Shown here: piece by piece, positions 1 to 37,682 of the stretch | How positions within the stretch are numbered: position 1 is the first letter of the stretch | Layout: every line of letters starts with the position of its first letter | From: Halorubrum kocurii JCM 14978 | GTDB lineage: Archaea; Halobacteriota; Halobacteria; Halobacteriales; Haloferacaceae | Reading direction: 5' to 3' | DNA: 37,682 bases | Assembly: GCF_000337355.1 (NCBI RefSeq) | Contig: NZ_AOJH01000093.1 | Location: 11,238-48,919 of the forward strand | Translations under genes and position numbers: made by a program | Notes under the pieces: generated by a model | Database searches by the model: none | Told to the model about the DNA's origin: nothing | The model's input: the letters and a program-made list of their open reading frames with translations, nothing else

Positions 1-294
1 GACGACGCGGTCGTCCGTACCTACGAGCTGCGCGGGCTCGCCGACGAGGCCGTCGGCGCGATCCGAGCCGCAACGGCCGAGCCGGACGCCGACGCGGTGT
101 TCGCCGCGGCGGGCTCGGCCGCCGACGGGACCGAGGTGTCCGCCTCCGTCACCGACGGCGGAGCCCCCGCCGAGGGCCAGTCGGGCCTCCTCGTCGCGAC
201 GGCGGACGGAGTCTCGACGGTTCGATCGGCCGTTTCGGACGTGTCGGCCGCGCTCGACGCCGCGCTGGAACCGATCGACGGCGGCTCCAAGTAA
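1..294 (+). CDS. C-terminal fragment of an unidentified protein
   Basis: The window opens inside a reading frame (frame 1) that runs without interruption to a TAA at 292-294, so only the last 97 residues are present. The fragment is rich in Ala, Asp and Ser with no Cys or clear motif. It looks like a small alpha/beta domain ending in a helix and a short Gly-Ser tail. It lies upstream of mptE on the same strand with 186 bases between. I cannot name the family; the codon use and continuous acidic frame support a real gene end. Confidence 0.6.
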   Translation, partial: DDAVVRTYELRGLADEAVGAIRAATAEPDADAVFAAAGSAADGTEVSASVTDGGAPAEGQSGLLVATADGVSTVRSAVSDVSAALDAALEPIDGGSK

Positions 295-297
295 GAG

Positions 298-305
298 AAA
301 GTTTA
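298..305 (+). promoter_or_regulatory. Box A-like element after the first stop codon
   Basis: AAAGTTTA lies four bases after the stop of the preceding gene. Transcription from it would start near 330, about 150 bases before the mptE ATG. It is therefore either a long-leader mptE promoter or the promoter of something small in 330-480. No convincing ORF is visible there: the in-frame GTG extension from 367 is basic and Pro/Ser-rich, unlike the protein. Confidence 0.35.
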
Positions 306-480
306 TGCCGTCGTGTAGACAACCGGTTCAGTGGACGCCGGAGGGGCACGCGGGTAGGGGTACTCTGTGCTACTCCGGCCCATACCATATTCGACCCCGC
401 CAGCGGCGGCGCCGTCCGCCGCGGCGATCGGGCGGTCGCGCTCGCCGCGGTACCGCCCCGCCGACAGCGGGGATTCACAC

Positions 481-1194
481 ATGAACTTCGAGACGTTCGA
501 GCCCGTCTACGAGGCGATCCTCGCCGACTTCGGCTTCGAGCGGGCGGCCGACGAGCGCGCCCGCGACGCGGCGGCGGCGATCGCGACGCCGTTCGCCCTC
601 GACCGGCTCGGGGACTGGCGGGGCGAGACCGTGGCGATCGCCGGCGCCGCGCCCCGCCTGTCCGACGAGGTCGATATCGCCCGTGACGCCGACGTCGTCG
701 TCGCCGCCTCCACCGCCGCCGACGCGCTGCGCGACCGCGGCGTCGCCGTCGACTGCATGGTGACCGACCTCGACAAGAACCCCGACACCGCGGCCGCGCT
801 CACGCGTGAAGGGGTCCCGGTCGCGGCCCACGCCCACGGCGACAACCTCCCCGCGGTCCGCGAGTGGCTCCCGCGGTTCGCGGACGGGGCGACGCTGGCG
901 ACGACGCAGGCGGCCCCGGTCGGTCCGGTCCGGAACCTCGGCGGGTTCACCGACGGCGACCGCGCCGCCTTCCTCGCCGACCACGTGGGCGCCGGGCGCC
1001 TCGTCTTCCCGGGCTGGAACTTCGAGGACCCGGACGTGGGGCCGATGAAGGCGCGAAAGCTCGACTGGGCCGCGCGGCTGTTGCGGTGGCTGGAGCGCCG
1101 CCGCGACGAGCGGTTCGGGATCCTCGACGGCCGCCGCGAGGGGCTCGACGCCGCGCTCGACCCGATCCTTCGCGGACGCGACAGCATGGTTTGA
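481..1194 (+). CDS. mptE: 6-hydroxymethyl-7,8-dihydropterin pyrophosphokinase, MptE/DUF115 family
   Basis: This 237-residue cytosolic enzyme would transfer pyrophosphate from ATP to 6-hydroxymethyl-dihydropterin, the step before dihydropteroate synthesis in archaeal folate/methanopterin-type cofactor synthesis. It has the layout of the archaeal DUF115 MptE family: an N-terminal helical part (1-50), then VAIAGAAPRL near residue 57, VVVAASTAADALRDRG, the conserved VTDLDKNPDT near residue 97, AHAHGDN near residue 118 and NLGGFTDGDRA near residue 152. The TDLD and HAHGDN motifs are typical of the family. The ATG at 481 is preferred because the upstream in-frame extension from 367 is not protein-like. 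The gene converges on the creatininase-family gene, with 22 bases between the stops. Confidence 0.88.
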   Translation: MNFETFEPVYEAILADFGFERAADERARDAAAAIATPFALDRLGDWRGETVAIAGAAPRLSDEVDIARDADVVVAASTAADALRDRGVAVDCMVTDLDKNPDTAAALTREGVPVAAHAHGDNLPAVREWLPRFADGATLATTQAAPVGPVRNLGGFTDGDRAAFLADHVGAGRLVFPGWNFEDPDVGPMKARKLDWAARLLRWLERRRDERFGILDGRREGLDAALDPILRGRDSMV

Positions 1195-1216
1195 TTTAAA
1201 AGGGAGTCGGAGGAGG

Positions 1217-1990
1217 CTACGCCACGCGGCCTTTCGGTAGCAGCTCCGCCCGGTCGCGGGCGTCGAGCCACTCGACGAGCCTGACGAGCTGGTCGCTCGC
1301 CGCCTCGAACAGCCGATCCGCCTTCTCCGGAGTCACGTCGGTCGGGTCGCCGAACGCGCCGTTCGCGGAGTTGTCGACCGCGTCGTAGTAGGTGCGCGCG
1401 CCGTGGACCACCGCGTCCGACCCGTCGAGGTCGACGAGCCCGTCGTCGCGGGCGTCTTCCAGCCGGTCGGTGTCGACCAGCTCCGGCGCGATGTGCGTGA
1501 TCATCGCGGTCTCCTTCGGACCCGCGTGCGGACCGTTCCGCTCGAACAAGTCGTCGACGAGCTCCGGGATCGACTCGTCCCACATCCACTCGATCGCGTA
1601 GGCCGTCTCGTCCTCGTGGAGCCGGCGCCCGACCTCCCGGAGGTGCTGAACGTTGCCGCCGTGGGCGTTCACGAACACGACGCGGTCGATCCCGTGGTAC
1701 GCGAGGTTCCGCGTGAACGACTCGACGTAGTCGCGGAACTCCGGCGGGTCGACCCACATCGTCCCCGGGAACTGCCGGTGGTGCGGGCTGACGCCGACGG
1801 GTATCGTGGGAGTGCGGACGGCGCCCGTCTCCTCGGCCGCCGCGCTCGCGAGCGCCTCGGCGATCAGGTGGTCGGTCGCCAGCGGCAGGTGCGGGCCGTG
1901 CTGTTCCGTGGAGCCGAGCGGGACGAGCGCGACGGCGCCCTCCGACAGCGCCTCCCCGAGCTCCGGCCACGTGTGGTCGGCGAGATACAT
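1217..1990 (-). CDS. Creatininase-family amidohydrolase (ArfB-like)
   Basis: The 257-residue protein belongs to the creatininase/creatinine amidohydrolase fold. Residues 27-40 ([14 protein letters not shown]) carry the expected metal ligands Glu29, His31 and Asp40. A second cluster, NAHGGN, lies near residue 123, followed by HAGPKETAM. Archaeal members include ArfB, which deformylates the FAPy nucleotide made by GTP cyclohydrolase III on the way to riboflavin and F420. This protein is a reasonable candidate for that role, but the family also covers other amide hydrolases, so the substrate is inferred. The ATG at 1990 is chosen; the frame stays open far upstream, but that translation is the antisense of nac. 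Transcription is divergent from nac. Confidence 0.75.
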
Positions 1991-2033
1991 ACCCGGCCTC
2001 GGGTTCGGGCACGTATGAACCCCGCTCTCTCGG

Positions 2034-2077
2034 TCGGGTTCGCCGGGAGCGGTGGTCGGGTTCGCCGGGAGCGGTGG
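2034..2077. repeat. 22-bp tandem duplication in the creatininase/nac divergent region
   Basis: Two exact 22-base copies, 2034-2055 and 2056-2077, lie between the divergent start codons. They sit upstream of both promoters. No function can be assigned. Confidence 0.8.
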
Positions 2078-2130
2078 TCGCGATCGACTCCGAACGGTTC
2101 CGACCGACGCCGCCGTCCCGTGTCGCCACC

Positions 2131-2138
2131 CTTTTTGT
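2131..2138 (+). promoter_or_regulatory. nac box A
   Basis: The T-rich CTTTTTGT element is 24-31 bases before the nac ATG, matching leaderless transcription starting at or next to the start codon. Confidence 0.6.
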
Positions 2139-2161
2139 GTCTTCCCGCCGAATTCGGGCGC

Positions 2162-2581
2162 ATGTTCGGAGGAGGCGGCATGAACCCGCGAAAGATGAAA
2201 CAGATGATGAAACAGATGGGGATCGACGTCGAGGAGCTCGACGCCGAGCGGGTCGTCATCGAGACGGCCGACGGCGACGACCTCGTCTTCGACGGCGCCC
2301 AGGTGACCAAGATGGACGCCCAGGGTCAGGAGACCTACCAGATCGTGGGCTCGCCCGACGCCGTCGCCGACGCCGGCGCCGGCGGAAGCGCCTCGGCGGT
2401 TGAGGGGGATTCGGGCGCGGCGGCGATCGAGGACGACGGCGACGACGCGGGCGACGCCGGGATCCCCGACGAGGACGTGGCGCTGGTCGCCGAGCGCGCG
2501 GGCGTCCCGAAGTCGACGGCCCGCGAGGCCTTGGAGGACGCCGACGGCGACCTCGCGGCCGCGATCGCGGAGCTGGAGTGA
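2162..2581 (+). CDS. nac: Archaeal nascent polypeptide-associated complex protein
   Basis: The 139-residue homologue of alpha-NAC would dimerise and bind nascent chains at the ribosome exit tunnel. Residues 7-64 form the NAC domain, beginning [16 protein letters not shown] and followed by the strand-rich [21 protein letters not shown]. An acidic Ala/Asp linker follows. Residues 101-139 ([15 protein letters not shown]...LAAAIAELE) form a C-terminal UBA domain, the standard archaeal layout and length. The leaderless ATG is supported by box A at 2131. trmI begins 10 bases after the stop, so the two are probably co-transcribed. Confidence 0.95.
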
Positions 2582-2591
2582 CTGATCCGGC

Positions 2592-3332
2592 GTGACGGAC
2601 GCCGCGTACCTGCTGGTCCACGAGGACCGAGAGTACCTGCTTGAGCCGGGCGAGGAGTTCGGTACGGACCTCGGCGTGCTCGAGGTCCCCGACGACGCGG
2701 AGGGCGGCGACACCGTCGAGACGCATCTCGGCACCGCCTTCGAGGTCCGCGAGCTCCGCGGCCCCGACCTCTTCAACCACCTCGAACGCACCGGCGCCCC
2801 GATGATGCCCCGCGACGTGGGGCTCGTGATGGGCCACACCGGCGCGTCCGGCGGCGACCGCGTCCTCGACGCCGGCACGGGGACGGGGATCCTCGCGGCG
2901 TACCTCGGCCGCGCCGGCGCCGACGTGACCACCTACGAGATCGACGCCGAGTTCGCCGAGGTCGCCCGCGGGAACATGGCGACCGCCGGCGTGACGGACC
3001 GCGTCGAGGTCCGCACCGGGGACCTCACCGAGGAGCTGGACGCGCTCGCCGACGAGGACCCCTTCGACGTGCTAACGCTCGACACGGGCGACGCCCCGGC
3101 GGTTGTCGAACGTGCGGACGACCTGCTCGCGTCCGGCGGGCGCCTCGCCGTCTACTCCCCGTTCGTCGAGGGGACCCGCGAGGCCGCCCTCGCCGCCCGC
3201 GAGGCCGGCTTCGAGGGCGTCGAGACCCTCGAGACGATCCAGCGCGAGATGGACTTCTCCGACCGCGGCTCCCGCCCCTCCACCGCGGGCGTCGGCCACA
3301 CCGGCTACCTGGTGTTCGGCCGGGCGCCGTAG
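2592..3332 (+). CDS. trmI: tRNA (adenine-N1)-methyltransferase TrmI
   Basis: The 246-residue SAM-dependent Rossmann methyltransferase should make m1A at positions 57/58 of tRNA as a homotetramer. The N-terminal 70 residues form the small beta domain of the family. The SAM-binding loop VLDAGTGTGILAAYLGR lies near residues 93-109, followed by the acidic ribose contact in TTYEIDAEFAEVAR and the catalytic-strand motif VLTLDTGDAP near residues 157-166. The C-terminal SRPSTAGVGHTGYLVFGR is also characteristic. The start is the GTG at 2592, ten bases after nac and with no separate promoter, so it probably belongs to the nac operon. Confidence 0.88.
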   Translation: MTDAAYLLVHEDREYLLEPGEEFGTDLGVLEVPDDAEGGDTVETHLGTAFEVRELRGPDLFNHLERTGAPMMPRDVGLVMGHTGASGGDRVLDAGTGTGILAAYLGRAGADVTTYEIDAEFAEVARGNMATAGVTDRVEVRTGDLTEELDALADEDPFDVLTLDTGDAPAVVERADDLLASGGRLAVYSPFVEGTREAALAAREAGFEGVETLETIQREMDFSDRGSRPSTAGVGHTGYLVFGRAP

Positions 3333-3378
3333 CCCACGACGGCGCAACGTTCTTTCCGGCTCCGCCGCCACAAAGCGT

Positions 3379-4410
3379 ATGATCCCGCCGACGAACGGGG
3401 ACGGCTCCTCGGATACCGAGAGCGACGCCCCCTCCGAAGTCACCGCCGCGCTCGACGAGGTCGACGAGGGGCTCGACGACGCGGTCGAATCGGCGCTCGC
3501 CGGGCGGGCCGAGGTCGTCGCCGTCGGCGTCCCCCTCGGGCTCCTCCCGCCGGTCCTCGCGGCCCGGGAACGGACCGAGGACGACGCGCCGTGGCGGATC
3601 GCCTGCCGCCCGGGCGTCGCCGACGTGCTCGGTCGCGCGTTCGTCCTCGGCACCGAGGTCGCCGAGGCGGTCGCAGAGGGCGCGGTCGAACTGCGAACGG
3701 CGGCCGCCCTCCGGACCGAGGCGGAGGGCGCCGACTCCGAACGGCTCCTGTTCGCGACCCCCGACCGCGTCGACGCGGTCGCCGGTCCGGAGGGAACGCG
3801 GACGCTCGTGTCGGAGGAGGCGCCGGAGCGCGCCGCGCCCGCCGCCCGGGCGGTGCGCGAGCGGTTCGCGGCGGCGGCGCCCGCGTCGGTCGACATGCCC
3901 CCGCGAAGCCGCCTGGTCGCGGCCGCCCGCGAGGCGCTCGACGACCGGTTCGCGGACGACGTGGCGGCCGCGCTCGACGCTCTACCGTACGGCGCGGTCG
4001 GGCGGAGCGGCGCGGTCACCGACCGGACGCTCCTCGTCGCGATGGCGGCGCGCCACGACCACCTGCTGTGGGACCTCCGGCGGTGGATCGGCGACGAGTC
4101 GGACGCGGGCGGCGGAAGCGGCGACGTGGGCGTCGGGATCGCCGCCGGACAGGACCTCACCGCCGACCGGCGGGCCCTCGTGCGGCGCGGCCTGATCGAG
4201 GCGATCAAGGTGCCCGCGGGCGACGGCCGTCCGCAGCTCCGGCTCCGCGCGGTCGACGACGCGCTGCTCCGTGCGAGACCGGAGGAGGTGCTCAGCGTGC
4301 TCCGCGGCCGGTTCGCGCTCCCGGTCGACGGGGACGGCCGGATCCGGGGACCGGCCGGGCGCGACGAGCGGCGGCCGGTGTGGGAGCGGGCGCGACGTGA
4401 CAAGAACTAA
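3379..4410 (+). CDS. TbsP/DUF5821-like transcriptional regulator
   Basis: The 343-residue protein has the outline I associate with the haloarchaeal TbsP/DUF5821 family. A Rossmann-like N-terminal part ends in LLFATPDRVDAV. A linker follows (RSRLVAAAREALDDRFADD). The C-terminal half looks like a winged helix: VTDRTLLVAMAARHDHLLWDL, then LTADRRALVRRGLIEAIKV, then a basic wing GDGRPQLRLR. TbsP is known in Haloferax as a regulator of central carbon genes working with TrmB. This copy is longer, with a disordered acidic N-terminus and a basic C-terminal tail, so it may be a paralogue. Family membership comes from pattern recognition; targets are unknown. It follows trmI by 46 bases. Confidence 0.55.
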   Translation: MIPPTNGDGSSDTESDAPSEVTAALDEVDEGLDDAVESALAGRAEVVAVGVPLGLLPPVLAARERTEDDAPWRIACRPGVADVLGRAFVLGTEVAEAVAEGAVELRTAAALRTEAEGADSERLLFATPDRVDAVAGPEGTRTLVSEEAPERAAPAARAVRERFAAAAPASVDMPPRSRLVAAAREALDDRFADDVAAALDALPYGAVGRSGAVTDRTLLVAMAARHDHLLWDLRRWIGDESDAGGGSGDVGVGIAAGQDLTADRRALVRRGLIEAIKVPAGDGRPQLRLRAVDDALLRARPEEVLSVLRGRFALPVDGDGRIRGPAGRDERRPVWERARRDKN

Positions 4411-4435
4411 CTCCCGGCGGCGCCCCCGAACGGGT

Positions 4436-5557
4436 ATGCCGAACTTCTCCGACAGGGTCGAGCGGATCTCCATCAGCGGGATCCGCGAGGTGTTCGAGGC
4501 GGCCGGCGACGACGCGATCAACCTCGGGCTCGGGCAGCCGGATTTCCCGACGCCGGACCACGCGCGACGGGCCGCGGTCGACGCCATCGAGTCTGGGAAG
4601 GCCGACGCCTACACCGAGAACAAGGGAACCCGGTCGCTCCGCGAGGCGATCGCCGAGAAACACCGGACTGACCAGGGGATCGACCTCGACCCCGGAAACG
4701 TGATCGCCACCGCGGGCGGGAGCGAGGCCCTTCACATCGCACTGGAGGCGCACGTCGACGCCGACGACGAGGTGCTGATCCCGGATCCCGGGTTCGTCTC
4801 GTACGACGCGCTGACGAAGCTGACGGGCGCCGAGCCGGTCCCGGTCCCGCTGCGCGACGACCTCACCATCGACCCCGCCGCGATCGAGGCGGCGATCACC
4901 GACGACACCGCGGCGTTCGTGGTAAACTCGCCCGGCAACCCCACCGGGGCGGTCTCCTCCGAGGAGGACGTGCGCGAGTTCGCGCGGATCGCCGACGAGC
5001 ACGACGTGCTCTGCGTCTCCGACGAGGTGTACGAGTACACCGTCTTCGACGGGACGCACCGCTCGCCGGTCGAGTTCGCCGAGACCGACAACGTCGTCGT
5101 GGTCAACTCCGCCTCGAAGCTGTTCTCGATGACGGGTTGGCGGCTCGGGTGGGTGTACGGCTCCGCGGAGCGCGTGGAGCGGATGCTGCGCGTCCACCAG
5201 TACGCGCAGGCCTGCGCCTCGGCGCCGGCCCAGTACGCCGCCGAGGCCGCGCTGCGGGGCGACCGGGAGGTCGTCGGCGAGATGACCGCCTCCTTCGAGC
5301 GGCGCCGCGACCTCCTCCTCGACGGCTTCGACGACATCGGGATCGACTGCCCGACGCCGCAGGGCGCGTTTTACGCGATGCCGCGGGTCCCCGAGGGGTT
5401 CGTCGACGAGTGTCTCGACCGCGGCGTGGTCGTCGTGCCCGGCGAGGCGTTCGGCGAGGGCGGGCGCGGCCACGCCCGGATCTCGTACGCGACCGACGAG
5501 AGCGAGCTCCGCGAGGCGCTCGACGTGATGGCGCAGGCCTACGAGGCGTCGACGTAG
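4436..5557 (+). CDS. Class I PLP-dependent aminotransferase (aspartate-type)
   Basis: The 373-residue fold-type I aminotransferase probably uses aspartate and 2-oxoglutarate. Visible motifs are the substrate-loop LGLGQPDFPTPDH (residues 30-42), NSPGNPTGAVSS near residue 163, the SDEVYEY aspartate/tyrosine pair that binds the PLP ring, the Schiff-base lysine Lys228 in NSASKLFSMTGWRLGW, and the carboxylate-binding Arg348 in HARISYA. Length is normal for aspartate aminotransferases of subgroup I-gamma, a group with broad specificity, so aromatic or alanine substrates remain possible. The ATG at 4436 follows the regulator gene by 25 bases. Confidence 0.88.
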   Translation: MPNFSDRVERISISGIREVFEAAGDDAINLGLGQPDFPTPDHARRAAVDAIESGKADAYTENKGTRSLREAIAEKHRTDQGIDLDPGNVIATAGGSEALHIALEAHVDADDEVLIPDPGFVSYDALTKLTGAEPVPVPLRDDLTIDPAAIEAAITDDTAAFVVNSPGNPTGAVSSEEDVREFARIADEHDVLCVSDEVYEYTVFDGTHRSPVEFAETDNVVVVNSASKLFSMTGWRLGWVYGSAERVERMLRVHQYAQACASAPAQYAAEAALRGDREVVGEMTASFERRRDLLLDGFDDIGIDCPTPQGAFYAMPRVPEGFVDECLDRGVVVVPGEAFGEGGRGHARISYATDESELREALDVMAQAYEAST

Positions 5558-5594
5558 CCGCGCGGCGGGCGGTCGCCACGCGGTCGCGAAATAC

Positions 5595-5609
5595 TGGCAA
5601 CACCTGCCA
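5595..5609. promoter_or_regulatory. Inverted repeat upstream of the SAM synthetase gene
   Basis: TGGCA-ACACC-TGCCA is a perfect 5-bp inverted repeat with a 5-base spacer. It lies about 45 bases upstream of the mat box A. It is in the right place for an operator, but there is no comparative support. Confidence 0.3.
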
Positions 5610-5653
5610 AACGATAACTGAAGAGCATTAGCCGGTCGCGGGAGGTTTCCGCA

Positions 5654-5661
5654 AGTTATAC
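5654..5661 (+). promoter_or_regulatory. mat box A
   Basis: The AGTTATAC core sits 27-34 bases before the ATG at 5688, with an A/C-rich upstream flank. This fits a leaderless or nearly leaderless transcript. Confidence 0.65.
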
Positions 5662-5687
5662 TGCCGCCGGCCAAGTACCGAAGCGTA

Positions 5688-6890
5688 ATGGACCGGAACA
5701 TTCAGGTCAGCCGCCTCGATCGGCGAGCGGTCGAGGACCAGGAGGTCGAGATCGTCGAGCGGAAGGGTATCGGACACCCGGACTCGATCTGCGACGGTAT
5801 CGCGGAGTCGGTGTCGCGGGCGCTCTCGCAGCTTTACTTGGACCGCGTCGGGAAAGTGCTTCACTACAACACCGACGAGACGCAGCTGGTGGCCGGTCGC
5901 GCCGCGCCCGCCTACGGCGGCGGCGAGGTCGTCGAGCCGCTCTACGTGCTCATCGTCGGGCGCGCCACGAAGGAGTACGAGGGAGCGCAGATCCCCGTCG
6001 ACTCGACCGCGCTGGCGGCCGCCCGCGACTACCTCTCCGAGGCGATTCCGGAGCTCGAGTACGGCACCGACGTGGTCGTCGACGTGAGGCTCGGCGAGGG
6101 GTCGGGCGACCTGCAGGACGTGTTCGGTGAGGAGACACAGCAGGTGCCGATGTCGAACGACACCTCCTTCGGCGTCGGCCACGCCCCGCTGACCGAGACG
6201 GAGACCATCGTCCACGAGGCCGAGCGCGAGCTCAACACGACCTACCACGCCGACCACCCCGAGCTCGGGCCGGACGTGAAGATCATGGGGAAACGCGAGG
6301 GCGACCGGATCGACATCACCGTCGCGGCCGCGATGGTCGACCGGTACGTCGACGACCTCGACGAGTACGACGACGCCGTCGAGAACGTCCGCGAGTTCGT
6401 CACCGAGCTGGCCGAGGCGCGCACGGACCGCGAGGTCCACGTCGACGTCAACACCGCCGACGACTACGAGGAGGGATCGGTGTACCTCACCGTCACCGGC
6501 ACCTCCGCCGAGCACGGTGACGACGGCTCCGTCGGCCGGGGGAACCGCGCCAACGGGCTCATCACGCCGAACCGCCCCATGTCCATGGAGGCGACCTCCG
6601 GCAAGAACCCCGTCAACCACATCGGGAAGATCTACAACCTCCTGTCGACCCGGATCGCGGAGTCCGTCACCGAGGAGGTCGACGGGATCCGCGACCTGCA
6701 GGTCCGCCTGCTCTCGCAGATCGGACGCCCGATCGACGAGCCCCACGTCGCCGACGCGCAGCTCGTCACCGAGGAGGGGCTGGACATCGACGACATCGAG
6801 GAGGAGGTCGTCGCCATCGTCGACGAGGAGCTGGCGAACGTCACCGACGTGACCCGGAGCGTCATCGACGGCGACGTGTCGACGTTCTGA
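5688..6890 (+). CDS. mat: S-adenosylmethionine synthetase, archaeal type
   Basis: The 400-residue enzyme makes S-adenosylmethionine from ATP and methionine. It belongs to the archaeal MAT family, which shares only catalytic residues with the bacterial/eukaryotic enzyme. Recognisable stretches are [18 protein letters not shown] (residues 24-41), [14 protein letters not shown] near residue 59, [14 protein letters not shown] near residue 154 and the long conserved block from [15 protein letters not shown] through [14 protein letters not shown] (about residues 284-323). Length is the family norm. It has its own promoter. TrmI and other methyltransferases in the cell depend on its product. Confidence 0.96.
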
Positions 6891-6940
6891 GCCGGGAGGG
6901 GCGGCGGCGCGCTTTCGAAGCGGGGAGACGGCCGACCGCA

Positions 6941-6950
6941 ACCGATTTGA
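6941..6950 (+). promoter_or_regulatory. Box A-like element deciding the GTG start at 6974
   Basis: ACCGATTTGA lies 24-33 bases before the GTG at 6974. A transcript from here would begin at that GTG, so the in-frame start at 6947 would lie outside it. Confidence 0.45.
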
Positions 6951-6973
6951 GGAGCGGCCGAGTCGGTTCGCGT

Positions 6974-7426
6974 GTGACGCGGGTGTGTCTCCTCGGCGAC
7001 CCCGACGTGAACCTCACCTACGAGCTGCTGTCCCGCGAGACGGCCCGGGACGCGCTCGCGACCTACGACATCGAGGAGCCGTACGAGAACAGCGTCGCCG
7101 TCGACACCGTGAGCCTCGGCGCGGCGGTGTCGCTTTTGAACGACCTCAACTGGTACCTCGTCCGCTTCGCCGACGAGGCGCTCGTCCGCGAGCCCTCGGT
7201 CTCCGCCGACGAGTGGCTCTCCCGCGACCTCGCCCGCGAGGTGCGCGACGGCGCGGTCCCGCCCGAGGAGACCGACCAGCGCCTGAAGGTGTTCGGGCTC
7301 GTCGACGGCAGACCGGTCGAGCCCCTCTACGTTCGCCGGACGCAGGGCGAGACGCCCGAGTACGACCTCCGCGACGTCGACGAGACGGTGATCGTCCGGG
7401 TGAGCGAGTCGGAGTTCTCGGGGTAG
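6974..7426 (+). CDS. Conserved haloarchaeal protein (DUF5804-like)
   Basis: The 150-residue acidic protein starts VTRVCLLGDPDVNLTYELLS and contains AVDTVSLGAAVSLLNDLNWYLVRF and YDLRDVDETVIVRVSESEF, which I associate with the DUF5804 family confined to haloarchaea. No catalytic motif, cysteine cluster or membrane segment is visible. A mixed alpha/beta fold is likely. The GTG start at 6974 is preferred over 6947 because a box A-like element lies about 25 bases upstream and family members begin with this TRVC strand. Function is unknown. Confidence 0.75.
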   Translation: MTRVCLLGDPDVNLTYELLSRETARDALATYDIEEPYENSVAVDTVSLGAAVSLLNDLNWYLVRFADEALVREPSVSADEWLSRDLAREVRDGAVPPEETDQRLKVFGLVDGRPVEPLYVRRTQGETPEYDLRDVDETVIVRVSESEFSG

Positions 7427-7503
7427 GTCGGGGGTGGCTCGCGGTGCCTCGGTGTCTTGTGGTGGCTCGGCGTCTCGGAGGGCCCGCGCTTCCGCCGGAG
7501 ACG

Positions 7504-7511
7504 GGTTAAAA
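7504..7511 (+). promoter_or_regulatory. Box A of the MBL-like gene
   Basis: GGTTAAAA is 24-31 bases before the ATG at 7535, supporting that start over the longer frame opening at 7457. Confidence 0.6.
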
Positions 7512-7534
7512 AGGATCCGGGCCGAACACGGGGT

Positions 7535-8233
7535 ATGGGAATGAAAGCTGACGGCGACGCGAACCTCCACGAGATCGATCGCTTCGGCCGGGGCGTCGGC
7601 TGGATCGCGTACCCGGACGAGGCGATGGAGCGGGCGAGCCACGCGGTCGCGGTCCCGAACGAGGAGACCGAGACGGACGACGTGTGGGTGTTCGACCCGG
7701 TCGACGCCCCCGGGCTCGACGACCTCCTCGCGGACCTCGGTACGGTCGCAGGCGTCGTGATCGGCCTCGACCGCCACAAGCGCGACTGCGCGGCGATCGC
7801 GAACCGACACGACGTCCCCGTCTACGTCGCCGACTGGATGACCGGCGTCGCGAGCGAGCTCGACGCGCCCGTCGAGCGCTTCGGCTCGCGGCTGGCGGAC
7901 TCGGGGTTCGAGGCGTTCCGGATCCGGGACTCGTCGGTCCCGCCGTGGCAGGAGGTCGGGTTCTTCGACGGCGAGACGCTGATCGTCCCCGAGTCGCTCG
8001 GCTCCGCGTCCTACTTCCGGGGCGCTCGCGAGCGAATCGGCGTCCACCCGATGCTTCGGCTGACGCCGCCGACCGAGGCGCTCTCCGGGCTGAACCCGGA
8101 GCGGGTGCGCGTGGGTCACGGCGTCGGCGTCGACGAGCGGGCCGCCCTCGCCGTCGAGGACGCGCTCTCCGGCTCGCGGCGAAAGGCGCCCGGGCTGTAC
8201 GCGAAGACCCTCCGGTCGGCGATCGGGATCTGA
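7535..8233 (+). CDS. Degenerate metallo-beta-lactamase-like protein
   Basis: The 232-residue conserved haloarchaeal protein has the order of elements of a metallo-beta-lactamase fold. An opening strand leads to NEETETDDVWVFDPVDAPG. Then GVVIGLDRHKRDCAAIANRHDVPVYVADW (residues 73-101) is where an MBL protein would have THxHxDH followed by a helix and 'vPVYV'. FFDGETLIVPESLG (143-156) follows, and finally VRVGHGVGV (191-199) with the closing GHG. The canonical metal ligands are mostly replaced (LDRHKRD instead of HxHxDH), so it may bind metal differently or not at all. The family assignment is inference. The next gene follows 64 bases later and may be co-transcribed. Confidence 0.6.
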   Translation: MGMKADGDANLHEIDRFGRGVGWIAYPDEAMERASHAVAVPNEETETDDVWVFDPVDAPGLDDLLADLGTVAGVVIGLDRHKRDCAAIANRHDVPVYVADWMTGVASELDAPVERFGSRLADSGFEAFRIRDSSVPPWQEVGFFDGETLIVPESLGSASYFRGARERIGVHPMLRLTPPTEALSGLNPERVRVGHGVGVDERAALAVEDALSGSRRKAPGLYAKTLRSAIGI

Positions 8234-8297
8234 CCGTGATGAGCGTCGCCCCCTGTCCGTCGGCGTCCGGCTCCCGACCGACGAGCCCCGCCCGCCC

Positions 8298-8714
8298 GTG
8301 ATCCACGTCACGCGCGATCTGTTGACGGTGCTGCTCGAGCGGGCCGCCGAGCGCGACCCCGACGCGACGAGCCTGCGTCTCTCGGCCACGCGCGCCGGCG
8401 AGTTCGACGACGATACCGGCCTCGACCCGGCGACCCCGGTGTTGACCCACTTCACGCCCTCGGGGGTCGGCGGGTCGGTGAACGCCGTGTTCGGCGTCGA
8501 CATCGGGATTCCCGCCGATCGGGGCGGCGCGCGCTTCGTCTCGCACCCGGACGGGTTCCTCGGCGTGTCGAAGACGGACGACCTCGCGGCGGTCGTGCTG
8601 GTGGCGGTCCCGCCGTACGACGACGACGCGGTGGCCGCGTTCGACCGCGCCGGCGACGGGATCGAGCTGGCGGCCCTCGACGCGGCGCCGCCCGAGGAGT
8701 CGCTCCCGGAGTGA
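8298..8714 (+). CDS. Small haloarchaeal protein with a JAMM-like motif lacking the first histidine
   Basis: The 138-residue acidic protein starts at a GTG. Residues 80-94 read FVSHPDGFLGVSKTD, which fits the second half of the JAMM/MPN+ signature (HxHx7SxxD) with exact spacing: His83, seven residues, Ser91, two residues, Asp94. Val81 stands where the first metal histidine should be. The following DLAAVVLVAVPPY resembles the hydrophobic strand after the JAMM motif. Glu14 or Glu35 could be the distal glutamate. It could be an inactive MPN-type protein or an unrelated family; no activity is claimed. Confidence 0.6.
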   Translation: MIHVTRDLLTVLLERAAERDPDATSLRLSATRAGEFDDDTGLDPATPVLTHFTPSGVGGSVNAVFGVDIGIPADRGGARFVSHPDGFLGVSKTDDLAAVVLVAVPPYDDDAVAAFDRAGDGIELAALDAAPPEESLPE

Positions 8715-8807
8715 GCGCCCGCGGCGCCGATCGGGTCCGGATCGACCGGCCAGCCGCCCGCGCTCCGAGCATGGGTTTCAAACGTCCCGAGCGAGTAGCA
8801 GGTCGCA

Positions 8808-9134
8808 ATGGCAGCACGCCCACCCGGCGGCGGCGGATCCTCGGAGCCGGACGCGATCGAGTTCGGCATCGCCGTGCTCGACGAGCGGATCGAGGAGGCG
8901 GACGTGTCGTTTCCGGCGACGGCCGACGAGCTCCGCGACGCCCTCGGCGACCGCGAGGTCCCCTACGACGCCAAGGGGCGGACGATCGCGCTCGGCGAGG
9001 CGCTCGATCAGGTGCCGCAGACCCGGTTCGAAAACGAGACGGAGTTCCTCGACGCGTTGTATCCGGTGTTCGACCGCAAGCGGCGGGAGGGCGGCGGGTT
9101 CCTGACGAGCCTGCGAGACGCGCTTCCGTTCTGA
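8808..9134 (+). CDS. Small conserved haloarchaeal protein (DUF5789-like)
   Basis: The 108-residue soluble protein starts with a Gly-rich tail (MAARPPGGGGSSEPD). A compact helical domain follows: PATADELRDALGDREVPYDAKGRTIALGEALDQV, then FENETEFLDALYPVFDRKRR. The arrangement resembles the DUF5789/DUF2795 group of small haloarchaeal proteins that read like tiny winged-helix or hydrophobic-core domains. The element GGTTTCAAA near 8775, about 30 bases upstream, is a plausible box A. Function is unknown. Confidence 0.7.
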   Translation: MAARPPGGGGSSEPDAIEFGIAVLDERIEEADVSFPATADELRDALGDREVPYDAKGRTIALGEALDQVPQTRFENETEFLDALYPVFDRKRREGGGFLTSLRDALPF

Positions 9135-9169
9135 CGCCGCGAGCTCCTCGGCCGCCCGGCGTTCGGCCG

Positions 9170-9472
9170 CTAGACCTCGACTTCCGCCTCGGTCTCTGAC
9201 TCGTCGCTTCCCGTGTCGAGGCGCTCGATGATGTCGTTTATCAGCACGACGTCGCCGACGGCCCGGACCCAGCGGTACGGGACGATGACGCCCGTGTTCC
9301 CGCCGACGCGGCCGGCGAACAGCTGGTGGTTGAGCTCCGCGAGCGCGAGCCCGGTCACCGTCTGCGCGTCCAGGTCCAGCCGCACGTCCTCGATCTCGCC
9401 GACGAAGACGCCGTTGTTCGAGTACACCTCGCGACCGACGAGAGACGTGATCTCCTCCGGAGCAGCGTTCAT
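9170..9472 (-). CDS. PRC-barrel domain protein
   Basis: This 100-residue protein is one PRC-barrel domain: ITSLVGREVYSNNGVFVGEIEDVRLDLD (residues 8-35), then VTGLALAELN, then GVIVPYRWVRAVGDVVLIND and an acidic tail. PRC-barrels act in RNA processing (RimM) and photosynthetic reaction centres. In haloarchaea, stand-alone versions (CdpB1/CdpB2) take part in FtsZ-based cell division. Which group this protein belongs to cannot be told from sequence alone. The ATG at 9472 is chosen over the GTG at 9487 because box A on this strand lies 24-31 bases from it. Confidence 0.82.
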   Translation of the reverse strand: MNAAPEEITSLVGREVYSNNGVFVGEIEDVRLDLDAQTVTGLALAELNHQLFAGRVGGNTGVIVPYRWVRAVGDVVLINDIIERLDTGSDESETEAEVEV

Positions 9473-9495
9473 ATGCGATACGGTCACGAGCGCGC

Positions 9496-9503
9496 CTAAT
9501 AAG
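9496..9503 (-). promoter_or_regulatory. PRC-barrel gene box A
   Basis: On the minus strand this reads CTTATTAG. It sits 24-31 bases before the ATG at 9472 and places the transcript start at or next to it. Confidence 0.6.
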
Positions 9504-9635
9504 CGTTCGTTGTCGAACGACGCCCGTCAGACGGGACCCGCGGGGTTCCCGCCGCTCTCACAGCGACGGTCCGCCCGCTCCGGGTACCCCCGCACCCCGG
9601 GAGGGCGGGTTCCCAGGGTTCGACGACGGGGGGAG

Positions 9636-9656
9636 GTTTTTCACGGTTCGACCGTG
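9636..9656 (+). promoter_or_regulatory. Box A with overlapping inverted repeat upstream of the FAD/Fe-S oxidase gene
   Basis: A T-run (9637-9641) serves as box A. It is followed at once by CACGGT-TCG-ACCGTG (9642-9656), a perfect 6-bp inverted repeat. The repeat ends 10 bases before the ATG at 9667, exactly between the polymerase contact and the expected transcript start, where a repressor would act. Confidence 0.5.
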
Positions 9657-9666
9657 AGGAATTTGC

Positions 9667-12600
9667 ATGGCGACACACACGCCGGACCCGGATCCGCGGG
9701 ACGGGGGAGACTTCGACTACACTGGCGGCGCGGTAGAGCGACCGGACCTCGTGGACGCGTTGGAGGGCCGGGTCGACGGAGACGTGCGGTTCGACGAGTA
9801 CTCGAAGCGGCTGTACGCCACCGACGCCTCGGCGTACGAGGTCACGCCGATCGGGGTCGTGGTCCCGGAGTCGACGGCGGACGTGGCCGCGGTCCACGAG
9901 TACTGCTACGAGGAGGGGATTCCGGTGTTGCCCCGCGGGGGCGGCACCTCGCTCGCGGGCCAGACGGTCAACGAAGCGGTCGTCCTCGACCTCACCGACT
10001 CGATGGACGGGGTGCTGTCGACGGACCCGGGCGCGGGGACCGCCCGGGCGCAGGCGGGGGCGTACGTCGGCGACCTCAACGCCGCGGTCGAGCCCCACGG
10101 ACTGAAGTTCGCGCCCGACCCGGCGTGGCGCGACAAGTCCGCGCTCGGCGGGGCGATCGGCAACAACTCCACGGGCGCCCACTCGCTGAAGTACGGGAAG
10201 ACCGATCATTACGTCGAGGAGCTGGAGGTCGTGCTCGCGGACGGGACGGTGACGACGTTCGGATCGGTCGCCGTCGAGGAGCTCCGGGAGTCCGCGGACC
10301 CCGACGCCGACGACCTCCTCCCGCGGATCCACGCGGAGATCGTCCGGATCATCGACGAGAAGGCCGACGCGATCGACGAGCGCTTCCCGGAGATGAAGCG
10401 GAACGTCTCGGGCTACAACCTCGACCGCCTGCTCGCCGAGTACCGCGGCGAGTACGGCGAGGAGGGAGTGGTCAACCTCGGCCGGCTCATGGCGGGCAGC
10501 GAGGGGACGCTCGCGACGGTGACGGAGGCGACGGTCTCGCTCGTCGAGATCCCGGAGACGAAGGCGGTGGCGCTGCTCACCTACGACGACCTCCTCGACG
10601 CGATGGAGGACGTGGCGCCGATCCTCGACCACGACCCCGCCGCCGTCGAGGTGATGGACGACGTGCTCCTCGGGCTCGCCGCCGACACCCCGGAGTTCGA
10701 GGACGTCGTCGGGATGCTGCCCGACGGCACCGACTCCGTCCTCCTCGTGGAGTTCTACGCCGAGACCGACGCGGAAGGCAAGCGGAAGGTGGCGGACCTG
10801 ATCGCGGACCGGGTCGGCGACGAGGGCGCGGCCGACGCGGTCGTCCCCGAGACCGAGGTCGAGCCGCGGGAGGGCGCCGCCGACATCACGGCCCAGCCGC
10901 GACGCGCGGTCGACGCGATGGAGGCGCACGACCCGGAGCAGCGCGACCGGTTCTGGAAGATGCGCAAGGCCGGGCTCCCGATTCTCCTGTCGCGCACCAC
11001 CGACGAGAAGCACATCTCCTTCATCGAGGACTGCGCCGTCCCGCCGGAACACCTCCCCGAGTACACCCGGGAGTTCCAGGAGATCCTCGACGACAACGAC
11101 ACCTTCGCGACGTTCTACGCGCACGCCGGCCCCGGCGTGCTCCACATCCGCCCGCTGATCAACACGAAGGCGGTCGACGACGTGGACGCGATGGTCGACA
11201 TCGCCGACCGCGTCACCGACGCCGTGGTCCGGCTCGGCGGGTCGGTGTCTGGCGAGCACGGCGACGGCCGCGCCCGGACCCAGTGGAACCGGAAGCTGTA
11301 CGGCGACGACCTCTGGGACGCCTTCCGGGACCTGAAGACCGCGTTCGACCCCGACTGGCTGCTCAACCCGGGGAACGTCTGCGGCGACTTCGACATGGGC
11401 GAGAACCTCCGGTTCGACTCGGAGTACGAGTACGACGCCGGCTTCGACCCCGCGATGCAGTGGGCGATCGACAACGGGATGCAGGGGATGGTCGAGCTCT
11501 GTCACGGCTGCGGCGGCTGTCGCGGCCCGCAGGAGACCACCGGGGGCGTGATGTGCCCGACCTACCGCGCCTCCGAGGAGGAGATACAGGCGACGCGCGG
11601 CCGGGCGAACATGCTCCGCGGGGCGATCAGCGGCGAGCTCCCGGACGACCCGACCGACGACGAGTTCGTCACCGAGGTGATGGACCTGTGCGTCGGCTGT
11701 AAGGGCTGTACGAAGGACTGTCCGAGCGGCGTCGACATGGCGAAGCTCAAAGCCGAGGTCGAACACGCCCACCACGAGGAACACGGGATCGACCTCCGCA
11801 CGCGGCTGCTCGGGAACTTCGAGCGGTTGGCGCCGATCGGCTCGGCGCTCGCGCCGCTGTCGAACGTCCCCGGGAAGCTCCCCGGTGCCGGCCTCCTCGC
11901 GGAGAAGGTCCTTGGGATCGCCAAGGAGCGCGAGCTCCCCACGTTCCGCTCTGAGAGCCTGACGGACTGGTTTGAGGCCCGCGGCGGCGCCGGCGTCCCC
12001 CGCGCCGAGGCCGACCGCGACGTGCTGCTGTTCCCAGACGTGTACACCACCTACACGAATCCCGGCGCGGGGAAGGCCGCGGTCAGGGTGTTGGAGGCCG
12101 CGAACTGCCACGTCCGTATCCCTGACGTGGACGGAAGCGGGCGCCCCCCGCACTCGAAGGGGATGCTCGACGAGTCCAAGAAGGCCGCCGAGGCCGCCGT
12201 GGAGACGCTCGCGCCGGACGTGGCCGACGGCTGGGACGTGGTGGTCGTCGAGCCCACCGACGCCGTGATGCTCCAGTCCGACTACCACGACCTGCTCGAC
12301 GGCGGTGCCAGCGACGTGCCCGACGCCGACGTGGCGACCGTCTCGGAGAACACCTACGGGGTCATGGAGTACGTCGACGCCCACCGCCTCGACGAGGACA
12401 TCGACCTCGACGCGCCCACGGAGTCGCTCACCTACCACGGCCACTGCCACCAGAAGGCGACGAAGAAGGACCACCACGCGGTCGGCGTGCTCCGGCGCGC
12501 GGGGTACGGCGTCGACCCGCTCGACTCCTCCTGCTGCGGGATGGCCGGCTCGTTCGGCTACGAGGCCGAGCACTACTCGATGAGCAAGGCGATCGGCCGG

Positions 12601-12744
12601 ATCCTCTTCGATCAGATCGACGAGAGCGACGGCGACGAGGTCGTCGCGCCGGGCGCGTCCTGCCGGAGCCAACTGAAGGAGCGCGACGGCGGCGCCCCCG
12701 AGCCGCCGCACCCGGTCGAGAAGCTGGCGGCGGCGCTGGCGTAG
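9667..12744 (+). CDS. FAD-linked oxidase fused to Fe-S/CCG domains (D-lactate dehydrogenase/YdiJ type)
   Basis: This 1025-residue protein fuses a GlcD-like flavoprotein to a GlcF-like iron-sulfur half. Residues 60-115 form the FAD-binding PCMH-type domain (PRGGGTSLAGQTVNE), and SGEHGDGRAR near residue 532 lies in the FAD-oxidase C-terminal domain. A first Cys cluster is Cys612, Cys615, Cys618 and Cys630. A second is the classical CxxCxxCxxxCP at Cys675, Cys678, Cys681 and Cys685. The C-terminus has HGHCHQKA and DSSCCGMAGSFGYE (Cys956/957), the CCG cysteine-rich domain. Such fusions oxidise D-2-hydroxyacids (D-lactate, D-2-hydroxyglutarate) and pass electrons to the quinone pool. D-lactate is the likeliest substrate, by inference. 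The gene is monocistronic, with an operator-like repeat at its promoter, and its stop codon lies in a tandem repeat. Confidence 0.88.
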   Translation: MATHTPDPDPRDGGDFDYTGGAVERPDLVDALEGRVDGDVRFDEYSKRLYATDASAYEVTPIGVVVPESTADVAAVHEYCYEEGIPVLPRGGGTSLAGQTVNEAVVLDLTDSMDGVLSTDPGAGTARAQAGAYVGDLNAAVEPHGLKFAPDPAWRDKSALGGAIGNNSTGAHSLKYGKTDHYVEELEVVLADGTVTTFGSVAVEELRESADPDADDLLPRIHAEIVRIIDEKADAIDERFPEMKRNVSGYNLDRLLAEYRGEYGEEGVVNLGRLMAGSEGTLATVTEATVSLVEIPETKAVALLTYDDLLDAMEDVAPILDHDPAAVEVMDDVLLGLAADTPEFEDVVGMLPDGTDSVLLVEFYAETDAEGKRKVADLIADRVGDEGAADAVVPETEVEPREGAADITAQPRRAVDAMEAHDPEQRDRFWKMRKAGLPILLSRTTDEKHISFIEDCAVPPEHLPEYTREFQEILDDNDTFATFYAHAGPGVLHIRPLINTKAVDDVDAMVDIADRVTDAVVRLGGSVSGEHGDGRARTQWNRKLYGDDLWDAFRDLKTAFDPDWLLNPGNVCGDFDMGENLRFDSEYEYDAGFDPAMQWAIDNGMQGMVELCHGCGGCRGPQETTGGVMCPTYRASEEEIQATRGRANMLRGAISGELPDDPTDDEFVTEVMDLCVGCKGCTKDCPSGVDMAKLKAEVEHAHHEEHGIDLRTRLLGNFERLAPIGSALAPLSNVPGKLPGAGLLAEKVLGIAKERELPTFRSESLTDWFEARGGAGVPRAEADRDVLLFPDVYTTYTNPGAGKAAVRVLEAANCHVRIPDVDGSGRPPHSKGMLDESKKAAEAAVETLAPDVADGWDVVVVEPTDAVMLQSDYHDLLDGGASDVPDADVATVSENTYGVMEYVDAHRLDEDIDLDAPTESLTYHGHCHQKATKKDHHAVGVLRRAGYGVDPLDSSCCGMAGSFGYEAEHYSMSKAIGRILFDQIDESDGDEVVAPGASCRSQLKERDGGAPEPPHPVEKLAAALA

Positions 12745-12825
12745 GCGGTCGGTCCGGGCGCCGGCGCTGGCGTAAGCGGTCGGTCCGGGCGGCGGGGCCG
12801 GCCTAGGCGGTCGGTCCGAACGCCG
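12733..12825. repeat. Three 31-bp tandem repeats containing the stop codon
   Basis: Units at 12733-12763, 12764-12794 and 12795-12825 start inside the last codons of the oxidase gene. Each has a stop triplet at the same unit position: TAG at 12742, TAA at 12773, TAG at 12804. Because 31 is not a multiple of three, the stops fall in all three frames. The array fills the whole gap to the convergent gene. Confidence 0.85.
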
Positions 12826-12828
12826 GGG

Positions 12829-13830
12829 CTACTCGGTGTCGCCCTCGGCGGCCCGATCGCGCTCTCGCTCTCGCCGCCGGCCGAGGACCAGTTCGAGTCC
12901 CTTCCCGGGCCCGCCCTCGATCGGCCACCCCTTGGTGCGCCACTGTGGCGGTTCGGGCGAGAACGACGGGCACGAGCCCGAGCACTCCCGCGCGGTCGGG
13001 ACCTTCTTTTTCGCCGCGCAGTACGGGACGATCGCCCGCCCGTCGCGGCGGAGCTCGAAGTGGCGGCAGTCCGGCCGCATCGTGTCGGCGAAGGAGCGCC
13101 ACCCCTTCCCGTAGGCGCGCTCGGCGATCTCCAGTCGGTGGGTTACCGCCTCCGGGTCTCGGCGCTCGCCTTCCGCGGGCGTCAGGTCGCTCGGGTGCCA
13201 CGCCACCTCGGCCGCGTCGGCGTCGACGCCCCCTGAGAAGTCCGTCGCGAGGATCCCAGCCTCGACCGGCATCTCGCGGAGGAGGGCCGGTTCGACGCGC
13301 TCGCCGGTCGTCTCGGTCGCGACCCACGCCTCGTCCGCGAGCGCGGTCTCGACGTCGTGCGCGAGCTGGTCGGCGAGCCGGTCGGCCGCGGAGCGGTCTA
13401 GGTCCGGCTTGTTCTCGATCGCGACGATCCGGTCGACCCAGTCCGGGTACGGCCGCACGCGGCGGAGCTGGATGCGGTTGTTCCGCCGGCGCTTCTCGAT
13501 CAGGTCGCGGCCCGCGGCGCGGTGGACCGCCTGTCGGACGTAACGCCACGGGTAGCCCGGGTGCGGGAGCGCGTCGCGGTACCACGCCCACTCGGCGGGC
13601 GCGTGGCGCACGACGTGGAGGAGGTCGGAGTCGATGGTCCGGTCGCCGAACGCGCGGCGGGCCGCGAACGCGACCGGGTCGACCTCGATCACGACGGTGT
13701 CCCAGCGGCGCGCCTCGGTGCCGAGCTGACGGGCGACGATCGCCGGGCGCGGCGCTTCGCCGGGGCGCCACGCCAGCTCGGCGTACCGACAGACCAGGAG
13801 TTCGTAGCCGAACTCGGCGTCCGGGGTCAC
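12829..13830 (-). CDS. DUF5787-family protein with PD-x8-ExK and a C-terminal cysteine cluster
   Basis: This 333-residue protein matches the haloarchaeal DUF5787 family as I recall it. The N-terminus (FGYELLVCRY) precedes RWDTVVIEVDP (residues 42-52). Residues 128-145 read YPDWVDRIVAIENKPDLD, with Pro129-Asp130, Glu139 and Lys141 in PD-(D/E)xK order. They are followed by DRLADQLAHDVETALADEAWVATE, which resembles the helix and strand after the ExK strand in Cas4/RecB-type nucleases. YGKGWR and four cysteines follow (Cys255, Cys271, Cys283, Cys287), possibly a zinc or Fe-S site. Nuclease function is inference. The GTG start is fixed by a strong box A at 13851-13858. The C-terminal 40 residues are very charged and probably disordered. 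Confidence 0.75.
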   Translation of the reverse strand: MTPDAEFGYELLVCRYAELAWRPGEAPRPAIVARQLGTEARRWDTVVIEVDPVAFAARRAFGDRTIDSDLLHVVRHAPAEWAWYRDALPHPGYPWRYVRQAVHRAAGRDLIEKRRRNNRIQLRRVRPYPDWVDRIVAIENKPDLDRSAADRLADQLAHDVETALADEAWVATETTGERVEPALLREMPVEAGILATDFSGGVDADAAEVAWHPSDLTPAEGERRDPEAVTHRLEIAERAYGKGWRSFADTMRPDCRHFELRRDGRAIVPYCAAKKKVPTARECSGSCPSFSPEPPQWRTKGWPIEGGPGKGLELVLGRRRERERDRAAEGDTE

Positions 13831-13850
13831 GGTTCGGGTAGTCGACGCTG

Positions 13851-13858
13851 GTATAAAA
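13851..13858 (-). promoter_or_regulatory. DUF5787 gene box A
   Basis: On the minus strand this reads TTTTATAC. It lies 21-28 bases before the GTG at 13830 and supports a leaderless GTG start. Confidence 0.65.
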
Positions 13859-13885
13859 AACGAGCCGCCGCGTGTCGCCCGGCGG

Positions 13886-14332
13886 TCAGATGTACTCGCC
13901 GGTGTCCTCGTCTTTCCGCTCGTCGAGGTACTCGTGGGCGTCTTCGAGGATGTCGCGGGGCCCGTTCTGGGTGATCGTGTTGAGGGCCTGATCGTAGTCG
14001 CGCCACTGCAGGTCGCGGTGTTCGTTCGAGATCTCCGCGCTCGCCTCGAACGAGCGGGCGATGAACAGGTGCACCGTCTTGTGGATGGTGTTGCCGTTCG
14101 CCTCGAACACGTAGTCGTACTCCTTGCGGAAGCCGTCGATCAGCCGGAAATCCTCGATTCCGGCCTCCTCCGACACCTCCCTGATCGCCGTCTGCTGGAG
14201 CTCCTCGTCCCCCTCGACCCCGCCTTTGGGGAACTCCCAGTCCCCCGGCCGGCTCTTCAGGAGTAAGTACTCCCGTTCGCCGCGGGTGTCGCGGAAGAGG
14301 ATGGCTCCAGCGCTGGTCGCTTCGACCGTCAT
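13886..14332 (-). CDS. Nudix hydrolase (diadenosine tetraphosphatase-like)
   Basis: The 148-residue protein is a single Nudix domain. WEFPKGGVE (residues 32-40) leads into the Nudix box, with Gly37, Glu43, Arg51, Glu52, Glu55, Glu56 and Gly58 at the canonical spacing; the Glu side chains bind the catalytic Mg2+. It opens TVEATSAGAILFRD, the N-terminus typical of bis(5'-nucleosyl)-tetraphosphatase (Ap4A hydrolase) members, and has KTVHLFIARS later. It probably hydrolyses a nucleoside polyphosphate; Ap4A is the best guess. The ATG at 14332 is preferred over 14353 because the family starts MTVEAT. It converges on nothing and lies between two minus-strand-oriented gaps. Confidence 0.85.
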   Translation of the reverse strand: MTVEATSAGAILFRDTRGEREYLLLKSRPGDWEFPKGGVEGDEELQQTAIREVSEEAGIEDFRLIDGFRKEYDYVFEANGNTIHKTVHLFIARSFEASAEISNEHRDLQWRDYDQALNTITQNGPRDILEDAHEYLDERKDEDTGEYI

Positions 14333-14442
14333 TAGCGTCAGGTAAGCCACCACCCCTAAAGAGGGTGTCGGAGTCGCGAACGCACCGGCCGTTACGGCCC
14401 TCTTCGGCCGATCTGCGCCCCGTTAGTCGCCAACCGCCGCGG

Positions 14443-14450
14443 TTTTTATA
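14443..14450 (+). promoter_or_regulatory. Strong box A upstream of the S10-like gene
   Basis: TTTTTATA at 14443-14450 is a near-ideal haloarchaeal box A. It would start a transcript near 14475, leaving a leader of about 60 bases. A second T-rich element at 14496-14501 would start it nearer the ATG at 14538. Either or both may be used. Confidence 0.5.
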
Positions 14451-14537
14451 CGGCACGCTCGCCGGTGGATGTTGCGTCGCGTTCGCGGTAGATGCGTTTT
14501 TACTCCTCGGGCTACCATCCACGGACGACCCCCAGCC

Positions 14538-14870
14538 ATGACCTTCGTCACGAAACTCTCGTTCGCGTCCGGCGACCGCGACGTGCTCGCCGAGACGGTT
14601 CAGGAGCTCAAATCGACGCTCGAACGAAAGGGCGCGGAGTGTAAGGGCCCGCACGCCACGCCCGCCGAGACCGTCCGTGTCCCCCTTTATAAACAGCTCC
14701 GCGCAGGCGACGAGTTCTCGCCGTGGACCTACGACGTGTACAAGCGTTCGATGGAGATCCACGGGGCGGACGACATCGCCCGCGAGGTCGTCGGTCGCGA
14801 CTTCTCCGACTCGATACACGTCGAGGTCGAGGTCGACCAGAAGAAGCCGCTCGGTCACCGGCGGGACTGA
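14538..14870 (+). CDS. uS10/mL48-family S10-like protein
   Basis: The 110-residue protein resembles ribosomal protein uS10. It has the SGDRDVLAETVQELKSTLERKGAECKGPHATP stretch (residues 11-42) and VRVPLYKQLRAGDEFSPWTYDVYKRSMEIHG, with the S10-type 'PLY' turn and a conserved IHG strand end. It is not the standard haloarchaeal uS10, which has a different N-terminus, so it is a paralogue annotated in some genomes as a uS10/mL48-family protein. Whether it joins ribosomes is unknown. The gene stands alone, with two box A-like elements upstream and a stop codon that opens a tandem repeat. Confidence 0.72.
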   Translation: MTFVTKLSFASGDRDVLAETVQELKSTLERKGAECKGPHATPAETVRVPLYKQLRAGDEFSPWTYDVYKRSMEIHGADDIAREVVGRDFSDSIHVEVEVDQKKPLGHRRD

Positions 14871-14956
14871 GCGGACCGACCCGACGTGACTGACCGGACC
14901 GACCCGACGTGACTGACCGGACCGACCCGACGTGACTGACCGGACCGACCCGACGC
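14865..14956. repeat. Four 23-bp tandem repeats beginning at the stop codon
   Basis: Units start at 14865, 14888, 14911 and 14934 with only two base differences overall. Each contains TGA at the same position (14868, 14891, 14914, 14937). The first TGA is the stop of the S10-like gene. A 23-base period puts the copies in all three frames. There are no spacers, so this is not a CRISPR array. Confidence 0.9.
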
Positions 14957-15008
14957 CGATGCGTCGCCCTCCGCCGTCGACTCCCGGCGTCGGTGCCCGC
15001 CACGCGAC

Positions 15009-15016
15009 CTTTTAAG
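15009..15016 (+). promoter_or_regulatory. Amidohydrolase gene box A
   Basis: CTTTTAAG lies 24-31 bases before the ATG at 15040, a leaderless arrangement. Confidence 0.65.
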
Positions 15017-15039
15017 CGCGTCCGCGGCCACCGACGCTC

Positions 15040-16320
15040 ATGAGCGCCCTCGACGACGACGCGTACCGCGCGTTCCGCCGCGACCTGCACCGCCACCCGG
15101 AGCCCGCGTGGTGCGAGTTCTACACCACGGCCAGAATCGTGACCGAACTCCGCGAGCGCGATCTCACGGAGCTGTACGTCGGCCCGGACGCGCTGGCGAC
15201 CGATGACCGCATGAACGTCCCCGACGACGAGGCGCTCGCCGAGTGGGAACAGCGGGCCCGCGACGCCGGCGCGGACCCGGAGATCGTCGACCGGCTCTCG
15301 GGCGGCTACACCGGCTGCGTCGCGGTCGCCGAGCGCGGCCCCGGCCCGGTGATCGGGCTCCGAGTCGACATCGACGCGCTCCCGGTGACCGAGTCCGCGG
15401 ACGCGGACCACGTCCCCGCCGCCGAGGGGTTCCGCTCGGAGCGCGAGGGGTACATGCACGCCTGCGGCCACGACGCGCACGCGACGATGGGGCTCGGGAC
15501 CCTCGACGCCGTCCTCGACTCCGACTTCTCCGGCACGCTCAAGCTGTTCTTCCAACCCGGCGAAGAGCAGGTGGCGGGCGGCAAGCCGATGGCGGAGTCG
15601 GGCCACCTCGACGACGTGGACTACCTTTACGCGGTCCACGTCGGCTTAGATCACCCCTCGGGCGAGGTCGTCTGCGGCGTCGACGGCTTCCTCGCCGTGC
15701 GTCACTTCCTCGCGGAGTTCACGGGCGAGCCGGCGCACGCCGGCGCGCGCCCCGAACGGGGCCGCAACGCGGTGCAGGCGATGGCGGCGGCGGTCCAGAA
15801 CCTCTACGCGATCCCCCGGCACGCCGACGGGCCGACGCGGGTGAACGCGGGGCTCGTCGGCGGCGGCACGGCGACGAACGTCATCCCCGAGGAGTCGCTC
15901 GTCGAGGGCGAGCTCCGCGGCGCGACGACGGAGCTGGCCGACTACATGTCCGACCACGCCGACCGGATCCTGGAGTCGGCCGCGGAGATGCACGACTGCG
16001 AGGTCGACGTCTCGACGAAGGGGGAGGCCCCGAGCGCGACGAGCGACGACGCGCTCGCCGGGGTCGTCGGCGAGGTCGCCGGTGAGACCGACGGCGTCAC
16101 CGAGATCGTCGACCGCGCCGACCTGGGCGGCTCCGAGGACGCCACCTACTTGATGCGGTCGGTCCAGAAGCGCGGCGGGCTCGCCTGCTACGTCGGCGTG
16201 GGGACCGACCACCCCGGCGGCCACCACACGAGCACGTTCGACGTGGTCGAAGGCGACATCGCGGTCGGGATCGACGTGCTCTCCGGGGCGATTCGGCGCG
16301 TCGCCGAGACCCGGCCCTGA
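15040..16320 (+). CDS. M20-family amidohydrolase (AbgA-like)
   Basis: The 426-residue zinc-dependent hydrolase belongs to peptidase family M20D. It opens RRDLHRHPEPAWCEFYTT (residues 13-30). GLRVDIDALPV (106-116) precedes MHACGHDAHATMG (139-151), which contains the metal ligands Cys142, His144 and their neighbours. FQPGEEQVAGGK (171-182) supplies the catalytic Glu175/Glu176 pair, and GTDHPGGHHTSTFDV near residue 394 gives the last metal His. The unusually long segment between residues 45 and 90 (YVGPDAL...GGYTG) matches p-aminobenzoyl-glutamate hydrolase AbgA more than simple N-acyl amino acid hydrolases. The exact substrate is unknown. It has its own promoter and converges on the transducer gene. 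Confidence 0.85.
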   Translation: MSALDDDAYRAFRRDLHRHPEPAWCEFYTTARIVTELRERDLTELYVGPDALATDDRMNVPDDEALAEWEQRARDAGADPEIVDRLSGGYTGCVAVAERGPGPVIGLRVDIDALPVTESADADHVPAAEGFRSEREGYMHACGHDAHATMGLGTLDAVLDSDFSGTLKLFFQPGEEQVAGGKPMAESGHLDDVDYLYAVHVGLDHPSGEVVCGVDGFLAVRHFLAEFTGEPAHAGARPERGRNAVQAMAAAVQNLYAIPRHADGPTRVNAGLVGGGTATNVIPEESLVEGELRGATTELADYMSDHADRILESAAEMHDCEVDVSTKGEAPSATSDDALAGVVGEVAGETDGVTEIVDRADLGGSEDATYLMRSVQKRGGLACYVGVGTDHPGGHHTSTFDVVEGDIAVGIDVLSGAIRRVAETRP

Positions 16321-16371
16321 CGGACCACCGGCCTCGAGTTCGAGGCGAGGCCCGAGAGCCGCTGCGGCCGA

Positions 16372-18576
16372 TCACTCGTCGGTGCTATCGGCGAGTTCGT
16401 CGGGGGTCTCGAAGCCCCCGTCTGCGGCTGTGGAAGCGCGTGCTTGGGCCTCGGGCACGCCGATCGCCTGCGTCTCGAACCCGGACACCTGATCGTCGAG
16501 GTCACCCGCCAACGCGGAGAGCTCTTGGACGCTCTCCGACGTTTCACCGAGCGATGCGGTCTGCTCTTCCGTGGCGGCCGAGACGGTGCTCGCTTCCGCC
16601 GCGGTCTGTTGACTCACGCTGGCCACTTCGTCGATCACCGAGACGACCTCCTCGGTCGAGGCGGCCTGATCGTCGGTGGCGTCGCTGATCTCTCGGATCC
16701 CGCGCTCGGCCTCCTGCACGGCGTCCGCGATCTCGTCGAACATCTCGATAGCGTTCTCGATCGTCTCCGACCCGCGCTCGACGCGCTCGCTCATCTGCTC
16801 CATTCCCGCGACCGTCTCCGTCGTACTCGCTTGCGCGTTCTCGATGCGCTCTTCGACGGCGGCGGTGGCCTCTGACGCCTCCTCGGCGAGCGATTTGACT
16901 TCCGAGGCGACGACGCCGAACCCCTCGCCGGCCTCTCCCGCACGCGCCGCCTCGATCGATGCGTTGAGCGCCAGAATATTCGTTTTCTCGGCGATTCCGG
17001 TGATCATCTCGACGATGTCACCGATCGCTTCCATCTCTCCTTCGAGCGCCTCGACCTGTGCGCCCGCCTCGTCGGCCCGCGTCTCGATCGACTGGATCTC
17101 CTCGGTCGCCTCCGCGGCGTACTCCCGGCCTTCGTCGCCTTGCTCGACAGCGGTTTCTGCGGTCGCGGCCACTTGGTCGGTCGAGGACGCGATTTCCTCG
17201 ACGGTGGCCGACATATCGTTCATCTCATTGGCGACTTCCTGCAGGTTCTCGCTCTGCGTGTCCGCCCCGCGAGAGATCTCCTCGACGGATCCGGCGACCT
17301 GCTCGCTGGCTTGCTCGATCTCTTCGGTGGTCTGTGTGACCGTTTCGCTCGACGTCGCGACGCGGCCCGCGATGTTCTTGACGGTCTCCACGCTGTCGCC
17401 GAGGCGGTCGATCCCGTCTTCGAGGTCGGCCAGCACGCTCCCGTAGGTCCCGGGGTAGTCGGTGTCGATCTCCTGCGCGAGGCGGCCCTGTTTTAACCCC
17501 TCACTCGCCGCGGAAATCTGTGCGAAACTCTCCGAGAGCCGTGTCGTTCCCGTCGCGAGGTCCTCGAGGACGGCGCCGTACTGACCGGGCCGGTCGGTGT
17601 GGACGTCGCCGTCGAGCACGCCCTCCTGAAGGTCACCGCTCACCTGCTGGATCGCCCCGAAACTCGCGGCGAGCTCGTCCGCACCCGCTTCAAGATCCGC
17701 TATCGTCTCGCCGTACCGGCCGGGGTATTCCGCCTCGAACTCCCAGCCGAGGTCGCCCTTTTTAAGTCCTCGGCTGGCGGTCCCGATCTGGGCGAACACG
17801 CCTCCCAGGTTCTCCTGCATTTCGGTGAACGCGTCGACCATGCGCCCGATTTCGTCGCTCTCGACGTGGGGGTCGATCTCGTTGTTGAGGTCCCCGTTGC
17901 TGATCGCCACAAGGCCCTCGGACAGCTGCGTGATCGGCGGCGTGACGCGACCGGCGACGAACAGGCCGATCAGAATTGCCACGATGAACGCGCCGACGGT
18001 CAAGCCGAGAACGGTCTGCTGTGCGGTTTGCGTCGTGCTGTCCGCCGCGGCGACCGACGCCTCCTTGTCTTCGACCGCCAGCTGTTCGAGCGCGGTCGCC
18101 GTCTCTTTGGTCTCGACGACGATCGAGTCAAGCTCGTCGCTTTCCGCGCGCGCTCGCTCTGTGTCACCGGCCTGCACGGCAGCGAAGAGGTCCTGGGCGA
18201 TCGCGGAGTACTCCTCGTGTTGCTCCAGCAGCGCGTCGAACTCGGTCTGTTGTTGGTCTGTCAGGTCCTGTCGCGTCATCGTCGCCGCCCACTCGTCGAA
18301 TTCCGCTCCGGCCGCCTCGAACTCGGCCTGTGACCCGTCTTCTCCGAGGAGCGCGGCGTGGACGGCGACTTGTTGCTCTTCGACGGCGACCAGCATTTTC
18401 ATCGACGCCTCAATCTGGTCGGCATCGGCAGAAATGACGTGTGCCTCGGTATCAACGGAGTCAACGGCTTGGTATCCCACTGCTCCGGTGACGCCCACCA
18501 GCAGCGCCACGAGGACGAAGGCGATGATCAGTTTCGGTCGCAGGTCCAACCGGTCGATAGCAATCATATCCATCAT
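16372..18576 (-). CDS. Methyl-accepting transducer with repeated HAMP-like segments
   Basis: The 734-residue membrane chemoreceptor has TM1 at about 16-36, an extracellular helical sensor of about 150 residues, TM2 at about 187-207 and a HAMP domain beginning at [12 protein letters not shown]. Three similar segments of about 50 residues follow, centred on [40 protein letters not shown] and [20 protein letters not shown], a poly-HAMP-like linker. The signalling hairpin is unmistakable ([18 protein letters not shown], then [17 protein letters not shown]), flanked by Glu/Gln-rich methylation helices. It would signal to CheA/CheW. The extracellular sensor is a plain helical bundle whose ligand cannot be guessed. 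The start is AT-rich, with box A at 18597-18606. Confidence 0.93.
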
Positions 18577-18596
18577 AAATCAAAATTTTTATAATA

Positions 18597-18606
18597 CATA
18601 TAAATA
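18597..18606 (-). promoter_or_regulatory. Transducer gene box A
   Basis: On the minus strand this reads TATTTATATG, 21-30 bases before the ATG at 18576, in an AT-rich patch that stands out from the GC-rich surroundings. The rest of the gap 18577-18827 holds no ORF or RNA gene I can recognise. Confidence 0.6.
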
Positions 18607-18827
18607 GGCTCCTGCCAAAGTATCGCCGGAGATAAACAAGCAATCGACTCAGAGATCGGGTGATTCCGTGCGATAAGCCTCCGCTCCGCGGTTAATTCTG
18701 TGCTATCACCTACCCCGAGGTGTCTCCAGTTGATGGTTGCCACACGGGAGCACACGGCAGACCCGGACGCGGAACCAGATAGATCGATGAGGTGGACGGT
18801 CTCGGAGAACAGCGATCGAAACCCGAC

Positions 18828-20198
18828 TCAGTACTTCGCGTCGGCGCCCGTCGTCTCGTAGATCCGGTCCATGATCGCGTCGCGCTCGCCCGTCCAGTTC
18901 GCCATCGCGGCGGGGCTGGTGGGGTACGACCCGTAGTGGTCGAGCAGCTCGTCGGCGAGCGTCTTCGTCTGGTAGAAGTTCCGGATCGTCCCCCAGTAAC
19001 CGAAGCTCTTGACCGCCGCCTTCAGCTTCAGCCCGAAGGACATCGAGGTCGACCCCTCGTACAGCGCCTCCGCGAGCTTCTCGCCCGGCAGCGCCGCGAG
19101 CAGGCCCATCAGGTCGTCGACGTCCACCGCGGTCGCGAGCACGTTGTACACGTCGAGGCCCGCGTACCGGCCGCCGAAGTGGTCCATCACGCGGGTGTTG
19201 TACCGCCAGAGGTTCTCCTCGCTCACGTCGCCGTCTGAGACCGCCTTCACCGCCTGCTCGCCGGCGTACTTCCCGGCGTACGCCGCGCCGGCGATGCCGC
19301 CACCTGTGGTCGGGTTTACGTGACCCGCTGCGTCGCCGACCGCCATGTACCCCGGCGCGACCGCCGAGTCGTACGGACGGCGGGTGGGGAGCGCGGCGCC
19401 GAGCTTGTCCGTGACCTCCGCGCCCTCGAACTCGGGGCGGTTCCGGAGGTCGCGTTTCAGCGCCTCGACGAGCTGCATCGGCTCTTCGTTCATCTGGAAG
19501 CCGAGCCCGGCGTTGATCTCCGTGCTCGTGCGCGGGAAGTACCAGAGGTAGCCCGCGGCGCGGTCGGTCGCCTTGAACACGAGCGCGTCGTCCCACTCGA
19601 CCGGCTCGGGGACCTCGACGATCTCGCGGTACGCCGAGCAGAACTGCGAGTAGCGGACGTTTGTGTCGAACGTCGTCCCCTCGAAGTCCGCCTTGTCCTG
19701 GAGCAGAGACAGCGACCCGGCACCGTCGATGACGAGGTCCGACTCGTAGGTGACCGGGTCGCCCTTACGCTTGGCGCGCAGCCCGGTGACCCGGCCGTCA
19801 CCGGCCTGGACCACGTCGTTGATCACGGTGTCGTAGTGGAAGTCGACGCCGGCGTCCTCCGCGCCCGCGATGATCCGCCGCCCGTACTCCCAGCGGTCGA
19901 TGACGGCGAGTTCGCCCGGGACGGGGATCTCGAGGACCGTGTCCTCCTGCGGGATCTCGAAGCGCCCGTGGTCGACGCCGGTGTTCGTGAACGCTGGCTC
20001 CAACCGCTCTTTCGGGATCGCCTCCGGGAAGGCGTCGGCGCCCTTCAGCGCGTCGCCACAGGCGATGTGCCCCGCCTCCTCCGCGTCCTTCCGCTCGACG
20101 ATGACGACGTCGAGCCCCTCGTTCGCGATCGTCGCGGCCGCGTAACAGCCGGCGGTCCCGGCGCCCGCCACGACGACGTCGTACTCGTCGATGCTCAT
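18828..20198 (-). CDS. Geranylgeranyl reductase-family flavoprotein
   Basis: The 456-residue FAD enzyme resembles digeranylgeranylglycerophospholipid reductases, which saturate isoprenoid chains of archaeal lipids; relatives also act on menaquinone or carotenoid precursors. The N-terminal dinucleotide-binding loop is VVVAGAGTAGCYAAATIANEG (residues 9-29). CGDALKG near residue 48 follows, with YLWYFPRTSTEINAGLGF near residue 215 and the second FAD contact AVGDAAGHVNPTTGGGIAGA near residue 290, all typical of the GGR family. The cell-membrane face is the likely site. Box A is at 20224-20231. An inverted repeat, ACCAC-N4-GTGGT (20199-20212), covers the expected start of transcription. Confidence 0.85.
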   Translation of the reverse strand: MSIDEYDVVVAGAGTAGCYAAATIANEGLDVVIVERKDAEEAGHIACGDALKGADAFPEAIPKERLEPAFTNTGVDHGRFEIPQEDTVLEIPVPGELAVIDRWEYGRRIIAGAEDAGVDFHYDTVINDVVQAGDGRVTGLRAKRKGDPVTYESDLVIDGAGSLSLLQDKADFEGTTFDTNVRYSQFCSAYREIVEVPEPVEWDDALVFKATDRAAGYLWYFPRTSTEINAGLGFQMNEEPMQLVEALKRDLRNRPEFEGAEVTDKLGAALPTRRPYDSAVAPGYMAVGDAAGHVNPTTGGGIAGAAYAGKYAGEQAVKAVSDGDVSEENLWRYNTRVMDHFGGRYAGLDVYNVLATAVDVDDLMGLLAALPGEKLAEALYEGSTSMSFGLKLKAAVKSFGYWGTIRNFYQTKTLADELLDHYGSYPTSPAAMANWTGERDAIMDRIYETTGADAKY

Positions 20199-20231
20199 AC
20201 CACGTCTGTGGTCGCCCCTGTGGCAAAACTC
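20199..20231 (-). promoter_or_regulatory. Reductase promoter with inverted repeat at the transcript start
   Basis: On the minus strand, box A (GAGTTTTG, 20224-20231) is followed by ACCAC-GTCT-GTGGT at 20199-20212. The repeat abuts the ATG at 20198, so it may be an operator or a structure at the very 5' end of the mRNA. Confidence 0.35.
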
Positions 20232-20331
20232 TTTGTTCCCGATTCGGTCGCCTGTGGGGCGACACGAGCCGCGTCGGCCGCCGAGCGCGGCGGCGGTCGC
20301 GGGCGTCAGCCCGCCGGGCGGGCGGTCCGTC

Positions 20332-21378
20332 TCAGTCCTCGGTCTCGTAGTGTTCGCCGGCGGCCTCGGGGATCTGGGTCCGACCGACCAAGGCGAGCAC
20401 GACGATCACGACGACGTACGGGATGGTCTGGACCAGCGTGTCCGGAACCGCGTAGCCGAGCTGCTGGAGCCGGATCTGCATCGCGTCGAGGCCGGCGAAC
20501 AACACGCCCGCGCCGAGCGTCCCGATCGGGTTGTAGTTGCCGAACAGGTACGCGACGATGGCGATGAACCCCTTCCCCTGAACCATCGTTTCGCCGGAGC
20601 CGACGAACTGGCCGATCGACAGCGCCAACGCCGAGCCGCCGACCCCGGAGAGGACGCCCGAGAGGAGGACGCCGGCGTAGCGCACCTTCGAGACGGAGAC
20701 GCCGACCGTGTCGAGCGCCTTCGGGTTCTCGCCGGCCGCACGGAGATGCTTCCCGAAGGCGGTCTGGTTCAGCAGCCACCACGAGCCGACCGTCGCGAGG
20801 AGCACCAGGGTCGCGGAGTAGTGCCACCCGACGCTCACGCCGAGGTTCGGCGTGTTGACGCCGCCGAAGAACACGGTCGACATGAACGGCGCGAGCCCCA
20901 GCGCGATGAGCCAGACGGCCAGTCCGGCGATGATCTGGTCGGCCTTGAACTCGATACAGACGACCGCGAACACCGCCGCCAGGAACGTCGACGCGGCGAT
21001 CCCGGCGAGGAACGCGACGCCGAGTGCCGGGATGCCGAGAACGGTGTTTCCGACGCCAACGACCGACGCGGCGTACACCGAGATGAACGCCGAGATGATG
21101 AGCAGCCCCTCCAGTCCGATGTTGATGACGCCCGACTTCTCGGCGAAGATACCGCCGAGCCCGGCGAGCACGATTGGCGCCGCGAGCCGCGCCGTCGACG
21201 CCCCGGTGCTCGTCGAGAAGACGATGCCGGAGAAGTCACCGAAGACCGAGTCCGGGAACGCGATCCCGAGCACGCCGAGCAGCACGACCGCGCCGACGGT
21301 GCCGACGAGTAACGAGCGCAGGTAGTCCGACTCGATCACCCCGCCGAGGACCGCGGTCGGCGAGAGGGGATTACGCAT
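20332..21378 (-). CDS. BMP-type ABC transporter permease 2 (YufQ/NupQ-like)
   Basis: The 348-residue membrane protein has about eight to nine hydrophobic segments and the BPD_transp_2 signature. AGLGGIFAEKSGVINIGLEGLLIISAF (about residues 72-98) is the conserved stretch of nucleoside/ribose-type permeases, and FGKHLRAAGENPKALDTVGV is the cytoplasmic coupling loop that contacts the ATPase. It would form the translocation channel with the other permease. The ATG at 21378 overlaps the end of the upstream permease gene by eight bases (ATGCGTAA); a GTG at 21387 is the alternative. It is the last gene of the importer operon. Confidence 0.88.
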   Translation of the reverse strand: MRNPLSPTAVLGGVIESDYLRSLLVGTVGAVVLLGVLGIAFPDSVFGDFSGIVFSTSTGASTARLAAPIVLAGLGGIFAEKSGVINIGLEGLLIISAFISVYAASVVGVGNTVLGIPALGVAFLAGIAASTFLAAVFAVVCIEFKADQIIAGLAVWLIALGLAPFMSTVFFGGVNTPNLGVSVGWHYSATLVLLATVGSWWLLNQTAFGKHLRAAGENPKALDTVGVSVSKVRYAGVLLSGVLSGVGGSALALSIGQFVGSGETMVQGKGFIAIVAYLFGNYNPIGTLGAGVLFAGLDAMQIRLQQLGYAVPDTLVQTIPYVVVIVVLALVGRTQIPEAAGEHYETED

Positions 21379-22672
21379 CGGTCTCACCCCCGTCGCCGCC
21401 GGCGGTCTCCTCCGGTCCCGTCGACACCGCGCCGCCGGCGCCGCCGGCGACCCCGGTGTACCGCCCGATCATCCGGAAGAACTCCGGCATCGCCACGAAC
21501 AGGATGATGAGCCCGCGCAACACCGCGACGAGTTCCGTGGGGACGTCCGTCCGGAAACCGATCTCCAAGGCGCCGCCCTTCAGAATGCCGAAGAGGAACG
21601 CCGCCGGCAACACGCCGATCGGGTTGTTGCCGGCGAGGATCGAAACGGTGATCCCGTCGAAGCCGAGGTCCGGGATCGACGCCATCCACCGGCCCTCGGA
21701 CATCAGCACCCACACCGAGCCGCCGATACCGCCGAGCGCGCCGGACAGCGTCATCGCCCGCACGGTCGTGAGCTTCGCGTTCACGCCGCCGTACTCTGCC
21801 GCGGCGGCCTGGACGCCGCTCGTCCGGAGGTCGTACCCGACCGAGGTGTGCTCGACGAAGTAGTAGAGCGCGCCGATGAAGGCGACCCCGACGAGCAGCG
21901 CGAGCAGCGCGAAGTCGCTGGACGGGGGGAAGAGCCACGGGCGGAACTGCGCGTACTCCGGGACGTACCGGGTCGCGACCACGGAGGAGCCCTCGGCGCG
22001 GAACACCTCCAACACGAGCACGTAGGCGACGTTCGCGGCGACGAAGTTGAGCATGATCGTCGTGATCACCTCGTTGGCGTCGGCGTACGCTTTGAGCGCG
22101 CCGGGTATCGCCCCCCAGATCCCGCCGCCGACGGCGCCGGCCGCGGTCCCGACGCCGATCAGCACGACCCCGGCGATGGGACCGGCCGGAAGGAGGGGCG
22201 CGAGCGCCAACACCGTGAGCGCGGTCGCGAGCGCGCCGACGACGAGCTGTCCCTGCGTCCCGATGTTGAACAGGCCGGCGCGGAAGGCGACCGCGACGGA
22301 CAGCCCCGTGAAGATCAGGAGCGTCGTCTCCGAGAGCGTCAGCCCCAGCGAGAGGTTGAACGGCGTCCACCCGGCGTTGAACAGCCCGGGCTCGCCGACC
22401 GCGAACGGGTAGCCGAGCGCCCCGTTGAACAGCACGACGTACACCTCGACCGGGTTATAACAGAAGCCGAGCCCCGTGAACGGCATCGTCCAGGCGGCGG
22501 TCGAACACTGCGCGATCCGCCCGGAGACGAGCACGAGCGCAAAGCCCACGGCGATCGAGAGGAGGATCGCGGCGACGCTGATGACGAGCCGCTCTGCGAC
22601 GCTCCGGTCGACGAACGGCGCGACCAGTCGAGCGAGAACGGAGGGCGTCCGGTCAGCGTCCGGGTCGCTCAC
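21371..22672 (-). CDS. BMP-type ABC transporter permease 1 (YufP/NupP-like)
   Basis: The 433-residue integral membrane protein belongs to the same BPD_transp_2 family. A short acidic N-terminus precedes the first membrane span (about residues 28-52). A periplasm-facing loop with two cysteines follows (QCSTAAW, GFCYNP). The family segments FRAGLFNIGTQGQLVVGALA and GAIPGALKAYADANEVITTIMLNF come next; the latter is the ATPase-coupling loop. The GTG start at 22672 overlaps the TGA of the ATPase gene in a GTGA junction, so the two are translationally coupled. It pairs with the downstream permease to form a heterodimeric channel. Confidence 0.88.
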   Translation of the reverse strand: MSDPDADRTPSVLARLVAPFVDRSVAERLVISVAAILLSIAVGFALVLVSGRIAQCSTAAWTMPFTGLGFCYNPVEVYVVLFNGALGYPFAVGEPGLFNAGWTPFNLSLGLTLSETTLLIFTGLSVAVAFRAGLFNIGTQGQLVVGALATALTVLALAPLLPAGPIAGVVLIGVGTAAGAVGGGIWGAIPGALKAYADANEVITTIMLNFVAANVAYVLVLEVFRAEGSSVVATRYVPEYAQFRPWLFPPSSDFALLALLVGVAFIGALYYFVEHTSVGYDLRTSGVQAAAAEYGGVNAKLTTVRAMTLSGALGGIGGSVWVLMSEGRWMASIPDLGFDGITVSILAGNNPIGVLPAAFLFGILKGGALEIGFRTDVPTELVAVLRGLIILFVAMPEFFRMIGRYTGVAGGAGGAVSTGPEETAGGDGGETDA

Positions 22673-24273
22673 GCGTCCACCTCCTCTCCGCCGGCGGTCG
22701 ATCCGTCGATCCCGTCGCCCGCGTCGTCGTGGAGCGCCGCTCCCTCGACGGAGTCGTCGTCGAGCGACTCGCCGGCCATCAACAGGCCGATCTCCTCTTC
22801 GGTCACGGTCGAGGGGTCGACGACCCCCGTGAACGATCCCCCGTGCATCACCGCGAGCCGGTCCGAGAGCCCTTGGACTTCGTCGAGCTTCGAGGAGACC
22901 AGGAGGACGGCTTTCCCCTCGGACCGCAGTTCGAGCAGCCGGTCGTGGAGGAACTCCGTCGACCCGATGTCGACGCCGCGAGTCGGGTGGGTGGCGACGA
23001 CGAGCTCCGGGTCGCGTTCGAACTCGCGGCCGACGATGAACTTCTGTTGGTTACCGCCCGACAGCGACTCGGCCTCCGCGTCGGCGTCCGGCGGCCGGAC
23101 GTCGTACTGCTCGATGACGGACTCGGCGTGGCCCCGAGACGCGCCCCAGTCGAGGCGCCCGCCGCGCGCGAACGGCGGGTCGTGTTGGCTGCCAAGGATG
23201 CCGTTTTCGACGAGGTCGTACGACATCACCAGCCCGCGCTCCTGTCTGTCCTCGGGGATGAACGCCATCCCGCGGTCGATCCGGTGGCGGCGCGTCTTGC
23301 CGACCATCGACTCGCCGCGGTAGCGGACGTCCCCGGACGCCGCGTCCCGTAAGCCGGTGATCGCCTCGACGAGCTGGGACTGACCGTTGCCGTCGACGCC
23401 GGCGACTCCCAGAATCTCGCCCCCGCGGAGTCGGAAGGAGAGGTCCGAGACCACCTCGACCCCTCGGTCGTCGTCGACACAGAGGTCGGTCACCTCCAGC
23501 ACGGTGTCGCCCGCGTCCTGCGGCGACGTCGCGGGGTCCATCAACACCTCTCGCCCGACCATCATCTCCGCGAGCTCCTCGCGGGTCACGTCGCCGGAGG
23601 CGACCGTCCCGACGTTGACGCCGTCGCGGAGGACCGTGATCTCGTCGGCCGCCGACAGCGCCTCGCCGAGCTTGTGCGAGATGAAGATGATCGTCTTCCC
23701 CTGCTCCGTCAGCTCGTCGAAGACGCCGTACAGCTCCTCGACCTCCTGCGGAGTCAACACCGCGGTCGGCTCGTCCATGATGAGCACGTCCGCGCCGCGG
23801 TACAGCGCCTTCAGGATCTCGACCCGCTGCTGCTCACCGACCGAGATGTCCGCTATCTTCGCGTCCGGGTCCACGTCGAACCCGTAGCGTTCGCTCAGTT
23901 CGACGACCGCCTCGCGGGCGGCCTCCCTGTCGACGCGCAGCCCGCCCCAGGTCGTCGGCTCGTTACCTAACACGACGTTCTCCCACACCGTCATCGGGTC
24001 GACCAGCATGAAGTGCTGATGTATCATGCCGACGCCGGCGTCGATCGCGTCTCGCGGCGAGTCGAACGACTGCGGCTCGCCGTCGAGGCGGACGGTCCCC
24101 TCTGTCGGCTCGTAGAGGCCGTACAGCACGTTCATCAGCGTGGTCTTTCCGGCCCCGTTCTCGCCGAGCAGGGCGTGGACGCTCCCGCGCTCCACCGCGA
24201 GATCCACGTCGTCGTTCGCGACGACCCCCGGGAATCGCTTCGTGATGCCGTCCATGTGGACCGCCGGGTTCAT
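22669..24273 (-). CDS. BMP-type ABC transporter double ATPase (YufO/NupO-like)
   Basis: The 534-residue protein contains two fused ATP-binding cassettes, as in RbsA/MglA and nucleoside importers. Cassette 1 has Walker A GENGAGKTT (residues 37-45), the signature ISVGEQQRVEILKAL and Walker B VLIMDEPTAVLTPQE. Cassette 2 has the degenerate Walker A GVDGNGQSQ, the signature LSGGNQQKFIVGRE and a Walker B-like LVVATHPTRGVDIG. One degenerate site is normal for this family. A box A (24297-24304) lies 24-31 bases before the ATG, so the ATPase-permease part can be transcribed separately from the lipoprotein gene. Confidence 0.92.
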   Translation of the reverse strand: MNPAVHMDGITKRFPGVVANDDVDLAVERGSVHALLGENGAGKTTLMNVLYGLYEPTEGTVRLDGEPQSFDSPRDAIDAGVGMIHQHFMLVDPMTVWENVVLGNEPTTWGGLRVDREAAREAVVELSERYGFDVDPDAKIADISVGEQQRVEILKALYRGADVLIMDEPTAVLTPQEVEELYGVFDELTEQGKTIIFISHKLGEALSAADEITVLRDGVNVGTVASGDVTREELAEMMVGREVLMDPATSPQDAGDTVLEVTDLCVDDDRGVEVVSDLSFRLRGGEILGVAGVDGNGQSQLVEAITGLRDAASGDVRYRGESMVGKTRRHRIDRGMAFIPEDRQERGLVMSYDLVENGILGSQHDPPFARGGRLDWGASRGHAESVIEQYDVRPPDADAEAESLSGGNQQKFIVGREFERDPELVVATHPTRGVDIGSTEFLHDRLLELRSEGKAVLLVSSKLDEVQGLSDRLAVMHGGSFTGVVDPSTVTEEEIGLLMAGESLDDDSVEGAALHDDAGDGIDGSTAGGEEVDA

Positions 24274-24296
24274 TCACCCGTAACTCCGCGTCGGAG

Positions 24297-24304
24297 CCTA
24301 AAAG
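24297..24304 (-). promoter_or_regulatory. Internal promoter of the importer operon
   Basis: On the minus strand this reads CTTTTAGG, 24-31 bases before the ATPase ATG. It allows uncoupled expression of the ATPase and permeases from the binding protein. Confidence 0.55.
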
Positions 24305-24414
24305 AGCGCGGATTCCGAGCTAACGCGCTCCGTCGTGTATCTCGTCTGACCAGAGCTACAGGAAAGTTCCGCCAACGGGGGTTCGATCTCGAGGCCGCGT
24401 CAGCGGCGCCGCGT

Positions 24415-25497
24415 TTAGTCGGTGGTCTCCGGGACTTCGATGTTCCCGGCGATGATCTCGTCGCGCGCGTCCGCCACCGCGGTCGTAATCTCGTCGGGCA
24501 CTTCGCCGCCGATCTGGTCGCCGTAGACGCACTCGACGCCGTTGGAGTCCAGGCCGAGCGCCGTCGTCGACCCGCCCTGGTGGTCGTCGTCGATGACGTT
24601 CGAGATCGACTCGTACACCGCGGTGTCGACGCGCTTCACCATCGAGGCCAGGATGATGTCGGAGAACGACTCGTTGGAGACCGACTGGTCCTGGTCGACG
24701 CCGAAGGCGAACCGCTCCTCCTCCTGTGCCGCCTGGAACACGCCGACGCCCGTCGCGCCCGAGGCGTGATATACGATGTCGGTTCCGCCTTGGTACATCG
24801 ACAGCGCGGCCTCTTGACCGCCCGAGGGGTCCGCGTAGCTACCGACGTAGCTCGTGGTGACGTTGACGTCTTCGGAGACGTATTCGACGCCGGCCTCGTA
24901 GCCGGCCTGGAACCGGCGGATGACCGGGCTGTCGACGCCGCCGACGAAGCCGACTTCCGCCGAGTCAGTGTCGGTGGACCCCGCGCCCGCGGAGAAGTCC
25001 ATCTGCGTCAGCTCCGCGGCGAGCACGCCCATCAGGAACGAGCCCTCGTGCTCGCGGAACAGGTAGCTCGCGACGTTCGGCTCCTCGACCACGGTGTCGA
25101 CGATCATGAAGTCCTGATCGGGGTACTCGGGCGCGGTCTGAGAGAGCGCGTCACCCTGGTTGAACCCGATGGTACTGACGAGGTCGTACGCCGGGTCCGT
25201 CGACCCGGCGTACTGCTGTTGGAACTGCTCGAACTCGCCGGCGCCGTCGGGCTCCGACTCGTCGTACGCGATACCGAACTCCTCCTCGGCCTGGAAGATG
25301 CCCTGCTGGGCGGCGTCGTTGAACGAGTTGTCGCCCAGTCCGCCGTCGGAGTAGACGATGCCGACGCGCGCCGGAACGTCGCCGTCGCCGCCGTCGCCGC
25401 CGTCGCCGCTCGGGCCGCCGCTACAGCCGGCGAGGCCGACGAGGCCAGCCGCGCTTGCCGCCTTGAGGAACCGCCGCCGATCGAAGTCGGATGCCAT
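24415..25497 (-). CDS. BMP/PnrA-family substrate-binding lipoprotein
   Basis: The 360-residue binding protein starts MASDFDRRRFLKAASAAG, a twin-arginine signal, ending in the lipobox LAGC. Cys25 would be lipidated after Tat export, followed by a Gly/Asp-rich tether. The mature part has the BMP family features: VGIVYSDGGLGDNSFNDAA (residues 44-62), STIGFNQGDAL near residue 108, FLMGVLAAELTQ near residue 154, GFVGGVDSPVIRRFQAGYEAG near residue 179 and DIVYHASGATGVGVF near residue 236. Characterised members bind purine nucleosides (PnrA, BmpA, TmpC), so nucleoside uptake is the best inference. It is the first gene of the importer cluster, with box A at 25525-25532. Confidence 0.92.
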   Translation of the reverse strand: MASDFDRRRFLKAASAAGLVGLAGCSGGPSGDGGDGGDGDVPARVGIVYSDGGLGDNSFNDAAQQGIFQAEEEFGIAYDESEPDGAGEFEQFQQQYAGSTDPAYDLVSTIGFNQGDALSQTAPEYPDQDFMIVDTVVEEPNVASYLFREHEGSFLMGVLAAELTQMDFSAGAGSTDTDSAEVGFVGGVDSPVIRRFQAGYEAGVEYVSEDVNVTTSYVGSYADPSGGQEAALSMYQGGTDIVYHASGATGVGVFQAAQEEERFAFGVDQDQSVSNESFSDIILASMVKRVDTAVYESISNVIDDDHQGGSTTALGLDSNGVECVYGDQIGGEVPDEITTAVADARDEIIAGNIEVPETTD

Positions 25498-25524
25498 GTC
25501 ACCTACAAGGGAGTGGGTACGCGG

Positions 25525-25532
25525 CATAAATT
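25525..25532 (-). promoter_or_regulatory. Binding-protein gene box A
   Basis: On the minus strand this reads AATTTATG, 28-35 bases before the ATG at 25497. The rest of the 229-base gap up to 25726 has no further recognisable signal. Confidence 0.6.
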
Positions 25533-25726
25533 CGTCGCTCTTCTCGCCCCGGCGTTGCACGTTCGCGCACTCCAACTGAACTGGAATCGACGATTAGCCG
25601 TGATCGACTGGGGGTCGTCCCCACGTTCGTGGTATATCAGGAACGATCAGGCGGGATTCAGTGACGCGCGTGGCGCGCCCTGCCGCCGCGGACGGTGACC
25701 CGCCTCGGCGACGCAGCGTGGCGACG

Positions 25727-27178
25727 CTACTCGGCCGCGGCGACCGCGTCCTCGACGACGGCCTCGACGCTCGCGACCAGTTCGTCGACCTCGTCGCTCT
25801 CGGCGTACACGCGCACGTACGGCTCCGTCCCCGAGGGACGCACGAGCGTCCACGACGCGTCCGGGAACTCCAGCCGGACGCCGTGGTCGGTGTCGACGGT
25901 CGCGTCCGGGAAGGCGTCCGGCAGGGCCGTTTCCAGCCGGTCCATCGCATCAGCCTTCGCCCCGTCCGGGCAGTCGACGCTGACCTTGCGGTACGGGCGC
26001 TCCGCGATCGGTTCGCGGAGCGCGTCCAGCCCCGACTCGGCGACGAGCCGGGCGATAACGGCCGCCGAGGCGACGCCGTCGATCCACTCGCCGAAGCCGA
26101 CGTGGATATGCTTCCACGGCTCGGCGGCGAAGACGACGCGGGTGTCGTCGCCGGCGGCGGCGTCCGCCCGCACCGCGGCGATCCCCTCGTGGAGCGCGCC
26201 GAGCCGCACGCGCTCGACACGGCCGCCGGCCTCGCGGACGCGCTCGTCGATCCGGCCCGAGGCGTTCGGCGTCGTCACGACCACCGGGTCGGCGGCGTCG
26301 CTCTCGCGGGTGTAGCGCTCGGCGAGCAGCGCGAGGACGGTGTCCTCGTGGACCACGTCGCCGTCGGCGTCGACGATCACGATGCGGTCCGAGTCGCCGT
26401 CGTGGCCGATCCCGAAGGCGAACCCCTGAGCGTCGCCGCCGCTCTCGTCGGTGGCGCCCGGGCGACCCGGCCGCTCGACCCCCTCGTTGCTGTCCGCGAC
26501 GAACGCTCGGAGGTCCCGCAGCGTCTCGGGGGTCGGCTTGCTCCCGCGCCCGGGGAAGTGGCCGTCGACGTTCCCGTTGAGCGTGACGACCTCGGCGCCG
26601 AGCTCGCGCAGGACGGCCGGCGTCGCGGGCGCGGACATCCCGTTCCCGCAGTCGACCGCGACCCGGAGGCCGTCGAGGTCGTCCCCGAACCCCGCCGCGT
26701 ACGCGCGGACCGCGTCGAGGTAGCGGCCGAGGGTGTCGACGCGCTCCGCCTCGGTCCACTCGTCCCACGGCGCGGGCGACTCCTCGGCGGCGACGCGCTC
26801 CTCGACGGCGCGCTCGGCCTCCCGGTCGAACTCGCTGCCGTCCCGGAACAGCTTGATCCCGTTGTCGGTCGGCGGGTTGTGCGAGGCCGTGAGCATCACG
26901 CCGTACCGCCCCCGCGAGGCGTGGGCGAGCGCCGGGGTCGGCAGCCGCCCGGCGCGAAGCACACGGACGCCGCCGGAGGCGAGCCCCGACTCCATCGCGG
27001 CCGCGATCGCCGGGCCGGTCACGCGCCCGTCGCGAGCGAGCACGACCTCGGCGGGTTCGTCTCGGCCAGCGGCCTCTCGTACCTCCGCCGCGACCGCGCG
27101 GCCGACGGCCAGCGTGAGCTCCGGCGTCACTCGGGTCTCGGCGCTGCCGCGGATCCCCGCGGTTCCGAACAGGTCCAT
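25727..27178 (-). CDS. Phosphohexomutase-superfamily enzyme (GlmM/PMM-like, possibly phosphopentomutase)
   Basis: This 483-residue enzyme has the four domains of the alpha-D-phosphohexomutases. Residues 1-10 (MDLFGTAGIR) are the family start. TASHNPP (97-103) holds the phosphoserine Ser99. DGDSDR (260-265) binds Mg2+. RPSGTEP (447-453) binds phosphate. The sugar-specificity loop is unusual: AAEPWKHIHVGFGEW (351-365) replaces the GEESGH/GEQSGH of typical GlmM and phosphomannomutase proteins, so annotation by name alone is risky. It lies on the same strand directly upstream of the BMP importer, which suggests a part in handling ribose-1-phosphate or another sugar phosphate from imported nucleosides. 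That link is inference. Confidence 0.82.
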   Translation of the reverse strand: MDLFGTAGIRGSAETRVTPELTLAVGRAVAAEVREAAGRDEPAEVVLARDGRVTGPAIAAAMESGLASGGVRVLRAGRLPTPALAHASRGRYGVMLTASHNPPTDNGIKLFRDGSEFDREAERAVEERVAAEESPAPWDEWTEAERVDTLGRYLDAVRAYAAGFGDDLDGLRVAVDCGNGMSAPATPAVLRELGAEVVTLNGNVDGHFPGRGSKPTPETLRDLRAFVADSNEGVERPGRPGATDESGGDAQGFAFGIGHDGDSDRIVIVDADGDVVHEDTVLALLAERYTRESDAADPVVVTTPNASGRIDERVREAGGRVERVRLGALHEGIAAVRADAAAGDDTRVVFAAEPWKHIHVGFGEWIDGVASAAVIARLVAESGLDALREPIAERPYRKVSVDCPDGAKADAMDRLETALPDAFPDATVDTDHGVRLEFPDASWTLVRPSGTEPYVRVYAESDEVDELVASVEAVVEDAVAAAE

Positions 27179-27260
27179 ACCTCCGGTGTCGGTCGGCGAG
27201 AGTTAGAAGCCGTCGGTTGCGGGCCGTCGGCGGCGCCGCCGCCTCGCGGCGCGCCCCGCG

Positions 27261-27268
27261 ATTTTTAA
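27261..27268 (+). promoter_or_regulatory. acyP box A
   Basis: ATTTTTAA is 27-34 bases before the ATG at 27295, consistent with a very short or absent leader. Confidence 0.6.
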
Positions 27269-27294
27269 CTCTCCGGCGGACGCAGCCCCCACCG

Positions 27295-27573
27295 ATGACC
27301 GACCGAACGCGAGCACACGTGTACGTCTCGGGGCGCGTGCAGGGCGTCTACTACCGCGCGACGACCCGCGACACCGCCCGGGAGCAGGGCGTCGACGGGT
27401 GGGTGCGCAACCTCAACGACGGGCGCGTCGAGGCCGTCTTCGAAGGCCCCGAAGCGGCCGTCGAGGAGCTGGTCGCGTGGTGCGAGACCGGGAGTAAGGC
27501 GGCCGACGTCGACGACGTCGACGCGACGTACGAGGCGCCGGAGGGACTGGACGGGTTCGAGGTTCGGTGGTAG
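27295..27573 (+). CDS. acyP: Acylphosphatase
   Basis: The 92-residue enzyme hydrolyses carboxyl-phosphate bonds such as acetyl or carbamoyl phosphate. The phosphate-binding loop is GRVQGVYYRATTRDTA (residues 13-28) with catalytic Arg21. The second active-site residue is Asn39 in GWVRNLNDGRVEAVFEG. This is the full family length and order (beta-alpha-beta-beta-alpha-beta), with the classical GWVRN. It stands alone on the plus strand, divergent from the mutase gene. Confidence 0.95.
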   Translation: MTDRTRAHVYVSGRVQGVYYRATTRDTAREQGVDGWVRNLNDGRVEAVFEGPEAAVEELVAWCETGSKAADVDDVDATYEAPEGLDGFEVRW

Positions 27574-27611
27574 GCGGGCGTATTTAGATATCGCCGGCGC
27601 GCGACGACGCG

Positions 27612-28073
27612 CTACGGCACCACCGCGTCGCCCGGCGGGTCCAGCACGCCGAGCTCCTCTAACGCGCGCAACACCACGATCGCCTCGACGACGTCGCGCG
27701 CCTCGGTGTAGGGGTCGTCGACGGCGTCGAGCGTCGCCTCGGCCTCCGAAACGAGTCGCGCCTCTAACTCCGTCTGGTCCGTCTCTTCTTTCGTCGCCGA
27801 CAGCAACGCCTCGTGGTCCTCGCGGAGGTCGAGCGAGACGTGCGCCGCGTTACACCGCGAGAGCGGGTGGGTGTCCATCTCGACCGCGAGATCGCTCACG
27901 AGCTCCCAGTCGTCGGCGCAGAAGCGGAGCGTCACCGCGCCGACCACGTCGCGCCAGGAGATCGGGCCGCCGTTGTCCATGAGCCGGATCGCTCGGGGCG
28001 GCACCGCGATCCGGGTATGGGTGTCGTCCCGGCCGCACAGGCAACAGGGGGTGTTCTTCAGTCCGGCGTACAC
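27612..28073 (-). CDS. Uncharacterised haloarchaeal protein with a CxxC motif
   Basis: The 153-residue acidic protein starts at a GTG (VYAGLKNTPCCLCGRDDTH). Cys10 and Cys13 form CxxC; further cysteines appear in LRFCADDWELV and LSRCNAAH. The four could make one zinc site. The C-terminal half is helical and Glu/Asp-rich. The combination of an N-terminal CLCGR knuckle and WRDVVGAVTLRFCADDW resembles other haloarchaeal zinc-ribbon-like proteins, but I cannot name a family. It converges on acyP, with 38 bases between the stops. Confidence 0.65.
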   Translation of the reverse strand: MYAGLKNTPCCLCGRDDTHTRIAVPPRAIRLMDNGGPISWRDVVGAVTLRFCADDWELVSDLAVEMDTHPLSRCNAAHVSLDLREDHEALLSATKEETDQTELEARLVSEAEATLDAVDDPYTEARDVVEAIVVLRALEELGVLDPPGDAVVP

Positions 28074-28463
28074 GCCGAACTATACGGGTCGGAGAGTGGT
28101 GTGCGTTTCGGCGCCGAGAGTCAGCCGCCGGGGAGACAGTGTATAAACGGCGCGAGCGGAACGCCAATTGGATATAAATGAATGCGGTGCGGTGGCGCGT
28201 GCCTCCGAGCGGGCCGATGGCCCGCGAGGAGCCCGCGCGAGGGAGTCGCGAACGACGCGGGCGACCGGAGGGAGCCTCGAGTGAGCGACGAGGCTGGGGA
28301 GGCGTGAGGCTGCGGCTGTGCGGGGTGGGACTCAAAGGGGCAGTCGCCCTCGCGACTGGGGCTTTGGAGGGTGTCACCGCCGATTCGCGGTTGGCGACTT
28401 ATAAACAGCCCGTAACGGGAGCGATATCCACGTAGAGACAATAGGCGGTCTCTCAGCGTACGC
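28074..28463. other. Non-coding interval containing the hairpin element
   Basis: This 390-base stretch between two minus-strand genes has no credible protein. Minus-strand frames here (for example 28121-28471) are basic and Pro/Ser/His-rich. It contains two similar decamers, TATAAACGGC at 28142-28151 and TATAAACAGC at 28400-28409, on either side of a hairpin-rich segment, plus a box A-like ATATAAAT at 28172. Confidence 0.7.
28181..28397. repeat. Hairpin-rich non-coding element, probably a dispersed Halorubrum-type repeat
   Basis: The segment holds five successive inverted repeats: GCGGGCC/GGCCCGC (28209-28225, loop 3), CCCGCG/CGCGGG (28232-28261), AGCCTCG/CGAGGCT (28273-28295), the nested CAAAG-GGG-CAGTCGC/GCGACTG-GGG-CTTTG (28333-28366, loop 4) and ACCGC/GCGGT (28376-28391). 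The phrases around GGACTCAAAGGGGCAG and GGGGCTTTGGAGG match a repeated intergenic sequence I recall from Halorubrum genomes; that part is memory and was not searched. TATA-like elements at both edges could drive transcription inward from either side. It may be an RNA gene family, a small non-autonomous mobile element, or both. Confidence 0.6.
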
Positions 28464-28853
28464 TTACCCACTACACTCCGCGAGCCACTCGTGGGCCCAG
28501 TCGTCGATCTCGTCGAAGACGGGCGCGAGCGACTCGCCCTTCGGGGTGAGGCTGTAGTACGTCGCCACGGGCGAGTCCTCCTCCAGCCGGCGGTCGACGA
28601 AGCCGGTCTCCTGGAGGTCGTCGAGCACGCGCGAGAGCGTCCGGGCGTTCGCGTCGGTCTCGCGTTTCAGCTCGTTGAACCGCGACTCGCCGTTCAACAG
28701 CTCGTGGAGCACGACGAGCCGCCAGCGCGAGCCGATCTGCTCGAGCGAGTCGACGACCGGACACGGCGTGTCCGGGCCGGACGAGGCATCCGCGTCGCGC
28801 TCTCCGTCGGTCGTGTCCGCCGGATCGGCGCCGGCGAGGTCCTGCGATGACAT
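28464..28853 (-). CDS. HxlR-family transcriptional regulator (CatR/YodB-like)
   Basis: The 129-residue regulator has an acidic disordered N-terminus (1-28) and then a winged helix of the HxlR/DUF24 family. CPVVDSLEQIGSRWRLVVLHELLNG (31-55) is followed by the recognition region RFNELKRETDANARTLSRVLDDL (58-80) and the wing YYSLTPKGESL (99-109). Cys31, just before the first helix, matches the position of the redox-sensing cysteine of Bacillus YodB and CatR. It is divergent from the DoxX gene, and the VOC dioxygenase gene follows. The repeat GTTA-N5-TAAC (28858-28870) next to its own start suggests autorepression. Sensing of quinones or other electrophiles is inference. Confidence 0.86.
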   Translation of the reverse strand: MSSQDLAGADPADTTDGERDADASSGPDTPCPVVDSLEQIGSRWRLVVLHELLNGESRFNELKRETDANARTLSRVLDDLQETGFVDRRLEEDSPVATYYSLTPKGESLAPVFDEIDDWAHEWLAECSG

Positions 28854-28857
28854 CGGT

Positions 28858-28920
28858 GTTACCTACTAACCGTATTGTCCGGGAAGCGATAAATAGGTTA
28901 CGTTCGTATATGTGGTTACA
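28858..28920. promoter_or_regulatory. Divergent operator/promoter region of the HxlR and DoxX genes
   Basis: GTTA-CCTAC-TAAC (28858-28870) lies beside the HxlR start. TACCTACTAACCGT (28860-28873) recurs nearly unchanged (TACCACTAACTGT) at 29431-29443 before the VOC gene. Box A of the DoxX gene is GATAAATA (28888-28895). It is followed by two GGTTAC copies (28896 and 28914) 18 bases apart, flanking the expected start point. Confidence 0.5.
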
Positions 28921-28922
28921 CT

Positions 28923-29372
28923 ATGTTAGTTGAAACCACGACGATACCGCTCCAGTTCGACGCCCCCCTCGCTGGCGAGCTGTTCCTGCTCGGCCGGATC
29001 CTCTTCGGCGCCACACTCGCGTTCATGGGACTGAACCACTTCATGGACGTCGACACCATGGCCGGCTACGCCGAGTTCAAGGGGCTCCCGGCGCCGCGCT
29101 TCTCGGTGATCGCCTCCGGGCTCGTGCTCGCGCTGGGCGGCGTCGGCGTCGCGGCGGGCGCGTTCCCCGTCCTCGCGGCCGGCGGGCTCGCGGTCTTCCT
29201 GCTCGTCTCGGCGGTGACGATGCACGACTTCTGGTCGGTCGACGACCCGGAGGAGAAGCAGAGCGAGATGACGGGCTTCCTCAAGAACGTCTACGGCGCC
29301 GGCGCCGCGCTCGCGCTGCTGGCCGGCGGCGGCACCGCGTGGCCGTACGCAGTCGGCCTCGGCCTGTTCTAA
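28923..29372 (+). CDS. DoxX-family membrane protein (CatD/MhqP-like)
   Basis: The 149-residue protein has four predicted membrane spans, at about 20-40, 62-82, 84-102 and 125-147. The family core LLGRILFGATLAFMGLNHFMDV is in span 1, and GYAEFKGLPAPRFSVIASGL leads into span 2. DoxX-family proteins of this type (CatD, MhqP in Bacillus) are induced by quinones and catechols and are thought to act in membrane redox protection. It is transcribed divergently from the HxlR regulator, with a 69-base shared region, and followed after 97 bases by the dioxygenase-like gene. Confidence 0.86.
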   Translation: MLVETTTIPLQFDAPLAGELFLLGRILFGATLAFMGLNHFMDVDTMAGYAEFKGLPAPRFSVIASGLVLALGGVGVAAGAFPVLAAGGLAVFLLVSAVTMHDFWSVDDPEEKQSEMTGFLKNVYGAGAALALLAGGGTAWPYAVGLGLF

Positions 29373-29430
29373 GCGACTCTCCCCGGTCTGGGCGTTACGG
29401 GTCCGGTTCCGACGGCCGTCGACCCGTCAG

Positions 29431-29443
29431 TACCACTAACTGT
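29431..29443. promoter_or_regulatory. Second copy of the putative HxlR operator
   Basis: TACCACTAACTGT lies 27-39 bases before the VOC gene ATG, over the expected box A position. It matches TACCTACTAACCGT in the HxlR/DoxX divergent region apart from one deleted base and one substitution. Confidence 0.45.
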
Positions 29444-29469
29444 CTTCCCGACAACCGATCACACGACTC

Positions 29470-29952
29470 ATGAGCGACGCGCCGCCCACCACCGGACTGC
29501 ACCACGTGACGAACATCTGCACCGACATGGACGAGACCGTGGCGTTCTACGAGGACGTGCTCGGCTGGCACACGGTGAAGCGGACCCAGAACTACGACGA
29601 CCCGGGGACGCCGCACTACTACTTCTCGTCGACGCCGACGGGCGAGCCGGGGACCAACGTCACCTACTTCGAGTACCCGGGCTCGCAGGGCGCCCCGGGA
29701 CCGGGCGCGAGCCACCACTTCGCGTTCGGCGTCGCGGACGAGGAGACGCTCCGCGAGTGGCAGGCCCACCTCCGCGAGCGGGACGTGCGCGTCTCCGAGG
29801 TGAAGGACCGCACCTACTTCAAGAGCATCTACTTCAGCGACCCCGACGGGCTCGTCTTCGAGTTGGCGACGGCGGGGCCGGGGTTCACCCGCGACGAGGC
29901 GGATCCCGGAAGCGAGGAGATCGACCCGTTCGCGGAGGGGTACGAGAGCTGA
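29470..29952 (+). CDS. VOC-family protein, glyoxalase/extradiol dioxygenase-like (CatE/MhqO-like)
   Basis: The 160-residue protein consists of two beta-alpha-beta-beta-beta modules. Metal ligands are visible: His12 in GLHHVTNICTDMDETVAFYEDVLGW, His82 in GASHHFAFGV and Glu131 in SDPDGLVFELAT, the 2-His-1-Glu triad of ring-cleaving dioxygenases and related VOC enzymes. Its length equals one half of the long MhqO/MhqA type proteins. With the DoxX and HxlR genes next to it, detoxification of quinones or catechols is the best guess. Glyoxalase or other VOC reactions cannot be ruled out. The C-terminal tail is acidic. Confidence 0.86.
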   Translation: MSDAPPTTGLHHVTNICTDMDETVAFYEDVLGWHTVKRTQNYDDPGTPHYYFSSTPTGEPGTNVTYFEYPGSQGAPGPGASHHFAFGVADEETLREWQAHLRERDVRVSEVKDRTYFKSIYFSDPDGLVFELATAGPGFTRDEADPGSEEIDPFAEGYES

Positions 29953-30007
29953 CCAGTCGGCAAGCGCGTCGATCCGGCGGAGAGATACCGCCCGGACGCC
30001 GACTGGT

Positions 30008-32485
30008 CTATTCGGTGGGAGTCCCCCGTTCGTCTCTCTTTCCACCCGACCCGGTGTTGGCGTCTGAACCGGCGTCGTCCGAACCGGTGACGCGTGGGAA
30101 CGCACCGTCCATCGGCGGCAGGGATTCGAACGCCCGAGTCGTCGTCGCCATTTCGCCTGGTCCGACGGTCAGTTCCGTTCCGTCGGAGAAGGAGACGTCA
30201 GAGCGCTCGTCGGCGGCGTTGTAAGCGACGTACGTTCGCACGTTTCCGTCCCGGAAGACGCTGTAAAGCGGCGTGTCTGCCGACACCGACGCGTCCGGCA
30301 CTCCGACGGCATCGAGGGTGTGGATCCAGTGGGCGGCGTGTGCGCGCGATTCCGCGAAGTCGCCGGCAGCGTATTCGGTCTCGTACCAGGAGCGCGCTTC
30401 GTCCGGGGCCGAGAGCGCGCGAAACTCCCAGAGAACGTCCGTGTACCATCCGAGGTCGAACGTTTCGTCGCCGTCGTCGTTGTCGAGGAGCTCCGCCCAG
30501 TTCGCCGAGGCGGCGTCGCGGTTCCACCCGAGGTAGAACGAGTGCCCACCGATCGGCAGGTAATTGATGGCGTGGATCGACTCCGCGTCCTGGTTGAACC
30601 ACGTGGCGTATGCGTATCCCCGACCCCAGACCATTCCGGCGGAGTCGTACGGCCACGCGTCGGGGAGGTTCTCGTTGGCGATATCGAACCAGTATTCGAG
30701 CGCCGCGTGGACCTCGTGGGTGTAGAGGTAGATACCCGCGTCGCGGATCTCCTCGTCGCCGGTCAGTTCGCCCCAGAGGATCAGGGCGGCGTAGGCGTTG
30801 ATCGCTTCCGACGACGACTCCTGGTTGCAGCCGGCCGGCAGCTCTCCGCTTCCGGACGCCCACGAGTGACCCGCGTACGGGCTAAAGTTTCGAAAGAGCG
30901 GGTACTGGGAATCGCCGCGGTCGGGATTCGCGTAATCGCGAACGAGGAGATCGACGACTCCTCCGTACGCTTCCTCACGCGCCCACTGGGGGTCGACCCG
31001 AGCGAGTTCCGCCGCCGCCTTCACCCAATAGCCGTAGTGAAAGTGGTGATCGTTCAGATCGGCGTCGGCACCGAACCCCATCGGCGCTCCGTTCAACGTC
31101 CCCCAGACGTCGTCGTACCAGAACAGGTCGCGCTCGTCTACGTCGCCGTCGGATGCGGCGGAGAACCACGTTTCCAGCTCATCGCGGATCGCGTTCCTGA
31201 AGCGTTCCGCGGCGGCCCCGTCGTCGACCTGCTCGGCGATGGGAGCGAGCTGGAGGAGCCGTTCGAAGTTTTTCCCCGTCCAGTAGGTCCCATCGCCCTG
31301 CCAGTCTCGGATGAGCGTGTCTTCGGACTCGACCGCCTCGACGTGGTCTGCGAGGTTCGGGACGTCCGCCGCGTCGGGAAGGAACGGCAGAATCCCGCGA
31401 TACGGGAGTTCAGTCGTGAAGCGTGAGCCGGCATAGACCGGCATCTCACCCCGCGGCGAGACGTACGACCAGTCGCTCAGTTCGTCCCCGGTTCGCTTCG
31501 CCTGATGGGGGTAGAGAGCGGTCAGCGTCTCGTCGGCGCGGCCGTGTTTCGCTTCGAGTTCGAACTCGTAGTCGGTGACGACCGCCGATCGCTCTGCATC
31601 GTACTCCCAGGTGACCGTGGTGTCCGTGACGAAGGCGTATGCGCGCCGTCGGTAGGCGTTCAGGACGTCCGGAGAGGCCTCGGGGAGCAGTGCGACGGAG
31701 ACGTACCCCTCACCGTCGAGCCGGGACGAGACGACGTCTCCGTCGACACCCTCCCAGGCGGCTCCCGGCGGTGCGAACAAGCCGTAATGGTGTCCCCCGA
31801 CCGAGACGCCCAAGACGTGGCTTCGCTCGTGCCAGACCGAGACCTCGCCTTCGAACGCCACGTCGACCCCGCCCCCCGTCGTCTCGAAGTAAACGAACGG
31901 CGACCCTTGTGTGAGCGTCGCGTCGAGGCTCGCGTCACCGCTGGACCGTCGATACGTGACCGACCAGTCGCCGTAGTCGGCGACTTCGGCCGGCACGTCA
32001 GCGTCGACGTGCGGGTGAGAGACGGTCAGGTCGGGGTCGATCGGACCGGTGCTCGCGTCCGGTGATGACACCGACTCCGCGAAGTCGTCCGTCCGTTCGC
32101 CCCAGGAAAAGGGCGCATCACCGACCTGCCACTCGTCGGGGTACGTGACGGCGAGACCCGCCTCGGTCACGCGCGCCGCCAACGGGTGTATCCAGAGGTT
32201 CTCCGAGAGCGGTCGCCACAGGAGTGTTGTCCACCAGTCGTTCGTCGGATATGGGCTTGAGAGTTCGTCTACCGCGTATATCGTTCGGGGCGGAACACTC
32301 GCTTCGCCCGGTGTAACCCGCGCGATGCTGCCCGCACCGACCCGTTCGATGTCGGCGTCCGCCGCGCTCGCGTTGAAGCTCCCGGTAGCGGTGATGACGC
32401 CGCCCGCGAGCAACCCTTTGAGCCAGGTGCGTCTGCGTACGTTCGATCTCGATCCGTCGATCGGGGTGTATGAGTCGTCTTCCAT
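30008..32485 (-). CDS. Secreted GH81 endo-beta-1,3-glucanase
   Basis: This 825-residue glycoside hydrolase of family 81 would cut beta-1,3-glucans such as laminarin. The N-terminus NVRRRTWLKGLLAGGVITATG is a Tat signal with a likely cleavage near ASAAD (residues 39-43), so the protein is exported folded. A beta-rich domain (60-320) contains SPYPTNDWWTTLLW. The (alpha/alpha)6 catalytic domain includes WYDDVWGTLN, the acid-residue motif LNDHHFHYGYW (Asp479), FRNFSPYAGHSWASG and GCNQESSSEAINAY (Glu556 and Glu560). The C-terminal tail is Gly/Asp/Ser-rich. Codon use is visibly less GC-rich than in its neighbours and an AT-rich island precedes it, suggesting acquisition by transfer. The leader is about 45 bases. 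Confidence 0.92.
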   Translation of the reverse strand: MEDDSYTPIDGSRSNVRRRTWLKGLLAGGVITATGSFNASAADADIERVGAGSIARVTPGEASVPPRTIYAVDELSSPYPTNDWWTTLLWRPLSENLWIHPLAARVTEAGLAVTYPDEWQVGDAPFSWGERTDDFAESVSSPDASTGPIDPDLTVSHPHVDADVPAEVADYGDWSVTYRRSSGDASLDATLTQGSPFVYFETTGGGVDVAFEGEVSVWHERSHVLGVSVGGHHYGLFAPPGAAWEGVDGDVVSSRLDGEGYVSVALLPEASPDVLNAYRRRAYAFVTDTTVTWEYDAERSAVVTDYEFELEAKHGRADETLTALYPHQAKRTGDELSDWSYVSPRGEMPVYAGSRFTTELPYRGILPFLPDAADVPNLADHVEAVESEDTLIRDWQGDGTYWTGKNFERLLQLAPIAEQVDDGAAAERFRNAIRDELETWFSAASDGDVDERDLFWYDDVWGTLNGAPMGFGADADLNDHHFHYGYWVKAAAELARVDPQWAREEAYGGVVDLLVRDYANPDRGDSQYPLFRNFSPYAGHSWASGSGELPAGCNQESSSEAINAYAALILWGELTGDEEIRDAGIYLYTHEVHAALEYWFDIANENLPDAWPYDSAGMVWGRGYAYATWFNQDAESIHAINYLPIGGHSFYLGWNRDAASANWAELLDNDDGDETFDLGWYTDVLWEFRALSAPDEARSWYETEYAAGDFAESRAHAAHWIHTLDAVGVPDASVSADTPLYSVFRDGNVRTYVAYNAADERSDVSFSDGTELTVGPGEMATTTRAFESLPPMDGAFPRVTGSDDAGSDANTGSGGKRDERGTPTE

Positions 32486-32887
32486 AGCTGTCGCTCACCG
32501 CGTTTGGGCGGCCGGACACCGCCTCGCTAGTTACCTGTGACATTCATTCATTAAAAATATTTATTAAAATAAAAAATTATTGTTGTGTAGTCAGTAACTA
32601 AACAATTATTTGATACAATAACGATACGCATTTGCTCGGCGAGACGGCTTGAAAAACGCGATAAACAGGTTCTACGAAAAATTGGGCAGGCCGATCCTCG
32701 TTGCCCACCTGATTTGTAACATTACAATCATATACTCGCGAGCCACAGCGCGCGGTATCGCGCGGTGTCTCGGTGCCGTGGAAATCGCCCGATAAACGTG
32801 CTGGACGGTTGACCAGGCCCCCTCTGCGGCCGACCCGATGGGGAATGAACGCGGGCGCCGGCGCTCGGTTCGAGCCGGGCAGTCCCG
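32486..32887. other. AT-rich non-coding island upstream of the GH81 gene
   Basis: The 402 bases between two minus-strand genes hold no credible ORF. Positions 32544-32640 are very AT-rich and contain TATTTATTAAAAT-like boxes, a plausible GH81 promoter on the minus strand. A palindrome, TTGTAA-CA-TTACAA, lies at 32714-32727. Two CGCGCGGT copies lie near 32750-32766. The base composition contrasts sharply with the flanks. Confidence 0.7.
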
Positions 32888-33427
32888 TTAGTTATCCCCG
32901 TCGACGGCGGTGCGTGAGCCGTCGTCGGAACTCTCGTCTCGGCTCAAGTCGCCCTTTCCGCCTTCCACCAGCGCCGCGAACCGGTCCAGGGCCCGCCGAC
33001 AGACGGGGACGTACCACGCCGCGAGGGCCGGCACCTCGACGACGACCCGGCTGCGGTCGGGGTCGCCGGCGTAGCTGTCGACGCGGTGGCCGGTCGCCGG
33101 GAGCCCGGCGACGCGCCAGTCCCACCGCCGGCCGTTGCACGCGGTCACGCGGAACGGGACCCAGGCGCCGCCGACTCGGACCCGGCCCGTCGTCCCGCGT
33201 GTCACGTACCGGTCGTCGCTCTCGACGCCGTCGATCGCGGGCCCCCAGTCGGGCCACGTGCGCGTGTCGCGGAGGGCCTCGGCGGCGACCGCCGGCGGGA
33301 CCGCGACGTCGCGACCCACGGCGAGCGTCGCACCTTCCCGAGCGACCGTCGACGCGGACTCGCCGCCGCACGCTCCGGTATCGAAACGTTCGTCCGATTC
33401 CCCGTCGACTCGAGACCGGTAATTCAC
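32888..33427 (-). CDS. SRPBCC-fold (polyketide cyclase/START-like) protein
   Basis: The 179-residue protein reads as a single SRPBCC domain. GRDVAVPPAVAAEALRDTRTWPDWGPAIDGVES (residues 38-70) is the typical helix and 'W..W.P.i..v' turn. It is followed by beta-strands GTTGRVRVGGAWVPFRV, RWDWRVAGLPATGHRVD and RSRVVVEVPALAAWYVPVC. Such domains bind hydrophobic ligands; no partner is evident. The start is a GTG at 33427, ten bases after the expected transcript start of the box A at 33464-33471. Both termini are acidic and low-complexity. Confidence 0.7.
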   Translation of the reverse strand: MNYRSRVDGESDERFDTGACGGESASTVAREGATLAVGRDVAVPPAVAAEALRDTRTWPDWGPAIDGVESDDRYVTRGTTGRVRVGGAWVPFRVTACNGRRWDWRVAGLPATGHRVDSYAGDPDRSRVVVEVPALAAWYVPVCRRALDRFAALVEGGKGDLSRDESSDDGSRTAVDGDN

Positions 33428-33512
33428 GATCCGTCCAACGGTCTCGTCGCAGTTAAGCCGGCATATATTAAGACCTTATATGGTATCAGGTATCATTATC
33501 TCTTTCCACGAA

Positions 33513-33520
33513 GGGTTAAT
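33513..33520 (+). promoter_or_regulatory. Box A of the small acidic gene
   Basis: GGGTTAAT lies 29-36 bases before the ATG at 33549. Upstream, GGTATCA occurs twice in tandem (33482-33495). Confidence 0.5.
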
Positions 33521-33548
33521 ACGGGGATCCTCGCTACCCTGCTTCAAG

Positions 33549-33662
33549 ATGGCAAACGATCGCGACACCATGAAAGACGTCTCGCACACGGCACCGAACG
33601 ACACCTCGGCGAAGGGGGTCTGGGAACGAGGACCCGTCGAAGAAGAGGAAGAAGAGGAGTAA
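33549..33662 (+). CDS. Tiny acidic protein with poly-Glu tail
   Basis: The 37-residue product starts MANDRDTMKDVSHTAPNDTS, continues AKGVWERGPVE and ends in seven glutamates. The ATG at 33549 is chosen because the N-terminal extension from 33480 is hydrophobic and lies upstream of the box A transcript start. The 'MKDVSHT-P-N ... WERG' pattern looks like a short conserved haloarchaeal protein, but I cannot confirm that without a search. Function is unknown. Confidence 0.5.
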   Translation: MANDRDTMKDVSHTAPNDTSAKGVWERGPVEEEEEEE

Positions 33663-33794
33663 CGCGGGAGTTCGATTCTGCGGACTGCGGAGTCACCGAC
33701 AGTCGTCGCGCACCGAGGCGAGAGCGGAGCGTCCGCGCTCCGATCGTCGGCCTCCGGCCGGCACCCTCTTTGACGTCGTTTCTGACTACGCCGT

Positions 33795-34310
33795 ATGGTC
33801 GGAGTCACGCTCGGGCTGGCCGGGATCGCGACGGTGACGGTGTTGCTGGCGCTCAGTGCGTTCTTCTCGAGTTCGGAGACCGCGATCTTCTCGCTGCCGG
33901 CGGAGTGGTTCGAGCGGCAGGCGGCCACGGACGACCCGCGGGCGCACGTCCTGAAGGAACTCTACGACGATCCACACCGCCTGCTGGTGACGCTGCTCGT
34001 CGGAAACAACGTCGTCAACATCGCGATATCGAGCATCGTGACAGTGCTAGTCGCTAGCTACCTCCCCACGGGCAGCGCGGTCGTGGTGACGACCCTGTGT
34101 ACGAGCTTTCTCGTCCTGGTGTTCGGCGAGATTGTCCCGAAGGCGTTCGGCCTCGGCAACGCCGAGCGGTGGTCGCTACGGATCGCGTCGCCGATCCGAC
34201 TGGTCGAGCGCGTTCTCTCGCCGCTGATCACCCTGTTCGACGGCATCACGCGTCGGATGAACGCCTACATCAGCGGCGACGCGAACATCGAGAAGCCGTA
34301 CACGGACTGA
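33795..34310 (+). CDS. DUF21-only membrane protein (CNNM/CorC family, lacking CBS domains)
   Basis: The 171-residue protein covers only the DUF21 transmembrane domain. The first span contains VLLALSAFFSSSETAIFSLPAEW, the family motif. LLVTLLVGNNVVNIAISSIVT and VLVFGEIVPKAFGLGNAERWSLRIASPI follow, then a third span and ITRRMNAYISGDANIEKPYTD, where the protein stops. Full-length members continue into two CBS domains and a CorC_HlyC domain, implicated in Mg2+ or other divalent-cation export. No such sequence follows in any frame, so this is a naturally short variant or an old truncation. The frame itself is intact. Confidence 0.82.
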   Translation: MVGVTLGLAGIATVTVLLALSAFFSSSETAIFSLPAEWFERQAATDDPRAHVLKELYDDPHRLLVTLLVGNNVVNIAISSIVTVLVASYLPTGSAVVVTTLCTSFLVLVFGEIVPKAFGLGNAERWSLRIASPIRLVERVLSPLITLFDGITRRMNAYISGDANIEKPYTD

Positions 34311-34485
34311 CGCAGACGGGCCGGCGAGCCCTTCACCGGCGACCGGGTCGAGATACCGGTGACGGAGGCGCGACGCCGGCCAAGCCGACGACCGCCGGTG
34401 ACGAACTCCCCGCCCCGGTCGGCGCGTTCTCGCGGGTGATAGCCGCGGGCGTGAGTTTAACCCGGCCGGCGGCGGACCCGAGCGC

Positions 34486-35556
34486 ATGATCGAAGTGGAG
34501 GGGCTGCGGAAGACGTACGGGGACTTCGCCGCCGTCGTCGACAGCACCTTCTCCGTCGCGGAGGGCGAGGTGTTCGGCGTCGTCGGCCCGAACGGCGCCG
34601 GGAAGACGACGACGCTGAAGGTGCTCGCCGGGCTCGTCGACCCGACCGACGGCGAGGTCGAGGTCGCCGGCTTCGCCTCCGACGACCCGGAGATGCGCCG
34701 GCGGCTCGGCTTTCTCCCCGAGGAGTCGCCCCTGTACGAGGAGATGACGCCGCTGTCGTACCTGCGGTTCTTCGCCGACCTGTACGACGTGCCCCGGGAG
34801 ACGGCCGACGAACGGATCGAGGCCGCGCTCGACCGACTCGAACTGGACCACCGCGAGCGCAGGCTCGGCGACATGTCGAAGGGGATGAAACGCAAGGTCG
34901 CCATCGCCCGGTCGCTCGTCAACGACCCCGACGTGCTCGTGTACGACGAGCCCGCCTCCGGGCTCGATCCGGTGACGACGAACTCCGTGCTGGCGTTCAC
35001 ACGCGAGCTGCGCGAGACCGGGAAGACCGTCGTCTTCTCCGCGCACAACCTCTACCACGTCGAGTCCGTCTGTGACCGCGTCGCGGTGATGAACGAGGGC
35101 CGGATCGTCGCCCGCGGGAGCGTCGACGGGATCCGCGAACGACACGGCGAGACGACCTACCGCGTGTTCACCGACGTGTCGCCCGCCCGAACCGACGCGC
35201 TGGCCGAGGTCCTCGACGACATCGACGATCTGGACGACCTCGACGCCGCGACAGAGGAGGTCGGCGACCGGTTCCGCACGACCGTCCCGACGATGGACGG
35301 GGTCGAGGCGGTCCGCGACGCCACCGCCGCGGCGGGCGGCGAGGTCGTCGACATCCGCACCCGAGAGCCGAGCCTTGAGGACGTGTTCCTCGACATCGTC
35401 GGGCGGCCGATGCCGGGGCGGTACACCGGGAGCGGCGCGGTCGCCGAGGACTCGGCCGGAGGGGACCGCGCGCCAGAGGAGGACGAGCGCGACGCGCCAG
35501 AGGAGGACGAGCGCGACGCGACGCGACCGTCGGAGCCGCCGGAGGGGACCGAGTGA
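34486..35556 (+). CDS. ABC-2 type transporter ATP-binding protein
   Basis: This 356-residue ATPase belongs to the CcmA/NatA-type export family. Walker A is GPNGAGKTTT (residues 35-44), the signature is MSKGMKRKVAIARSLV near residue 130, Walker B is VLVYDEPASGLDP near residue 149 and the switch His is in VVFSAHNLYHVE. After the ATPase domain (to about 235) comes a regulatory extension and an acidic, disordered tail with an exact in-frame duplication of APEEDERD (35470-35517). Its stop overlaps the GTG of the next permease gene (GTGA), so the two are translationally coupled and almost certainly form one exporter. Confidence 0.92.
   Translation: MIEVEGLRKTYGDFAAVVDSTFSVAEGEVFGVVGPNGAGKTTTLKVLAGLVDPTDGEVEVAGFASDDPEMRRRLGFLPEESPLYEEMTPLSYLRFFADLYDVPRETADERIEAALDRLELDHRERRLGDMSKGMKRKVAIARSLVNDPDVLVYDEPASGLDPVTTNSVLAFTRELRETGKTVVFSAHNLYHVESVCDRVAVMNEGRIVARGSVDGIRERHGETTYRVFTDVSPARTDALAEVLDDIDDLDDLDAATEEVGDRFRTTVPTMDGVEAVRDATAAAGGEVVDIRTREPSLEDVFLDIVGRPMPGRYTGSGAVAEDSAGGDRAPEEDERDAPEEDERDATRPSEPPEGTE
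35470..35517 (+). repeat. 24-bp in-frame tandem duplication in the ATPase tail
   Basis: Two exact 24-base copies (35470-35493, 35494-35517) each encode APEEDERD in the disordered C-terminal tail. Confidence 0.9.
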
Positions 35557-37487
35557 TCGACCGACTCCGACGGGTCCTCCGGGTCGCACGCTGGGAGACG
35601 GCCCGCGCGGGCGGCGGCGTCGACCGACGAACCCTGCTCGCGGCGCTCGCGCTCCTCCTCGTCGCCGGCGGCGTCCTCGGCGGGGGGCTCGCGGCCGGCG
35701 TCGTCGGGCTCGATGTCGACCAGAACGTGTACCGGGTGGCCGTCGACGGCGGCTCCCCGTACGCGGACGCGGTCGAGGAGGCGCCGGCACTGACGACCGT
35801 CCCAGTCGACGGCGCCGAGCTCGGGGACACGGCCGACCTCGTCGTGTTCGACGGCGGGCGGAGCGGGACGGTCGAGACCGTCACGGTCCGCGCCAGCGAC
35901 ACCCGGAAGGGGGAGGCCGCGGCCGCCGAGTTCCGCGAGGCGGTCGAGGCGCACAACGAGCGGCTGATGGCGGCCGAGGAGAACCGAACGGCCGCGTTTC
36001 CGATCACCGTCACGCTCCAGTACGTGGGGCGGACGAGCGGGCTCGACGACGGTTCGACGCTCGGCGGAAACGACGAAGGGGGAAGTGACGACGGGTCTGG
36101 CGGCGCTGGCGGCGACGGGTCCGACGGCGAAAGCGACGGCGACGCCGACGGCGGGAGCGGCGACGGATCGGTCGGCGACGAAACCGGGAGCGGCGATGGA
36201 TCGGTCGGCGACGAAACCGGGAGCGAGGACGACGGGTTCGCCGTCCCCTCGGTCGGCGGCGCGGCGTTCGGCGCCGACACGGTCGGGTCGCCGGGGTCGA
36301 TCTCGCCGCCCTTCCCGTTCGTCTCGCTGCTCTTAGCGTTCGTGTTTCTCGTCCCGATGAACTTCCTCATCCAGGCGTACGGCTCGTCGGTCCTCGACGA
36401 GCGGACGAACAGGCGCGGGGAGCCCCTGCTCGTCACGCCGCTCTCGCCGGTCGACATCGTCGCGGGGAAGACGCTCCCGTACGTCGCGGCCGCGGCGCTC
36501 GTCACGACGCTCATCGCGGTCGCCGTCGGGGGCGGACCGCTCTCGGTGATCGCCGTGCTCCCGGTCGCGTTGACGTTCCTCGCGGCGACGTTCGTCGGCG
36601 CGATGTTCGCGCGGTCGTTCAAGGAGCTCACCTTCGTCACGGTGGGTGTGAGCGTCCTCCTCACCACGTACGCGTTCGTGCCGGCGATCTTCACGAACGT
36701 CACGCCGGTGGCGCTCGTCTCGCCGCTCACGCTCGTCGTCTTCGACCTGCAGGGGGAGGCTGTCGGAGCCGGCGAGGTGCTGTTCTCGACCGCGCCGATG
36801 ACGGCGGGGGCCGCGCTGCTGTTCGGGCTCGGGCTCGGGGTGTACCGCGAGGAGGACATGTTCACCCAGAAGCCGGTCGGCCGGAAGTTCCTCGACGCGC
36901 TCGCGGTGCGGCTCGCGGCGATCGGGGGCGCGGGCTCGGACCGAGCGCTCCGGGAGCGGCTCCGCGCGCTCGCGCCGGTCGCGTTCCTGACGGCCTGCAC
37001 GGTCCCCTTCGTGTTCGTCGCGGAGCTGCTGGCCGTCGCGCTGCTGTTCGCGCTGCCGGTGACGGTGTCGATCCCCGTACTCCTAGTGACCATCGCGTTC
37101 ATCGAGGAGCTCGCGAAGAGCCTCCACCTCTACGCCGGCTTCGAGCGCGACGCCTTCGCCCGGACCGATCGGGTGGCCGTCGCGGTCGGGCTCGCCTCCG
37201 CGGTCGGCTTCTTCCTCGCGGAGAAGGCCACGGCGGTCGTGCAGGCGGTCGGGCTCACGGAGCTGTACGTCGGCCGCGCCGCGTTCGGGAGCGTGGCCGG
37301 GATGGAGGGGCTCCCGCCGATCGCAATCGCGGGGTTGTTCCTCGCGCCCCTCGTGCTGCACGGGTTCGCGACGACCGTCGCCGCGGTTGGCGCGAGCCGA
37401 GGCCGGGCGTACTACGTCCTGACGCTGGCGCTGGCGACGCTGATCCACGCCGCGTACAACTTCGGGGTGGTGCGCGTCTATGCGTGA
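35553..37487 (+). CDS. ABC-2 permease fused to a PrsW-type intramembrane protease domain
   Basis: This 644-residue membrane protein starts with GTG. Residues 27-50 form TM1. Residues 55-245 form a long external loop with a Gly/Asp/Ser-rich low-complexity stretch. About 250-440 form the ABC-2 permease spans, with SSVLDERTNRRGEPLLVTPL as the coupling region. From about residue 480 the sequence turns into a PrsW/CPBP-like domain: FIEELAKSL (Glu518, Glu519, Lys522: EExxK), FFLAE (Phe553 to Glu557: FxxxE), HGFATTVAAVG (His603) and HAAYN (His632 to Asn636: HxxxN). These are the family's active-site positions in order. A site-clipping or signal-cutting role alongside export is inference. Confidence 0.82.
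   Translation: MIDRLRRVLRVARWETARAGGGVDRRTLLAALALLLVAGGVLGGGLAAGVVGLDVDQNVYRVAVDGGSPYADAVEEAPALTTVPVDGAELGDTADLVVFDGGRSGTVETVTVRASDTRKGEAAAAEFREAVEAHNERLMAAEENRTAAFPITVTLQYVGRTSGLDDGSTLGGNDEGGSDDGSGGAGGDGSDGESDGDADGGSGDGSVGDETGSGDGSVGDETGSEDDGFAVPSVGGAAFGADTVGSPGSISPPFPFVSLLLAFVFLVPMNFLIQAYGSSVLDERTNRRGEPLLVTPLSPVDIVAGKTLPYVAAAALVTTLIAVAVGGGPLSVIAVLPVALTFLAATFVGAMFARSFKELTFVTVGVSVLLTTYAFVPAIFTNVTPVALVSPLTLVVFDLQGEAVGAGEVLFSTAPMTAGAALLFGLGLGVYREEDMFTQKPVGRKFLDALAVRLAAIGGAGSDRALRERLRALAPVAFLTACTVPFVFVAELLAVALLFALPVTVSIPVLLVTIAFIEELAKSLHLYAGFERDAFARTDRVAVAVGLASAVGFFLAEKATAVVQAVGLTELYVGRAAFGSVAGMEGLPPIAIAGLFLAPLVLHGFATTVAAVGASRGRAYYVLTLALATLIHAAYNFGVVRVYA
36159..36224 (+). repeat. 33-bp in-frame tandem duplication in the permease loop
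   Basis: Two copies (36159-36191, 36192-36224, one silent difference) each encode GDGSVGDETGS in the low-complexity external loop. Confidence 0.9.
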
Positions 37488-37661
37488 CCGCGACAGCCGG
37501 CTGACGATCGCCGGGCGGGAGCTGTCGGGGCTGCGCGCGGAGAAGACGATCCTGCTCGCGATCGGGATCCAACTGTTCATCGCCGCGTTCTCGTCGTTCC
37601 TCGTCGTCGGGCTCGTCTCGATGTACGACCCCGGGTCGCTCGGCGGCGCGGAGGTCGAGGT
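37480..37661 (+). CDS. Second ABC-2 permease, N-terminal fragment
   Basis: The ATG at 37480 overlaps the previous stop by eight bases (ATGCGTGA). About 60 residues are visible: MRDRDSRLTIAGRELSGLRA, a cytoplasmic start typical of ABC-2 permeases, then a first membrane span around ILLAIGIQLFIAAFSSFLVV and the beginning of an external loop (YDPGSLGGAE). From 37662 the sequence is library adaptor, so the apparent residues CLLYTS are not real. The gene is incomplete at its 3' end. Confidence 0.8.
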
Positions 37662-37680
37662 CTGTCTCTTATACACATCT
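37662..37680. other. Tn5/Nextera mosaic-end adaptor
   Basis: CTGTCTCTTATACACATCT is the reverse complement of the 19-base Tn5 mosaic end used in Nextera libraries, an exact full-length match. Read on the opposite strand it encodes the MYKRQ start seen in many draft-genome artefacts. Confidence 0.95.
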
Positions 37681-37682
37681 CT

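Follow-up and report, generated by a model that had tools for sequence, protein, structure and literature searches.

A large, old family of dispersed intergenic elements with covarying hairpins in the archaeal order Halobacteriales

Introduction

What is the hairpin-rich sequence that fills an intergenic stretch of the Halorubrum kocurii genome, and does it act as a folded strand? The window that we analysed, a 37,682-nucleotide stretch of H. kocurii DNA, holds this sequence between two minus-strand genes, one for a 153-aa protein (27612-28073) and one for a regulator (28464-28853, minus strand) that, judging from its sequence, we take to be of the HxlR type. A preliminary description made from the letters alone had placed a chain of inverted repeats at 28181-28397 and offered three readings: a family of structured RNAs, a non-autonomous mobile element, or a nucleoid or replication motif. 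The inverted repeats, including a nested stem with GGG/GGG at 28333-28366, are present as described, and the element proper runs from about 28185 to 28398, close to the extent first given. Farther along the window, the minus-strand ORF 30008-32485 (825 aa, with a Tat-like signal) looks from its sequence like a secreted glycoside hydrolase.

Results

A lone copy compared with its relatives

Taken as a lone sequence, the window copy has an ordinary fold energy relative to shuffled sequence (z of -0.79 on the plus strand and -1.80 on the minus strand; -0.17 for 28185-28373 folded alone), and the surrounding 601 bases hold 24 inverted repeats; since the fold of a lone copy is no better than that of its shuffles, inverted repeats alone prove nothing in DNA so rich in G+C. 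We relied on two covariance models, R1 for hairpins A and B (built from 25 copies) and R2 for Module II (built from 38 full copies). The window contains one match to each, at 28185-28309 for R1 (81.2 bits, E 1.8e-18), with the window copy being among the 25 training sequences, and at 28323-28373 for R2 (E 1.5e-6), which was not trained on the window copy. The same copy is thus at chance level as a lone sequence and far beyond chance against its relatives.

Architecture of the element

Full copies consist of two modules. In Module I, invariant purine-rich linkers connect two hairpins; Module II forms a single long hairpin in which tandem G-A pairs recur and a GGG/GGG loop is invariant. In the window, Module I (28185-28309, plus strand; delimited by R1 and covariation) comprises hairpin A, a GAGGGA linker, hairpin B and GAGGCTGGGGAGGCGTGAGG. 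Hairpin A (28195-28238, plus strand), supported by covariation, carries tandem G-A mismatches between the arms GCGCGTG-c-CTCC-GA-GCGGGC and GCCCGC-GA-GGAG-CC-CGCGC. A kink-turn was considered for this hairpin and rejected, because the would-be bulge pairs and covaries. The linker GAGGGA (28239-28244, plus strand) is invariant among the 25 aligned copies; hairpin B (28245-28289, plus strand), recognised by covariation and the loop survey, has a sequence-variable stem made bigger here by an inner C(GGA)G-looped arm, and it is followed by GAGGCTGGGGAGG (28290-28302, plus strand), a motif that is almost invariant. Module II (28323-28373, plus strand; R2) is present in a truncated form, in which a CCTC loop replaces the usual arm of ~90 nt. 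Its basal stem (28333-28366, plus strand; inverted repeat I5), CAAAG-GGG-CAGTCGC / GCGACTG-GGG-CTTTG, holds the GGG/GGG loop at 28338-28340 / 28359-28361, and the 3' tail GAGGGTGTCACCGCCGATTCGCGGTTGGCGAC (28367-28398, plus strand) is a single unit, the tail being tandem (about 57 nt) in other copies.

Sequence was read in the regions surrounding individual copies, and thirty copies set in one orientation share a plan that begins with a TTTATAAA-type box, TGCGGTGGCGCG with hairpin A, GCGAGGGA, hairpin B and GAGGCTGGGGAGGYGTGAGG. After a few variable bases come GGGTGGGACTCAAAGGGGCAG, an arm whose length varies (~4-220 nt), CTGGGGCTTTGG and a tail that ends in TTTATAA and can be repeated at about 57-nt spacing. 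The resulting elements measure about 190-330 nt and have multiple stems. By a script criterion, Module II was long in 53 of the copies examined and took other forms in 22.

Several departures from this plan were seen. Inserts of ~50 nt, each a double hairpin of two G+C stems joined by TKCCAG or GCCAA, sit inside element loops at L006, L009, L015, L025, L074, L127, L130 and L141; their stems differ between copies yet remain paired, and they resemble nested REP-type or SMR-type elements. A second insert type occurs at L019, L024, L057 and L142. Many copies from Natrinema and copies related to them (L155-L165, L168, L171, L176-L179, L182, L186, L190, L194) have, after Module I, another conserved stretch, about CCCTGTTGCCACGATAGCAGGACG, instead of Module II. 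In some genomes Module I also occurs as close inverted pairs, head to head or tail to tail, as at L155 (1925-1974 on the plus strand and 2097-2138 on the minus strand), L184, L115, G166:C1:3345118-3345386 and G166:C1:3651923-3652136.

Copy number and taxonomic spread

A DNA search of the H. kocurii genome, in which 40 of 191 candidate places were scored, gave 58 matching pieces; R1 found 84 places at E < 0.01. The preliminary description had taken parts of the sequence to match one that recurs in Halorubrum genomes, and this was borne out: R1 matched in 52 of the 52 sampled genomes of the genus, with at least 150 copies in each of two 3-Mb genomes. Beyond the genus, R1 found the element in 14 of 28 genera of the family and weaker relatives in 35 of the 86 genera of a class sample, and a deeper search in four other genera gave 64, 24, 22 and 17 copies. 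R2 reached farther, to 295 of 391 genomes and 72 of the 86 genera of the class sample. In a phylum-wide sample, R2 matched 56 genomes, all of the order Halobacteriales, and none outside it. One subfamily occurs in, among others, Natrinema, Natronococcus, Natronorubrum, Haloterrigena, Halosimplex, Haladaptatus, Halococcus, Halogranum, Salinibaculum and Halorussus, and copy number across the salt-loving archaea as a whole ranges from a few to at least 150 per genome. The element belongs to a family of dispersed intergenic elements that is very large and old and, as far as sampled, limited to the order Halobacteriales.

Compensatory change and strand choice

The stems change sequence yet stay paired on one defined strand. 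In A1, an unfitted alignment for which we specified the structure, 88.1% of cells were paired against 74.2% in shuffles, and double-changed cells numbered 82 against 27.2. The other sets were fitted to the model and hence biased towards it: A2 (72 copies, genus) gave 97.0% paired against 79.9% shuffled, with 284 double-changed cells against 77.8; A3 (31 copies, other genera) 85.2% against 60.7%, with 183 against 70.2; A6 (47 copies, named genomes) 76.3% against 58.0%, with 193 against 61.4; and A4, orthologous copies from the window's own site alone, 81 double-changed cells against 23.3. When partners were slid by one base, pairing collapsed to about 17-29% in every set. In the long hairpin of Module II, 18 of the 31 predicted pairs held kept double changes, the GGG/GGG loop was invariant in 38 of 38 full copies, and two tandem GA/GA steps were kept in 38/38 and 35/38 copies while adjoining pairs covaried. 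The search for compensatory changes that had been suggested as a check on the structured-RNA reading thus came out in its favour, with double-changed cells above shuffles in all five of these sets.

G-T pairs outnumbered A-C pairs on the element strand by 46 to 9 in the genus, 41 to 10 in other genera and 74 to 10 in A5, the Module II alignment, which like A1 was unfitted; because the excess holds in every set, the plus strand is the one selected to fold. Compensatory stem changes and folding on one strand, two properties expected of a structured non-coding RNA, are both present. Since the hairpins are kept paired by compensatory mutations, the folded single strand itself probably does the work.

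Covariation might also arise without function if palindrome correction, by template switching during replication, matched the arms of hairpins to each other. The arms do turn over fast, and a few copies (L010, L027) are perfect palindromes; however, such correction would convert the tandem G-A pairs and the GGG/GGG loop to Watson-Crick pairs, whereas these are kept in 35-38 of 38 copies, and it leaves both the invariant unpaired linkers and the excess of G-T over A-C unexplained. We consider this explanation highly improbable.

Genomic context and inheritance

Neighbouring genes were convergent at 21 sites, tandem at 31 and divergent at 12, these orientations being rough, as they come from an ORF caller based on codon-position G+C. 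No Pfam family appeared in more than three of 102 neighbours of copies. A cis-regulatory leader or 3' UTR element was rejected, as these sites and neighbours show no fixed position or orientation relative to any gene class.

At the window's own site, the element has kept its position and direction in ~18 of 30 genus genomes with the orthologous regulator; at a second site, 15 of 30 genomes matched well and 2 weakly. Genomes lacking the element at the window's own site show unequal deletions or replaced neighbours, with no clean empty sites among those read; at locus L123 the flanks are joined at TATATAAACGATCG, which fits recombination between flanking TATAAAC repeats. At the two sites, orthologous copies did not on average resemble each other more closely than paralogous copies did (difference 0.002, permutation p 0.26), and in the closest genome pairs orthologous copies were 90-98% alike. 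The equal likeness of orthologues and paralogues indicates fast sequence turnover, whether by rapid change or by exchange between copies, and such exchange may feed the covariation.

Among the matches listed for six multi-contig genomes, 150 of 150 copies sit on the main chromosome; in the five genomes with computable shares, 13.8 copies were expected elsewhere (P about 10^-6.5, from shares computed with rounded genome sizes). Of 2.9 million viral contigs 2 carry the element, as do 4 plasmid records. The two putative viral carriers (IMG/VR), L151 (5679-5743) and L152 (13529-13593), have one Module I match each.

These data bear on the possibility that the element is a non-autonomous mobile family, PATE-, MITE- or REP-like, that spread in ancient times and whose copies are now mostly relics. 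Its copies are dispersed and intergenic, vary from 12 to at least 150 between genomes, are flanked by TATAAAC direct repeats and form inverted pairs in some genomes (L155, L184), and haloarchaea offer a precedent in the PATEs (PMC3119063). On the other hand, site and orientation are shared in ~18/30 and 15-17/30 genomes at two loci, the vacant sites read are unequal deletions rather than clean empty sites, and the plasmid and viral records are few; relics would, moreover, lose compensatory pairing, yet pairing is kept. Such an origin is distinctly unlikely in our estimation. A MITE or currently mobile element found no support, given the rarity on plasmids and viruses and the lack of clean insertion polymorphism at the sites read, so that the mobile-element reading of the preliminary description is weak for the present day.

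Its third reading, a nucleoid or replication motif, drew no support as regards spacing or polarity. On the complete chromosome G021 (95 copies among the matches listed), gaps between copies had a CV of 1.07 against 0.98 for random placement, and 49 copies lay on the plus and 46 on the minus strand, in 47 runs against 48.5 expected. With positions random and strands mixed, an evenly spaced or replication-polarity motif was rejected.

TATA-like edges and the promoter question

Three flanking TATA-like sequences are present, and within the genus TATA-like edges prove to be a genuine character of the family (A+T peak, 68 copies). The outer left TATAAAC decamer TATAAACGGC (28142-28151) is direct repeat D4 of the flanking TATA-like repeats; the left box ATATAAAT (28172-28179) falls in the family's A+T peak 8-21 bases 5' of the element, and the right box TTATAAAC (28399-28406) lies near the family position, 40-46 bases 3' of GGGGCTT. 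Boxes of the TTATAAAC type recur outside the element at roughly 34-41 nt spacing, or 57 nt on the right, both here and at L130, L142, L018 and L069; such flanking units are shared by different loci and may mark where deletions end.

In genus copies the TATA-like box peaks 14 bases 5' of GGTGGCGCG, and it is invisible in several copies from other families. If the TATA box begins at -26 from the transcription start, as in PMC8707807, a box ~14 bases before the element would place the start inside the 5' arm of hairpin A. That arm is constrained by pairing (one position is G-T in 14 of 69 copies and otherwise unchanged), and the TATA-like box is therefore probably not the promoter of a folded RNA.

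RNA or single-stranded DNA

We favour, at a probability of about one half, a structured non-coding RNA element: the folded strand would be RNA with three hairpins and a common partner, acting as an independent unit. Copies would be transcribed from promoters or by read-through from neighbours, and the transcript would fold into a three-hairpin RNA whose invariant unpaired purine motifs and tandem G-A helix a common partner, probably a protein, would recognise. The element would act as an independent non-coding RNA unit rather than as a regulator of one adjacent gene. Its copies keep their inherited sites on the main chromosome and disappear by deletion, in some cases apparently between flanking TATAAAC repeats. 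Pointing towards RNA are the choice of strand, the invariant unpaired purine motifs, the tandem sheared-type G-A pairs and the independence from genes; transcribed palindromic elements also have a haloarchaeal precedent (PMC10544981). Against it, a promoter for the element is not identifiable, RNA genes seldom reach copy numbers of at least 150 in one genome, and the loops, among which C(GNA)G triloops prevail while GNRA is rare and UUCG absent, are as typical of stable DNA hairpins as they are of RNA.

Because the loops match stable DNA loops, the main rival is that the folded strand is single-stranded DNA, a hairpin site for a DNA-handling protein when the strand is exposed in replication, repair, recombination or past HUH-type transposition, as with integron attC sites and REP hairpins. 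A heuristic script, which misread some hairpins, found that C(GNA)G predominates among the loops of hairpin B, where N can be any of the four bases (33 A, 28 G, 16 C, 10 T), that GNA makes up 107 of 162 triloops while its complement TNC makes up 0, and that hairpin A tetraloops are GNNA in 30 of 67 and GNRA in 5 of 67, often C(GNNA)G with a pyrimidine at the third place, UUCG being absent. The hairpin B loops match a known family of stable DNA structures, the d(GNA) triloops with a C-G closing pair (PMC5815330). The scarcity of G-T in the genus (46/1884 cells), the very high copy number and the main-chromosome restriction also fit DNA. Yet G-T is commoner outside the genus (41/762), orientation is unbiased along the complete chromosome, no transposase or recombinase is enriched among the 102 neighbours, and GNA loops are found in RNA too. 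We regard the DNA reading as possible but clearly less probable than RNA. A more specific form of it, with chromosome-wide single-strand hairpin sites in Halobacteriales (~10 to at least 150 per main chromosome), one strand being selected for folding as DNA and the stable d(GNA)/d(GNNA) loops and tandem G-A helices serving a dedicated recognition protein, seems rather unlikely.

Discussion

Relation to known elements

The window copy, L064 and four distant copies had no match in Rfam 15 that came near a gathering threshold. A search of mainly open-access papers on repeats in haloarchaea, on REP elements and PATEs and on surveys of structured RNA turned up no description of the family, and an earlier mention elsewhere is possible; motif strings in full-text literature gave unrelated primer-like matches only, and the vesicle-associated ncRNAs of haloarchaea are mentioned without sequences, so no link to the element could be drawn.

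In its workings the element seems, by analogy, closest to dispersed structured repeats such as the BOX elements of Streptococcus pneumoniae and the bcr1-type repeats of Bacillus cereus, likewise multicopy, modular, intergenic and non-coding with a conserved secondary structure. Those are confined to one species group, whereas this element spans most sampled genera of an order and keeps orthologous sites; going by the descriptions, its two covarying hairpins and tandem G-A hairpin also set it apart. Like integron attC sites, it conserves a one-strand structure while sequence varies, but attC sites are arrayed beside an integrase gene and function as single-stranded DNA in its folded form, and the element's copies are scattered singly.

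As a haloarchaeal palindromic repeat it may be likened to the PATEs of Haloquadratum and other haloarchaea (PMC3119063), which are also non-coding and multicopy; transcription is known for one PATE in HRTV-DL1, a virus of Hrr. lacusprofundi, and a PATE of Halobacterium is reported to be active as an ncRNA (PMC10544981). PATEs, however, have near-terminal palindromes in common with IS605-type transposons and may be carried by viruses and plasmids, whereas the element is on main chromosomes; no transposase was among the 25 commonest families in the 102 neighbouring genes, and an IS605 link was not seen there. REP/BIME sequences with their RAYTs offer another likeness, as intergenic hairpins in hundreds of copies with some inverted pairs, but REPs are single hairpins of 20-40 nt (PMC3733652), against ~190-330 nt and multiple covarying stems here, and no RAYT association was found among the families of those 102 genes. 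Viruses of Halorubrum have intergenic repeats with a TATA-like box too, the class I repeats of halovirus HF2, whose units measure ~58 bp (PMC8707807); they are virus promoters with other motifs, and only the ~57-nt TTTATAA tail units of the element are similar in length. The features that define a PATE, a REP or a currently mobile element are absent or unsupported in this element.

Significance

The analysis adds a family, apparently unlisted in Rfam, that occurs in most sampled genera of a well-studied archaeal order at up to at least 150 copies per chromosome. A practical caution follows, as haloarchaeal intergenic comparisons, start-site maps and terminator calls run through these elements. 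If the DNA-site system were true, it would serve genome maintenance, recombination or chromosome identity in a role for which no counterpart has yet been described. Genetically tractable haloarchaea are suited to asking whether RNA or single-stranded DNA folds, and the fast turnover under strict pairing, together with the conservation of tandem G-A pairs, makes the family a natural data set on such helices in cells with molar potassium.
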